Positions 1-64,000 of a stretch of 64,000 bases of DNA are shown piece by piece (position 1 is the stretch's first letter; the number at the start of each line of letters is the position of its first letter). The stretch is from Sediminibacterium sp. (GTDB lineage Bacteria; Bacteroidota; Bacteroidia; Chitinophagales; Chitinophagaceae), in the NCBI GenBank assembly GCA_030726065.1, contig JANREK010000035.1, forward strand, positions 62,001 to 126,000. Direction: 5' to 3'. A program made the translations under genes and the position numbers. The notes beneath the pieces are model-generated. The model made no database searches. It was not told where the DNA came from and worked only from the letters and a program-made list of their open reading frames with translations.

Positions 1-1
1 T

Positions 2-100
2 AAATGTATTTCTACTGCAATTAGTTTGTTGTGGACGGAAGAACAAGTACATGAAAAGGGTGCTAAATTTTTACAGGTGTTACAACAAACACTTTCCTAA
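2..100 (+). CDS. C-terminal fragment of an upstream CDS (partial at left edge), product unknown
   Basis: Open frame from the window edge, KCISTAISLLWTEEQVHEKGAKFLQVLQQTLS*, ending just before rpoN; too short to assign. Confidence 0.5.
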   Translation, partial: KCISTAISLLWTEEQVHEKGAKFLQVLQQTLS

Positions 101-112
101 AAGTTATCACCC

Positions 113-1648
113 ATGTCATTAGGACAGTCATTGCAACAAAGGCAGCTACAGCGTTTATCGCCACAGCAAATTCAATTAATGAAATTGTTGCAAATTCCGT
201 CTGCGCAAATCGAACAAAGAATTAAAGAAGAGATGGAGGAGAATCCTGCATTGGAAATGAATGCAGATTTATTAGATACGGATACATCAGCGGCAGCAGA
301 TGATTTAAATGATGAGTTTTTACAAGGGGCTAATGAGGAAGAAGAGGCGGTACCAGTAGATGAGTTTGAAATGAGCAATGAGGATTTAAATGAATATAAT
401 TATGACGAGGATGTAGCTGATTACAAAACCAAAGATGATTATTACCCAGAATTAGATAATGATGTGGTCATTCCCATTAAAGCGGAAGTGAGTTTGAACG
501 AGCTATTGATCAATCAGTTGAATATGTTAGCATTAGATGAAACTTCTTTTAAAATAGCAGAACAAATTATAGGGAGTTTAGAAGATGATGGTTATTTGCG
601 ACGTGCATTAACATCTATTGCTGATGACTTGGCGTTTAAGCAAAGTATGTGGGTGGAGGAAAAAGACATTGAAAAAATCTTAATTCAAGTACAACAATTT
701 GATCCAGCAGGCATTGCTGCAAGAGATTTGCAGGAGTGTTTATTAATACAATTAAAACGAAAGCAAGCGGATGCCCGAATGGCGAATAGTGTTGATGCAA
801 ATCCTGCAAGATTGGATCCTATTAAATTGGCGATTGTTGTCATCGAAAAGTATTTCGAAGAATTTACGCGTAAACACTATGATAAAATTCAAAAAAGTTT
901 GTATTTAAATGAAATTGAAATTAAGGGGGTGCTGCAGCAAATTTTAAATTTAAATCCAAGGCCAGGTGCGGATACTAATGAATCGCATACCTCTGAAATG
1001 TATATTATACCCGATTTTACAGTAGTCATCAATAATGGTATTGTAGAATTGACCTTAAATAGTCGCAATGCGCCTCCCCTAATCATCAGTGATGATTATA
1101 AAATGATGTTAAAGGAGTATGAGCGCGGTAAAAAGCAAGATAAATCTCAAAAGGAAGCCGTATTTTTCATCAAACAAAAAATTGATGCTGCAAAATGGTT
1201 TATTGAAATGATTCAGCAAAGGCAGCAAACCTTATTGAAAACGATGAAAGCGATTTTAGCCCATCAGCAAAGTTTTTTCACCACAGGGGATACCACGCAG
1301 CTGCGTCCTATGATTTTAAAAGATATAGCGGCTGCCACTGGGCTGGACGTGTCAACCGTAAGTAGGGTAGCGAACAGCAAGTATGTACTTACTGAATTCG
1401 GCACTTATTTGTTAAAATATTTTTTTAGTGAATCACTCACCACTGATTCTGGAGAGGAAGTGAGTACGAAGGAAGTGAAAGCTATATTACTTGAATTTAT
1501 TCAACAAGAAGACAAGCACAAACCATTTAGCGACGATGAGCTAACGCATCAGTTGCAGCAAAGGGGGTACAATATTGCGAGACGTACCGTTGCTAAATAC
1601 AGAGAACAATTAAATATTCCTGTTGCCAGATTGCGAAAGGAACTTTAA
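113..1648 (+). CDS. rpoN: RNA polymerase sigma-54 factor
   Basis: Gln-rich N-terminus (SLQQRQLQRLSPQQIQLMKLLQ) and C-terminal RpoN box ARRTVAKYREQLNIP. Confidence 0.97.
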   Translation: MSLGQSLQQRQLQRLSPQQIQLMKLLQIPSAQIEQRIKEEMEENPALEMNADLLDTDTSAAADDLNDEFLQGANEEEEAVPVDEFEMSNEDLNEYNYDEDVADYKTKDDYYPELDNDVVIPIKAEVSLNELLINQLNMLALDETSFKIAEQIIGSLEDDGYLRRALTSIADDLAFKQSMWVEEKDIEKILIQVQQFDPAGIAARDLQECLLIQLKRKQADARMANSVDANPARLDPIKLAIVVIEKYFEEFTRKHYDKIQKSLYLNEIEIKGVLQQILNLNPRPGADTNESHTSEMYIIPDFTVVINNGIVELTLNSRNAPPLIISDDYKMMLKEYERGKKQDKSQKEAVFFIKQKIDAAKWFIEMIQQRQQTLLKTMKAILAHQQSFFTTGDTTQLRPMILKDIAAATGLDVSTVSRVANSKYVLTEFGTYLLKYFFSESLTTDSGEEVSTKEVKAILLEFIQQEDKHKPFSDDELTHQLQQRGYNIARRTVAKYREQLNIPVARLRKEL

Positions 1649-1661
1649 TCAAATTTAATTT

Positions 1662-2303
1662 ATGCAAAACAATTCCCCCAGTACTTTAACTAAATTTTTT
1701 GGGTATGTCATTTCCTTTATTTTTCATCCCTTATTTGTCCCTACTTATTTTATTTTATATTTAATTAAAGTAGTGCCATTTGAATTTGTTGGAATTACCG
1801 ATTGGCAATTGCAGTTGCGTGTTTTCAGTGTATTTTGGCTAACCGCTTTTTTTCCTGCATTTGCGGTTTTTTTACTTTGGAGATTAAAATTTAGCGAGTC
1901 TATTTTTTTAAGAACACAAAAGGATCGAATTATACCTTATGTCATTGTGATGTTTTTTTATTGGTGGATGTATTATTTAAGTCGCAATTTCTCAGACCAG
2001 CCGATTGTATTAAAATATTTTTATTTTGGTGTTTTCATCGCAAGCGCCTTGGGGCTCATTGTTAATAATTTTATAAAAGTAAGCTTGCATGGCATGGGCA
2101 TTGGAGGCCTGCTTACAGCGGTAATATTCGTTGGGGTAAAATATCCAATCAATAATATCATATGGGATATAGTCATACTATTCATTGCTGGTATTGTGAT
2201 TAGTGCAAGAATGATGGTGAGTGATCATTCAAATAAGGAGCTAACGATTGGTTTAGGTATTGGAATTATTACACAAACACTCGCTTATTTTTGGGTTGGG
2301 TAA
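1662..2303 (+). CDS. Uncharacterised multi-TM membrane protein
   Basis: 213 aa, several hydrophobic segments, 14 bp after rpoN on the same strand; weak resemblance to a PAP2-type membrane region. Confidence 0.6.
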   Translation: MQNNSPSTLTKFFGYVISFIFHPLFVPTYFILYLIKVVPFEFVGITDWQLQLRVFSVFWLTAFFPAFAVFLLWRLKFSESIFLRTQKDRIIPYVIVMFFYWWMYYLSRNFSDQPIVLKYFYFGVFIASALGLIVNNFIKVSLHGMGIGGLLTAVIFVGVKYPINNIIWDIVILFIAGIVISARMMVSDHSNKELTIGLGIGIITQTLAYFWVG

Positions 2304-2318
2304 CATTAAATTAAATCT

Positions 2319-4649
2319 ATGTGGCATAAACTAGCAGAATTCATTTTAAAGTTTAAAGTCTATTGCTTAACCTCTTTATTGGTCATCACCATTGTTATGG
2401 GCTATTTTGCTGCACAAGTAAAATTGAGTTATGAGTTTACAAAAGCCATACCTGATGACAACCCTAAGTTTGTTATCTATAAGGATTTCGTAAAAAAATT
2501 CGGGATTGATGGCGCTACAATTGTGGTGGGCTTTACGACCGAAAAAATGTACACCAAGGAAGTATTTAATCAGGTGCATGAGTTGCATCAACAAATAAAA
2601 CAAATCCCTGCAGTTACCGAAGTATTAAGTGTACCATTTGCCTATGAAATACAAAAGGACAGTATGGAGACTAAATTTAATGTTCATCCTGTATTTTCGG
2701 CGCCTTATCAAAGCGACAGTTTACTATTAGCGGATGCGCAAAAATTTGAAACCTTGCCTTTTTATAAAAATTTAATATACAATAAAGATAGCAATTCGTA
2801 TATCATGGCAGTGAGCTTTGTCCCTGATTCCATAAATACAGGTGCTCGAACTAAGATTATACACTTGTTGGAGGAGAAACTGAATATGTTTTCTAAAAAC
2901 ACTAATTTAAAAATCCACCTAAGTGGCTTGCCCTATATTAGAACCATTATTGCGGATCGCATTAAAAAAGAAATGTTATGGTTTTTAGTAGGTTCACTTT
3001 TGCTATCTGCAATTACATTATTACTTTTTTTCAGATCAATACCCGCCACCTTAATGAGCTTAGCAGTGGTGGCAATGGGCGTTATATGGAGCTTTGGCAC
3101 CATGGTTTTGATGGGGCAAAAAATTACCTTATTGACCGCCTTAATACCGCCATTGGTGGTGGTTATTGGCATACCTAATTGCATCTATTTTTTAAACAAA
3201 TATCATACTGCATATAAGGAGACCAATGATCGTTCCTCCGCCATTATTCAAATGGTCAGTAAAATGGGAATTGTTACTTTGTTTTGTAATATCACAGCAG
3301 CCATTGGATTTTTTGTATTCGCTTTAACCAAAAGTCCATTATTAAAAGAATTTGGTTGGGTATCGGGCATCAATATCATGGCTTTGTTTTTTATCAGTTT
3401 ATTTTTTATACCACCGGTACTGAGCTATTTGAAACCACCTGCCGCGAAACATGTTAAATACTTGGGAAATAAATATTTAACACATGTGTTGGTTAAAATT
3501 GAACGCTGGACCTTTAACCATACGAAATGGGTTTTTGGGATCACTTTAATTTTAGTGGTGTTTTCAATTGTGGGTGTTTTAAAAATAAAAAAAGAAGCAT
3601 TTATTGTTGATGATCTACCCAAGAAGGACAAATTATATACCGATTTAAAATGGTTTGAGCAAAATGCAGGTGGCGTAATGCCATTGGAAATTGTTGTTGA
3701 TACTAAAAAGAAGAATGGGTTAATTCGAAGTACAAAGCCATTGGATCATATTGAAACTTTTCAGCAATTTTTACTGACACAGCCTGAAGTAGGTAAGCCT
3801 TTAGGTTTAACAGAAGGCATCAAATTTGCAAAACAAGCATTTTATGATGGTGATTCCAATTCTTATTCGGTACCGTCAGCTACGGAGATGGCTTTCATTG
3901 CACCTTATTTAAAGCCAGTAGATGACAATGCGAAGCCTCAAGCTAACGCAGCAAAATCACCCACTGCTTTATTAAGTAAATTTATTGATACAGATAAAAG
4001 AGCGACTAGAATCAGTGTGAATATGAAAGATATTGGTAGTGCACAATTGCCTATATTTTTAAAACGCATGGATAGTGCTACCCAAGCTATTTTTGACACA
4101 ACTAACTACCATGTGCAAATTACTGGAAGTAGTGTTACCTTTTTAGAAGGAAGTAATTTTATCATTAAAGGGTTGGGAGAATCCATTTTTTGGGCTTTTT
4201 TATTGATTGCCCTTTGTATGCTATTTTTATTCAGGTCCTTTCCAATTCTCATGTGCTCGCTCGTTCCTAATATAGTGCCATTACTTATAACAGCAGGATG
4301 TATGGGTTGGATAGGCGTGTCATTGAAGCCATCGACCGTTTTAGTATTTAGTGTCGCATTGGGTATTGCTATTGATGTTACCATTCGCTTTTTGGTGAAT
4401 TACAAACAAGAATTACCAAGATTAAATTATCAGGTCAATAGTACATTAATACAAACGATTAAAAATACTGGGATTAGCATTATATATACGTCCATGGTAT
4501 TGGTTGCTGGCTTTGTGATATTTTGTTTTAGTGAATTTGGAGGCACAAAGGCATTAGGATGGCTTACTTCATTAACATTAGTGGTGAGTACGCTAACTAA
4601 TTTAATCTTATTGCCTGCCTTGATAAAAACATTTATTAAGCAGAAATAA
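2319..4649 (+). CDS. RND/MMPL-superfamily transporter (SSD-type exporter)
   Basis: 776 aa with two repeated blocks of large extracytoplasmic loop plus TM bundle, typical of MMPL/RND proteins. Confidence 0.9.
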   Translation: MWHKLAEFILKFKVYCLTSLLVITIVMGYFAAQVKLSYEFTKAIPDDNPKFVIYKDFVKKFGIDGATIVVGFTTEKMYTKEVFNQVHELHQQIKQIPAVTEVLSVPFAYEIQKDSMETKFNVHPVFSAPYQSDSLLLADAQKFETLPFYKNLIYNKDSNSYIMAVSFVPDSINTGARTKIIHLLEEKLNMFSKNTNLKIHLSGLPYIRTIIADRIKKEMLWFLVGSLLLSAITLLLFFRSIPATLMSLAVVAMGVIWSFGTMVLMGQKITLLTALIPPLVVVIGIPNCIYFLNKYHTAYKETNDRSSAIIQMVSKMGIVTLFCNITAAIGFFVFALTKSPLLKEFGWVSGINIMALFFISLFFIPPVLSYLKPPAAKHVKYLGNKYLTHVLVKIERWTFNHTKWVFGITLILVVFSIVGVLKIKKEAFIVDDLPKKDKLYTDLKWFEQNAGGVMPLEIVVDTKKKNGLIRSTKPLDHIETFQQFLLTQPEVGKPLGLTEGIKFAKQAFYDGDSNSYSVPSATEMAFIAPYLKPVDDNAKPQANAAKSPTALLSKFIDTDKRATRISVNMKDIGSAQLPIFLKRMDSATQAIFDTTNYHVQITGSSVTFLEGSNFIIKGLGESIFWAFLLIALCMLFLFRSFPILMCSLVPNIVPLLITAGCMGWIGVSLKPSTVLVFSVALGIAIDVTIRFLVNYKQELPRLNYQVNSTLIQTIKNTGISIIYTSMVLVAGFVIFCFSEFGGTKALGWLTSLTLVVSTLTNLILLPALIKTFIKQK

Positions 4650-4650
4650 A

Positions 4651-4710
4651 AAGAGAATTGAATTACAAATACGGCTAATTGGTTAGCCGTATTTGTAATT
4701 CAATTCTCTT
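4651..4710. terminator. Bidirectional hairpin with perfect 28-bp stem and TTGG loop
   Basis: AAGAGAATTGAATTACAAATACGGCTAA-TTGG-TTAGCCGTATTTGTAATTCAATTCTCTT between convergent genes. Confidence 0.85.
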
Positions 4711-4734
4711 AATTTATTAGTGTTGAATTATTTC

Positions 4735-5871
4735 TTACTGAAATAAATTGGCTAATGTTTCTTGTAATGATTGTCCTCTTAATTCGGTCGCAATAATTTT
4801 TCCGGCAGGATCTACTAATACATTAAATGGAATCCCTTCGATTTGATAGGTATTCACAACGCTGCTTTCCCATTTTTTCAAATCACTTAAATGTAGCCAA
4901 TTCAATTTGTCATTAGTAACTGCTTCTAACCAATCTGCTTTGTTATCATCCAATGATATGCCTAGAACGGTGAAATTTTTATTTTTAAACCTTTCATAAG
5001 CCAATACTACATTGGGGTTTTCAGCCCGGCAAGGACCACACCAGCTCGCCCAAAAGTCAACCAGTACATATTTCCCTTTCAAGCTACTTAGGGTAATAAT
5101 TTTACCATTCGCATCCTGCATGGCAATCTCAGGTGCCATTTCGCCAGCATTCAATGGACTAGCCTTTGTATTGGCTTGCACTTGTGCGTTAATTAAATTT
5201 GCAAATTCAATTAGTGGGGTAGCTTTTGTTTTTTCAGCTGCCATTTTTGCTAAAGCCAATATTTTTGCAGCCTCCATCGATCTTAAGCCCAATCCCAAAG
5301 TGTAGTAAATGAATGCTGGGCTAGTTGCACTCGTAATACTGGTCTCTACAAAATCATTTAAGTTTTTTATTTTTTCTACTTTTTGTTTTTGCAACCAAAA
5401 TATAGTGCTGTCTTTGCCGTTTTGCTTTTGAAGTGCATCTAAATTGTAAAGTGTTGCAAACAAAGACGAATCTTTTTGCCTGTATTGTTTTAAAAATTCA
5501 AACAAATTGGATGTGCTATTAGAACCCTTCACGCTATAGCTGGAATAATTAGCGGCATCTGCACTAATTTTAATATTTTCATTATCGTTGATGAAAATGA
5601 TTTCAAATTCCTTGTCTGTAGCCAAGCGGTAAATCCCTTCTTGTTTCGCAATAAACTTAAATTCATAATTTCCTTCCTTATCAATCGTAATTGAATCTAA
5701 GGTTATAATTGCTTTGCCACCATAAGGAACCTCTTGCAAAAGCAATTTTTGATTTTCTGCATTTTTTATGTTTCCAGATACGGTAAAATTACCGCCACTT
5801 TCATTTGTTTTACAACCTGCCAATAAAAGGGTGCAACCGAGGATACCTGAGATAATTAATTTTGAAAGCAT
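4735..5871 (-). CDS. TlpA/AhpC-TSA family thioredoxin-like lipoprotein with DUF4369-like N-terminus
   Basis: Lipobox LLLAGC, thioredoxin motif WASWCGPCRAENP. Confidence 0.9.
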   Translation of the reverse strand: MLSKLIISGILGCTLLLAGCKTNESGGNFTVSGNIKNAENQKLLLQEVPYGGKAIITLDSITIDKEGNYEFKFIAKQEGIYRLATDKEFEIIFINDNENIKISADAANYSSYSVKGSNSTSNLFEFLKQYRQKDSSLFATLYNLDALQKQNGKDSTIFWLQKQKVEKIKNLNDFVETSITSATSPAFIYYTLGLGLRSMEAAKILALAKMAAEKTKATPLIEFANLINAQVQANTKASPLNAGEMAPEIAMQDANGKIITLSSLKGKYVLVDFWASWCGPCRAENPNVVLAYERFKNKNFTVLGISLDDNKADWLEAVTNDKLNWLHLSDLKKWESSVVNTYQIEGIPFNVLVDPAGKIIATELRGQSLQETLANLFQ

Positions 5872-5896
5872 ATCGTTATTTTTATAAATGATTTTA

Positions 5897-7339
5897 TTAT
5901 TTCAATTTTTGTTCTAAAAGCTGCATGGTAATTTTAGGGTCTGCTTTTCCTTGACTCAACTTTTTTACTTCGCCAGTAAATAGGCCAATCAGTCCCTTTT
6001 TGCCTTTTTTGTATTCAATGATTTTTTCAGGATGCATTAATAACACTTGGTCTACCCATACTTCAATCTCATCGCTTGAATTAGATTGTAATAAATTATT
6101 ACTTTTGGCATATTCTCTAGGAGACTGCATTTGTTGCACTACTGCTTTAAATACTTTACCACTAGCCATTGAAAAACTTAACTCCTTACTTGCAACTAAA
6201 TCTAAAAGTTCCACTAAATAGGGGATAATGGGTAGTAGCGCATTATAGTTGCTATTGGTTTCATTTAAGTATTCTCTGATAGGCCCCAATACCCAGTTCG
6301 CTGCTGATTTGTATTGATTAGTTTGCTTTGTCCATGCTGCATAAAAATTAGCTTCTTCTTTATTTTCACATAGCTGCTCTACATCATAATCCGATAAGGC
6401 ATAATCGCATTTCCATGTATTTTTTAATGCCCCTGGCAATACAGGCATCGCAATTTCAATATCTTGAATATATTGTTGTGTTAATTGAAATGGTGCTAAA
6501 TCCGGGTCTGGGAAATATCTGTAATCATTGGCGTCTTCCTTATCTCTTATTGAAAAAGTAGTATCATTATTTGCATCAAAGCTTCTTGTTTGCTGTAATA
6601 TTGTACCGCCTGTTTCTGTAATGTTAATCAATCTGTCAATTTCAAACTCAATCGCTTTTTTTATATTTCGAATTGAATTTAAATTTTTGACTTCTACTCT
6701 GGTGCCTAATTTCTTATCCCCTTTCAACCTGATGGAAATATTTGCATCACATCGCAAACTACCTTCTTCCATATTGCCATCACAAACTCCAATCCATCTT
6801 ACTAAGCGACGAACTTCAGTTACAAACAAAAAAGCTTCTTGCGCTGAGTGGATACAGGGTTCTGTAACCATCTCCACTAGGGGAGTGCCTGCTCTATTTA
6901 AATCAATATAAGTGTCTAGTGCTGAAGCATCATGAATACTTTTGCCAGCATCTTCTTCCAAATGAATTCGGTTAAGCTGTACTATTTTATCGCCAGCCTC
7001 TCCTTTAATAGTTATAGCACCTCCAACACAAATGGGTGTAGTATGTTGCGTGATTTGATAGCCCTTAGGTAAGTCGGGATAAAAATAATTTTTACGCGCG
7101 AAGTAATTGTTATTTTCAATCTTTGAGCCACAAGCAATTCCTAATTTAATGGCGTATTCAACTGCTTTTACGTTTGTTTTAGGGAGGGTTCCAGGATGGC
7201 CCATGGTGATTGGGCTAATATGGGTATTAGGTTCAGCGCCAAAGGAAGCAGCATCACCACAAAACAACTTACTCTGTGTTGCTAATTGTGCATGAATTTC
7301 TAAACCAATGACCGCTTCATATTTTTCTGCAATTCCCAT
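5897..7339 (-). CDS. gatB: Asp-tRNA(Asn)/Glu-tRNA(Gln) amidotransferase subunit B
   Basis: YEAVIGLEIHAQL, LNRAGTPLVEMVTEP, DYRYFPDPDL motifs; start set at the internal Met (MGIAEKYEAV) of the 5897..7354 ORF. Confidence 0.96.
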   Translation of the reverse strand: MGIAEKYEAVIGLEIHAQLATQSKLFCGDAASFGAEPNTHISPITMGHPGTLPKTNVKAVEYAIKLGIACGSKIENNNYFARKNYFYPDLPKGYQITQHTTPICVGGAITIKGEAGDKIVQLNRIHLEEDAGKSIHDASALDTYIDLNRAGTPLVEMVTEPCIHSAQEAFLFVTEVRRLVRWIGVCDGNMEEGSLRCDANISIRLKGDKKLGTRVEVKNLNSIRNIKKAIEFEIDRLINITETGGTILQQTRSFDANNDTTFSIRDKEDANDYRYFPDPDLAPFQLTQQYIQDIEIAMPVLPGALKNTWKCDYALSDYDVEQLCENKEEANFYAAWTKQTNQYKSAANWVLGPIREYLNETNSNYNALLPIIPYLVELLDLVASKELSFSMASGKVFKAVVQQMQSPREYAKSNNLLQSNSSDEIEVWVDQVLLMHPEKIIEYKKGKKGLIGLFTGEVKKLSQGKADPKITMQLLEQKLK

Positions 7340-7343
7340 GCAG

Positions 7344-7351
7344 CAAAAGTA
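7344..7351 (-). promoter_or_regulatory. Bacteroidota -7 box TACTTTTG, 4 nt before the gatB ATG
   Basis: Match to TAnnTTTG; minus strand reads TACTTTTG-CTGC-ATG. Confidence 0.4.
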
Positions 7352-7394
7352 CAATTATTTGGGGCTTAATTTTAGTTTAAATACCCTAAAAAAA

Positions 7395-7434
7395 CGCCCC
7401 GTCTTAATCTGAATGTTCAGAAATAGACGGGGCG
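7395..7434 (-). terminator. Rho-independent terminator of the PDZ/plug gene
   Basis: CGCCCCGTCT...AGACGGGGCG with inner CTGAA-TG-TTCAG stem, U-tract on the minus strand. Confidence 0.85.
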
Positions 7435-7462
7435 AAGATGATGAGTTTACTAGGTTTTAATC

Positions 7463-8815
7463 TTACAAATCGGCTGTTTTAAGCTTCTTAGGAATTTTCA
7501 CTTCAATCATAGTTTTTTTACCATTTCTAGTGATATTAAATTTGAATATGGTGCCTTCGGTGGCCCCTTTGATGATTGGCTTAATCCCATCCACATCTTT
7601 CACTTTTTTATCATTCACTTCGGTGATAATATCATCTTCTTTTAGTCCTGCTTTCGCAGCTGGTGAATTTTCACTCACTGATGAAATTTTCACGCCTTCG
7701 TTTTCTTCAATATCTTCCACACTGATGCCTAATTTTGGTTTTTCGATATTACCGAATAAATTATTTAACTCTGGCATTTGCGGAAGTTCAAATCCAAATC
7801 TTTGCATTCCATTATTACCCCTACCTCTTGGTGTGTTGGGGACGAAGTTAGGTTCAATAGTTATTCCTTGATTAGGCATGCTATAACTAAATGATTGTGC
7901 TTTATTTTTTTCTAGTTCGGCAGTCAATTTTGTTTTAGTACCATTTTTTAAAATACTAATTTGTACTTTATCAGCAGGCTTATATTTACCAATAGCTTCA
8001 TACAAATCTTTTGGGCCTGTAATTTTTTCGTCGTTAACATTAGTAATAATATCATCCTTCTTAAGGCCTGCTTTTTCTGCCGGACTTCCTTCGCTAACTT
8101 CATTAATTTTAGCACCTAATTCATTGTCTTCAGATAGTACTCCCAAAAAAGCGGCGTTGCTTTGAGCAGGTGATACAAAAGTTAAACCATTCATATCCAA
8201 TGGCTTACCCTCCACTATTTTCTTTTCTTTACTATTATCACGAGGTGTCATCATTCTTTTTAAAATCACGCCATTTTTGCCTTGGCCATTGATTCTAGGA
8301 TCATTTTCGGACACTTCCTCTCCATTGATGATAATTTTATCTCCATCAATTAATACATTCACTCTTTCTTCAGTCAACTCGCCGTTTTCTTTTTTATCTT
8401 CTTTGTTGTTTTTTAAGCCTTTACCTTCTTTGGTAAGTACTTTTACTGTGACTTCCTTTAGCTCCTTTTCATCTTTGTTGGCGGAAGCATTATTTTTCTT
8501 TTTGGTCGTAATAACAACAACGCCTTTTTCTCCTTTTTTACCATATAAAGCAGTAGCAGAGGCTCCTTTTAAAACATCAATTTTTTCAATATCCTTGGGA
8601 GAAACTTCATTGATGTTTTTGATTTCTTTACCATCCACAATGTATAAAGGAGTTTCACCTTTTACCGCAATGCTAGTGTCTTTCGGAATATTTTTTACAA
8701 CAACAACAGTTGGCTTTCTAAGATCTAATTTTAAGTTTTGTTTTTCACTTGTTTGCGCAAAACTAATTTGTGCAATTACACACGCGATTAAAAAACTGCT
8801 TACTTGCTTGATCAT
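7463..8815 (-). CDS. Secreted protein with TonB-plug-like segment and two PDZ domains
   Basis: Signal peptide; plug-like PLYIVDGKEIKNINEVSPKDIEKIDVLKGASATALYGKKGEKGVVVITTKK; two PDZ blocks (SPAEKAGLKKDDIITNVND, SPAAKAGLKEDDIITEVND). Confidence 0.85.
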   Translation of the reverse strand: MIKQVSSFLIACVIAQISFAQTSEKQNLKLDLRKPTVVVVKNIPKDTSIAVKGETPLYIVDGKEIKNINEVSPKDIEKIDVLKGASATALYGKKGEKGVVVITTKKKNNASANKDEKELKEVTVKVLTKEGKGLKNNKEDKKENGELTEERVNVLIDGDKIIINGEEVSENDPRINGQGKNGVILKRMMTPRDNSKEKKIVEGKPLDMNGLTFVSPAQSNAAFLGVLSEDNELGAKINEVSEGSPAEKAGLKKDDIITNVNDEKITGPKDLYEAIGKYKPADKVQISILKNGTKTKLTAELEKNKAQSFSYSMPNQGITIEPNFVPNTPRGRGNNGMQRFGFELPQMPELNNLFGNIEKPKLGISVEDIEENEGVKISSVSENSPAAKAGLKEDDIITEVNDKKVKDVDGIKPIIKGATEGTIFKFNITRNGKKTMIEVKIPKKLKTADL

Positions 8816-8939
8816 ATTTTTATATTTAAATAAAGAGGTATTTGTCCAACAAATGTAGGGAATTTAATTAACTACGAAATAATTCGCAAATGTTAAATTT
8901 TAGTCAATTTGAAGATTTAGGAAAGTTGCCCCAAAAAAT

Positions 8940-8968
8940 AAAGCCTTATCAATAATTGATAAGGCTTT
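8940..8968 (-). terminator. Terminator downstream of alaS
   Basis: AAAGCCTTATCAAT-a-ATTGATAAGGCTTT perfect stem with A-run on the plus strand. Confidence 0.8.
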
Positions 8969-8990
8969 GATTATTAACTAGATAGTTCAA

Positions 8991-11684
8991 TTAGAGCATT
9001 GCTTTTATTATATCAATCACTTTGTGTAGTTGTGTGTTATCCTGTCCGCCTGCACTTGCAATGGTTTTTTGACCGCCGCCTCCGCCTTTAATTAATGGGG
9101 CAATTTTTTCTTTGATAATTTGTGGTGCCTGCCAGTTTTTTTGGTTGACCAGGGATTCGCTTATTGCTAACACTACATTTGCTTTTTCATCCACTTTACT
9201 GGTCAATACAACTACGGAGTTAGCGTGTAATGCCCCAAGTTGTTGTGCTAATTTTTTCAAATGATCTGCACTGCCCAATTGTAATTGTACCCCTAAAAAT
9301 TGAATATCATTCACTGTAGTAAATTCATTGCTATATTTTTCAAACAATTCATTGACTAATAATGCTTCCTGACTTTCCAATTTTTTGGATAATTCCTTTT
9401 GACTCGTTTGTAAGGAAACAATGGTATCATTTAAAACATCCGTACTTGTATTTTCATTCCAATCAGGCGCTTTAAATTGGGTTTTTATTTTTGAAGCTAT
9501 ACTTTCACATGCCTCAGACAATTGTATAATTTGTTTGTGTAGTTTTTCTTTTACTTCCCTTAAAAATAATTCCGCAGCTTCCCCAACCACGCCTTCAATC
9601 CTTCTTACACCTGCTGCAACAGAGGCTTCCGCCTTTAAAATAAAGTGACCAATCTCGCCTGTGTGACCCACATGTGTTCCACCGCATAACTCAATTGAAT
9701 AATTAGGGTCCATCACAACTACCCGAACTTTATCTCCGTATTTTTCTCCAAATAAAGCCATGGCGCCCAATTGGATGGCATCAGCTTTGTCCATTTCATT
9801 AATCACCACTGGAATATTTACTTTTATTTTTTCATTCACTAAAATAGTAACTGCATTTATTTCTTCTGGGGTCATTTTAGCAAAATGAGAAAAGTCAAAA
9901 CGAAGTTGTTCTGCATTGACCAAACTTCCTTTTTGTGCAACATGCTTTCCTAATACATTTCTTAAGGCTGCATGTAGTAAATGTGTTGCCGAGTGATGAA
10001 GTGTCGTATTTTTTCGATGTGCAATAGCCACTTGTGCTTTTACTTTTTCTCCAATTACATTTGGAATCGTATCAGTAAAATGAATAAAAAGATTATTTTC
10101 TTTTTTTGTATCTGTTACCTGCAATGTGCTACCATCTTCAAAGGTCAAAGTTCCGCTATCACCCACCTGTCCACCGCTTTCTGCATAAAAAGGCGTCTCA
10201 CTCAATACCCATTGGTACGCTTCCTTCCCTTTTGCTTTTACATGTCGGTATTTGACAATGGTACTATTTGTTTCCATTTGTGTATAACCAACAAACTTGG
10301 TTTCAACGTCTTCACTTATTTGTATCCAATCACCTGTGTCAATGGCGGTAGCTGCACGGCTTCTATTTTTTTGTTGCAACATTTCTTTTTCAAACCCTGC
10401 TTCATCAACTAGCAAATCATTTTCACTTGCAATTAACCTAGTTAAATCTACCGGAAAGCCAAAAGTGTCAAATAATTCAAACACTAATTTTCCTTCAATG
10501 GTTGCTCCTTTTGAATGCGTTTTTACAATATCATCAATGCGCTTTAATCCTTTTTCCAATGTCCTTAAAAATCCTTCCTCTTCTTCTTTCACAACTTTCG
10601 TTACAAAATCTAATTGTCCAGTTAATTCAGGAAAAACATTTTCAAATTGTTTTGCTAATAAAGGCATCAATTGGTGTAATAAGGGTTGCTTATAATCTAA
10701 GTAGGAATAATAATAACGTACTGCTCTTCTTAAAATTCTTCTGATCACATAACCTGCACCTGTGTTTGCTGGTAATTGTCCGTCGGCAATCGTAAATGCA
10801 ATGGCTCTAATGTGGTCGGCTAATACACGAAATGCAATGGCTTGTTTACTTGCACTAAAATCATATTGTTTGCCTGTGATTTTTGCAACTGCATCAATGG
10901 TTCCTGTAAAAACATCGGAATCGTAATTGCTTTTTTTATTTTGAATAACCCTTACTAATCTTTCAAATCCCATACCAGTATCCACATGCTTATTGGGAAG
11001 GGCTTCCAGGCTGCCATCTTTTTTTCGATTGTACTGTATGAATACATTATTCCAAATTTCAATTACTTGTGGGTGATCTTTGTTGACTAAATCGCGACCA
11101 GGTATTTTTGCAATTTCTTCATCGGAACGCATATCCACATGTATTTCACTGCATGGGCCACAAGGTCCAGTGTCACCCATTTCCCAAAAATTATCTTTTT
11201 TATTACCGTAAATTATTTTATCCTCGGTTACCCATTTTTTCCAATGCATTAAAGCCTCGCTCGACGCTGGCAAATTTTCGGAAGCATCCCCTTCAAAAAC
11301 ACTAACATATAATTTTACTGGATCAATGCCATACACTTTGGTTAATAATTCCCAACTCCATTCAATTGCTTCGCCTTTAAAATAATCGCCAAAGCTCCAG
11401 TTGCCCAACATTTCAAACATGGTGTGATGGTAGGTATCCACACCCACTTCCTCCAAATCGTTGTGCTTACCACTTACGCGTAAACATTTCTGTGAATCCG
11501 CAATACGCGGATGACTAGGCACTTGGTTGCCTAAAAAATAATCTTTGAATTGGTTCATTCCCGCATTGGTAAACAATAAAGTAGGGTCGTTCTTAACCAC
11601 AATAGGAGCCGAGGGTACGATTGCATGGCCTTTAGAAGCAAAAAAATCTAAAAACTGTTGTCTTATTTCTGAACTGGTCATCAT
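8991..11684 (-). CDS. alaS: Alanyl-tRNA synthetase
   Basis: IRQQFLDFFASKGHAIVPSAPIV, C-terminal HxxxH and GGGGGQ motifs, 897 aa. Confidence 0.98.
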   Translation of the reverse strand: MMTSSEIRQQFLDFFASKGHAIVPSAPIVVKNDPTLLFTNAGMNQFKDYFLGNQVPSHPRIADSQKCLRVSGKHNDLEEVGVDTYHHTMFEMLGNWSFGDYFKGEAIEWSWELLTKVYGIDPVKLYVSVFEGDASENLPASSEALMHWKKWVTEDKIIYGNKKDNFWEMGDTGPCGPCSEIHVDMRSDEEIAKIPGRDLVNKDHPQVIEIWNNVFIQYNRKKDGSLEALPNKHVDTGMGFERLVRVIQNKKSNYDSDVFTGTIDAVAKITGKQYDFSASKQAIAFRVLADHIRAIAFTIADGQLPANTGAGYVIRRILRRAVRYYYSYLDYKQPLLHQLMPLLAKQFENVFPELTGQLDFVTKVVKEEEEGFLRTLEKGLKRIDDIVKTHSKGATIEGKLVFELFDTFGFPVDLTRLIASENDLLVDEAGFEKEMLQQKNRSRAATAIDTGDWIQISEDVETKFVGYTQMETNSTIVKYRHVKAKGKEAYQWVLSETPFYAESGGQVGDSGTLTFEDGSTLQVTDTKKENNLFIHFTDTIPNVIGEKVKAQVAIAHRKNTTLHHSATHLLHAALRNVLGKHVAQKGSLVNAEQLRFDFSHFAKMTPEEINAVTILVNEKIKVNIPVVINEMDKADAIQLGAMALFGEKYGDKVRVVVMDPNYSIELCGGTHVGHTGEIGHFILKAEASVAAGVRRIEGVVGEAAELFLREVKEKLHKQIIQLSEACESIASKIKTQFKAPDWNENTSTDVLNDTIVSLQTSQKELSKKLESQEALLVNELFEKYSNEFTTVNDIQFLGVQLQLGSADHLKKLAQQLGALHANSVVVLTSKVDEKANVVLAISESLVNQKNWQAPQIIKEKIAPLIKGGGGGQKTIASAGGQDNTQLHKVIDIIKAML

Positions 11685-11809
11685 GTCGGTGAATTTTAAG
11701 CAGTGTTCATCTTAAAAAGCTATATTTGTAATGCTTTTTTTAATGACCTCAAAGGTAAGGAATTGGGGCTTTTCTATGGCCATACTTGCCAAATAATCGG
11801 TGAATTCAA

Positions 11810-12781
11810 ATGAAGAAAATTAAATATCACTTTAATACCCACACGCTCAGGTTTGATAAAGTGGAAGTACCCCTTAAAGTAAGGCTGCTTCAACTTTTCG
11901 GATTTATTGCTGCGTCCATTGTTACAGGGGTGGTTATTGTTGCGATACTATTTCAATATATTGATTCTCCCAAGGAAAAATTACTCCGCCAACAAAACGA
12001 AAGCTATAGAGCAAGTTATAGTGTTATTCAGGACAGGGTTAGGCAATTGGAGTTGCAAATGACTGAATTAGAAAGTAGGGACAATGAGGTTTACCGTTCC
12101 ATATTTGAGTCGAGTCCAATTCCTGATAGTGCTCGTTTAAAGGACATGGAAGCATTGAAGGAAGTTAGAATGATACAAAATTTATCAAGCACGGCCCTGT
12201 TATCTAATATGATTGCACAATTAAATAATCTAAGTGTGCGATCTGCCTTCCAGGATAAGTCCTATGTGGAAGTAGGAACTATGGTAAAAAATAAAGAAAA
12301 ATTATTAAGGGCAATTCCTGCAATACAACCTGTGAGCAATAAAAATTTAAATCGAATTGCTTCTGGTTATGGTTATAGAATTGATCCTTTATATAAGGAC
12401 TATCGTTTACACGCAGGACTTGATTTTACAGCCCCCTCAGGAACGCCCATTTATGCAACTGCAGATGGGGTAGTGCAGGCGGCAGGATTTAATAGTGATG
12501 GTTATGGAAATAAGGTAGTCATCAATCATGGCTATGGCTATCAAACTTTATATGGGCATATGGTGCGCGTAAAAGCTAAAGTGGGACAATCAGTTAAAAG
12601 GGGCGAAGTGATTGGTTATATTGGTAGCACAGGAAAAAGTACAGGCCCGCATTGTCATTATGAAGTAATTAAAAGAGGCGTTAAAGTGGATCCGGTTTAT
12701 TATTTTTATAATGATTTAACTCCTGCGCAATTTGACAGAATATTGAAAGCTGCGGCAGCAAACAAACAAAGTTTAGATTAA
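11810..12781 (+). CDS. M23 family metallopeptidase
   Basis: N-terminal TM, coiled coil, and HAGLDFTAPSGTPIYATADGVV...GPHCHYEV LytM signature. Confidence 0.93.
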   Translation: MKKIKYHFNTHTLRFDKVEVPLKVRLLQLFGFIAASIVTGVVIVAILFQYIDSPKEKLLRQQNESYRASYSVIQDRVRQLELQMTELESRDNEVYRSIFESSPIPDSARLKDMEALKEVRMIQNLSSTALLSNMIAQLNNLSVRSAFQDKSYVEVGTMVKNKEKLLRAIPAIQPVSNKNLNRIASGYGYRIDPLYKDYRLHAGLDFTAPSGTPIYATADGVVQAAGFNSDGYGNKVVINHGYGYQTLYGHMVRVKAKVGQSVKRGEVIGYIGSTGKSTGPHCHYEVIKRGVKVDPVYYFYNDLTPAQFDRILKAAAANKQSLD

Positions 12782-12828
12782 TTTTTTTGAATATTATTTC
12801 AATGTATTTCACATTCAAATTACATTAG

Positions 12829-13062
12829 ATGGATCCACAAGTCATGGCATTTTTAAATAGAATAACCAATAGCATCGGCTTTACTTTGTTATGGATGTTT
12901 TCCAATTCTACTTTGGGTATTATGCTGGGCTATGCGTTTATACAAGATCATTGGCGCATAAGTAATATCTTGTTTTATATTTACCTCATCGGAAGTTTTG
13001 CTGCCTTTATGTATGGCTTATATCGGCTATGGAAGACCCCTGTTAAATTTGATGAATATTAG
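12829..13062 (+). CDS. Small two-TM membrane protein, unknown function
   Basis: 77 aa, two hydrophobic segments, intact ORF between annotated genes. Confidence 0.55.
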   Translation: MDPQVMAFLNRITNSIGFTLLWMFSNSTLGIMLGYAFIQDHWRISNILFYIYLIGSFAAFMYGLYRLWKTPVKFDEY

Positions 13063-13088
13063 TGAGGGGTGCTATGCTTTAATTGGCA

Positions 13089-13571
13089 TTAACTACTATG
13101 GTCTGAAATAATTTTCCAACCAGTTTTGGTTTTTCTAAATACCAAAGTATATACCCCGTTTACATTGCCAACACTGCGTTGTAGAAACCATTTTCCAATG
13201 ACAAAAAAGTAGCTCTTACCAAGGGATTTAATACTTACAATGTCAAAATGTAATTTGCCCATATGGCTGGTGTCGGGATAGTTCTTTTTATAGTTAGCTA
13301 AAGTATTTTTATAACCATAGGTAGGGCCCGATTTTCCCATAAATACTAAGCTGTCACTTTTCCAATAACCCACCATAAATGCGTCAAGGTCACCCTTATT
13401 CCAAGCAGCTGTTTGATTTTGTAAAATTGCTTGAATGGCTTTTATATTGTCTTGCTCATTTTCATAGGTGATAGAAACATCTATAAGGGGCTCTTGCTTT
13501 AAAGCTGTGGTATTTTGGGCAATTATATTTTGCGTAAATAAAATGCCGATTAAAATGATATAATTTTTCAT
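13089..13571 (-). CDS. Secreted NTF2/SnoaL-like (DUF4440-type) protein
   Basis: Signal peptide then IQAILQNQTAAWNKGDLDAFMVGYWKSDSLVFMG. Confidence 0.8.
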   Translation of the reverse strand: MKNYIILIGILFTQNIIAQNTTALKQEPLIDVSITYENEQDNIKAIQAILQNQTAAWNKGDLDAFMVGYWKSDSLVFMGKSGPTYGYKNTLANYKKNYPDTSHMGKLHFDIVSIKSLGKSYFFVIGKWFLQRSVGNVNGVYTLVFRKTKTGWKIISDHSS

Positions 13572-13633
13572 GTAGGTGTTTTGAATTCAGTGAAAAGTTA
13601 AGATAAATAAATAAATCTCCCTAATTTGTGGGT

Positions 13634-14239
13634 ATGACGTATAAGGGACACTTAAAAAAAGACATAAAATTAGCATCGCTATTAGCTGCTGATACGCATG
13701 CTTTAAAAAAAAGGAAAAATACCCCCATTCGATTAATTGCTAGTATTATTAGCCAACAGTTAAGTACCAAAGTAGCGAAAATTATTTATTTACGTTTTTT
13801 GGATTTGTATGCTGGCAAGGAACCTACTTGTGCGCAAGTGTTAGCCACCGATCCAAAAGTGTTAAGGAATATTGGTTTAAGTAATTCAAAAGTGAGTTAT
13901 GTGCAAAATGTTGCTGCTTTTTTTATTGAAAATAAGGTAACCGATAAGCAGTTATATACCATGCCACCGGAGCAGGTGATTGAATTACTTACACAAATAA
14001 AAGGGGTAGGGAGGTGGACGGTTGAAGTGTTACTCATGTTTAGCTTGGGGCAGGAAGATGTTTTTGCTGTTGATGATTTAGGTATACAGCAAGCCATGAT
14101 CAAATTATATAAAATTAAGTTTGATTCTAAAAAAGAATTGAAAATAAAAATGTTAAAAAAATCGCTTTCCTGGGCCCCTTATAGAACTTATGCTTGTTTG
14201 CATTTATGGCAATGGAAAGACAGTGTGGGTCCGGTTTAG
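13634..14239 (+). CDS. DNA-3-methyladenine glycosylase II (HhH-GPD)
   Basis: IIGQQLS-like IISQQLSTKVA and HhH-GPD LTQIKGVGRWTVEVLLMFSLGQEDVFAVDDLG; ATG at 13634 chosen over the GTG at 13628. Confidence 0.88.
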   Translation: MTYKGHLKKDIKLASLLAADTHALKKRKNTPIRLIASIISQQLSTKVAKIIYLRFLDLYAGKEPTCAQVLATDPKVLRNIGLSNSKVSYVQNVAAFFIENKVTDKQLYTMPPEQVIELLTQIKGVGRWTVEVLLMFSLGQEDVFAVDDLGIQQAMIKLYKIKFDSKKELKIKMLKKSLSWAPYRTYACLHLWQWKDSVGPV

Positions 14240-14247
14240 TGATGCTA

Positions 14248-16839
14248 TTATGCTGAATTTCGAGCCGCATTAATTACCCCAAACATAGTTCGGGTTACTA
14301 ATTTTTCGTAGGCTTCTTTTAAGTTGGGGTCAATGTTGGACTCTTGTACTTTGCAAAGTGCAAATTGTTGTATAGTTAGTAAGGGTAGTACAATACGGTC
14401 TCTGAGTAAAATGGAATGTTTTGCCAAAGTATCTTTTTCCATTAAACTATTACACTTATTTAATTCTAAATATAATTGGGTAGTTAATATAAATTCGTCC
14501 TTAATGATTTGACGAAATGCAGTAAACTTTTCGTCGTTTTCAACATACTTAGTGACGGCAAAGTTCGACTTTACCATACTCATCATACTATTGTCAACCA
14601 AGGTTCTAAAAAAAGCACTGTTATTAAACAAGGAGGCGACCTCATTCCAAAGTCCTTTTTCTTTTAACACTTGAAGGGCAGTGCCCACTCCATAATAACC
14701 GGGTACATTTTGTTTTAGTTGACTCCAGCTTCCTACAAATGGTATGGCCCTTAAGTCCGAAAAACTAAGTTCATTTTTCAATCCTCTTTTTGTAGGCCTA
14801 CTCGCAATATTACTTTTACCATAATAATTAAGTGGACTAAACTTTTGTAAATAAGGAAGAAAAAGTGGGTTTTCTTTTAATTGCTGGTAGCTAACATAAC
14901 TTATGTGCCCAAGTTCTTCCAGTAGCTCCCTGTTTTTTTCAGATAGCTGAAGCTTAGCATTGGTAAATATTTCATTACTAATCCCAGCACTCAATAATTG
15001 CTCAATGTTAAATTGTGCTGACTGGATGGTTCCAAAATTTGAAGTAATCGTTTGACCCTGTAGCGTTAATTGAATTTCTTCATTTTCAATTTGGTCGCCC
15101 ATGGATGCGTAAAATTGGTGTGTTTTACCACCACCTCTTGAAGGGGGTCCACCACGACCATCAAAAAATTTCACAACTATATTATTAGCTCTTGAAATTT
15201 TAGTGAGCGTTTCTTTGGCTTTGTAAATACTCCAATTGGCTTGTAAGTAACCACCATCTTTGGTGCCATCACTAAATCCCAACATGATGGGTTGTTGCGC
15301 CTGTCTATTTTGTAAATGTATTTTGTATAATGGGTTATTATATAAAATAGACATGATTTCCTCTGCGTTGGTTAAATCCTCAATCGTTTCAAATAAGGGT
15401 ACAATATCTAAGTTAGATAAATGAGGATCCATTCCACAAAGCCTGCATAATGCATATAATTCCATTACATTAATAGCCGATTGACAATTGCTAATGATAT
15501 AGCGGTGACATCCGGCAATGCCATTCATTTTTTGAACGGCAGTAATGGCGTAAATACTTCCAAGGGTATCCTTGGTGATCGTTTCCTTAAAATCAGCAGG
15601 GTTTAAATGCCCAACTATTTTAGCTAACACACTCATTTGGGCTTCGCTATCCAGGGTATTGTAATCACTTGGTAAAATTCCTTTCCCATCCTGATGTAAT
15701 AGGGTTTGATGCACATCCAATAAAACTGCATGATGTATTCTGCTGTCCTGCCTAATATCTAATGATGCAAAATGGGTGCCAAATAATTTTACTTTATGCA
15801 ACAAGCTTTCTAATCTTGACAGGTACAAGGAATAATTGCCTTCGATGATGATGTTTTTAATCTTGTTAAGACAATCGATAATTTCATTCGTTGTAATAGG
15901 TTTTGCTTCATCGGGTCTGAAAACATTTTCATATAATTTCGCTTCTAATTCATTGACTAAAATAGCTACGCCAGAAAAAGTTAATTTTCGTTTTAGTTTT
16001 CTTACATCTCTATAATAACATACAATAATACTACTTCGCAAAGCTTTGGCCACATTCAATGTGGTTTCCCCATTTACAAAAGGATTGCCATCTCGATCAC
16101 CCCCAGGCCAAAAGCCTAATTCAATGAATGGATTTTCGCCTTCATATTGATTATCAAAAACATCACGAACAATAGAGCTATATATATTACCAACCGAATG
16201 ATAAAAAATATTTTCCAGGTACCACATTAAAGTCAACGCTTCATCGGTAGGGCTAGGTTGTTTTTTATTAAAGAAGGGAGTAAGTCCTAATTGCTGGATA
16301 TATTGATTAATGGTGTTAAAGTCATTTTTGCCAATGGCTTCCCCCATATCGTGAATGATGCCTAATACATTTGCCGGATAAAATTGTGTGGGGTGTGCTG
16401 TTAATACAAGACGTACTTTGAATTTTTCTAGCTTCTTTTTTAGGGCATCCGTATGGTCTAAAAATTCAGCATCTCTAATGAGCGCCTTTAAACTTCCAAT
16501 ACCATCTACTTCATTGACACTACTAAATGCAGCATCTTCAATGGCATCAAATAATACCACTTGCCTTTCCATGTATTGCACATACTTAAAAAGGTGATCT
16601 AATTTTTCTTTTTCAGATGCAACATAGGTATGTTGTTTGAAAAAATAGTCAACAATTTCGATAGGTGATTTGTCTTTACTAAATCCTTCTTCACAGGTTT
16701 GCAATAAAATGGGTAATAATGCACCTACGTTAGCTACACCTGAGTATGGGAGTGCTGCAAATAAACTATTATAAATAATGTATTTGTCAGAAACATTTTT
16801 TCTGAATTGAATTGCGTAATTATGAGCGCTTGTTGGCAT
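14248..16839 (-). CDS. ppc: Phosphoenolpyruvate carboxylase, divergent catalytic loop
   Basis: LVLTAHPTQFYPANVLG, GFSDGTKDGGYLQANW, FDGRGGPPSRGGGKTHQFYAS. Confidence 0.9.
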   Translation of the reverse strand: MPTSAHNYAIQFRKNVSDKYIIYNSLFAALPYSGVANVGALLPILLQTCEEGFSKDKSPIEIVDYFFKQHTYVASEKEKLDHLFKYVQYMERQVVLFDAIEDAAFSSVNEVDGIGSLKALIRDAEFLDHTDALKKKLEKFKVRLVLTAHPTQFYPANVLGIIHDMGEAIGKNDFNTINQYIQQLGLTPFFNKKQPSPTDEALTLMWYLENIFYHSVGNIYSSIVRDVFDNQYEGENPFIELGFWPGGDRDGNPFVNGETTLNVAKALRSSIIVCYYRDVRKLKRKLTFSGVAILVNELEAKLYENVFRPDEAKPITTNEIIDCLNKIKNIIIEGNYSLYLSRLESLLHKVKLFGTHFASLDIRQDSRIHHAVLLDVHQTLLHQDGKGILPSDYNTLDSEAQMSVLAKIVGHLNPADFKETITKDTLGSIYAITAVQKMNGIAGCHRYIISNCQSAINVMELYALCRLCGMDPHLSNLDIVPLFETIEDLTNAEEIMSILYNNPLYKIHLQNRQAQQPIMLGFSDGTKDGGYLQANWSIYKAKETLTKISRANNIVVKFFDGRGGPPSRGGGKTHQFYASMGDQIENEEIQLTLQGQTITSNFGTIQSAQFNIEQLLSAGISNEIFTNAKLQLSEKNRELLEELGHISYVSYQQLKENPLFLPYLQKFSPLNYYGKSNIASRPTKRGLKNELSFSDLRAIPFVGSWSQLKQNVPGYYGVGTALQVLKEKGLWNEVASLFNNSAFFRTLVDNSMMSMVKSNFAVTKYVENDEKFTAFRQIIKDEFILTTQLYLELNKCNSLMEKDTLAKHSILLRDRIVLPLLTIQQFALCKVQESNIDPNLKEAYEKLVTRTMFGVINAARNSA

Positions 16840-16929
16840 ACTATTGTACTATAAAGGTAGTACAAATAAAGTTAAATTCTCTGAAACCCATGTCTGTATT
16901 GATTCCTAATGAATGTTCGTTTTAATCAG

Positions 16930-17670
16930 TTACAATGCTTTGTAAGTTGGTACTTTGATATCATGATAAAAAGCAAAGGTCCAATTTTCTTTTTGTCCCT
17001 TTTCCCACCATTGTTGTCGCCATTCCATGGCTAATTTACCATCCAGGTCATATTTTGCCACAAACTTTGATTTCATTTGTTGCAGTTGCGGTGCTACATC
17101 AGCACCAAAAAATAGGATCTCTTCCTTTTCTTTAATCCAACATGCTTGATGATATAAGCTATGTCCACCTGTAATTTTGTAATGAATCAAATCTTCAATC
17201 ACCCCTTCTTCTTGTGTAAGCCAATGCACCTTGCTAAATTCTTCTAATATTTGTATCTGATCCGATATATAAGAAGCAGTTTTGGATTGCATTGCCAAAT
17301 CATATTCACTTTTTTGTATATAATAGGTTGCATAGGGGAAGCTAATAAAACGTTCCTGATGTTGGGGGTGTAAGAAGCTTATTCCGCCTGAATGATCTTT
17401 GTGTAAATGACTCAGAAAAACTTTGGTCACACTGGAAGGGTCAATCCCAATGGCCATTAAATTAGCATGTATTTGAAGAATTCCTTGGTTGTTAAAATAG
17501 CCGAGACCCGTGTCTAATAAAATGATGTCGTTTTCAGTTACGACAACAAAGGGCTGTACTTGCACCAAAATACTTCCTGTAGGTCTATTTTGAATATCCC
17601 CTTCAAAGGGAATAAACACTTTTGTACTATCAATTGAAAAACTGCCTTCAGATAAAGGATAAATACGCAT
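16930..17670 (-). CDS. MBL-fold metallo-hydrolase
   Basis: FLSHLHKDHSGG and downstream His/Asp ligands (GGHSLYHQ, FFGADVAP). Confidence 0.88.
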   Translation of the reverse strand: MRIYPLSEGSFSIDSTKVFIPFEGDIQNRPTGSILVQVQPFVVVTENDIILLDTGLGYFNNQGILQIHANLMAIGIDPSSVTKVFLSHLHKDHSGGISFLHPQHQERFISFPYATYYIQKSEYDLAMQSKTASYISDQIQILEEFSKVHWLTQEEGVIEDLIHYKITGGHSLYHQACWIKEKEEILFFGADVAPQLQQMKSKFVAKYDLDGKLAMEWRQQWWEKGQKENWTFAFYHDIKVPTYKAL

Positions 17671-17686
17671 GGGATAAAAATAAGGA

Positions 17687-19036
17687 TTAACGCAGTACCA
17701 TTTGCCTGTCGGCGTCTAATCTTAATAATATAAAAACAAGTACAGTAAAGGTGAGCAAGGAGGATCCGCCATAACTGATTAAAGGCAAAGGAATACCTAC
17801 CACTGGAAATAATCCAATACACATGCTTATATTAACAGCAATATGGAAAAAGAAGATGCCCACCACACTATAAGCGTATACTCTTGAAAAAGTACTTCTT
17901 TGCCTTTCTGCGATACGTATCAACCTAAACAGAAAAAACAAATACAAACCTAGGAATGTAAAAGTTCCCACAAATCCAAAAGCTTCTCCTAAGGAAGTAA
18001 ATATAAAATCAGTATGTTGTGCGGGTACATATTTCCCTCTGGTTTGCGTCCCCTTTAAAAAACCTCTTCCCCAAAATCCCCCGGAACCAATGGCAATTTT
18101 ACTTTGTTTCACATTATAGTCATCTGGTTTTCGCGCTGCTTTTTTATTTATCGTGGTTTTGTTAAAAGATTTTACATTTTGGCTACAATCATATTCCTTA
18201 CCCATCATGCTGTATATACGCGTGCTTTGGTAACATTCAAAAATATTATTGAACATGTAAGGAACAATGTATTTAATCGTTCCGAAACAAATCGCCCAAA
18301 TAGAAATAATAACTAATATTGAATTTTTATTTCTTTTAAATTTTTTGATCAGATTGATAATAAACAAGCCGGCTATAACAGTAATTATAATAGATAATAC
18401 GGCGGTGTCTAACACTAAAGTGGCAATGACTAAAATGGCAAATGATAGCAATACCACTAAAATAATAGTAGGAAGCCCTTCTCTATACATGGCAAATATA
18501 AAAGCACTATATACTAATGCCAAGCCTAGCTCATGCTGCATCACAGATAAAATTGCAGGAATAGTAATCATGGCACCTGCAATCAGGTGCGATTTTAATT
18601 TAGAAAAGTCGGTTTCGGGTTTTGAAATAAACTTAGCTAATATTAATGCAGTAAATATTTTACATAATTCTGCAGGTTGTAAATTAAATCCGCCTGCAAT
18701 GGGTATCCAGCTCTTAGATCCATTGATATCCTTTCCTAAAACAAAAGTAGCCAGCATTAATAATAGTCCTAAAATATATAAAACATTAGAGAGTGCAGTA
18801 AATACCTTGCTATCTATGAGCAAGATAAAAATGGCAATGAAAGCGCAAAATATTGCAAAATAAATCTGCTTACTATAATTTGTCTTTGCGATTAAAAAAG
18901 AGTTACTCCAATTTAAATTAGGGTTATACTCTACCATGAAAATGCATAAAATTCCAACAGCCACCATCATGACATATAATAATATCAACGCGAAGTCGGT
19001 TCTTTTAGAAAAATTATTATTGTTATAGTTTACCAT
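17687..19036 (-). CDS. rodA: Rod shape-determining protein RodA (SEDS family)
   Basis: Multi-TM SEDS protein, GLFPVVGIPLPLISYGGSSLL signature, adjacent to PBP2 and mre genes. Confidence 0.95.
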   Translation of the reverse strand: MVNYNNNNFSKRTDFALILLYVMMVAVGILCIFMVEYNPNLNWSNSFLIAKTNYSKQIYFAIFCAFIAIFILLIDSKVFTALSNVLYILGLLLMLATFVLGKDINGSKSWIPIAGGFNLQPAELCKIFTALILAKFISKPETDFSKLKSHLIAGAMITIPAILSVMQHELGLALVYSAFIFAMYREGLPTIILVVLLSFAILVIATLVLDTAVLSIIITVIAGLFIINLIKKFKRNKNSILVIISIWAICFGTIKYIVPYMFNNIFECYQSTRIYSMMGKEYDCSQNVKSFNKTTINKKAARKPDDYNVKQSKIAIGSGGFWGRGFLKGTQTRGKYVPAQHTDFIFTSLGEAFGFVGTFTFLGLYLFFLFRLIRIAERQRSTFSRVYAYSVVGIFFFHIAVNISMCIGLFPVVGIPLPLISYGGSSLLTFTVLVFILLRLDADRQMVLR

Positions 19037-21146
19037 CTTTTTTCGCTGTTACTTTTTTCTTTTTTTGTAATGGGTCTATTGCAGTTTCCTTGTTCACCTT
19101 TTTTGTAGGTAAGGGTTCAGATGGGGGTGTTGCTGGGAGGGTATCTATTTTTTTCAGGGTATCCATTACTGCTTTTGCAGGGGAAATTTCAGATAACATT
19201 TCCATATCCCATACATCCGCTAGTTCATCGTTGTTATATTCAATCGGGGTTAGCATTTCTGTTTTGTTGTTGCGTACATACCAGCTTTTAATAGCAGCCG
19301 GCATTAAGTCCACATTAGATAAATTTTCAGCTTTCAATTTACTTTCAGTGGTCAAGGTATCATTTAAATACTTTTCCATCATGAGCCCCGCAATAGGACC
19401 AGCCCAAGTGGAACCATAACCCGCATTTTCTACCACCACTGCTACAGCAATTGTTGGATTTTCTTTTGGGGCAAAACATACAAATAAAGAGTGATTTTTT
19501 CCGTGTGGGTTTTGGGCAGTTCCAGTTTTAGCGCAAAAATCATGTCCAGGTACCTTGATGAATGCACCAGTACCTATTACGGTTACATCATGCATGCCTT
19601 CTTTGATAACATCAAAGTATTGTTTTGCAATTTTAGTTACTTCAATTTTAGTTCTGTATTTTTCAAGCATCACCTTATCTTCTTCATTTTCGTTTTCGAT
19701 ACTATCTACAAAATGGGGTGTGTAGTAAAATCCGGAATTAGCAAGGTAGGCCATTGCATTGGCTAATTGAAGCGGGGTAGCTGTCATTCGGTCCTGGCCA
19801 ATACCCAAGGTGAGCATATAACAACTGTTCCAATATTTAGCACCACCAAAATCTCGATTGTATTGTGCAGTATCCGGGATATTGGCTCTGTTTTCACTTG
19901 GCAAATCCACCCCTAACTTTTTTCCAAAGCCAAATGCATTCATATATTCTTTCCATTTTAAATATCCTTTTTTTGGGTTGTGGTATTTCGGGTTATCAAT
20001 TGCCATTCTAAAAACTTGTAAAAAGTAAGAATTACAAGAGTAGGCTAATGCCAATTGTAAATTAGCTGCGTGACCAGGATTGTGGTGTTCACATTTACGC
20101 GGATCACCGCAAGCGCCATAAGACCCGCGGCAATTATATCCATAAGCGGGTGTGATTAAACCCTCGTCTAATGCAATCAAAGCACCCAATGGTTTAAAGG
20201 TGGAGCCTGGCGGATATTGCCCTTTAATCGCACGGTTATATATGGCGCGCGCGGTATCTAGTAATAATCTTCCAATTGTTTTTCTTCTTTGATTCCCTGT
20301 TAATAAATTTGGATTATAGCCCGGGCTGGAGGCCATGGCAATTATGCCGCCTGTTTTTGGATTGATGGCAACAGCACTTCCAATTTTATGTTGTAATAAT
20401 TTTTCAGCTAATTGTTGCACTTCCACATCCATGCTCGTGAATATATTGCGACCTGCAATAGCTAGGGTATCATAAATACCTTTTTCATAGGCGCCTTGAA
20501 TTTTTCCTTTATTATCTCTTAAGAATCTGGTTACCCCTCTTTGTCCCATTAAAATAGGTTCATAAAATCGCTCTAGCCCGGTCATCCCTGCGTAATCACC
20601 CATTTCATATCCTTCAGCGGCATGTTTTTGTAAAAAGTTCACATCCACTTCGGCAACATAACCTAACACATGCGCTGCCGTATTGTAGGGGTAGGATCGA
20701 ATACTACGTTCAGATAAAGTAAAACCAGGAAAGCGATATAGGTTTTCATTTAATTGTGCATAGGTTTCTGCAGATAAAAAAGGTTCAAAGGCGCTTGCTT
20801 TTACACGCGTATTTTTTATAATGGCCTCAATAATTCTTTTTGAATAGGTTGCTTTGTCAATTTTTAAAATTTGGCATAGCATGTTGGTGTCAACGCCCTT
20901 TGCTTCATTAGGAATGACCACTAAGTCATAACTAATTGTGTTTTCTAGCATGGTCTTTTTTCGACGATCATAAATGATACCACGATCCGGGTAAATGATT
21001 TTTATATATATCGCATTATTATCTGCAGCTAATTTATATTTTGACGAAAAAATTTGCAAGCTGATAAGTTGCACAATAAGAATAGTAAATATAATCCCAA
21101 TAATAATTTGAATAATACCACCCCTGTTTTGATTATATACGGACAT
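19023..21146 (-). CDS. mrdA: Penicillin-binding protein 2
   Basis: PASTA-less class B PBP, transpeptidase motifs GSTFKPL, SCNS, KTGTAQ; 14-bp overlap with rodA. Confidence 0.95.
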   Translation of the reverse strand: MSVYNQNRGGIIQIIIGIIFTILIVQLISLQIFSSKYKLAADNNAIYIKIIYPDRGIIYDRRKKTMLENTISYDLVVIPNEAKGVDTNMLCQILKIDKATYSKRIIEAIIKNTRVKASAFEPFLSAETYAQLNENLYRFPGFTLSERSIRSYPYNTAAHVLGYVAEVDVNFLQKHAAEGYEMGDYAGMTGLERFYEPILMGQRGVTRFLRDNKGKIQGAYEKGIYDTLAIAGRNIFTSMDVEVQQLAEKLLQHKIGSAVAINPKTGGIIAMASSPGYNPNLLTGNQRRKTIGRLLLDTARAIYNRAIKGQYPPGSTFKPLGALIALDEGLITPAYGYNCRGSYGACGDPRKCEHHNPGHAANLQLALAYSCNSYFLQVFRMAIDNPKYHNPKKGYLKWKEYMNAFGFGKKLGVDLPSENRANIPDTAQYNRDFGGAKYWNSCYMLTLGIGQDRMTATPLQLANAMAYLANSGFYYTPHFVDSIENENEEDKVMLEKYRTKIEVTKIAKQYFDVIKEGMHDVTVIGTGAFIKVPGHDFCAKTGTAQNPHGKNHSLFVCFAPKENPTIAVAVVVENAGYGSTWAGPIAGLMMEKYLNDTLTTESKLKAENLSNVDLMPAAIKSWYVRNNKTEMLTPIEYNNDELADVWDMEMLSEISPAKAVMDTLKKIDTLPATPPSEPLPTKKVNKETAIDPLQKKKKVTAKKDGKL

Positions 21147-21149
21147 GTA

Positions 21150-21671
21150 CTATCTTTTTAGTTTTCGTCGATTCATTAAAAGCTCAACTAAAAAAATCAA
21201 AACCACGCTCATGATGCTTGTGGTAATTACTTTTCCTAAAAAGTATCCGAAACTGCCAAATTGCAACCATTCTAGCAGTACTAAATAAAAATGATGAATA
21301 AAAGGTAATACAAATACATAAAATAAATAAGGTCCCCAGCCCATAGTGCCGATACTCGGTTCTTTATTCACTTCCTCGGAGGCTTCCTGTGCTAATAATA
21401 AATTTAAGATACTTGGACGTACATATGCCATTAGTCCGCAAGCTGCAGCATGTAAACCAGGTGTGCTTGAAAATAAGTCCAAAATAAACCCAATCAAAAA
21501 ACCTAAAAAGGTAATGGATAATCTACTTGTACCGAAGGGTAGCCACAAAATAAATATAAAATATAAATAGGGTGTAATGAATTGATGAATCAGGGGCACT
21601 TCTTTTAGGACGACTACTTGAACGAGTAGAAATAATATAAAACGGATACTATTTTTAATAAAACTATTCAT
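21150..21671 (-). CDS. mreD: Rod shape-determining protein MreD
   Basis: Small multi-TM protein between mreC and mrdA. Confidence 0.85.
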   Translation of the reverse strand: MNSFIKNSIRFILFLLVQVVVLKEVPLIHQFITPYLYFIFILWLPFGTSRLSITFLGFLIGFILDLFSSTPGLHAAACGLMAYVRPSILNLLLAQEASEEVNKEPSIGTMGWGPYLFYVFVLPFIHHFYLVLLEWLQFGSFGYFLGKVITTSIMSVVLIFLVELLMNRRKLKR

Positions 21672-21679
21672 TGGGTGTT

Positions 21680-22519
21680 TTATTTTTTTTCTACCTCTAA
21701 TTGCTCATTCATTCTTTTATTTTCAACTAAGTAGATAAATTCTAAATTATAAAAGTTTGTAGCAGATTTTAATTCCAAGGTCAAGAAGTTACTTGCTGGA
21801 TCAACCACTACTTTTGTAACACGACCAAGCATCAATTGTGCAGGGAAACTTGCCGAATAAGGACTTGTTAAAACAGAATCACCTATTTTAGGCGCAGCAC
21901 TTTTTGAAATATTTTTTAAAGTTAAAATATCAGGGTCACTTCCATCCCATTCAACAGTACCCGCTACCTTATCGCGTTTTAACATGGCACTCAATTTGCT
22001 ATTGCGATGAAGCAAGCTCATTATTTTACTGTAATTGTCATTCACTTCAACCACGATACCCACAATACTTCCGTCAGGACTAATGGCAGCCATATCTTTT
22101 TTAACGCCCTGTAATGCGCCACGCTCAATAGTAATGTAATTTTTTTGTAGCGTAAATGTATTGCCTACCACTTTAGCTGGGTAGTAATAAAACTTTCTAG
22201 TTTTTTCAAGACTGTCCTTGCGTAAGATTAATGTGCCCGATTTTTTTGTAGTATCAAATGGAACAAAATTTTGTGCGAGTTGATTACGAAGCGCAACATT
22301 TTCAGCAGCCAGCAAAGCGTTCGTTTTTTTTAAGCTAAAAAAGTAAGACCAATTGTTATATCTGGTATTGATATCGCCAATTACCTGATTGGTCATTCCG
22401 CCAAAAAATGTTTGGTGTGATTTGCTATAGGAAGATAACATCACTAATGACAAAATTTGTAGTGTCAAAAAAGTAAAAAAAGTAAAATTCTGTCTTATGA
22501 ACCCAATGATTTTCTTCAA
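21680..22519 (-). CDS. mreC: Rod shape-determining protein MreC
   Basis: N-terminal TM, coiled coil, MreC beta domain (ERGALQGVKKDMAAISPDGSIVGIV). Confidence 0.93.
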   Translation of the reverse strand: MKKIIGFIRQNFTFFTFLTLQILSLVMLSSYSKSHQTFFGGMTNQVIGDINTRYNNWSYFFSLKKTNALLAAENVALRNQLAQNFVPFDTTKKSGTLILRKDSLEKTRKFYYYPAKVVGNTFTLQKNYITIERGALQGVKKDMAAISPDGSIVGIVVEVNDNYSKIMSLLHRNSKLSAMLKRDKVAGTVEWDGSDPDILTLKNISKSAAPKIGDSVLTSPYSASFPAQLMLGRVTKVVVDPASNFLTLELKSATNFYNLEFIYLVENKRMNEQLEVEKK

Positions 22520-22557
22520 TGGTGATCGCCTTTATAAAAGTTGATTAAATAAATCTT

Positions 22558-23583
22558 TTATCTCATGATGAATGGGAATCGTTGGTAGTTCTTCAATGCA
22601 ATACCTGTTCCACGCACCACACTTTTAAGTGGATCTTCCGCAATGTGTACAGGTAATTTAATTTTTGAACTCAAACGCTTATCCAAACCACGCAATAATC
22701 CACCACCGCCAGTTAAATACAAACCGCGACGATAAATATCTGCAGCTAATTCAGGAGGTGTTGTTTCCAATGCCTTTAAAATTGCTTCTTCTATTTTGAA
22801 AATACTTTTATCTAGTGCTTCGGCAACTTCCTGGTAGCTTACCATAATTTGTTTTGGGATACCTGTTACTAAATCACGTCCATTTACTGGCATGTCATCT
22901 GGGGGACTATCTAAATCCTTTAATGCAGCACCTACATGAATTTTAATTTGTTCTGCAGTACGCTCACCAATTAATAAACTATGATATCTTCTTAATGATT
23001 CCATAATATCTGCAGTAAATTCATCACCTGCAATACGAATACTTTGATCACAAACAATTCCTGCTAATGCAATCACTGTAATTCCTGTTGTACCACCTCC
23101 AATATCAATAATCATATTTCCAACAGGCTCTTCAACATCAATACCAATACCTAAAGCGGCAGCCATCGGTTCGTGAATCATATATACTTCCTTTGCACCT
23201 GCTTGTTCCGCACTATCACGTACCGCTCTTTTTTCAACCTCGGTAATGGAAGATGGAATACATATAACCATTCTCCAACTTGGAGGGAATAAAGGTTTCT
23301 TTGGGTAAATCATTTTCATCAACTCGCGAATCATTAATTCAGCAGCGTTGAAGTCGGCAATTACGCCATCTTTTAATGGACGAACTGTTTTTATACTTTC
23401 ATGCGTTTTTTCATGCATGAGTAATGCTTTTTTACCTACGCCTAAAACCTCCTTCATATTATTTCTGTTCAAAGCAATAATAGAAGGTTCATTCACGACA
23501 ACTTCATCATTGTGAATGATAAGGGTATTAGCAGTACCTAAGTCCATTGCTATTTCCTGTGTAAAAAAGTTAAATATGCCCAT
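22558..23583 (-). CDS. mreB: Rod shape-determining protein MreB
   Basis: Actin-like: IAMDLGTANTLI, NMIIDIGGGTTGI, LTGGGGLLRGLD. Confidence 0.98.
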   Translation of the reverse strand: MGIFNFFTQEIAMDLGTANTLIIHNDEVVVNEPSIIALNRNNMKEVLGVGKKALLMHEKTHESIKTVRPLKDGVIADFNAAELMIRELMKMIYPKKPLFPPSWRMVICIPSSITEVEKRAVRDSAEQAGAKEVYMIHEPMAAALGIGIDVEEPVGNMIIDIGGGTTGITVIALAGIVCDQSIRIAGDEFTADIMESLRRYHSLLIGERTAEQIKIHVGAALKDLDSPPDDMPVNGRDLVTGIPKQIMVSYQEVAEALDKSIFKIEEAILKALETTPPELAADIYRRGLYLTGGGGLLRGLDKRLSSKIKLPVHIAEDPLKSVVRGTGIALKNYQRFPFIMR

Positions 23584-23693
23584 TGTAAGTCGTTATTTGA
23601 ATAATACTAGTTGAATATAGCAAAATTCAACTAAAATTATCGAAATACAAAGCTTTTTACAAATGAATCATAAAAGAATTTCCTAGTAAAAAT

Positions 23694-24977
23694 TTATGGA
23701 AATTCAAACCCAATATCTTTTCTGAAATACATGCCTTCAAAATGGATTTTTGACAATCCATCTTTTGCTTTTGAAACAGCCTCTTGTAAGTTAGTTCCTT
23801 TTGCAGTAACAGTTAGAACGCGCCCACCACTTGTTACTACTGCATCCTCATGAAAGCTAGTGCCAGCTTGAAATACATGGATATCGGGTAATGCCTTTGC
23901 TTGTTCAATACCCGTAATGATAAAATTATTTTTATAAGCGCCAGGATAACCGCCGCTCACTGCCATAACGGTTGCAAAACTCGCATTATGGTATTCAATA
24001 TTGACATCTTCTAAAGTACCATTGTCCGCTGCTGCTAATAAGCTCACTAAATCGGTTTGTAAACGGGGTAGAATTACTTCCGTTTCTGGGTCCCCTAATC
24101 GGCAATTATATTCTATAACATAGGGATCACCTCCTTGATTCATCAGGCCAAAGAATACGAACCCCTTATAGGTCATGCCTTCTTGGTGAATCCCATGAAT
24201 GGTGGGTTTTACAATCCGCTCCTCCACTTTTTGCATAAACGCATCATCCATAAATGGGACTGGGCTTACACAACCCATGCCACCCGTATTAAGCCCTGTA
24301 TCGCCTTCACCTATTCGTTTGTAGTCCTTTGCATGCCCTATAATTTTGTAATTTTTCCCATCTGTTAATGCAAAAACACTGACTTCAATTCCAGTTAAAA
24401 ATTCTTCAATGACTACTTTAGCGCTGGCATCCCCAAATTGTTTATTAAGGATCATTTCTTCAAAGCTATCCATGGCTTCTTGGTGCGTAAACGCAATAAT
24501 GACGCCCTTTCCAGCTGCCAACCCATCGGCTTTTAGTACCACTGGTAATGTATGTTTGGCGATGTATTCCTTGCCTTGCTCATAGTTTTCAAGCGTAAAT
24601 TCAGCATAGCCTGCTGTTGGAATTTGGTGCCTTTGCATAAAGTGTTTGCTAAAAGCCTTACTTCCCTCCAATTGGGCAGCTTCTGCACTTGGCCCAATCA
24701 CATTAATATGTTGGGTAGCAGCATCTTGAGCAAAAAAATCATAAATACCTTTCACCAAGGGGTCTTCTGGACCCACAATGATCATTTCTATATTATTGGT
24801 GAGTGCTGCTGTTTTTAAAGCATCAAAATCACCCACTTTAATAGGCAAATTGGTACCAAACAAAGCAGTGCCAGGGTTTCCGGGGGCGATGAAAAGTTGG
24901 TCACATTGGTGACTATTTGCTACTTTCCATGCCAAAGCATGTTCTCTACCACCTGCGCCAATTAATAAAATATTCAT
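23694..24977 (-). CDS. purD: Phosphoribosylamine-glycine ligase
   Basis: MNILLIGAGGREHALAWK, ATP-grasp motifs, FFGLM...EYNCRLGDPETE. Confidence 0.98.
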   Translation of the reverse strand: MNILLIGAGGREHALAWKVANSHQCDQLFIAPGNPGTALFGTNLPIKVGDFDALKTAALTNNIEMIIVGPEDPLVKGIYDFFAQDAATQHINVIGPSAEAAQLEGSKAFSKHFMQRHQIPTAGYAEFTLENYEQGKEYIAKHTLPVVLKADGLAAGKGVIIAFTHQEAMDSFEEMILNKQFGDASAKVVIEEFLTGIEVSVFALTDGKNYKIIGHAKDYKRIGEGDTGLNTGGMGCVSPVPFMDDAFMQKVEERIVKPTIHGIHQEGMTYKGFVFFGLMNQGGDPYVIEYNCRLGDPETEVILPRLQTDLVSLLAAADNGTLEDVNIEYHNASFATVMAVSGGYPGAYKNNFIITGIEQAKALPDIHVFQAGTSFHEDAVVTSGGRVLTVTAKGTNLQEAVSKAKDGLSKIHFEGMYFRKDIGFEFP

Positions 24978-24996
24978 AATTCGTTTGATTGCACCA

Positions 24997-25004
24997 CGAA
25001 AGTA
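24997..25004 (-). promoter_or_regulatory. Putative -7 box TACTTTCG upstream of purD
   Basis: Near match to TAnnTTTG 20 bp before the start codon. Confidence 0.3.
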
Positions 25005-25057
25005 AAATTTATTGAAGGGATTTTATTAATTTGAGGCAATTAAATAACAAATTGATT

Positions 25058-26554
25058 ATGTCAACAGCTTCGCTAAAACATCCAAAAGGCTTGTATGTCT
25101 TATTTGCTACTGAAATGTGGGAACGATTTAACTATTACGGAATGCGAGCTATTTTGGTATTGTTTTTAACCAAGGCATTGCTCTTTGACAAAGTATTTGC
25201 TTCCCAAGTATATGGTAGTTATACGGGCTTGGTTTATTTGACGCCTTTGTTAGGGGGTTATATCGCCGATAGATATTGGGGAAATAACCGTTCCATTATC
25301 GCGGGGGGACTTGTTATGGCGATTGGGGAATTTATACTTTTTGGTTGCGGCACTTTTTATCAAAATGCGGATTTATCTGCGATTTTATTTTATTCAGGCT
25401 TGGGTTGTATGATTGCAGGGAATGGTTTTTTTAAACCTAATATTTCAAGTTTGGTAGGTCAGTTGTATCCAAAAGGAGATAAAAGAATAGATTCCGCCTA
25501 TACGATATTTTATATGGGGATTAACACTGGTGGTGCATTGGGGCCCTTTGTTTGTGGTTTTTTTGGAGATACAGGCAATCCAGCTGATTTCAAGTGGGCT
25601 TTTTTCGCAGGCGGAGTAGCTATGTTAATTAGCGTTGTTACACAATTATTATTTCAGAAAAAATATTTAAAAGATCCAGATGGCAATGCCCTAGGAGAAG
25701 CGCCAGCTGGTGCACCAAAATGGTTTCAAAAAATTCCAGTGATGGTGGGCTTTTTATTTTTGTTATCATTAGTAACTATCACATTAGTATACATTGATGT
25801 TAAAGTAGTGAGTTACTTATTTTATTTATTATTGGGTTGTATTACTTTAATTGCATTTATTGTCTTTTCAGATAAAACTTTAAGCGGTATTGAAAAACAA
25901 AAAGTATTGGTAATTTTTGTGGTTTCCTTTTTCGTTATTTTCTTTTGGAGTGCTTTTGAACAAGCAGGTGCAAGTTTAACTTTTTTTGCAGAAGAGCAAA
26001 CCAATCGTGATTTAGGTTTCTTTACTGTTCCTTCTAGTTTCTTTCAATCATTGAACTCAATTTTCGTTGTAAGTTTTGCACCCGTATTTGCTTGGTTATG
26101 GGTGAAATTGGGCAAGTATGAACCTTCTTCTCCTTATAAAATGGCAGCTGGTTTAATGTTATTGGCATTGGGTTATTTTTGGATTGCCACAGGTGTGAGT
26201 GGGGTGGGAACAGGCATTAAAGTAAGCATGATATGGTTGATAGGCATGTATATGCTACATACTTTTGGAGAGCTTTGCTTATCGCCTATTGGCTTGTCCT
26301 TGGTAAATAAATTAGCACCATTAAAGTTTGGATCTTTATTAATGGCAGTATGGTTTACAGCCAATGCCTTCGCTAATAAATTGGCAGGGGTATTTAGTGC
26401 ATTATATCCAGAAAATGGAAAAACAACTTCTTTTATCGGGTATCAAATCACCAACTTGCACGAATTTTTTATGTTTTTTGTTGGGATGGCCGGCGTTGCC
26501 TCCATCATCTTATTCTTCCTGTCAAAAAAATTAAAAAACTTAATGGAACAATAG
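25058..26554 (+). CDS. POT/PTR family peptide MFS transporter
   Basis: EMWERFNYYGMRAILVLFL signature, 12+ TMs; start at the internal Met MSTASLKHPKG. Confidence 0.93.
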   Translation: MSTASLKHPKGLYVLFATEMWERFNYYGMRAILVLFLTKALLFDKVFASQVYGSYTGLVYLTPLLGGYIADRYWGNNRSIIAGGLVMAIGEFILFGCGTFYQNADLSAILFYSGLGCMIAGNGFFKPNISSLVGQLYPKGDKRIDSAYTIFYMGINTGGALGPFVCGFFGDTGNPADFKWAFFAGGVAMLISVVTQLLFQKKYLKDPDGNALGEAPAGAPKWFQKIPVMVGFLFLLSLVTITLVYIDVKVVSYLFYLLLGCITLIAFIVFSDKTLSGIEKQKVLVIFVVSFFVIFFWSAFEQAGASLTFFAEEQTNRDLGFFTVPSSFFQSLNSIFVVSFAPVFAWLWVKLGKYEPSSPYKMAAGLMLLALGYFWIATGVSGVGTGIKVSMIWLIGMYMLHTFGELCLSPIGLSLVNKLAPLKFGSLLMAVWFTANAFANKLAGVFSALYPENGKTTSFIGYQITNLHEFFMFFVGMAGVASIILFFLSKKLKNLMEQ

Positions 26555-26575
26555 CTTCTTCCTATAGCTACTTTT

Positions 26576-26609
26576 AAAAGCCGTTTCGATTCGTCGGGAC
26601 GGCTTTTTT
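26576..26609 (+). terminator. Terminator of POT transporter gene
   Basis: AAAAGCCGT...ACGGCTTTTTT. Confidence 0.75.
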
Positions 26610-26659
26610 GTGTAACCCATTTTGATGAGCATCAATCTATCGCTCTCCGCTGTTTCATT

Positions 26660-26830
26660 GGCAACATAAATCATATTTCTTCTCAGCACGCCATGACGCT
26701 AAAAAATCATAAAATCAAACTAAAACTTAGAACTCGCACTACGTGCTCAAACAGCTAAGTTTTGCACGTTCGATTTTACAATTTTTATAACGCTATGGCT
26801 CAATGTTCAGATAATATGATTCTTATTGCC
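26660..26830. repeat. Large imperfect palindrome (MITE-like, REP-like or structured RNA candidate)
   Basis: Arms GGCAAcataaATCATATT..GCCATgaCGcT..AAAATCaAAC..AAAACTTAG and the reverse complement of CTAAGTTTT..GTTCGATTTT..aaCGCTATGGC..AATATGAT..TTGCC; centre GCAC-TAC-GTGC. Confidence 0.75.
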
Positions 26831-26901
26831 AAATAAATTAATTGAATTGCAGCTTATAAATAGGGCTTGCAAAAACTATTGTTGAGAATGGCATTAGCAG
26901 A

Positions 26902-28839
26902 TTATAGCACCCCTTTTACAATTTCATCTACCACTGCTGGATCTAAAAGTGTGGAAGTGTCTCCTAAACTTTTCAATTCACCTTCGGCAACCTTGCGAAG
27001 AATGCGACGCATAATTTTTCCGGAACGTGTTTTAGGAAGTCCTGATACAAATTGAATTTTATCTGGCTTTGCAATGGGTCCAATAATTCTTGTCACTGTT
27101 TGCAAAATATCCTTACGAATCATATCGGCAGTGCCATGGGTGTTCTGCCCATGTGATCCAGTATAAATGACGTATGCGTAAATTCCTTGTCCTTTAATAT
27201 CATGTGGGTAACCCACTACCGCACTTTCTACAACACCTGCCTGCATATTAATGGCATTCTCCACTTCGGCAGTTCCTATTCGGTGCCCACTTACATTTAA
27301 TACATCATCCACGCGACCTGTGATTCTAATTTGACCTTGTTCGTTTTTTAATGCACCATCTCCTGTGAAATATAAATTTTCATAGGTGGCAAAATAATTG
27401 GTTCTGCATATTTCATGATCGCCATAAGTGGTTCGCAATGTGGAAGGCCATGGTTGTGTAATACATAAATTACCACGGTATAAACCATCTTCCATCGTAG
27501 TAACTTCCGCTCCTTTATCATCCACTAAAATTGTTTTTACACCTGGTAGTGGATAGGTTGCCCAGCCTGGTTTCCCAGGGGTGATGCCTGCCATATTGGA
27601 AATCATGATACCACCTGTTTCTGTTTGCCACCAGGTGTCAACAATAGGACATTTTTTCTTTCCAATATGCTCATCATACCAATGCCATGCTTCCTCGTTG
27701 ATCGGTTCGCCAACAGTACCTAACACTTTCAAACTACTTAAATCATGTCCTTGCACCGGCCCTAATCCAAATCCCATTAAGGAACGAATTGCAGTAGGCG
27801 CGGTATATAAAATGTTTACTTTGAACTTATCGATGATGTCCCAAAACCTTCCAGCATCTGGGAATGTAGGAATCCCCTCAAACATTAAGGAAGTACCCCC
27901 TGCACTTAAAGGCGCATATACAATATAGCTATGTCCCGTAATCCATCCGATATCTGCGGTACAAAAAAAGATATCATTGGGTTGGTATTGAAAAACATTT
28001 ACAAAAGTATAATTGGTGTAAACCATATATCCAGCAACACTATGCACCACCCCTTTTGGTTTTCCAGTGGAACCAGAAGTATATAAAATAAATAAAGGGT
28101 CTTCTGCATCCATCTCAGCAGCGTCAACATGTGTGATGTCTTGAGATTCTACTTTTTTAATTTCATCCTCCCACCAAACATCACGGCCTTTTAACATGGA
28201 TACTGCTGTTCGGGTACGTGTGCAAACAATAACGCGTTTCATTGTTTTATTTCCGATCAAAGCATCATCAATGACGGACTTTAATGGAATATCTTTCGCT
28301 CCGCGATAAGCGCCATCGCAGGTAATAATAAATTCAGCTTGTGCATCCTCTAATCTGTCCGCAATACTTTGTGCCGAGAAACCGCCAAAAATAACACTAT
28401 GAATGGCACCAATACGCGCACAAGCCAATACGGCAATGGCTAGTTCAGGAATCATACCCATATAAATACAAACACGGTCTCCTTTTTTTACGCCATTATT
28501 ATAAAGTACTTGTGCAAATTGACAAACTTTTAAATGTAGCTGTTTGTAGGTAATAATGCGATGGTGTTCCTCGGGGTCATTCGGTTCCCAAATTAATGCG
28601 GGCGTATCGCCTTTTTTTTCAAGATGTCGATCAATACAATTTTCGGTAATATTTAATTTTCCGCCTTTGAACCATTCAATTTTAGGTTCCTTAAAATTCC
28701 ATTCAGAAACAGTATCCCATTTTTTTCGCCATGTAAAATGTTCGGCAATTTCACCCCAAAATTTTTCTGGTTCGGCAATACTTTTCTTATAGGCTTCGTG
28801 GTAGTTGTCTAAATTTTTAATTTGGTAAGGGTAGCTCAT
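26902..28839 (-). CDS. acs: Acetyl-CoA synthetase
   Basis: FILYTSGSTGKPKGVVHS, DTWWQTETGG, C-terminal LPKTRSGKIMRRILRKV. Confidence 0.97.
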   Translation of the reverse strand: MSYPYQIKNLDNYHEAYKKSIAEPEKFWGEIAEHFTWRKKWDTVSEWNFKEPKIEWFKGGKLNITENCIDRHLEKKGDTPALIWEPNDPEEHHRIITYKQLHLKVCQFAQVLYNNGVKKGDRVCIYMGMIPELAIAVLACARIGAIHSVIFGGFSAQSIADRLEDAQAEFIITCDGAYRGAKDIPLKSVIDDALIGNKTMKRVIVCTRTRTAVSMLKGRDVWWEDEIKKVESQDITHVDAAEMDAEDPLFILYTSGSTGKPKGVVHSVAGYMVYTNYTFVNVFQYQPNDIFFCTADIGWITGHSYIVYAPLSAGGTSLMFEGIPTFPDAGRFWDIIDKFKVNILYTAPTAIRSLMGFGLGPVQGHDLSSLKVLGTVGEPINEEAWHWYDEHIGKKKCPIVDTWWQTETGGIMISNMAGITPGKPGWATYPLPGVKTILVDDKGAEVTTMEDGLYRGNLCITQPWPSTLRTTYGDHEICRTNYFATYENLYFTGDGALKNEQGQIRITGRVDDVLNVSGHRIGTAEVENAINMQAGVVESAVVGYPHDIKGQGIYAYVIYTGSHGQNTHGTADMIRKDILQTVTRIIGPIAKPDKIQFVSGLPKTRSGKIMRRILRKVAEGELKSLGDTSTLLDPAVVDEIVKGVL

Positions 28840-28867
28840 AGCGAATCGTTGTATAAATAATGATACC

Positions 28868-28875
28868 CAAATTTA
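28868..28875 (-). promoter_or_regulatory. Putative -7 box TAAATTTG upstream of acs
   Basis: Exact TAnnTTTG match about 29 bp before the acs start. Confidence 0.4.
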
Positions 28876-28928
28876 CATTTTTCAGTTTAAATTATTAACT
28901 TGAATATTCACTTGCAACTAATTAAATT

Positions 28929-30533
28929 ATGATTCAAGAAAAAAAACAAAGTAGCATTGCTTTTGTTATTGGCGCGTCTTCGGTGGGTACCTTAATTGAA
29001 TGGTATGATTTTTACATATTTGGGATGTTGGCAACTATTATTTCAAAACAATTTTTTCCTGCAGATGCAGGAACCGCAGCGCTATTAAGTACTTTGGCCA
29101 TATTTGCTGCAGGCTTTATCGTTCGGCCTTTTGGGGCGTTGGTTTTTGGAAGATTAGGCGATTTGATTGGCCGCAAACACACTTTTTTATTGACATTAGT
29201 CATTATGGGTGGATCCACTTTTGCGATTGGACTTGTTCCAGGTTATGCAACTATTGGATGGGCTGCACCTATTTTAGTATTAATTCTACGTTTGTTACAA
29301 GGATTGGCTTTGGGAGGCGAATATGGTGGCGCAGCTACCTATGTAGCTGAACACGCGCCTAAAGGACAAAGAGGTTTTTGGACCAGTTGGATTCAAACCA
29401 CCGCCACCTTAGGTTTGTTTTTAGCCTTAGGGGTAATCATATTGATTAGATCAAGTCAAGGAGTTGAAAAATTTAGTGCAGAGTGGGGTGGATGGAGATA
29501 TCCTTTTTGGATTTCCTTATTGTTGGTGGGCGTATCTATTTTAATTAGAATGCGCATGAGCGAGTCGCCCATGTTTTCAAAATTAAAAACCGAAGGGAAA
29601 ACTTCGGTGAATCCATTAAAGGAAAGTTTTGGGCAAAAGGGAAATTTTAAAATGGTTTTGTTGGCCTTGTTTGGCGCTGTGATGGGACAAGGCGTAGTTT
29701 GGTATACAGGGCAGTTTTATGCGCAAAGTTTTATTGAAACAGTTTGTAAGGTTGAATTTATACAATCACGAAATTTAATGTTGTGGGCCATATTAATGGC
29801 GACACCATGCTTTGTTTTATTTGGATGGTTGAGTGATAAAGTGGGAAGAAAATGGATTATGCTCATTGGAATGTTGGCAGCTGTGCTAACTTACCGACCT
29901 ATTTATAAACAATTTTTAAGTTTGACGAGTGCGAAAAATAGAATTGAAAAAATTGATTTGGCCAAAATAACGGCTAGTGAACCAAAAGTGGTGACAGATG
30001 CAAAGGAGACCACTAAAATATATGTTACACAAATATTTGATACTGCCTATACGGATGGTGCACATTTCAAATATATCAAAACGGACACCTTACTTTTAAC
30101 CGCAGCATATGATGCCAACTTGAAAATGGATGCATTGAATCCTAGTTTAGTTGTTTCAAAATCGGTGAAACCAAATGTGGTGATTGAAAAAACAATGGAT
30201 GATGCTACTTATTGGAATTTAATTTGGTTGGTATTTATACAAATTGTTTATGTAACCATGGTGTATGGTCCAATTGCTGCTTTCTTGGTGGAAATGTTCC
30301 CTACCAAAATCAGGTATACTTCCATGTCATTGCCTTATCATATTGGTAATGGGGTATTTGGCGGATTAGTACCTTTTTTAGGAACATTGATTGTTGAGTT
30401 TACCAAATCACCGGAATCGCCTATGGGAGATGCCTTGGCTGGATTATGGTATCCAATAGGGGTGGCCAGTGTTTGTTTAATTATTGGCGTGTTTTATTTA
30501 AGTAACAAAATTGATAAAAATGTAATGGACTAG
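28929..30533 (+). CDS. MFS transporter of the metabolite:H+ symporter (MHS) type
   Basis: GTLIEWYDFYIFG, RPFGALVFGRLGDLIGRK, RLLQGLALGGEYGGAATYVAEHAP. Confidence 0.92.
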   Translation: MIQEKKQSSIAFVIGASSVGTLIEWYDFYIFGMLATIISKQFFPADAGTAALLSTLAIFAAGFIVRPFGALVFGRLGDLIGRKHTFLLTLVIMGGSTFAIGLVPGYATIGWAAPILVLILRLLQGLALGGEYGGAATYVAEHAPKGQRGFWTSWIQTTATLGLFLALGVIILIRSSQGVEKFSAEWGGWRYPFWISLLLVGVSILIRMRMSESPMFSKLKTEGKTSVNPLKESFGQKGNFKMVLLALFGAVMGQGVVWYTGQFYAQSFIETVCKVEFIQSRNLMLWAILMATPCFVLFGWLSDKVGRKWIMLIGMLAAVLTYRPIYKQFLSLTSAKNRIEKIDLAKITASEPKVVTDAKETTKIYVTQIFDTAYTDGAHFKYIKTDTLLLTAAYDANLKMDALNPSLVVSKSVKPNVVIEKTMDDATYWNLIWLVFIQIVYVTMVYGPIAAFLVEMFPTKIRYTSMSLPYHIGNGVFGGLVPFLGTLIVEFTKSPESPMGDALAGLWYPIGVASVCLIIGVFYLSNKIDKNVMD

Positions 30534-30577
30534 CTTAATCAAATAAGTAATTCATTTACTAAAAAAATAGAATCTTT

Positions 30578-30829
30578 ATGAATGCAGTTAAAAAATCATT
30601 AGGTTATGTGTGGATGCTAATGGCACCTGCCTTAATTTGTTTTTTAGTTTACCAAGCAGTGGAAAAAATTTCAGCAGCGTCTGAAATACAAAGATCGAAT
30701 GTTGCTTTACAATGGGTAATTATATTACTTGTCTTTACACCTATTTGTGTTGGTTTTTTCATTTTTGGAAAATATGCAATTTCGAATGAGTATGCACATT
30801 TGCCTGAATCATCTACCGAGATAGAATAA
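30578..30829 (+). CDS. Small two-TM protein, unknown, co-directional with the MHS transporter
   Basis: 83 aa, two hydrophobic stretches, 45 bp after the transporter. Confidence 0.65.
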   Translation: MNAVKKSLGYVWMLMAPALICFLVYQAVEKISAASEIQRSNVALQWVIILLVFTPICVGFFIFGKYAISNEYAHLPESSTEIE

Positions 30830-30870
30830 GTATTTTATAGTCATTTAAGGATAGTTACTTATTTTTGATC

Positions 30871-31575
30871 ATGTCTTTAACAGTAAGTCAAATAAGTAAA
30901 ACTTTTGGCGCTTCAATCGCAGTCGACAATATCTCCTTCACGATTCAGACAGGGGAAGTAGTTGGTTTTTTAGGACCCAATGGTGCCGGAAAATCAACAA
31001 CAATGAAAATGATTGTCGGCTTTTTACAAGCAGATAAAGGAACCATTGCCTTGAATGGAATTAGTTACGAGCAGGATGCGGTGAAGTATAAAAAAATGAT
31101 TGGCTACCTGCCTGAATCAAATGCTTTATATGAGGATATGTATGTGAAGGAATATTTAAGTTTTATTGCAGCAGGGCATGAAATTAAAAATCCAACAAAT
31201 CGCATTCAGGAAGTGATCGAACAAACGGGATTAGGTTTGATGCAAACAAAAAAAATTAATCAGCTTTCAAAAGGGTATAAGCAAAGAGTTGGGATGGCTG
31301 CCGCAATTATTCATTCCCCGATACTTTTAATATTGGATGAGCCCACTGCAGGTTTGGATCCCAATCAATTAACGGAAATAAGAGCGCTTATAAAATCTTT
31401 AAGCGCAAACGCAATGATTTTATTTTCAACGCATATTTTACAAGAAGTCACCGCAATATGTGATCGAGTGTTAGTATTGAATAAGGGGAAATTGGTTGCC
31501 AATGATGGCATTGCCGCTTTAGCGCAAAAACACGAAGCAGGTTTGGAAGAAATTTTCAAAATGCTTACCCATTAA
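30871..31575 (+). CDS. ABC transporter ATP-binding protein (GldA-like)
   Basis: Walker A GPNGAGKST, signature LSKGYKQRVGMAAAI, Walker B LLILDEPTAGLDP; ATG at 30871. Confidence 0.9.
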   Translation: MSLTVSQISKTFGASIAVDNISFTIQTGEVVGFLGPNGAGKSTTMKMIVGFLQADKGTIALNGISYEQDAVKYKKMIGYLPESNALYEDMYVKEYLSFIAAGHEIKNPTNRIQEVIEQTGLGLMQTKKINQLSKGYKQRVGMAAAIIHSPILLILDEPTAGLDPNQLTEIRALIKSLSANAMILFSTHILQEVTAICDRVLVLNKGKLVANDGIAALAQKHEAGLEEIFKMLTH

Positions 31576-31589
31576 AAAAAAGGGTGTAA

Positions 31590-32936
<1,347 letters not shown>

Positions 32937-33021
32937 TTAAAAGGCTTTTAATTTTTAAAGTCTTTATCATAAAAGGTTGGCGTATTATTAGAACTACACT
33001 AATTTTACTACAACCTTTTTT

Positions 33022-33339
33022 ATGCAATTTTTGAAAAAAATAACCCCTTTTATTGCCAATCGATATTTTGTCGTGGCCGTTGGTTTTTTTGTGTGGATGC
33101 TGTTTTTTGATCAAAGAGATTTTTTTCAGCAAAGCCAAAGAACCGGGGAATTAAAAAAAGTGGAAGCTGCTAAAAAATATTACCAAGACGAAATTGAAAA
33201 AACAAAGAAGCAATTAAATAATTTGCAAAACAATCCTGCCTCCGTTGAAAAATATGCACGTGAAAGATATTTATTAAGACGTGAGGGGGAAGAAGTTTAT
33301 TTGTTTGAAGATACCATGCCTGCACAACCCAAAAAATGA
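33022..33339 (+). CDS. Septum formation initiator family protein (DivIC/FtsB-like)
   Basis: N-terminal TM followed by coiled coil and YARERYLLRREGEEVYLF. Confidence 0.85.
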   Translation: MQFLKKITPFIANRYFVVAVGFFVWMLFFDQRDFFQQSQRTGELKKVEAAKKYYQDEIEKTKKQLNNLQNNPASVEKYARERYLLRREGEEVYLFEDTMPAQPKK

Positions 33340-33992
33340 CAAAGAAGGAAAGGTATTTAGAAGTGCTCAATTATTTTCAGCAACAAATGCCGATTGCTGA
33401 AACCGAATTAACGTACGAAAGTCCATTTCAATTATTGGTGGCTGTTATTTTATCAGCACAATGCACGGATAAGCGCGTTAATGAAACTACGCCCTCTATT
33501 TTTAAAAAATTCCCTTCACCGGAGACCATGGCGCTTGCGCAATTTGATGACTTATTTCCTTTGGTTAAAAGTATTTCCTATCCAAACAATAAGACAAAGC
33601 ATTTAATTGGGATGAGTCAATTGTTACTCAAAAACTTTAATGGCGAAGTGCCCATGACTATTGATGTATTAGTTACCCTTCCTGGGGTGGGTCGTAAAAC
33701 GGCTAATGTAATTACGAGTGTCATTGATCAACAACCCAATATGGCTGTGGATACGCATGTATATAGGGTGAGTAGAAGAATCGGCTTGGTTCCCACGACA
33801 GCAACAACGCCCTTGGCTGTAGAAAAAGAATTAATCAAACATATTCCAACCCAACAAGTACATACCGCACACCATTGGCTAATATTACATGGGAGGTACA
33901 CTTGTTTGGCAAGAAGTCCAAAGTGTGCATTATGCGGTATTCTTCCATTTTGTAAAGAAGGTACTAAAAACAAAAAAGCCTCCTCCGAATAA
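33336..33992 (+). CDS. nth: Endonuclease III
   Basis: HhH-GPD LPGVGRKTANVI, D in MAVDTHVYRVSRRIG, Fe-S cluster cysteines C..CxxC.....C; ATGA overlap with the upstream gene. Confidence 0.96.
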   Translation: MTKKERYLEVLNYFQQQMPIAETELTYESPFQLLVAVILSAQCTDKRVNETTPSIFKKFPSPETMALAQFDDLFPLVKSISYPNNKTKHLIGMSQLLLKNFNGEVPMTIDVLVTLPGVGRKTANVITSVIDQQPNMAVDTHVYRVSRRIGLVPTTATTPLAVEKELIKHIPTQQVHTAHHWLILHGRYTCLARSPKCALCGILPFCKEGTKNKKASSE

Positions 33993-34008
33993 TCGAAGAA
34001 AGCTTTTT
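33973..34008. terminator. Weak bidirectional terminator between nth and korA
   Basis: AAAAAGC...TCCGA-ataa-TCGA...GCTTTTT. Confidence 0.45.
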
Positions 34009-34027
34009 AAATTTCAATGAAGTATTC

Positions 34028-35872
34028 TTAGAATAACTTTTCTATTTCCGCTACTAATTCATGTTTTGCAATTGGGCTACCCATGATTCTATTAAATCCT
34101 TTTGCGTCAACAAAATATTTATCTCTAATAATTTTAATCAATTGGCCATTATTAATTTCAGGAATTAATACGGTTTCAAAATTTTTCAAAATATCGCCTA
34201 AGTTTCTAGGGAAGGGGCGTACATATTTTATATGTGCATGACTCACATCTTTCCCTTTTTCTTGTAATTCTTGTACCGCACTTTTAATGGTACCGTAAGT
34301 GGATCCCCAGCCTAATACCAATATTTTACCTTTCTCTTTTCCGCTATCAATGGTTTGCAAAGGAATGTAATCAGCAATTTTTTCTACTTTCGCTTCTCTT
34401 GTTTTTACCATGAACTCATGGTTATCTGAATCATAGCTTATATTACCAGTTTCCGCTTGTTTTTCCAAACCACCAATACGGTGTTCTAATCCTGGTGTAC
34501 CAGGTATCGCCCATGGTCTTGCTAATTTTTCATTTCTTTTATATGGAAGGAATTTTTCTTCCCCTTCGTCTAAACCTGTTTTAAAATGCACTTCAATTTT
34601 AGGTAGCTCACTTGCAGTAGGATATTTCCATGGTTCAGCACCATTGGCAATATAACCATCACTTAATAATATAACTGGTGTCATGTGCTCAATTGCAATA
34701 CGCACTGCTTCAAATGCCATTTCAAAACAATGACTTGGTGTTGAAGCTGCAATTACAGGAATAGGTGCTTCCCCATTTCTTCCATAATAAGCCTGCATCA
34801 AATCACTTTGTTCTGTTTTGGTTGGTAAACCTGTTGAAGGTCCACCTCTTTGAATATTTACAATAACTAAAGGAATCTCTAACATCATGGCTAAACCTAA
34901 TGCTTCAGTTTTTAAAGCCATACCTGGTCCCGAAGTGGTTGTTAAACCAATCGATCCACCATAGCTAGCACCAATAGCCGCAGAAATACCCGCAATTTCA
35001 TCTTCTGCTTGGAAAGTACGAATACCAAAGTTTTTATACTTACTTAATTCATGTAAAATATCGGTAGCCGGTGTAATTGGGTAAGATCCCAAAAATAAGG
35101 GTAGGCCACTTTTTTGAGCACCAGCAATTAATCCCATTGATAAAGCTTGGTTACCCATAATACTACGGTAATGACCAGGCTCCATTTTAGATTTCTCCAC
35201 CTTGTATCTAGTGGTAAATAATTCTGCGGTTTCGCCATAAAAATAACCCGCTTTTAATACATCAACGTTGCTATTAAAAATGGTAGGTTTTTTACCAAAC
35301 TTATCTTTTAAAAATTCAATCGTTGTTTCCAAGTTTCTATTGTAAATCCAATAGATTAAGCCTAGTACAAACATATTCTTCGCACGGTCTCTTTCTTTAT
35401 TTCCTAATTCAGTATATTCTTTTAAAGCTTCACGTGTTAATTTAGTTACATCTACTTTCACTAATTCATAACCATCCAAACTGCCATCTTCCAATGGATT
35501 TACGCCATCAGTATAAGCGGCTAATCTTAAGTTTTTGGTATCAAAGCCTTCTAAGTTTGCAATAATTTTTCCGCCTTTTTTTAATCCCTTTAAATTTACT
35601 TTTAAAGCAGCGGCATTCATTGCAACTAATACATCACAAACATCACCAGGTGTATAAACACGATTTGAACTAAAGTGAATTTGAAAACCACTTACTCCAG
35701 GAACGGTTCCTAATGGTGCTCTAATTTCTGCAGGGAAGTCAGGAAAAGTTGCTAAATCAATACCTAATAGTGCAGTATTGTTAGTGAATTGCTGACCTGT
35801 TAATTGCATACCGTCACCACTATCACCAGCAAACTTTATTACCACATCCTGTAAAACCACTTCATTTTGCAT
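34028..35872 (-). CDS. 2-oxoacid:acceptor oxidoreductase, fused gamma-alpha subunit
   Basis: VVIKFAGDSGDGMQLTGQQFT gamma-domain start followed by alpha-subunit GSYPITPATDILHEL and TTTSGPGMALKTEALG. Confidence 0.93.
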   Translation of the reverse strand: MQNEVVLQDVVIKFAGDSGDGMQLTGQQFTNNTALLGIDLATFPDFPAEIRAPLGTVPGVSGFQIHFSSNRVYTPGDVCDVLVAMNAAALKVNLKGLKKGGKIIANLEGFDTKNLRLAAYTDGVNPLEDGSLDGYELVKVDVTKLTREALKEYTELGNKERDRAKNMFVLGLIYWIYNRNLETTIEFLKDKFGKKPTIFNSNVDVLKAGYFYGETAELFTTRYKVEKSKMEPGHYRSIMGNQALSMGLIAGAQKSGLPLFLGSYPITPATDILHELSKYKNFGIRTFQAEDEIAGISAAIGASYGGSIGLTTTSGPGMALKTEALGLAMMLEIPLVIVNIQRGGPSTGLPTKTEQSDLMQAYYGRNGEAPIPVIAASTPSHCFEMAFEAVRIAIEHMTPVILLSDGYIANGAEPWKYPTASELPKIEVHFKTGLDEGEEKFLPYKRNEKLARPWAIPGTPGLEHRIGGLEKQAETGNISYDSDNHEFMVKTREAKVEKIADYIPLQTIDSGKEKGKILVLGWGSTYGTIKSAVQELQEKGKDVSHAHIKYVRPFPRNLGDILKNFETVLIPEINNGQLIKIIRDKYFVDAKGFNRIMGSPIAKHELVAEIEKLF

Positions 35873-35891
35873 ATAATCTTAAATTTGAGCA

Positions 35892-35899
35892 CGAAGGTA
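35892..35899 (-). promoter_or_regulatory. Putative -7 box TACCTTCG upstream of the oxidoreductase
   Basis: Near match to TAnnTTTG about 20 bp before the ATG. Confidence 0.3.
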
Positions 35900-36169
35900 C
35901 AAATCGTCGGCTTAAAATGGCTATTTTTTGACATTTTATTCTGCTTTTCTGAACTAAGTTTGCGCCTTCAATCACCCCCATTTATGCCCTTTGCCCTGCT
36001 TTTTTATTACTTCATCGCTTTTTTAGGAAATATTAGCCCTTTTTTTGATGTGAAATTAACCGGAACCCACCCCAAAACAGAAATAAATAAGTGGGGATAA
36101 AAACCATTTACTTGAGTTTTGATGATGGACCCTTAACTTTTTTTTAGATATTTAGTTAAAACAATTATG

Positions 36170-36177
36170 TAATTTTG
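36170..36177 (+). promoter_or_regulatory. Putative -7 box TAATTTTG upstream of the Bax inhibitor-like gene
   Basis: Exact TAnnTTTG match 24 bp before the ATG. Confidence 0.4.
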
Positions 36178-36201
36178 TATTATTAATAAAATCAATTAAT
36201 T

Positions 36202-36969
36202 ATGGCAATGTTTAAATCTAGCAATCCAACGCTAACTGCAAAAATTTTTGATAAAAGTTTGCATGAAAATGCGAGTGCATTTGGTGTGATGAGTATTCGC
36301 GGCACGATGAATAAGTTTGGATTTTTATTATTGATGGTAATGGCTTCGGCGATGTATGTTTGGAATGTTTATGCGGAAGGCAATGTGTCAACAGCAACCA
36401 CTTTAATGATAGGGGGTGCTATTGGCGGTTTTGTTTTAGCGATAGTGATGATATTTAAACCTACTTGGGCTGGTTATATTGCACCTGCCTATGGTATTTT
36501 AGAAGGTTTGTTTATTGGGGGCATTAGTGCTTTTTTTAATGCGATGTTTCAAAAGTCGTATCCAAATATTGTATTGCATGCGGTGGGCTTAACCTTGGGT
36601 GTTGCATTAGCGATGTTTTTATTATATAACTTTAGAGTGATTAGTGTGACCAATCGTTTGCGTTCCATTATTATGTCAGCGACCTTGGGTATTGGCTTGT
36701 TTTATTTAATTGTTTGGATATTGGGTATGTTTGGCGTAGATATGGGCTTCGCGTTTGATAGCTCTCCATTAAGTATTGGTATCAGTTTGTTTATTGTGGG
36801 AATAGCTGCACTCAACTTGCTGTTAGATTTTGATTCTATTGAAAAAGCAGCTGAAATGGGGGCGCCAAAGTATATGGAGTGGTATAGTGCTTTTGGTTTG
36901 TTAGTTACTTTAGTATGGTTATACCTTGAAATCTTGAGATTATTGAGCAAGTTAAATTCGAAAGATTAA
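36202..36969 (+). CDS. Bax inhibitor-1/YccA family membrane protein
   Basis: 255 aa, 7 TM, YGILEGLFIGGISAFFNAMF and C-terminal LLLDFDSIEKAAEMGAPKYMEWYSAFGLLVTLVWLYLEILRLL. Confidence 0.93.
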   Translation: MAMFKSSNPTLTAKIFDKSLHENASAFGVMSIRGTMNKFGFLLLMVMASAMYVWNVYAEGNVSTATTLMIGGAIGGFVLAIVMIFKPTWAGYIAPAYGILEGLFIGGISAFFNAMFQKSYPNIVLHAVGLTLGVALAMFLLYNFRVISVTNRLRSIIMSATLGIGLFYLIVWILGMFGVDMGFAFDSSPLSIGISLFIVGIAALNLLLDFDSIEKAAEMGAPKYMEWYSAFGLLVTLVWLYLEILRLLSKLNSKD

Positions 36970-36993
36970 TCGCAACCTGCTTTTATAATATTT

Positions 36994-37022
36994 ACAGTCC
37001 CGGGTAGAACACTCGGGACTGT
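36994..37022 (+). terminator. Terminator downstream of the Bax inhibitor-like gene
   Basis: ACAGTCCCGGGT-agaac-ACTCGGGACTGTtttatttt. Confidence 0.8.
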
Positions 37023-37116
37023 TTTATTTTACAGCGGCCTATTTTATTGCTATGACATTAGCATCGACGCCTTTACTTGTTCAATGAATTCATTTTTTAG
37101 CTGTTATTAAAATTGG

Positions 37117-37124
37117 TAAATTTG
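37117..37124 (+). promoter_or_regulatory. Putative -7 box TAAATTTG upstream of the fused E1 gene
   Basis: Exact TAnnTTTG match 20 bp before the ATG. Confidence 0.4.
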
Positions 37125-37143
37125 AATCACAACCCAGTATTCC

Positions 37144-39135
37144 ATGAATTTCAAGCGCGGAAAATTAGATAATGACCAGCTGATTCATTTTTATCGCTCC
37201 TTGCTTTTGCCAAGAATGATAGAAGATAAAATGCTTGTGTTGTTAAGGCAAGGAAAAATTGGCAAATGGTTTAGTGGTATTGGGCAGGAAGCAATTTCAG
37301 TGGGTGCCACTTTGGCCATGGAAAAAAATGAATGGATCCTGCCTTTGCATCGGAACTTGGGGGTTTTCACGACAAGAAATATGCCATTGGCCAATTTATT
37401 TCACCAATGGCAGGGAAATGCGTCAGGTTATTCTAAGGCAAGGGAACGCAGTTTTCATTTTGGTAGTAAAGCACATTATATCTGTGGCATGATTTCACAT
37501 TTGGGTCCGCAATTAGCTATTGCAGATGGTATCGCGTTGGCCTATCAACAAAGAGGTCAATTAAAAGCAACACTCGCATTTACGGGTGAAGGAGGAACAA
37601 GTGAAGGTGATTTTCACGAAGCATTAAATATGGCAGCTGTTTGGGGACTTCCTGTTATTTTTTTAATTGAAAATAATGGTTATGGATTAAGCACACCCAC
37701 CAATGAACAATACCATTGTGAGTATTTAGTAGATCGCGCTAAAGGTTATGGCATGGAAGGTGAGCGTATTGATGGAAATAATATTTTAGAAGTTTATCAA
37801 ACGATACAGCGTGCTAGGGAGTATTGTATCAATATGCAAAGGCCTTATTTGATTGAGTGTACTACTTTCAGAATGCGCGGACACGAGGAAGCGAGTGGCG
37901 TAAAATATGTTCCAAAAAATTTGATGGAACAATGGTCTCGCAAAGACCCCATTAAAAATTACGAACAATTCTTGGTGCAGGAAAAAGTGCTCACCGAAAT
38001 GCAGGTGGCAACCATACGCAATGAAATAAAAGATCATATTGATGCAGTATTAAACGAGGCAATGCAACCGCAAGCATTTCAAATTTCTATTGATCAGGAA
38101 TTGGCTGATGTGTTTTATTCTGATGAAGGAGTCGCAATCACGCCGTATGAAAAACTCAATAACCCTATTTTAAATTCAAAGCGATTTATTGAGGCAATAT
38201 CGGAAGCGTTAAAACAAGCGATGGTTTTATATCCTGAATTAATTTTAATGGGACAGGATATTGCAGAATACGGCGGCGCTTTTAAAGTAACCGAAGGGTT
38301 TGTTACGCAGTTTGGAAAACAACGCGTTCGAAATACCCCAATATGCGAAAGTGCAATTGTAGGAGCGGCGCTTGGTTTAAGTTTAGAAGGAATAAAGTCG
38401 GTGGTTGAAATGCAGTTTGCAGATTTTGTTTCTGTTGGATTTAATCAAATCGTAAATAATTTGGCTAAAATAAATTATAGGTGGGGACAAAATGCAGATG
38501 TGGTGATTCGAATGCCCACAGGTGCAGGTGTTGGCGCAGGTCCATTTCATTCGCAATCCAATGAAGCATGGTTTACCCATGTGCCAGGATTGAAAGTAGT
38601 ATATCCTTCTAATCCAGTGGATGCAAAAGGATTATTGATGGCGGCTATCGCAGATCCGAATCCTATTTTATTTTTTGAACACAAAGCTTTGTATCGAAGC
38701 ATTAGCGCGGATGTGCCAGATGAATATTATCAAATTCCAATGGGCAAAGCAAAGCTAGTCCATGAAGGTGAGGACGCTTGTATCATAACTTATGGGATGG
38801 GGGTGATTTGGGCGCAGCAATACCAACAAAATCATCCAGAACTGGCTATCAGCATTTTAGATTTACGCAGTTTAGCACCTTTGGATGATGATGCCATTAG
38901 TGAAGTTGTAAGAGCAACAGGCAAGGTTTGTATCCTACATGAAGATAATTTAACAGGGGGTATCGGCGGTGAAATAAGTGCTTGGATTTCGGAACATTGT
39001 TTTCCATATTTAGATGCCCCCATTATGCGTTGTGCCTCACTAGACACACCGATTCCTTTTAATTTGGAATTAGAAAAACAATACTTAGCCAATAGTAGAT
39101 TGGAAGCCACCATGCAGAAATTGTTAGAATACTAA
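37144..39135 (+). CDS. 2-oxoacid dehydrogenase E1 component, fused alpha-beta subunits
   Basis: Alpha half GEGGTSEGDFHEALNMAAVWGLPVIFLIENNGYG; beta half MGQDIAEYGGAFKVTEGF, TPICESAIVGAALG. Confidence 0.92.
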   Translation: MNFKRGKLDNDQLIHFYRSLLLPRMIEDKMLVLLRQGKIGKWFSGIGQEAISVGATLAMEKNEWILPLHRNLGVFTTRNMPLANLFHQWQGNASGYSKARERSFHFGSKAHYICGMISHLGPQLAIADGIALAYQQRGQLKATLAFTGEGGTSEGDFHEALNMAAVWGLPVIFLIENNGYGLSTPTNEQYHCEYLVDRAKGYGMEGERIDGNNILEVYQTIQRAREYCINMQRPYLIECTTFRMRGHEEASGVKYVPKNLMEQWSRKDPIKNYEQFLVQEKVLTEMQVATIRNEIKDHIDAVLNEAMQPQAFQISIDQELADVFYSDEGVAITPYEKLNNPILNSKRFIEAISEALKQAMVLYPELILMGQDIAEYGGAFKVTEGFVTQFGKQRVRNTPICESAIVGAALGLSLEGIKSVVEMQFADFVSVGFNQIVNNLAKINYRWGQNADVVIRMPTGAGVGAGPFHSQSNEAWFTHVPGLKVVYPSNPVDAKGLLMAAIADPNPILFFEHKALYRSISADVPDEYYQIPMGKAKLVHEGEDACIITYGMGVIWAQQYQQNHPELAISILDLRSLAPLDDDAISEVVRATGKVCILHEDNLTGGIGGEISAWISEHCFPYLDAPIMRCASLDTPIPFNLELEKQYLANSRLEATMQKLLEY

Positions 39136-40289
39136 TTCGGGTTATTAATACGATATACGCGTAGAAAATTCCCACTCAATACCTTGCTAATATCTTTATT
39201 GGAGTAACCTCTTGCAATTAATGCTTTTGTAAACACAGGATAGTCCACCACCGTTTTTAATTCCTTGGGTGCTGAATTAATGCCATCAAAATCGGAGCCT
39301 AATCCAACATGATCAACACCAACAAGTTTTACAATATGATCAAAGTGTTGCATGAGTTGTTCTAGGTCAGGTTTGATATTTCCACTCTCGATCGGGTATT
39401 TGTCTGATAGCATTGTGAATGCATATTCTCGTTGTATCCCTGTCGCTAATAAAGAGTCAATCTCATTCGCATGATTTTTTCGGAATGCCGCATCTTTTTT
39501 TGAAAAATTACTATCCACAAAACCAGAGAAAAAATTTAAATGAATTACACCGCCATTTTTTCCAATTGCAATGATTTGATCATCTTTTAAATTTCTTGAA
39601 ACAGGACAAATAATATATGCATTACTATGTGAGGCAATGACGGGTTTATTAGTTGTATTAATGGCGTCCCAAAAAGTAGCTTCGCCCACATGTGATACAT
39701 CTACAATGATGCCTAGTTGATTCATGCGATGGATAATTTCTTTACCAAATGCATTCAGCCCTTTTTTTCTGGTGAAATTTGGATTTTTTTCATCAGCATG
39801 CGAGCTTGCCCAGCTCGGTGAATTATTCCAAGTCAATGTCATGTATCTAACACCACGCGCATAAAAAGTATCTAATCTATTAATATCATCTTCAATCATA
39901 TGTCCACCTTCAACGCCATACTGTGCAATAAATTTATTTGCCTTCAACGCTTTTTGAATTTCTTTCCAAGTTTTCGCCACCACCATTTTATCCCGATTAC
40001 GCGCTGCAACTGCATCTATGGTATCCATTTCACGCATGGCCCAAGCATAGGGATTTACTTTTTCACCATCACACCAAACGGAAAATAATTGATAATCAAC
40101 CCCGCCTTGCTTAAAACGGGCCAAATCGGAATGATTTATTCCCGTCAAATCTTGGTCTAGGCTTACTTTTTTCTCGATACAAGCAGTAACACAGTCATTA
40201 TGAGCATCAACAAGTACTGATTTGAAATGAATCGCCTGCGCGCTTGCACTAGCTGAAACGAGGAGTAAAAGGGCGACTAAATATTTCAT
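39132..40289 (-). CDS. Secreted membrane-dipeptidase-type (M19) dipeptidase
   Basis: VDAHNDC, EGGHMIEDD, IVDVSHVGEATFWD, IASHSNAY, VGLGSDFDG; start at MKYLVALLLLVSASASAQA. Confidence 0.92.
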   Translation of the reverse strand: MKYLVALLLLVSASASAQAIHFKSVLVDAHNDCVTACIEKKVSLDQDLTGINHSDLARFKQGGVDYQLFSVWCDGEKVNPYAWAMREMDTIDAVAARNRDKMVVAKTWKEIQKALKANKFIAQYGVEGGHMIEDDINRLDTFYARGVRYMTLTWNNSPSWASSHADEKNPNFTRKKGLNAFGKEIIHRMNQLGIIVDVSHVGEATFWDAINTTNKPVIASHSNAYIICPVSRNLKDDQIIAIGKNGGVIHLNFFSGFVDSNFSKKDAAFRKNHANEIDSLLATGIQREYAFTMLSDKYPIESGNIKPDLEQLMQHFDHIVKLVGVDHVGLGSDFDGINSAPKELKTVVDYPVFTKALIARGYSNKDISKVLSGNFLRVYRINNPN

Positions 40290-40349
40290 ACAATAGGATT
40301 GTTTTAATTGACAACTAAAATAACTATTTTTGCCCACAGAAAAACGACT

Positions 40350-41414
40350 ATGTTAGATAAATTAGAAGTCATACAAGCTAGGTTTGAACAAGTGGGCGTG
40401 GCTTTGACCAACCCTGAAATCATTAATAACCAATCGGAGTTTGGTAAGATGAGTAAGGAATACCGCGCTTTGGAAAGAATCATGCAACCTTTTGAGCGTT
40501 ATAAAAGAGTTTTAGCGGATCATCAATTTGCCAAAGAGAGCTTAAATGGAGATGATCCTGAGATGCGTGAACTAGGTAAGCTTGAATTGCCAGCATTAGA
40601 GGACGAAAAAATACAATTAGAAAAGGACTTGACTAAATTATTAATACCTAAGGATCCGCAGGATGATAAAAATGCAATTATAGAATTAAGAGCAGGTACT
40701 GGCGGAGACGAAGCAAGTTTATTCGTAGGTGATTTATTAACCATGTATACCAGATATTGTCAAAAGAAAGGATGGAAAGTTGCCATTGTAAGTGAGAATG
40801 AAGGAACTGTGGGTGGTTATAAGGAAGTAATATTAGAAGTAGCCGGTGAAGATGTGTATGGCACCATGAAATTTGAAAGTGGTGTTCACCGCGTGCAACG
40901 TATACCAAGTACAGAAACACAAGGAAGGGTGCATACTTCAGCTGCAACTGTTGCTGTAATGCCAGAAGCGGAGGAGGTTGATTTTGTATTGAATCCTGCA
41001 GATGTAAAAATGGAAACTTCTCGAAGTGGTGGTGCAGGTGGACAAAACGTAAATAAAGTGGAGACCAAAGTAATGTTAACACATATTCCAACAGGTACGG
41101 TGATCATTTGTCAAACAGAAAGATCGCAGTTAGGCAATAGAGAAAAAGCCATGGGTATGATGCGTACAAAATTATTTGAAGAGCAAGTGCGCAAGCAAGA
41201 AGATGAAATTTCTCGTCATCGTAAAACATTGGTAAGTACCGGTGATCGTAGTGCAAAAATTAGAACGTATAATTGGCCACAAGGAAGAGTGACAGACCAT
41301 CGCGTAGGGGTCACATCTTATAATTTAGATGCAGTGATTGATGGAGAGATTGAAGAATTTATTGAAGCATTGCAGGTAGCTGAGAATGCAGAAAAAATGT
41401 TAGTACAAAATTAA
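40350..41414 (+). CDS. prfA: Peptide chain release factor 1
   Basis: GGQ motif [20 protein letters not shown] at 40350 ([12 protein letters not shown]). Confidence 0.97.
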
Positions 41415-42433
41415 TTTTTCCCAACAATACTTTTTTCCCAATCCCAAGCAGTGCGCATCATATCCTCTAATGAGTATTTAATTTCCCAACCTAATTTTTT
41501 AACAGCATAATCGTTGTTGGCATAAATGGCAACAATATCTCCAGCACGTCTTGGTCCTATTTGATAATTAAGTGCAAGACCTGATACTTTTTCAAATGCT
41601 TTGATGGCTTCAAGAACAGTGATTCCATTACCTGTACCCAAATTAAAAATTTCGCAACTTTTAGGTTGGTTGTTTTTTATTGAATATTGTAATGCGAGTG
41701 TATGTGCGCGTGCAATATCACAAACATGAATATAGTCACGAATACAACTACCGTCACGTGTATCATAGTCGTCGCCATACACTTGCATCGTATCTAATTT
41801 TCCGATCGCTGTTTGTGTAATGGCAGGAACTAAATTTTGAGGACGACCAATGGGTAATTCTCCAATTGCAGTGGAAGGATGTGCACCTACTGGATTAAAA
41901 TAGCGTAATAAAATAGTGGATAGGGGTGTAACAAATGCAGTGTCCTTAATAATGCTTTCGCCCATTTGTTTAGTAGCACCATAAGGAGATGCTGCTGGTT
42001 GTAGTGGGGTTTGCTCAGTTACTGGTATGGAATCAGGATTACCGTATACTGTACAAGAGGAAGAAAAAATAAAATGCATTGCATTGTACTTTACGGCCAA
42101 TTTTAATAAGTTTACTAAGGAGAAAATATTATTCTCGTAATAGGCCAAAGGCATTTCTACGGATTCACCCACGGCTTTGTAAGCAGCGAAATGAATGACG
42201 CCTGTGATGTCAGGATTTTCTGTAAAGATGGGTTCAGCTGCTTGTGCATTAGTCAAGTCAATTTTATAGTTTTTTACTTTTTTACCTGTAATTTTTTCAA
42301 TACCCGCCAATGAATTTTCGGATGACCTTGATAAATTATCAACTGAAATTACATTAAAGCCATTTTCAATTAAATCTACAATGGTATGAGCGCCAATATA
42401 ACCACAACCACCTGTCACCAAAATTGTTTGCAT
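41411..42433 (-). CDS. galE: UDP-glucose 4-epimerase
   Basis: [36 protein letters not shown]. Confidence 0.96.
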
Positions 42434-42471
42434 ATTGAAAATTTATTATACAAAGTAACGGAAAAATATCC

Positions 42472-43521
42472 TTAAGACATAGAGTTCGGCAAGGTAAAAC
42501 CTACCGTTGTGCCCACATTTACAGTGCTTCTGATGTGCATGATTTCCTGATGTGCTTCTAATATGTGTTTGCAGATGGCAAGTCCTAAGCCAGTGCCACC
42601 AATATCTCTGCTTCTTGCGTCGTCGGTTCTATAAAAACGCTCAGATAATCTTGGAATATGTTCTTCTGCTATGCCAATGCCATCATCACTTATTTCAATC
42701 AGCACTTTCCCATCTTCTAACTTGTAAACACTAGCAATAATTTGACCATCTATTTTTCCATACTTTGCCGCATTGGAAAATATATTTACTAAAACCTGGT
42801 ATATTTTATTTTTATCAGCAAACACAGTAGTGGGCGTTTCACTTCCTTTTTTAAAATGGAATTGAATATTTTTTTTAAGGCCCTTCACACTTAAATTTTG
42901 CGCTACTTCATTAATTAAATCCTGAATGATAAAGGAATGTTTTAAGATGGGGTCTTTGCTTATTTCTAAATTAGTTATGGTATCAACATCGTTCAACAAC
43001 TGCACTAACCGTAAAACATTGGCTTGTGCTTGATCAATAAATTTATCTCTTTGTGCTGGATTGTCTATTTCACCATCACTTAATAGTTCAAGATAACCTT
43101 GAATGGCAAAAATCGGTGTTTTAATTTCGTGTGATAAATTTTGTAAAAATTCTTTTCTAAATTCTTCGTTAGATTGAAGGGTTGCAATTTCATTTGCTTT
43201 TTGGGCGGCCCATGCTTCCACGTCTTCTCTTACCTCATCCATTCCCTTTTTAGGAAGAATATATTTTTGATAGGCCTCTTCGCGTTTGGTTGCTTTTGTT
43301 TGTGCAATTAATTTGTAAATCAATTTTATTTTTCGATAAACAAAAAAATCTAAAATTTGATGAATTAATAAGTAAGCAAAAATAAAGCTGGTTAAAAAGT
43401 AGACCACCCAATAACGCCAATCATTTATTAATAAAAAAACGCTGGTCGCAATAATGACAGATAGTATTAGTGCAGTAAGCGTAGCTAGTTGTTTGGGCGA
43501 TAAATTTTTTTGTTTAAACAT
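42472..43521 (-). CDS. Sensor histidine kinase (PhoR-like)
   Basis: Two N-terminal TMs, H-box LSHEIKTPIFAIQGYLE, N-box FSNAAKYG, G-box DDGIGI, GGTGLGLAI. Confidence 0.95.
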   Translation of the reverse strand: MFKQKNLSPKQLATLTALILSVIIATSVFLLINDWRYWVVYFLTSFIFAYLLIHQILDFFVYRKIKLIYKLIAQTKATKREEAYQKYILPKKGMDEVREDVEAWAAQKANEIATLQSNEEFRKEFLQNLSHEIKTPIFAIQGYLELLSDGEIDNPAQRDKFIDQAQANVLRLVQLLNDVDTITNLEISKDPILKHSFIIQDLINEVAQNLSVKGLKKNIQFHFKKGSETPTTVFADKNKIYQVLVNIFSNAAKYGKIDGQIIASVYKLEDGKVLIEISDDGIGIAEEHIPRLSERFYRTDDARSRDIGGTGLGLAICKHILEAHQEIMHIRSTVNVGTTVGFTLPNSMS

Positions 43522-43568
43522 GCACCTGTGCCTTTTTATAGGCGAATACGAAGGTATCTAATTTGTAA

Positions 43569-44252
43569 CTAATAATCGAATTTGTAACCCACCCCTTTCA
43601 CTGTGGTAATACAATTAATACCTAGTTTCGCTCTTATCTTACGAATATGTACATCAATGGTACGATCACCTACAATAACATCATTGCCCCAAATTTGGGA
43701 TAGTATTTCGTTTCTTAAAAATACACGGCCTTTTTGTGCGGCCAATAAATAGAGTAGTTCAAATTCTTTTTTAGCTAAGATGTATTGAACGCCATTAAGC
43801 GAAGTTCTGTATTGTGCAGGATTAATGGTTAAGCCATTGGTGGTAACAATTTTTGAATCACCTGCTGCAGATTGAATTCTTCTGAAAAGTGCAGTAATTC
43901 GACTGATTAAAACTTTTGGACTAATTGGTTTCGATACAAAGTCATCACCGCCTAATTCAAGTCCTTTAATATGTGAAGCCTCATCATTGAGTGCAGTTAA
44001 TAATACGATTAAAGTTTTATCAAACTGTGAATTGCTTCTTAAGTATTCGCAAACTTCAAATCCAGTTCGCTTAGGCATCATCACATCTAAAATAATACAA
44101 TCTGGTTCAAACAGTTTTGCTTTTTCAATGGCCTCACTCCCATCTCTTGCCGTTGCAATATCAAACCCGGCTTTCATTAAATGAAAACTTATAATTTCGA
44201 TGATGTCGGGTTCGTCATCAGCAATCAATATTTTTATAGGAGCGTCTGCCAT
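43569..44252 (-). CDS. OmpR/PhoB family response regulator
   Basis: Receiver domain (ILIADDEPDI, CIILDVMMPKRTG) plus winged helix; start at the internal Met MADAPIKIL. Confidence 0.95.
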   Translation of the reverse strand: MADAPIKILIADDEPDIIEIISFHLMKAGFDIATARDGSEAIEKAKLFEPDCIILDVMMPKRTGFEVCEYLRSNSQFDKTLIVLLTALNDEASHIKGLELGGDDFVSKPISPKVLISRITALFRRIQSAAGDSKIVTTNGLTINPAQYRTSLNGVQYILAKKEFELLYLLAAQKGRVFLRNEILSQIWGNDVIVGDRTIDVHIRKIRAKLGINCITTVKGVGYKFDY

Positions 44253-44332
44253 AGGTGTTACAAAAGTAATTAAATAGCACAACCTTCCTTTTGCTGATTA
44301 TTATCAAATTGTTAACTAAACAACTTAAGCCC

Positions 44333-44986
44333 TTAGTCCTTAAGTAGGTACTTAATAAAAGGGTTGTGTAATTTTTCTCTACCCCAGGTAGTGGCTGGAC
44401 CGTGACCCGAATAAATAGTAAGGCTATCGGGCAAGGGAAATATTTGTGCTTGGATACTTATAACGAGGTCGGATGGGTTGCTTCCAGGTAAATCGGTGCG
44501 GCCAACCCCATCCATGAAAATTAAATCCCCGCCAATAATAAAATCCTGACTTTCATTATAAAAACAAACGCTACCAGGGGAGTGACCCGGGGTAAGTAAC
44601 ACTTTGAAGATGTCCTTCCCGAATGGAATAATTTCATCTTGTTGAATATACTTTACTGCGCCAGTATAAGGTTCAGTGGCGACACCCCATTTAGCGGCTG
44701 CTTCAGGCAAACGATCTAAAACAATTTGTTCATTGGGATGAAAATGCGCTGCCAATTGGTAGGTGGTACTAATTAAATTATTTCCGAAAACATGATCTAA
44801 GTGACAATGTGAATTTAATAATAATTTGGGTGTTAATTGTTGGGTGCTAATAAAGTCAGTTAGCATTTTTTGTTCCATGCGAGTGTAACAACCAGGGTCA
44901 ATAATAATGGCTTCTTTATGCTCGTTATAAATGATATAAGTATTCTCTTGAAAAGCATTAAAACAAAATTCTTGAATCGTTAACAT
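44333..44986 (-). CDS. MBL-fold metallo-hydrolase (glyoxalase II-like)
   Basis: LNSHCHLDHVFGN, LLTPGHSPGSV, IIGGDLIF, YSGHGPATTW. Confidence 0.93.
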   Translation of the reverse strand: MLTIQEFCFNAFQENTYIIYNEHKEAIIIDPGCYTRMEQKMLTDFISTQQLTPKLLLNSHCHLDHVFGNNLISTTYQLAAHFHPNEQIVLDRLPEAAAKWGVATEPYTGAVKYIQQDEIIPFGKDIFKVLLTPGHSPGSVCFYNESQDFIIGGDLIFMDGVGRTDLPGSNPSDLVISIQAQIFPLPDSLTIYSGHGPATTWGREKLHNPFIKYLLKD

Positions 44987-44991
44987 GTAAA

Positions 44992-46035
44992 TTATTTATT
45001 AGCACTTAAATGACCACAAATATTTTTTACAATATTAGGGCCTTCGTAAATAAAGCCAGTCCAAATTTGGACCAATGATGCGCCCGCATCTATTTTTTGT
45101 TTTGCATCTGCCCCTGTGAAAATACCGCCACTGGCAATGATTGGAATTCGATCATGCAATCCTTTATGCAAGTAGGTGAGCACGTCGTTTGACTTTGCTA
45201 GTAAAGGCTTTCCGCTGAGTCCGCCTGCACCAAATGTTTCCGCAGTGCTAAGATTGGCTGCATTTAAAATGCTGCGATCAATGGTCGTATTACTTGAAAC
45301 TAATCCATCAATTTTCACTTCCTGTACCAATGATATAATATCATTCAATGCACTGGTTTCTAAATCAGGTGCAATTTTTAGTAAAATGGGTTTGTTATTT
45401 TTATTCAAATTTTGCAATTCTGAAAAAATCTTTCTTAATGATTCTTTTTCTTGCAATGCCCTTAATCCTGGTGTATTAGGGGAACTTACATTGACTACAA
45501 AATAATCTACCACATCGGCGAGTCCATTAAAATTGATGCAATAATCTTTCCAAGCATCTTCATTTTCGGTCACTTTATTTTTTCCAATATTGCCACCAAT
45601 AATTAAGGGACTGTTAGTTTTTAGTTTTCGATTTTTTAATCTTGTAGCAATGGCTTCTACGCCTTCATTATTAAATCCCATGCGATTGATTAATGCTTGT
45701 TGGCTAGGTAGTCGTAACATTCTAGGTTTTGGATTACCCAATTGTCCTTTGGGCGTCACCGTGCCAATTTCAACAAATCCAAATCCAAGTAGTTCTAAAA
45801 TATCTAAATGCTCCGCATTTTTGTCAAATCCTGCACCCAGTCCCACTGGGTTTGGAAAGGTTAAACCAAAATGCGTACTGTTTAGATCCTCGTTTTTATA
45901 TTGAAATTGCCTAGCAATAAAGTCGTTCAAAAACGAAGGCCCTGCTGCACAAATATCTAAAGCCTTCATGGAAACGGTATGCGCGGTTTCAGGAGGCAGT
46001 AAAAACAGTAGGTTTCGAAGCAAAGGATAAATCAT
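44992..46035 (-). CDS. pyrD: Quinone-dependent dihydroorotate dehydrogenase
   Basis: FPNPVGLGAGFDKNAE, VNVSSPNTPGLR, GAGGLSGKPL. Confidence 0.97.
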   Translation of the reverse strand: MIYPLLRNLLFLLPPETAHTVSMKALDICAAGPSFLNDFIARQFQYKNEDLNSTHFGLTFPNPVGLGAGFDKNAEHLDILELLGFGFVEIGTVTPKGQLGNPKPRMLRLPSQQALINRMGFNNEGVEAIATRLKNRKLKTNSPLIIGGNIGKNKVTENEDAWKDYCINFNGLADVVDYFVVNVSSPNTPGLRALQEKESLRKIFSELQNLNKNNKPILLKIAPDLETSALNDIISLVQEVKIDGLVSSNTTIDRSILNAANLSTAETFGAGGLSGKPLLAKSNDVLTYLHKGLHDRIPIIASGGIFTGADAKQKIDAGASLVQIWTGFIYEGPNIVKNICGHLSANK

Positions 46036-46039
46036 ATTG

Positions 46040-46047
46040 CAAATTTA
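46040..46047 (-). promoter_or_regulatory. -7 box TAAATTTG, 4 nt before the pyrD ATG
   Basis: Minus strand reads TAAATTTG-CAAT-ATG. Confidence 0.4.
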
Positions 46048-46132
46048 CAATGAAATATTTAGTTGCATAAACAACTGTTTATAAAAATCACTACATTTAT
46101 GGTGGAATTAGTCAAGATTTTAAACATTTTTT

Positions 46133-47308
46133 ATGCAAGAGGCGTATATCGTAGCAGGTTTTAGGACTGCAGTAACTAAAAGTAAAAAAGGGGGCTTTCG
46201 TTTTATGCGCTCCGATGAATTAGCCATTGAAGTGATTAAGGGTTTAATGAAAACATTACCATCGGTCGATCCAAAATTAGTGGATGATGTTATTGTTGGT
46301 AATGCAGTACCGGAAGCAGAGCAAGGATTACAATTTGGTCGCATCATTGCAGCAAAAGCATTAGGCATTGAAGTACCAGGTATCACTATTAATAGATATT
46401 GTGCAAGTGGTTTAGAAAGTATTGCAATGGCTACTGCAAAAATTAGAACGGGCATGGCTGATTGTATTATTGCAGGTGGAACAGAATCTATGTCCATGGT
46501 TCCAACTGCAGGCTGGAAAACAGTTCCAGCGTATTCAATCACCGTGGATGAACCTGATTATTATTTATCTATGGGGTTAACTGCGGAAGCGGTTGCCAAT
46601 GAATATAAAGTTTCAAGAGAAGATCAAGATGCATTTGCATTAGCATCTCATCAAAAAGCAAAGAAAGCCATTGAAAATGGTTATTTCAAAAAAGGAATTT
46701 TACCTATTGAAATCAATGAAACGTATATCAATGAAAAAAATAAACGTGCCACAAGAAATTATATCGTTGATACGGATGAAGGCGTTCGAGCTGATACAAC
46801 AATTGAAGCGTTGGGAAAATTAAAACCCGCATTTGCTTTAAAAGGTTCTGTTACTGCAGGCAATTCCTCACAAACAAGTGATGGTTCCAGCTTTGTTATG
46901 GTCATGGGTGAAAAGATGATGAATTCCTTGGGACTAAAACCCATTGGACGTTTGGTGAATTGTGCTTCGGCTGGGGTGCACCCGAGAATTATGGGTATTG
47001 GACCCATTGCAGCTGTGCCTAAAGTATTGAAACAAGCAGGCATGAATTTGGATCAAATTGATCTTTTTGAATTAAATGAAGCCTTTGCTTCTCAATCTTT
47101 AGCAGTGATTCGTGAACTGGGTTTAGATACCAATAAAGTGAATATTAATGGAGGCGCCATTGCCTTAGGGCACCCCTTGGGATGTACCGGCAGTAAACTT
47201 ACTGTACAAATAATCAATGACTTAGAGCGACTTAATCAAAAATATGGCGTTGTGACCGCCTGTGTGGGCGGCGGTCAGGGTATCGCGGGTATTATTGAAA
47301 GATTATAG
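46133..47308 (+). CDS. Acetyl-CoA C-acyltransferase (thiolase)
   Basis: NRYCASGLESIAMA active Cys, GGAIALGHPLGCTGSK, C-terminal CVGGGQGIAGIIE. Confidence 0.96.
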   Translation: MQEAYIVAGFRTAVTKSKKGGFRFMRSDELAIEVIKGLMKTLPSVDPKLVDDVIVGNAVPEAEQGLQFGRIIAAKALGIEVPGITINRYCASGLESIAMATAKIRTGMADCIIAGGTESMSMVPTAGWKTVPAYSITVDEPDYYLSMGLTAEAVANEYKVSREDQDAFALASHQKAKKAIENGYFKKGILPIEINETYINEKNKRATRNYIVDTDEGVRADTTIEALGKLKPAFALKGSVTAGNSSQTSDGSSFVMVMGEKMMNSLGLKPIGRLVNCASAGVHPRIMGIGPIAAVPKVLKQAGMNLDQIDLFELNEAFASQSLAVIRELGLDTNKVNINGGAIALGHPLGCTGSKLTVQIINDLERLNQKYGVVTACVGGGQGIAGIIERL

Positions 47309-47408
47309 TTTTGAGGCCCATTTTCCATTTGTTTTTTTTTTGCGGTTTTTTGCCTAAAAATTTATAGTTTAGGTATTCATTCATTGTCAAATAAGCAAAT
47401 TTATAATT

Positions 47409-50400
47409 ATGCGTATATCTATCTTAGGAAGCATTGTGTTAGCGAGTGTTATGTTAACGACAAACGTATCTGCACAAAAATCAAAAAAAGTAGCACCCAT
47501 GGTGGCTGCGTCTACTCCAAAAGTGGACATCAATAAAGTATTTAAAAACTGGAAGCCACGTAACGTAGGCCCTGCTTCTATGAGCGGTCGTGTTACCTCC
47601 ATTGATGTAGAAGTAGCAAATCCAAATAATATTTGGATAGGTGCTGCATCCGGGGGTGTTTGGAAAACGAGTAATAGTGGTGTTAGCTGGACGCCGGTTT
47701 TTGACGAACAGCCTATTTTAAATATTGGTGCTGTAGCCATGCAACAAAGTAATCCAAGTGTGGTATGGGTAGGAACAGGTGAGGGAAATCCAAGAAACTC
47801 AATCAGCATTGGAGAAGGTATTTATAAAACTTTGGATGCTGGTAAAACATGGAAAAGAATGGGACTAGAACAAACTAGAAACATTCACCGTGTGATTATT
47901 GATCCAACCAATCCAAATGTAGTTTATGCCGGTGCTATCGGAAACCCTTATGGACAAAGCAAAAACAGAGGTGTATATAAAACAACAGATGGTGGCGAAA
48001 CTTGGAATCAAATTTTATATACCAATGATACCTCAGGAGTGGGAGATATGATTATGGATCCAAAAAATCCATATAAATTATTAGTGGCCATGTGGCATCA
48101 CTATCGTAACCCCTATCATTTAGAAAGTGGTGGTAAGGGTAGTGGTATATATATGACCATTGATGGTGGAAAAAATTTCACAAAGTTGGGTAAAGAAAAT
48201 GGAATACCTGATGGTAATTTAGGTCGTGTGGGTATTACTATTAGTAAATCAAATCCTAACAGAGTTTATGCTTTAGTTGAATCAACTAAAAGTGGTTTGT
48301 ACAAGAGTGATGATGGTGGTTATAATTTTACTTTAGTTAATGCACAAAAATCTATCGTGGACAATCGTCCATTTTATTTCCAAGATATTATTTGTGATCC
48401 TTTAAACGAAAATACACTTTGGTACATAAGCCAAACAGTGGTGAAAAGTATAGATGCTGGTAAAAATTTTGAAACAGTTATTCCATACAGCGGCATACAT
48501 CCAGATCACCATGCATTTTGGATTCATCCAACAGATAATAAATTCATGGTCGATGGAAATGATGGGGGTATTGGTATTACAAGAGACGGAGGAAAAACAT
48601 GGATGTTTGATGAAAAAATTCCAGTAGGACAATTTTATCATGTAAATGTAGATAATGAAATACCGTATCATATTATGGGGGGCATGCAGGACAATGGTTC
48701 ATGGAGAGGTCCGGCGTATACATTTATTGATGGAGGAATTAAAAACTTCTATTGGGATAATTTGTGGGGTGGAGATGGCTTTGACGTAATGCCTGATCCT
48801 GAAGATGCAAATTGGGTATATGCAATGAGTCAAGGTGGTTCCGTTGGAAGATATAATACTGCCACGGGCGAACAAACTTATATTAAACCGCCAGCACCAG
48901 ATGCAACAACACTGATGCGTTTTAACTGGAATGCTGCTATTGCGCAGGATCCATTTGATAAAAAAACAATTTATTTCGGTTCTCAATTTTTACACAAGAG
49001 TACAAACAAGGGTGCATCTTGGAAAATAATTTCATCTGATTTAACGACCAATGATAGTGCTAAAATTGACCAAACAAATAATGGTGGATTGAGTGTCGAT
49101 ATTACAGGTGCTGAAAATCATTGTACCATCTTAACGATTGCGCCATCCAGTGTTCAAAAGGATTTAATATGGATAGGTACTGATGATGGCAATATTCAAT
49201 TTACATCCAATGGAGGAACTACTTGGAATAATGTAACTGCAAATATTACAGGACTTCCTAAAGGCGCATGGATTGCACAAGTGCGTACTTCAACTTATAA
49301 TGCGAATGAAGTATTTGTAGTTGCAAATAATTATAGACAAGGTGATTTTGCTCCTTATGTTTTCAGAACAACGGATCAAGGAAAAACTTGGACTAATATT
49401 TTAAGTGCTGCAAAAGTGACGGGATATGCTTTAACAGTGATACAGGACATTGCTGAGCCTAATCTATTTTTTGTAGGAACAGAGCAAGGTATGTTTGTGA
49501 GTTTAGATAATGCAGAAACTTTCCAACAATGGAAAAATGGATATCCTTCGGTATCCACTTATGATTTTGCTATACAAGAAAGAGAAGCAGATTTAGCAAT
49601 TGCAACATTTGGACGTGCGATGTGGGTATTAGATGATATTCGCCCTTTACGAAAATTAGCAAAAAACAAAGGAGAAGTTACTGACTTCTTTATATCTGCA
49701 CCTCCATCAAGCATTAATGCAACATTTAAGAATTCATCTTATGAGTGGAGCACATGGGGAATGTATGATGGTGAAAATAGACCAGGTGGATATCCCGTAT
49801 CTATATTTTTAATGGATTCAATTAAAAGTGTAAAAGTTCAAATCAAAGACGCAAACGATAAAGATATTAGAAACTTGACTTTTAAAGTGGATTCAGGCTT
49901 AACAAAAAATTATTGGAGATATGAGCAAAAAGGAACGCGCGGTGCTGGTATGCCAAAATTAGGAGCCGCTGGTGGAGGTGGACGAAGAATGATGTTTTAT
50001 CCAAGTGCAGGATTAGAGAAAGATAGAGAATACAGAGGAAGAGCTGTTTTAGCTGGAAAATATAAATTAATTGTTACTGCTAAAAATAAGAAAGATTCTA
50101 TCTGGTTGGAAGTGAAGGACGATGTTAGAGTGACCAATAAAACGGAGATTGTAAAAAAACAAGACGAAATGATGGCAAAGTTTCAGCCAAGCGCGGATAA
50201 GTTAAACATGGTGATGGATCAGTTGGATGAAGTAGATGCTTTATTATTACAATTGACAGCTGAGTGGAAAGATAAAAAAGACAAAGGGTTAGACACACTG
50301 AATAAAACGCATAAAAAAGTAGCCGCAAGTGCTAAAAAATTACGTGAATTTATCTCAGGTAAACCTCAAGTCAAGCAAGGATATGGAACAGTGGATGTCA

Positions 50401-50621
50401 TTACACCAATGTCAACTATTAGAGCTGCGACCATATTAATTATTGGTAAAAATACCATCCCTGGTGAGCAAGAAGAACAAAAATTAAAAGATGCGGAGGC
50501 GGCAATCCAAACTGTGGTGGCAAAAGCAAATGAGTTCTTTGCAAATGAATGGGCTTCTTTCAGAAAATTAGTAGAAGCAACCCCTATTAAAAAATTCAAG
50601 GATTACGAAGTCATTAAATAA
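47409..50621 (+). CDS. Secreted VPS10/sortilin-like BNR (Asp-box) repeat protein, paralogue 1
   Basis: Signal peptide; many Asp-box repeats (TDGGETW, LDAGKTW, RDGGKTW, SNGGTTW). Confidence 0.9.
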   Translation: MRISILGSIVLASVMLTTNVSAQKSKKVAPMVAASTPKVDINKVFKNWKPRNVGPASMSGRVTSIDVEVANPNNIWIGAASGGVWKTSNSGVSWTPVFDEQPILNIGAVAMQQSNPSVVWVGTGEGNPRNSISIGEGIYKTLDAGKTWKRMGLEQTRNIHRVIIDPTNPNVVYAGAIGNPYGQSKNRGVYKTTDGGETWNQILYTNDTSGVGDMIMDPKNPYKLLVAMWHHYRNPYHLESGGKGSGIYMTIDGGKNFTKLGKENGIPDGNLGRVGITISKSNPNRVYALVESTKSGLYKSDDGGYNFTLVNAQKSIVDNRPFYFQDIICDPLNENTLWYISQTVVKSIDAGKNFETVIPYSGIHPDHHAFWIHPTDNKFMVDGNDGGIGITRDGGKTWMFDEKIPVGQFYHVNVDNEIPYHIMGGMQDNGSWRGPAYTFIDGGIKNFYWDNLWGGDGFDVMPDPEDANWVYAMSQGGSVGRYNTATGEQTYIKPPAPDATTLMRFNWNAAIAQDPFDKKTIYFGSQFLHKSTNKGASWKIISSDLTTNDSAKIDQTNNGGLSVDITGAENHCTILTIAPSSVQKDLIWIGTDDGNIQFTSNGGTTWNNVTANITGLPKGAWIAQVRTSTYNANEVFVVANNYRQGDFAPYVFRTTDQGKTWTNILSAAKVTGYALTVIQDIAEPNLFFVGTEQGMFVSLDNAETFQQWKNGYPSVSTYDFAIQEREADLAIATFGRAMWVLDDIRPLRKLAKNKGEVTDFFISAPPSSINATFKNSSYEWSTWGMYDGENRPGGYPVSIFLMDSIKSVKVQIKDANDKDIRNLTFKVDSGLTKNYWRYEQKGTRGAGMPKLGAAGGGGRRMMFYPSAGLEKDREYRGRAVLAGKYKLIVTAKNKKDSIWLEVKDDVRVTNKTEIVKKQDEMMAKFQPSADKLNMVMDQLDEVDALLLQLTAEWKDKKDKGLDTLNKTHKKVAASAKKLREFISGKPQVKQGYGTVDVITPMSTIRAATILIIGKNTIPGEQEEQKLKDAEAAIQTVVAKANEFFANEWASFRKLVEATPIKKFKDYEVIK

Positions 50622-50629
50622 TTTTATCA

Positions 50630-50658
50630 ACGACCCCTTCCCAAACAGGAGGGGTCGT
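50630..50658 (+). terminator. Terminator between the two BNR paralogues
   Basis: ACGACCCCT-...-AGGGGTCGTttttttt. Confidence 0.85.
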
Positions 50659-50694
50659 TTTTTTAATCTCTATTTATATTAATAATTAATACAC

Positions 50695-53600
50695 ATGAAA
50701 AAAATATTTTTATTTGCCACACTGATTACAGGTTTGTTTAGCAGTATTGCGGTGATGGCGCAAAAGAAAAAAGCAGTTGCAGCAACTCCTGCGCCGCAAG
50801 TGAGTTTAGCAAAGGATCCTATTATTAAGGAGCAATCCTTTCGTTTATTAGGACCCTTCAGAGGCGGAAGAGCAGCGGCTGGTGTTGGTTCCTATTCTGA
50901 TGTAAATACATTTTATATGGGTGCCACTGGGGGTGGTGTATGGAAAACAATAGATGCAGGAAATAATTGGAAAAATATTTCTGACGGTTATTTTGGCGGA
51001 TCTATTGGGGCCATTGCGATAGCGCCATCCAATGAATCTGTGATATATGTTGGCGAAGGGGAAAACTCAATGCGTGGTAATGTGAGTGAAGGTTTAGATG
51101 GGATGTGGAAGTCAACTGACGATGGTAGAACATGGAAAAATATTGGATTAAAAGAAGCAAGACATATTGTTCGACTTATTGTGCATCCTAAAAATCCAGA
51201 TATTGTTTGGGCGGCAGTGATGGGTCATTTATTTGGACCCAATGAAACAAGAGGCGTGTTTAAAAGTATCGATGGTGGACAAACATGGAAAAAAGTATTG
51301 TATGTAAATCCACAAACTGGTGCAAGTGATTTAATTATCGACCCTACTAATCCTGAAACTTTATATGCAGGTACTTGGCAATTAATTCGTACACCCTATA
51401 GTTTAGAAAGTGGCGGCGAAGGATCTGGCTTATACAAAAGTACAGATGGTGGTGAAACTTGGAACTCCATTAAATCCAATAAAGGATTTCCTAAAGGGGT
51501 GTGGGGTATCACGGGTATTGCAGTAGCAAAATCAAATCCTGATAAGTTGTATGCAATCATTGAAAATGCAAAAGGAGGATTATATACGTCGGAGAATGCA
51601 GGTAAAACTTGGGCATTAATTAATAGTGATAATAATATTCGTCAAAGAGCTTGGTATTATACTAAAGTATTTGTGGATCCAGCCGATGAAAATAAAGTGT
51701 ATTGCCCCAATGTAAACTTTATGATGTCAAGCGATGGTGGACGAAGTTTTGTAGCAGGAAGAACACCGCATGGCGATCATCATGACTTATGGATTGATCC
51801 TAAAAACGGAAAGCGCATGATTGTTGCAGATGATGGTGGCGCGCAAGTAAGTTTAGATGGTGCAAAAAACTGGAGCACAATGATGAATCAACCCACTGTA
51901 CAACTATATCGCTTAAGTACAGATAATCATTTCCCTTATCGCGTATTAGGTGCGCAACAAGATAATTCTGCATTCAGAATTTTATCAAGCACTTATGGTG
52001 CATATATTGGTGAAAATGATTTTGATGTTACAGCAGGTGGTGAAAGTGGCTATATTGTTGCTGATCCTACGAATAGTGATATTGTTTATGGTGGATCTTA
52101 TGGTGGTTTAATTACAAGATATGATCACAAAACTGGCGAGAACAGAGTGATTAATGTATGGCCTGACAATCCAATGGGCGCAGGTGCAGAAGCGATGAAG
52201 TATCGTTTCCAATGGAATCATCCAATTTTCTTTTCTCCGCACAATCCAAAAAAATTGTACACGGCAGGTAATCATTTATTTGTCACTGAAAATGAAGGCG
52301 CAAGTTGGAATATGTTATCACCTGACTTAACGACCAATGACAAGAGTCGTCAAAAAAGTTCAGGGGGTCCCATCACACAGGACAATACCAGTGTAGAATA
52401 TTATTGTACCATTTTTACTGCTGCTGAATCACCATTAGAAAAGGATTTGTTATGGACAGGAAGTGATGATGGTATCATTAATGTAAGTAAGGATGGCGGA
52501 AAAAATTGGAAAAATGTAACACCAAAGGATATTCCACAATGGATGATGTGGAACCGTGTTGAAATAGATCCTATCAGAAAAGGAACTGCTTATTTTGCGG
52601 GGACACGTTATAAATTAGATGACTTTACTCCTTATTTGTATGTGACGTATGATTATGGTGAAACTTGGGAAAAAATAACCAATGGTATTGATCCAATGCA
52701 TTTCACAAGAGCTATTGTTGCTAGTCCTCGTAAAGCAGGTGTGTTATTTGCTGGAACAGAGTATGGACTGTATATATCTGTAAATGATGGAAAAAATTGG
52801 GAGCCCTTCCAATTAAATTTACCCAAAACACCTATAACAGATTTATTAATCCGTGATCATAATTTAATTGTTGCAACACAAGGTCGTAGCATTTATATTT
52901 TAGATGACTTAAGATTCATCGAAAATCACGAAGCTTCAAATACCACTGCAAACAAAGTGTTTCCAATTGCAAAAACATATCGGGTACCACCACAAATGGG
53001 TGGAAGACGAGGTCGTGGCATGATTACGAGTGCACCGAATAATGTGGGCACGAACCCGCGTAAGGGCGTCGTGATTAATTATTGGAATGCAAATACTTCT
53101 GATTCTACAAGAGTTATGATCAGCATATTGGATGATCAAAAAAAGGTCATCAGAACGTTTAATCAAAATGATGTTGGCGGACCAAGTTCGGAAGCTGGAT
53201 TCCAAAATTTTGTTTGGAATATGTACCATAAAGAAATTGAAAAGCCTGAGGAAGGTTTGATTCTTTGGAATGGTGCAACGAGTCCGGTATTAGCCGCGCC
53301 AGGAAATTATTTTGCAAAAGTGATTATTGATAAAGATTCGACTGAATTGCCTTTTGAAATTGTAGCGGATCCAAATTACAAAGTAAGTAATGCTGATTTA
53401 AAAGCACAGGAACAATTTTTATTGTCTGTAGCAGATAATTTTAGTTCCATTATGAAAACATTAAAAGGGATTAAAGAAATAAGAACACAAATACAAACAG
53501 TACAAAAGAAAACAAAGGATACGAGCTTCCAAAAGCAATCCAATACGATTTTGGCTAGCCTAAAGACGATTGAGGAAGCCTTACATCAAACAAAAGCGAA

Positions 53601-53835
53601 GAGCGGACAGGATGTTTTAAATTATCCTATTCGTTTGGATGATAAAATTGCAGGGGTATTTGGATCTGCATCATCAGGTTACACCGCTCCAACCAAGCAG
53701 GTACAAGAAACCTTTGTGGATTTAAAAGCGAAAGTGGATGTGCAATTAAAGCTATATAATGATTTGAAAAATGAAGATATTAAGGCGTTAAACGAAGCCG
53801 TACATAAATTAGGAATTCCAGTGATTGGTAATTAG
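50695..53835 (+). CDS. Secreted VPS10/sortilin-like BNR (Asp-box) repeat protein, paralogue 2
   Basis: Signal peptide; Asp-box repeats (TDDGRTW, IDGGQTW, TDGGETW, KDGGKNW, YDYGETW); same domain layout as 47409..50621. Confidence 0.9.
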   Translation: MKKIFLFATLITGLFSSIAVMAQKKKAVAATPAPQVSLAKDPIIKEQSFRLLGPFRGGRAAAGVGSYSDVNTFYMGATGGGVWKTIDAGNNWKNISDGYFGGSIGAIAIAPSNESVIYVGEGENSMRGNVSEGLDGMWKSTDDGRTWKNIGLKEARHIVRLIVHPKNPDIVWAAVMGHLFGPNETRGVFKSIDGGQTWKKVLYVNPQTGASDLIIDPTNPETLYAGTWQLIRTPYSLESGGEGSGLYKSTDGGETWNSIKSNKGFPKGVWGITGIAVAKSNPDKLYAIIENAKGGLYTSENAGKTWALINSDNNIRQRAWYYTKVFVDPADENKVYCPNVNFMMSSDGGRSFVAGRTPHGDHHDLWIDPKNGKRMIVADDGGAQVSLDGAKNWSTMMNQPTVQLYRLSTDNHFPYRVLGAQQDNSAFRILSSTYGAYIGENDFDVTAGGESGYIVADPTNSDIVYGGSYGGLITRYDHKTGENRVINVWPDNPMGAGAEAMKYRFQWNHPIFFSPHNPKKLYTAGNHLFVTENEGASWNMLSPDLTTNDKSRQKSSGGPITQDNTSVEYYCTIFTAAESPLEKDLLWTGSDDGIINVSKDGGKNWKNVTPKDIPQWMMWNRVEIDPIRKGTAYFAGTRYKLDDFTPYLYVTYDYGETWEKITNGIDPMHFTRAIVASPRKAGVLFAGTEYGLYISVNDGKNWEPFQLNLPKTPITDLLIRDHNLIVATQGRSIYILDDLRFIENHEASNTTANKVFPIAKTYRVPPQMGGRRGRGMITSAPNNVGTNPRKGVVINYWNANTSDSTRVMISILDDQKKVIRTFNQNDVGGPSSEAGFQNFVWNMYHKEIEKPEEGLILWNGATSPVLAAPGNYFAKVIIDKDSTELPFEIVADPNYKVSNADLKAQEQFLLSVADNFSSIMKTLKGIKEIRTQIQTVQKKTKDTSFQKQSNTILASLKTIEEALHQTKAKSGQDVLNYPIRLDDKIAGVFGSASSGYTAPTKQVQETFVDLKAKVDVQLKLYNDLKNEDIKALNEAVHKLGIPVIGN

Positions 53836-53854
53836 TAATTTAAAACTATGATAC

Positions 53855-53890
53855 AAAAAAAGCGTCCCGAGAAATCGGGACGCTTTTTTT
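53855..53890. terminator. Bidirectional terminator
   Basis: AAAAAAAGCGTCCCGA-gaaa-TCGGGACGCTTTTTTT, perfect 16-bp stem. Confidence 0.9.
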
Positions 53891-53966
53891 GTTGGTAGTA
53901 TATTGGTCCTTTTTTATACCTGATTGCACAAATGTATATAGTTGCCTATGGGCTCAAAAAATAAGG

Positions 53967-55175
53967 TTATTCAAAATCAGTATATAGTAAATATTTTTTA
54001 CGCATTATTTTATATGCTGTTAAGCGGGGTTCCCAACTTTTACGAATCTCCGCTTCTGAAGTACCTGCAATTAATTGCTGCATTAAGGTTGCGTTACCTG
54101 CAAGCTTATTAAAAAAGTAAGCCGTGGGTTCGCCCGATTTAGGACGAATAAAAAAGGAATCCTTTTGTGGGAAGCTTTTATAAATTTCAATGATGAGTGC
54201 GATGTCAATTTGATTTTTAGGTGGTGTCACTTTTGATAAATCCCAGCCATAACATTTTTGTCCATATAATTTCGAACTCATTGCACCTACACGTGGCGCT
54301 GGGGTAAAGCTATATTGCTCACTCGTTATACTTGGATGTCCAATATTTGCAAATGCATTTGGGGTACCTCGGCCTTCACTTAACACAGTGCCTTCGATTA
54401 AGCAGGTAGTGGGATACCAATAAATGGAATTCATACTTGCCAAGTTAGGTGATGGCGCTACATCCAAGGTATACATGGATGTATGTGTGTAGTTTTTATT
54501 TTGAATAATTGTAAGGGATAAGTTAGCTTTTCCATCTACTACTTTCAACCAATTCTCCCCTTTTAATAATTGTGCATATTCGCCCATGGTTAAACCATAC
54601 ACAGTGGGGATAGCGTTTTTACCTACACCACTTGAATAAGGCGCTTCCAAAACAGGACCATCCACAAAATGTCCATTGGGGTTGGGACAATCTAAAATAA
54701 TGACCGGCTTATTATTGGCCATCGCCGCTTCCATATAATATTGTAAGGAGTTGATATACGTATAAAAACGAGTACCTACATCCTGCACATCAAATAACAT
54801 GATATCTACATCCGATAAATCATTGGCATCCGGTGCACTTTTTTTACCGTACAAGGAAACTATTTTAATGCCGGTTTTTGGATCAATTTCATCGGATACT
54901 TTTTCGCCAGCATCAGCAGTCCCTCTTAATCCATGCTCGGGGGTGAATATTTTTTGTATTTGAATACCCGCTGCTTTTAAAGTATCAATTAAGTGTTTGC
55001 CATTAATAGTCGCACTTTGATTGGTAAATAAACTAACCCTTTTTCCTTTTAATAAAGGAAAGTATTTTTCCGTTTGGTAAGCACCTGGTAAAATAGGCTT
55101 AGTTTTTTGTGCAGTCACGACCAATGAACTGGCAAGCAGTAGGATGCTAACAAATAGACAGCTGATTTTTTTCAT
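53967..55175 (-). CDS. DUF1343 protein, NamZ-family exo-beta-N-acetylmuramidase candidate
   Basis: GKRVSLFTNQSA, FTPEHGLRG, DVQDVGTRFYTYI, SEGRGTPNAF; start at MKKISCLFV (ORF extends to 55199). Confidence 0.88.
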   Translation of the reverse strand: MKKISCLFVSILLLASSLVVTAQKTKPILPGAYQTEKYFPLLKGKRVSLFTNQSATINGKHLIDTLKAAGIQIQKIFTPEHGLRGTADAGEKVSDEIDPKTGIKIVSLYGKKSAPDANDLSDVDIMLFDVQDVGTRFYTYINSLQYYMEAAMANNKPVIILDCPNPNGHFVDGPVLEAPYSSGVGKNAIPTVYGLTMGEYAQLLKGENWLKVVDGKANLSLTIIQNKNYTHTSMYTLDVAPSPNLASMNSIYWYPTTCLIEGTVLSEGRGTPNAFANIGHPSITSEQYSFTPAPRVGAMSSKLYGQKCYGWDLSKVTPPKNQIDIALIIEIYKSFPQKDSFFIRPKSGEPTAYFFNKLAGNATLMQQLIAGTSEAEIRKSWEPRLTAYKIMRKKYLLYTDFE

Positions 55176-55238
55176 ATTAAATGGTATCATTGAAAACACA
55201 ATTTAGTATAAAAATAAAAGCAGCGATGTGTTTTTTGA

Positions 55239-56921
55239 TTAACTCAGGTATTTGCCAACAATCGGCATACGACGACCTACACCAAAGGCCTTTGGTGAAA
55301 TGCGAATGATGGGGCAGAACTGATTTCTTTTGTACTCATTATTATTGACCATCTTAAGTGTTCTATCCACCAGCGCATTGTCAAAACCTAATGCTTTTAT
55401 ATCATTCGGGTTGGCACGCCTTTCAATATATTGGTAAAGTATTTGATCCAAAACTGCATAATCAGGTATGCTATCGCTGTCCTTTTGATTTGGTCTTAGT
55501 TCGGCACTAGGTGCTTTGGTAATGATATTTTTTGGTATGATTTCTTGGTGGCGGTTAATGTATTTGGCAAGTTCATACACTTGTAATTTATAGCAATCCC
55601 CTAATACCCCTAAGCCACCCGCCATATCTCCATACAATGTACCATAACCCGTGGCTAGTTCACTTTTATTAGAAGTGTTTAATAAAATGTAGCCAAACTT
55701 ATTAGCAATGGCCATTAATATATTACCCCTTGACCTGCTTTGTATATTTTCCTCAGCCAATGAAAATGGCAGGTCCTTAAATAATGGCTTTAAGGTGGTA
55801 AGGAATTCCTCATATACTTCCTGAATAGGAATAATATCATATTTGTTATCCAAATTTTGACTTAACGCCACTGCATCATTTACGGAATGATCCGTTGAGT
55901 AAGGGGATGGCATTAAAACCGCGTGCACATTTTCTTTGCCCAAGGCTTCGCAGGCTATAGCTAAAGTCACTGCCGAATCAATACCTCCAGAGGATCCAAT
56001 AATAGCTTTGGTGAATCCCATTTTATTAAAATAATCCTTTACGCCTAACACTAAAGCTTGATACACTTGTTCAATATTTAATGTGGGAATTAATGTGATT
56101 GGATTTAATTCTTTGTTTGGCATACGGTTTGCAGGCTCTAAGATAGGTGCGTTAATAGTACCGTCATCATTACATTCAAAAGTGGCTAATGCAGATTCAA
56201 ACATAGGAAGGGCCCCACATAAATTTGCATCTTTATCAAACACCAATGAACTACCATCAAAAACAATTTCTGTTTGGCTTCCTACTGCATTACAATAAAA
56301 TAAAGGGATTTTATATTTTAATACATTTGATTTGATCGTCGCTTTACGATCTTCGTCATGCGTATAATCAAAAGGAGAGGCACTTAGGTTGAGTAAAATG
56401 GTAGGGTCTTGGTCCATCATTTTATCCATGGGACAAATTCGGTACAATGGATTATCGCCCAAATTCCAAATATCCTCACAAATAGTAATCGCTAATCTCT
56501 GTCCTTTAAATTCAATCACCTTCCATTCGTCTGCTGGTTCGAAATATCTGTTTTCATCAAAAACGTCGTAGGTAGGTAATAATGTTTTGTGAATTTCAGC
56601 GACCACTTTTTGTTCATACAAGAAAAAGGCCGCGTTGTATAAATCCTTTCCTTTTTTATTTGGGTTGCGTGCTGGACTTCCAATTAAAACGCCAATGGTA
56701 TCGGCCGCTTGTTTGATTGCATCAATGCTTTGGTAGCATTTATTAATAAAATCTTCAAATTCAACAAAGTCCCTTGCAGGGTATCCGCAAACACTCATCT
56801 CACTAAACAATATAAAATCAGCACCTTGATTTTTTGCGGCTTCAATGGCGCCTAATATCTTTTCGGTGTTTTGTTCAAAATTGCCAATATGATAGTTCTG
56901 TTGTGCAATGCAAATCTTCAT
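55239..56921 (-). CDS. nadE: Glutamine-dependent NAD+ synthetase
   Basis: N-terminal nitrilase domain (ILFSEMSVCGYPARD) and SSGGIDSAVTLAI; start at MKICIAQQNYHIG. Confidence 0.96.
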   Translation of the reverse strand: MKICIAQQNYHIGNFEQNTEKILGAIEAAKNQGADFILFSEMSVCGYPARDFVEFEDFINKCYQSIDAIKQAADTIGVLIGSPARNPNKKGKDLYNAAFFLYEQKVVAEIHKTLLPTYDVFDENRYFEPADEWKVIEFKGQRLAITICEDIWNLGDNPLYRICPMDKMMDQDPTILLNLSASPFDYTHDEDRKATIKSNVLKYKIPLFYCNAVGSQTEIVFDGSSLVFDKDANLCGALPMFESALATFECNDDGTINAPILEPANRMPNKELNPITLIPTLNIEQVYQALVLGVKDYFNKMGFTKAIIGSSGGIDSAVTLAIACEALGKENVHAVLMPSPYSTDHSVNDAVALSQNLDNKYDIIPIQEVYEEFLTTLKPLFKDLPFSLAEENIQSRSRGNILMAIANKFGYILLNTSNKSELATGYGTLYGDMAGGLGVLGDCYKLQVYELAKYINRHQEIIPKNIITKAPSAELRPNQKDSDSIPDYAVLDQILYQYIERRANPNDIKALGFDNALVDRTLKMVNNNEYKRNQFCPIIRISPKAFGVGRRMPIVGKYLS

Positions 56922-56976
56922 GGGGCAAAGGTCGGTTTTTAACAGAAATAACCTCGCTTTTTTTGTACTTTCGAGG

Positions 56977-57987
56977 ATGCGTTTCCTGATTTTTATCTTA
57001 TTTATCCTAATTATTGGCACCAGTTCCTGTGGACGAATGCAAAATAACCCTGCGCAAAATGCCCCGGAAATAATTTTGCCTATGGAAAGGCTGGATCAGG
57101 TATTATTTAACTTGGACACCAGCCATATTAAAGACACGCTATTGGATAGGAATACCCGGTATCCATTTATAAGTGAAGTTCTGTTGAAACAAATGTTGGC
57201 GATTGATTCAGTAAATAGTGAAACGGGGTTGCTTTCATTTTTACATGCATATCGACCCGTTTATACTGCCGTGCAAAAATTAAATGCGCCTGCAACCGCA
57301 CACCCACAATTACAATCACTTTTAAATTACCTACACTATTATTTTCCTGATTACCCATTGCCTAAAAAAATCATTTATTTTATTGGACCTTTAGAAGGTT
57401 TTGGAAACTCAATTGGCTTGGATTATATGGCTGTTGGATTGCAAATGTTTTTGGGTGATACTTCTTCCTGGTATCAATCAGAACAGTTTCAAAAATATTT
57501 TCCGCCTTATATTAGTCGCAATTTTACACCGCGCTTTATTCCCATTACAGCAGCAAGAAATTTACTCCAGGATATAGCACCGAATAGTAATTTAACGCGT
57601 AGCTTAATTATTGAAATGATTGATTTGGGAAAAAGACAATACATCTTAAAAAAAATATTACCTAAAACTAATGATGCTGATTTATTTGGTTATAGTGCTG
57701 CGCAATATGCCGCTACGACCAATGCAGAACAAGATATTTGGAGCTTTTTATTAAAAATGAATTTGGTTTATTCCAAGGATCCTAAAGTAGCAAAGCAGCT
57801 ATTAGGTGAAGGACCTTTTAGTATTTATTTTGGCAATGAAATCCCTGGAAATGTAGGACTATATTTAGGCTATCAAATAGTAAAATCATGGATGGAGCAA
57901 CAATCTGAACAAGATCAGGCCAATTTAAAAGCGTTGTTACAAATGCCTGCAGAAAAAATATTTGCTGAAAGTAAATACAAACCTTAA
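56977..57987 (+). CDS. GldB-like gliding motility lipoprotein
   Basis: Lipobox GTSSCG, GldB-like sequence, divergent from nadE; start at MRFLIFILFILIIG. Confidence 0.82.
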   Translation: MRFLIFILFILIIGTSSCGRMQNNPAQNAPEIILPMERLDQVLFNLDTSHIKDTLLDRNTRYPFISEVLLKQMLAIDSVNSETGLLSFLHAYRPVYTAVQKLNAPATAHPQLQSLLNYLHYYFPDYPLPKKIIYFIGPLEGFGNSIGLDYMAVGLQMFLGDTSSWYQSEQFQKYFPPYISRNFTPRFIPITAARNLLQDIAPNSNLTRSLIIEMIDLGKRQYILKKILPKTNDADLFGYSAAQYAATTNAEQDIWSFLLKMNLVYSKDPKVAKQLLGEGPFSIYFGNEIPGNVGLYLGYQIVKSWMEQQSEQDQANLKALLQMPAEKIFAESKYKP

Positions 57988-58005
57988 GTAGTAATAGTTA
58001 ACTAA

Positions 58006-58392
58006 CTAGTTTAGTTTGACAGGGGCCGCCATCTTAAATGAAGGGATATTTACATGAATAAGGTCCTTTGAATCGATGTTTTCCATCGTATAATGCCCTT
58101 GCATTTTTCCTAATTCGCTTTTTAAATGACAGCCACTAACGTATTGATAATTTTGACCTGGCATGATTAAAGGTTGTACACCAACTACGCCTTCCCCTTC
58201 AACCACACGAAATTCACTATTGCTATCATAAACTTCCCAATAGCGCTTTAATAATTTTACAGGAAATGAATTATGGTTTTCGATAGTAATACGGTAGGCA
58301 AACATGTACTCATTTTGCAAAGGATTACTATAATCTTTTTGGTAAAAAGTTTCGATACTTACCTCTATACCTTCTGAAATTTTAGAGACCAT
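58006..58392 (-). CDS. apaG: Co2+/Mg2+ efflux protein ApaG
   Basis: FAYRITIENHNSFPVKLLKRYWEVYDSN, VEGEGVVGVQPLIMPGQNYQYVSGC; start at MVSKISEG. Confidence 0.95.
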   Translation of the reverse strand: MVSKISEGIEVSIETFYQKDYSNPLQNEYMFAYRITIENHNSFPVKLLKRYWEVYDSNSEFRVVEGEGVVGVQPLIMPGQNYQYVSGCHLKSELGKMQGHYTMENIDSKDLIHVNIPSFKMAAPVKLN

Positions 58393-58496
58393 ATTATGTC
58401 GTTTCCTCAAATACCCTGCAGAGAATACTGCGTAGTAAAAATAGCGTAAAAAGGGTCGGATTTTACAAAATAAGAAGCAATTTTTTTTTAAACAAC

Positions 58497-58516
58497 AGTT
58501 AAGTCGCTTAACTTTG
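58497..58516 (+). promoter_or_regulatory. Palindrome AGTTAAG-TCG-CTTAACT overlapping a -7 box TAACTTTG upstream of icd
   Basis: Direct sequence; 7-bp perfect arms, right arm overlaps TAnnTTTG. Confidence 0.45.
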
Positions 58517-58576
58517 CGCCATCGAATTAATTAGGTAGGGTTTTTTCCTAAAATTTCGTAAAAAAATCAGAATAAA

Positions 58577-60028
58577 ATGAAAATAGCTGTTGCAAAAGGG
58601 GATGGAATTGGACCAGAAATCATGGAGGCGGTTATTGCTATTTTTGACGCCGCTAAAGTGCCCATGGAATATGAGGTGGTGGATATGGGAAAGTGGGTTT
58701 TTGACAAAGGATTTAGTAATGGTATGACCCCCGAAGCGAAGCAAACCATTGAGGACTTAGGCATATTATTTAAAGGTCCCATGGAAACGCCCAAAGGAAA
58801 GGGTGTAAAAAGTGTAAATGTTACAGCGCGCAAAACTTGGAATACTTACGCGAACGACCGAAAATTTCAAACATTAAGTGGGGTAGATACTGTTTTTAGT
58901 AAAGCAGGCATCCCCATTGATCTAACGATTGTAAGAGAAAATATTGAGGACACCTATGGTGGTATTGAGCATATGCTAACGCAAGATGTTGCGTTGGGCC
59001 GCAGATTTATAACGCGTCCCGGTAGTGAGCAAGTAATTCGTTATGCTTTTGAAATGGCCAAGAAAAAAGGGGCACGTCGTATTACTTGTGGGCACAAGGC
59101 CAATATTATGAAATTAACAGATGGTTTATTTCTTGAAGTTTTTAAAGAAGTTGCCAAAGAATATCCTGAATTAAAATCGGATGATGTAATTGTGGATGAC
59201 TTATGTATGAAATTAGTAAGTCGCCCTGACTTGTTTGACGTAATTGTTTTAACTAATTTACAAGGAGATATTGTGAGTGATTTATGTGCTGGATTGGTTG
59301 GGGGGCTTGGTTTTGCGCCCTCTGCAAATATCGGGGATCATATTTCAATTTTTGAAGCTGTACATGGCACTGCGCCAGATATCGCTGGAAAAAATATTGC
59401 GAATCCCACTTCCTTATTATTAAGTGGATTAAGCATGCTTCGTCATTTAGGATTAATGGAGCAAGCAGTGGTTATTGAAAATGCATTATTATATACCTTG
59501 GAGTCAGGCGTGCATACCGGAGACTTTGGAGATAAAAATATTCCTTCCGTAAACACCACTGTATTTGCGCAAGCGATTATTGATAATTTTGGCAAGCAAC
59601 CCAAGCACAATCCCAAACCCTTCTTGCCTAATTTTTATGTAACACCTACCAATTTCAAATTGGAGCATAACCCAATGTTGCAAAGTGATTTAAGGGATCA
59701 ACATAAAATTGTTGGCGTTGATTTTTTTATTGAAAGTGCAGACCAACCAAAAGTAATTGCTGACAAATGTTTAACACATGCGAGTGAAACTTTGACCTTG
59801 GTTACTATTACCAATCGAGGTACCCAGGTATGGCCATTGGGTTCAGTTTTTACCAATTTGGTGAATCAATTTTATTGCCGTTTTGAAACGGTGAATGAAG
59901 CGCCACTGTCACAGGATCAGGTTATTGATTTGTACCGATCTTTGGCTAAGGATTTCAAAATTTGTTCCCTAGAAGTGCTTAATATGTGGGCTGATAAAAA
60001 AGCGTATAGTTTGGCCCAAGGCCAGTAG
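58577..60028 (+). CDS. icd: NADP-dependent isocitrate dehydrogenase, long (Thermus-like) type
   Basis: MKIAVAKGDGIGPEI, IVRENIEDTYGGIEH, NLQGDIVSDLCAGLVGG, FEAVHGTAPDIAGK, ~140 aa C-terminal extension. Confidence 0.92.
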   Translation: MKIAVAKGDGIGPEIMEAVIAIFDAAKVPMEYEVVDMGKWVFDKGFSNGMTPEAKQTIEDLGILFKGPMETPKGKGVKSVNVTARKTWNTYANDRKFQTLSGVDTVFSKAGIPIDLTIVRENIEDTYGGIEHMLTQDVALGRRFITRPGSEQVIRYAFEMAKKKGARRITCGHKANIMKLTDGLFLEVFKEVAKEYPELKSDDVIVDDLCMKLVSRPDLFDVIVLTNLQGDIVSDLCAGLVGGLGFAPSANIGDHISIFEAVHGTAPDIAGKNIANPTSLLLSGLSMLRHLGLMEQAVVIENALLYTLESGVHTGDFGDKNIPSVNTTVFAQAIIDNFGKQPKHNPKPFLPNFYVTPTNFKLEHNPMLQSDLRDQHKIVGVDFFIESADQPKVIADKCLTHASETLTLVTITNRGTQVWPLGSVFTNLVNQFYCRFETVNEAPLSQDQVIDLYRSLAKDFKICSLEVLNMWADKKAYSLAQGQ

Positions 60029-60037
60029 ATGCATAAG

Positions 60038-60060
60038 ATTTAAAGCTTTCGGCTTTAAAT
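60038..60060 (+). terminator. Putative terminator downstream of icd
   Basis: ATTTAAAGC-tttcg-GCTTTAAAT followed by a T-rich tract. Confidence 0.5.
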
Positions 60061-60153
60061 TGCTTCTTTTTATTATAAATTTCCCTTTCACGGCTTGAAA
60101 AAAACCATTTTTAGCGTAATTTCACCATTCATTTACAAAATAGTCTTTTACCT

Positions 60154-61761
60154 ATGGCTGAAGTAATCTTAATGCCCCGTTTAAGTGATACAATGACTGA
60201 AGGAGTTATTGCTGCATGGCATAAAAAAGTAGGGGATACTGTTAAAAAAGGAGATTTATTAGCCGAAATTGAAACGGATAAAGCAACCATGGAATTGGAG
60301 AGCTATCAACAAGGTGTTTTATTACATGTTGGCACGCCACGTGGCGGTAAATTGCAAGTCAATGATTTATTGGCGATTATTGGTGCTGCAGGAGAAGATG
60401 TTTCTGCATTAGTTGCACAAAATACCAACACAGGTTCTGAAACAAAACCAGCGCCTGAAAATACAAAAGTGGAAACACCTGCTGCTCCTGTAGTAGCAAG
60501 TGCTGATAATATTGATTTCAGTAAGATGGATGAAGTGGTTTTAATGCCACGCTTAAGTGATACAATGACGGAGGGGGTGATTGCGGGATGGCAGAAAAAA
60601 GTGGGAGATGCCGTAAAGAAAGGAGAAATTTTAGCAGACATTGAAACGGATAAAGCAACCATGGAATTAGAATCCTATAAAGATGGGATTTTATTATACC
60701 AAGGTGCGCAAGCAGGAGAGAAAATTTTAGTGAATCAATTATTATGTATCATAGGCCAACCAGGTTTAGATATTGATGCAATTGTAAAGTCGGTAAAAAA
60801 TGCATCTGATAGTCCTGCAGCTTCAGCGCCAGTTGTGCAAGAATCAAAAGCCATAGCAGCAACACCTGCTCCCACAGCTACTCCAGTAGTTGCAGCAACT
60901 GTTGTAAATGAAGGAAGAATTTTCGCATCCCCACTTGCTAAAAAAATAGCAAAAGAAAAAGGGGTGGATTTAAAATTTGTAAAAGGATCAGGGGAACATG
61001 GAAGAATTACAAAAACTGATTTAGACAACTATACACCAGCAAGTGCAAACACTTATACTGTAGCAGCGCCTATCGGGCAAGTTAGTTTTGAGGATACACC
61101 AGTTTCACAAATGCGTAAAGTAATTGCGAAGCGTCTAAGCGAAAGCTTATTTACAGCGCCTCATTTTTATTTGACGATGAAAATAAATATGGATGCGGTA
61201 GTGGAAGCACGTGCAATGGTCAATGAAACTTCTCCAGTTAAAATAAGTTTTAATGATTTTATCGTTAAAGCTGTTGCGCTTTCATTAAAACAACATCCAA
61301 AAGTAAATAGCAGTTGGTTGGGTGATGTAATACGCACCAATCATCATGTAAATATTGGTATTGCGGTAGCAGTGGAGGAAGGCTTGTTGGTGCCTGTACT
61401 TCGTTTTGCAGATGGTTTAAGCTTATCACAAATCAGTGTTTCCGTTAAGGAGTTCGCGAAAAAAGCGAAAGATAAAAAATTACAACCAGCCGATTGGGAG
61501 GGAAGTACTTTCACTATTTCTAATTTAGGTATGTTTGGTATAGATCAGTTCACGGCAATCATTAATACACCAGACGCTTGTATATTAGCAGTAGGTGGTA
61601 TTGCACAAGAACCGATTGTTAAAAATGGTCAAATTGTACCAGGTAATGTTATGAATGTAAGTTTAAGCTGTGATCACCGCGTAGTGGATGGTGCAACAGG
61701 GGCTGCATTTTTACAAACATTAAAAAGTTATTTAGAAGCACCAATTAAAATGTTTATTTAA
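60154..61761 (+). CDS. Dihydrolipoamide acetyltransferase (PDH E2) with two lipoyl domains
   Basis: Two copies of (E/I)ETDKATMELESY lipoyl motif, PSBD FASPLAKKIAKEKGVDL, catalytic SLSCDHRVVDGATGA. Confidence 0.95.
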   Translation: MAEVILMPRLSDTMTEGVIAAWHKKVGDTVKKGDLLAEIETDKATMELESYQQGVLLHVGTPRGGKLQVNDLLAIIGAAGEDVSALVAQNTNTGSETKPAPENTKVETPAAPVVASADNIDFSKMDEVVLMPRLSDTMTEGVIAGWQKKVGDAVKKGEILADIETDKATMELESYKDGILLYQGAQAGEKILVNQLLCIIGQPGLDIDAIVKSVKNASDSPAASAPVVQESKAIAATPAPTATPVVAATVVNEGRIFASPLAKKIAKEKGVDLKFVKGSGEHGRITKTDLDNYTPASANTYTVAAPIGQVSFEDTPVSQMRKVIAKRLSESLFTAPHFYLTMKINMDAVVEARAMVNETSPVKISFNDFIVKAVALSLKQHPKVNSSWLGDVIRTNHHVNIGIAVAVEEGLLVPVLRFADGLSLSQISVSVKEFAKKAKDKKLQPADWEGSTFTISNLGMFGIDQFTAIINTPDACILAVGGIAQEPIVKNGQIVPGNVMNVSLSCDHRVVDGATGAAFLQTLKSYLEAPIKMFI

Positions 61762-61796
61762 AATATATCAAGTAGTAAACGCTTGAAAATTATCAA

Positions 61797-61829
61797 AAGG
61801 CTCCGTTATAATAAAATTAACGGAGCCTT
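61797..61829 (+). terminator. Terminator downstream of E2
   Basis: AAGGCTCCGTTA...TAACGGAGCCTTcttgttt. Confidence 0.85.
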
Positions 61830-61852
61830 CTTGTTTAAATTAAAATAAAGGA

Positions 61853-62308
61853 ATGAAAAAATTAATACAAGTTTTAAATGACTTTGAAAAACAGGCGCCG
61901 CTTTATTCAAATAATAACAAATTAGTATCTGAAGCGAATGTTGGATGGCATATCATGCATAGCTGCTTGGTGATTACTTCAATTACAAAAGCAATCACAG
62001 CATCGGACCCTGCACTCTATAAAAAGAAGTTTAGTTGGAAAGCTTTTTTGGTATTGCTTTTGAATAAAATTCCTAGAGGAAAAGCAAAAGCACCTTCTTT
62101 TACTCAGCCTGCTAACGAAGTTTCGATGGAGATGGTACTGCAGCAAATAATAGAAGCTAGAAAAAGCGTTGAATTACTTTCGACTGCGGAAAATAATAAA
62201 TATTTTACACACCCAATATTTGGCGACCTTCAATTGCCAACAGCTATTAAATTTTTATATGTACACACCTATCATCACGAAAAAATAATAAAAGATATTT
62301 TACAATAA
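61853..62308 (+). CDS. DinB/DUF1569-like protein
   Basis: 151 aa helical protein with spaced histidines (VGWHIMHSCLV, YVHTYHHEKII). Confidence 0.65.
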   Translation: MKKLIQVLNDFEKQAPLYSNNNKLVSEANVGWHIMHSCLVITSITKAITASDPALYKKKFSWKAFLVLLLNKIPRGKAKAPSFTQPANEVSMEMVLQQIIEARKSVELLSTAENNKYFTHPIFGDLQLPTAIKFLYVHTYHHEKIIKDILQ

Positions 62309-62316
62309 GATGAATA

Positions 62317-62352
62317 AAAAATCCCCGCTCGATGCATCGAGCGGGGATTTTT
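62317..62352. terminator. Bidirectional terminator, perfect 36-bp palindrome
   Basis: AAAAATCCCCGCTCGATG/CATCGAGCGGGGATTTTT between convergent genes. Confidence 0.9.
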
Positions 62353-62377
62353 AGTTTGCGACTTTGCTAATTAAATC

Positions 62378-64000
62378 TTAGTCCAAATCGCATCCAATAG
62401 GAGCGCCAGGAGCCATAGCTACTGGTTTAGACAGAATCACTTTTTCTGGGCTTTTTATTCTTTCTATAGCATACTGATAATGTGCACTATGCATTGGATC
62501 GGATTTAGATAAAGCTTCTAGCTTAGCTTTTAATTGCTTTATTCTTTGTTGTGTGATACTACGTACTTCATAATTTGCATCTGTACTTTGACTTACGCCA
62601 ATCAGCCAATGTAGGGTTTGTTGTTGTGTTTGTTGTTGAATACTTCCAGCCAAACCATTAGATATTTTTATATACCATGTATTTTCAAGTATTTGGTCAA
62701 GTACATCATCCCAACCTATCACACCTGCCCTTGCTTTATTTTGTACCAAACGATTAGCGCGCTCCACATTAAATAAAAATCCTAATTGAAAATCAGCCAA
62801 TGCTTCAGCTGCACTTAATGCATCAAAGCTCATGCCAGTTCTTTTTTCAAAAAGTTCACCAACGCCATACAATAAAGGAGGGCGCGGGGGAATTAATTGT
62901 AAAATATTTTCAGGTAAGGTTAAAGTTTCTGCGCTCAAGCATTTTAGTGCTGCTTTTAAAGCTTTTTGTTGCATTTCATTTGATAAAATCGTTGGTTTTA
63001 TTTGATTTGTATCTCCACGAACGCTATAGGTATAGTTTATACCACCTATCACTTTGGTCACTGCTTCATATTGGTAACGGTGGTAATTATACAATGGAAC
63101 TAATACATCTTCCAACTTTGATAATGGGGTGCCATTTGGAACGGCTTGCTCACCAAATTGACTGATTGCTTTTTTTCTTACCTCAATTACTTGATTCAAT
63201 CCAGCAACTGCATCCGCTTGGTTATCCCATAAATGCGCATTTGGATGAAAGCCACTTGCTGATCTTGCATCTGCATCTGCGATGAACTGTAATCCATTTT
63301 TTGAATTCTCAATGAGTAAATTTTGCAATCCTTTACTTTCATCTACGGTTTTATCAAAATCTTGATAACCATAGGTAATGGCGCGCTTATCCCATTCTCC
63401 AATTTCGTTGGTATAGATATCTGAAAAATCAATGGCTCCTTTATCATTTACAAAAACATTGGGGTGCGGGTAGTCCATCACGGAAGCACGATTATTAAAA
63501 CTTGATGCATAATTATGTTGCAGTCCTAAGGTGTGACCCACTTCGTATGCCGCTAATTGTCTCAATCTGTGAACAGCTGCAGTGCGCATTTTATCGGTGA
63601 CTGGCTGTCCATTCATATAAGGGGATAAAAGTGCTGTAAATATTAAATAATCCTGCCTTACCCTAAGCGAACCTAAAGTAACCTGGCCTTTTATAATTTC
63701 ACCTGTTCTTGGATCGCTAATAGTTGCGCCATAACCCCAACCGCGGGTAGATCGGTGTACCCAGTTAATTATATTGTAACGAATATCCATGGGGTCAGCA
63801 CTGTCAGGAAGAACTTGAACTTGGAATGCATTTTTATAGCCTGATGCCTCGTAGGCTTGGTTCCACCATCTTGCACCCTCTAATAAAGCAGAACGGATAG
63901 GTTCTGGTGTACCATTATCTAAATAGTATATGATTGGTTTCACTGCTTCACTGATCGCTGCATTTGGATTTACTTTATTTAATCGATGCCTACTGATAAA
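62378..64000 (-). CDS. DUF5117/DUF4953-type zinc-dependent metalloprotease, partial at right edge
   Basis: Frame stays open to the window end (FISRHRLNKVNPNAAISEAVKPIIYYLDN...); YEVGHTLGLQHN and SVMDYPHP motifs. Confidence 0.85.
   Translation of the reverse strand, partial: FISRHRLNKVNPNAAISEAVKPIIYYLDNGTPEPIRSALLEGARWWNQAYEASGYKNAFQVQVLPDSADPMDIRYNIINWVHRSTRGWGYGATISDPRTGEIIKGQVTLGSLRVRQDYLIFTALLSPYMNGQPVTDKMRTAAVHRLRQLAAYEVGHTLGLQHNYASSFNNRASVMDYPHPNVFVNDKGAIDFSDIYTNEIGEWDKRAITYGYQDFDKTVDESKGLQNLLIENSKNGLQFIADADARSASGFHPNAHLWDNQADAVAGLNQVIEVRKKAISQFGEQAVPNGTPLSKLEDVLVPLYNYHRYQYEAVTKVIGGINYTYSVRGDTNQIKPTILSNEMQQKALKAALKCLSAETLTLPENILQLIPPRPPLLYGVGELFEKRTGMSFDALSAAEALADFQLGFLFNVERANRLVQNKARAGVIGWDDVLDQILENTWYIKISNGLAGSIQQQTQQQTLHWLIGVSQSTDANYEVRSITQQRIKQLKAKLEALSKSDPMHSAHYQYAIERIKSPEKVILSKPVAMAPGAPIGCDLD

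Follow-up and report, generated by a model that had tools for sequence, protein, structure and literature searches.

A long palindrome between convergent genes of Sediminibacterium, a putative truncated relative of structured repeats dispersed in Bacteroidota

REP elements, palindromes of 20-40 bp tagged with GTAG or CGTC (PMC3733652), are among the described systems closest to the hairpin element reported here. Like REPs, BIMEs and REPINs, the element takes the form of dispersed intergenic palindromes, forms dimers of opposite orientation, occupies convergent or tandem gaps and carries G-T pairs in its stems (PMC3733652, PMC1525189). REPs, however, are short (20-40 bp), high in copy number and linked to RAYTs, whereas our hairpins measure about 150-210 nt, were found in 1-11 copies per genome of the genus, are not accompanied by a RAYT in hairpin-rich genomes, and in other genera end in a 3’ pseudoknot. 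MITEs offer a second comparison: they too are small and non-coding, with orthologous sites either empty or filled, and in one genome of another genus (G337) the same module is embedded in a repeat of ~740 bp with 25-bp inverted ends and 8-bp duplications. The element itself differs in ending at CGGCCT and at its pseudoknot, and it shows neither inverted terminal repeats nor a target duplication that could be seen in the DNA studied here. Integron attC sites are also imperfect palindromes of which one strand folds preferentially, and they can follow genes in same-orientation arrays as the element does at one locus (L368), but the element is longer, has different conserved boxes and a 3’ pseudoknot, and no integron integrase is found in its genus.

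H-type pseudoknots with a U-rich loop are a feature of telomerase RNA and of the SAM-V class. The pseudoknot predicted for our element would share with these the order of its stems and a first loop that is rich in U and adjoins an A-U stem, in which U-A-U triples are possible; it differs from them in that it terminates, on the 3’ side, a hairpin element that is repeated, and it is absent from the copy from which this study started. Rfam gave only sub-threshold chance matches in the DNA analysed, none for the relatives and none above threshold at the element, and no description of the element was found in open-licence papers, an absence that is no proof of novelty. The element may be an undescribed mobile element, structured and RNA-like or acting as single-stranded DNA.

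The palindrome at the POT/acs junction

The window, a stretch of 64,000 nucleotides of Sediminibacterium DNA, contains the convergent genes POT and acs, with stops at 26554 and 26902. The gap between them measures 347 bp, in agreement with the ~350 bp of the initial annotation. Both arms of the annotated imperfect palindrome lie in this gap and are complementary to each other, and its plus-strand tip is GCAC-TAC-GTGC. Its extent, first given as 26660-26830, is slightly wider, about 26658-26833 (about 176 nt, beyond the REP size and tag class). By the motif that defines its sense, the palindrome is a type A hairpin (see below) on the minus strand. On that strand, a covariance model of the genus (R1) matches the conserved core at 26669-26820 with 145 bits (E 4.5e-33), against 28 bits on the plus strand. 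The tip, TGTTTGAGCACGTAGTGCGAGTT (26731-26753, minus strand), is made of a GCAC/GTGC stem, a GTA triloop and tandem G-A mismatches on its flanks.

Folded as RNA, 26655-26835 reaches -66.1 kcal/mol (z -8.1) on the minus strand and -48.8 kcal/mol (z -6.9) on the plus strand, and on neither strand did any of 200 shuffles fold as well; DNA folding again favours the minus strand. Over the 64 kb, cut into 200-nt windows, the minus-strand fold at 26651 is the largest deviation from G+C expectation on that strand. Two other hairpins of the window also lie between convergent genes. The one at 4651-4709, a near-perfect hairpin of ~26 bp (AAAGAGAATTGAATTACAAATACGGC...GCCGTATTTGTAATTCAATTCTCTT), is the strongest plus-strand fold in the window and looks like an unusually long bidirectional terminator; the other, AAAAATCCCCGCTCGATGCATCGAGCGGGGATTTTT at 62317-62355, is a GC-rich bidirectional terminator.

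Could the palindrome itself be a plain bidirectional terminator, or a barrier between convergent genes, free of strand-specific selection and amplified by chance? Its convergent placement would suit such a reading, as would the A-tract/T-tract symmetry that flanks its tip hairpin and the several sites at which we saw, by inspection, no other terminator-like sequence. Yet a simple terminator pattern scan of 26500-26950 reported no terminator-like site, nor the GC-rich stem and T run of an intrinsic terminator at the palindrome, and a classical intrinsic terminator is therefore unlikely here. POT moreover keeps a terminator-like inverted repeat of its own, separate from the element (pair I10, 26576-26607, plus strand); the terminator annotated for POT is thus present as an inverted repeat, though the same simple scan missed it. 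Nor does a plain terminator predict the common tip and internal loops of the copies described below, or an excess of G-T over A-C pairs on one strand. We regard it as improbable.

The junction has also lost something. Comparison with G039 (L034) and G040 (L032) identifies GATGAGCATCAATCTATCGCTCTCCGCTGT at 26624-26653 as the likely remnant of an outer arm of a second, type B hairpin, and near 26870 (26868-26881) the window lacks the type B hairpin of ~150 bp that G040 and G035 hold at this junction. Thus, at POT/acs the window keeps A and a remnant arm of B, while B itself is absent. Neither the lost hairpin, seen in G040, nor the phylum-wide family described below could have been revealed by the window sequence alone.

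Copies, strand and covariation in the genus

A search of its own genome gave one close copy of the palindrome, and BLASTN found the core, 26679-26810, scattered through many of the 147 genomes that represent the genus. With R1, for which 28 copies were used, matches were obtained in 51 of the 147 congeneric genomes, at 1-11 copies each. When 85,000 species were scanned with an exact pattern, 103 stretches were recovered; among the matches listed were metagenome assemblies of freshwater Sediminibacterium, Chitinophagaceae or “Bacteroidetes bacterium”, plus one Comamonas-labelled bin that is probably mislabelled. The copies are of two related types of hairpin, A measuring 151-158 nt and B 147-150 nt, which often stand as divergent pairs (<-A, ~45 nt, B->) and otherwise singly. 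Their outer stems vary between sites, yet pair within each copy. A third, shorter type of palindrome, with tip ATTTGAGCGAAGCGATTGAGAG, was seen at argH and at other junctions of the window’s genome (L252, L253 and L255; C6, C30 and C35), where relatives have type A.

In the genus alignment, 22 of 45 pairs are changed on both sides, and covariation is counted in 126 cells against 41 in shuffles, none of 500 shuffles reaching 126; the signal is lost when the partner is shifted by 1-3 columns. In 100 of 101 copies, the strand that the tip motif marks as sense has the more stable fold of the two. A triloop tip is present in 102 of 103 copies, with C-GNA-G in 91, flanked by TGAG/CGAG tandem G-A mismatches, and the loops are invariant in copies from many different sites. 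At pairs with a Watson-Crick majority, departures on the sense strand of the genus copies are G-T in 176 cases and A-C in 20, an imbalance that argues against neutral decay, since a palindrome decaying as duplex would yield equal numbers. The initial annotation had allowed for a single copy with no compensatory change among relatives; repeats in relatives and compensatory changes were found instead, and the palindrome is not a chance or neutrally decayed one. Its guess of a long structured RNA pointed in the right direction, in that the copies have a covarying structure specific to one strand.

Placement is biased as well. At the loci examined, with flanking genes called mechanically, 61 elements of the genus lie in convergent gaps, 5 in tandem and none in divergent ones, while the other gaps of at least 60 nt at the same loci comprise 26 convergent, 125 tandem and 68 divergent; these counts are not independent, because the same ~20 junctions recur across many species. 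For 88 of the 103 copies the nearest neighbour is the same site in another species, so that movement must now be rare. Gain and loss are nevertheless evident from the empty-site comparison: at POT/acs, several relatives have an empty junction of 7-45 nt and others a filled one, the topA junction was likewise found empty in places, and G127 has hairpin remnants. G040 and G039 hold A and B in opposite order at POT/acs, and at argH, where the window’s genome has a different short palindrome, A stands in opposite orientations in G035 and G039. Two sites of G118, acs and topA, have ~385 bp in common, counted from one hairpin to the other, with A hairpins 99% alike. Copies are therefore still being made, whether transposition or gene conversion is the means; the pair could be a product of the latter. 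No target-site duplication was identified at the window copy or at the G118 sites. Some relatives have, next to their POT/acs hairpins, members of a further palindrome family (TAAAGTAAATATAAAATA...TATTTATATTTTACTTTA; L202, L203, L214, L217 and L223).

Filled and empty junctions, together with the missing B partner of the window copy, the remnants in G127 and the MITE-like repeat that carries the module in another genus, would also be expected of a MITE that inserted long ago and now decays neutrally, with no present function. Such a MITE should accumulate G-T and A-C in equal numbers, which is not what the copies show, and the compensatory changes and the invariance of loops across many sites likewise speak against neutral decay. 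We hold this reading to be very improbable. What survives of the annotated “decayed MITE” is the filling and emptying of junctions between species and, in another genus, the repeat with inverted ends and duplications around the module; neither such ends nor a duplication was identified at the window copy, and the pair bias speaks against neutral decay.

A phylum-wide family with a 3’ pseudoknot

R1 also matches in other Chitinophagaceae genera. A second covariance model, R2, was built from 13 elements of distant relatives, none from the window’s genus. Its matches extend to 55 of 171 genera and to about one in four of the Bacteroidota genomes sampled (109 of 396), commonly with at least 6 copies per matched genome. 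In the window, R2 matches the minus strand at 26690-26799 with 47.2 bits (E 1.1e-9; 1.4e-8 genome-wide), and the other strong hairpin, near 4651-4709, scores only 11.7 bits. It is this match to a model made from other genera that places the window copy in the family. The match covers model positions 9-123 and stops without the pseudoknot, and CUUGAY...RUCAAG does not follow on the minus strand; the copy was thus filed as a truncated relative, not as a full member.

The full element of other genera is 175-210 nt in length, a long hairpin that ends in a covarying 3’ pseudoknot. In other Chitinophagaceae genera the elements share GCGTTAAGAAA.../...TTTTTAGC internal loops, a TGTTTGAGC...GCGAGTT tip and a 3’ tail of the form CCTTGAY-TTTTTG-GTTCTTTTTGT-RTCAAG-ACAAAAAGAAC. 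As RNA, the full element has GUUAAG/A internal loops, a UGUUUGAGC...GCGAGUU tip and, as modelled, an H-type pseudoknot, CUUGAY-U-rich-YUUUU.../RUCAAG. Of 37 distinct tails, 36 have all pairs of the first pseudoknot stem, the sixth pair being T-A, A-T or C-G. In the alignment for the phylum, both partners have changed at 35 of 43 pairs, a count taken from 36 matches whose alignment leans to the model (the model structure guided the fitting of alignments A5 and A6). The multi-copy element has sharp ends, CGGCCT at one and the pseudoknot at the other, and no conserved promoter box was found upstream of 64 distant copies. Its flanking genes in other genera are of mixed orientation (29 ++, 11 --, 11 +- and 10 -+), indicating that a role at 3’ ends is not general.

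Plasmids carry the element too, at least one of them from Fusobacteriota: copies lie on plasmids of Parabacteroides and of Ilyobacter. In a type I-D CRISPR operon on the Aureibacter tunicatorum plasmid pAT6, a full element (L278, 2812-3056) separates cas7d from cas5d. In G738, six full-length elements stand in tandem with a spacing of about 310-490 nt (L367, 2780-4875). In G798 (L368), each gene of a polysaccharide-type cluster with glycosyltransferase and radical-SAM genes is followed by one element in the same orientation, in the manner of a cassette array.

The window DNA itself gave no match to plasmids and phages. A first pattern searched in viral contigs had two matches, both by chance and in coding sequence, and the tip motif TGTTTGAGCGAAGCGAGTT recovered there mostly a different, plasmid-like sequence without the stem, and a few real members. 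More often than chance suggests, this exact 19-mer (L283-L336) turns up in settings that are not related to one another, namely small plasmid-like contigs, a second recurrent contig group and hairpins with other stems; many hairpins may have it as their tip. Two further readings, kink-turn and sso-type (CS-6-like, TAGCGT), were dropped: the geometry is unsuitable, and the sites show no link to rolling-circle replicons.

RNA, single-stranded DNA and the possible role of the window copy

The strand that folds could be DNA. A strand folding during replication or transfer might be cut and pasted by an HUH transposase, an integrase or another recombinase, as in the REP/RAYT and attC systems, and the strand bias would then mark the recombinogenic strand. 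The strand-specific stability of the hairpins would suit such an element, and so would their tandem G-A mismatches, the opposite orientations at one site (G035 and G039), the tandem arrays of G738 and the gene-element-gene arrays of G798. d(GCGAAGC) and GNA loops form extremely stable DNA mini-hairpins (PMC4686876), the form in which C-GNA-G triloops are best known; the tips of the copies would suit either RNA or single-stranded DNA, between which this feature by itself cannot decide. The candidate enzymes, however, are not where they should be. Y1 transposases (PF01797) occur in 34 of 147 congeners but are absent from G000 and from the hairpin-rich congeners, and no match to the integron integrase TIGR02249 over its curated cut-off was obtained in any of the 147 genomes; RAYT and integron integrase were both set aside as movers on these grounds. 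The U-rich-loop 3’ pseudoknot of other genera is, in addition, an RNA-like feature. We consider a DNA element of this kind rather unlikely. The REP/BIME-like family initially proposed holds in so far as dispersed, repeated palindromes occupy convergent junctions, but they are not of REP size, and the hairpin-rich genomes have no Y1 transposase.

The reading that we favour, and think probable, is that the palindrome is a diverged, 3’-truncated copy of a mobile, non-autonomous structured repeat, of which the fold of one strand is under selection, probably with a 3’-end role in this clade. The family identity of the copy is well supported; its function we infer. Judged by sequence comparison, the window copy appears to be a truncated, clade-specific relative of the dispersed repeats: in the freshwater Sediminibacterium-like clade the pseudoknot is gone, and the hairpins stand singly or as divergent A/B pairs. 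The repeat would spread as a non-autonomous unit; neither a mobilising enzyme nor a protein partner was found for it, Y1 transposases and integron integrases being missing from hairpin-rich genomes. Selection would act on how one specific strand folds. The folded form would most likely be RNA that arises by read-through from the genes on either side, the pseudoknot of other genera making RNA the more likely form. Between convergent genes of this clade, the folded RNA would block or protect 3’ ends, and the window copy, with A kept and its B partner lost, may still act as such a barrier. Going further, and only tentatively, one may picture an undescribed mobile structured RNA that is phylum-wide, possibly with a triple-helical pseudoknot. 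It would copy itself with a host or other enzyme, perhaps by way of an intermediate made of RNA or single-stranded DNA, and streamlined freshwater Sediminibacterium would have domesticated it as a strand-specific barrier that separates convergent genes.

If the favoured reading is correct, Rfam would lack a repeated structured element that about one in four of the sampled Bacteroidota genomes contain, and contain in many copies. Its sharp ends, invariant loops and covarying pseudoknot would make it a defined object with which to find a binding protein and the mobilising enzyme, and the convergent junctions, filled in some species and empty in others, would constitute a natural test of the effects of long hairpins on gene ends in streamlined genomes.
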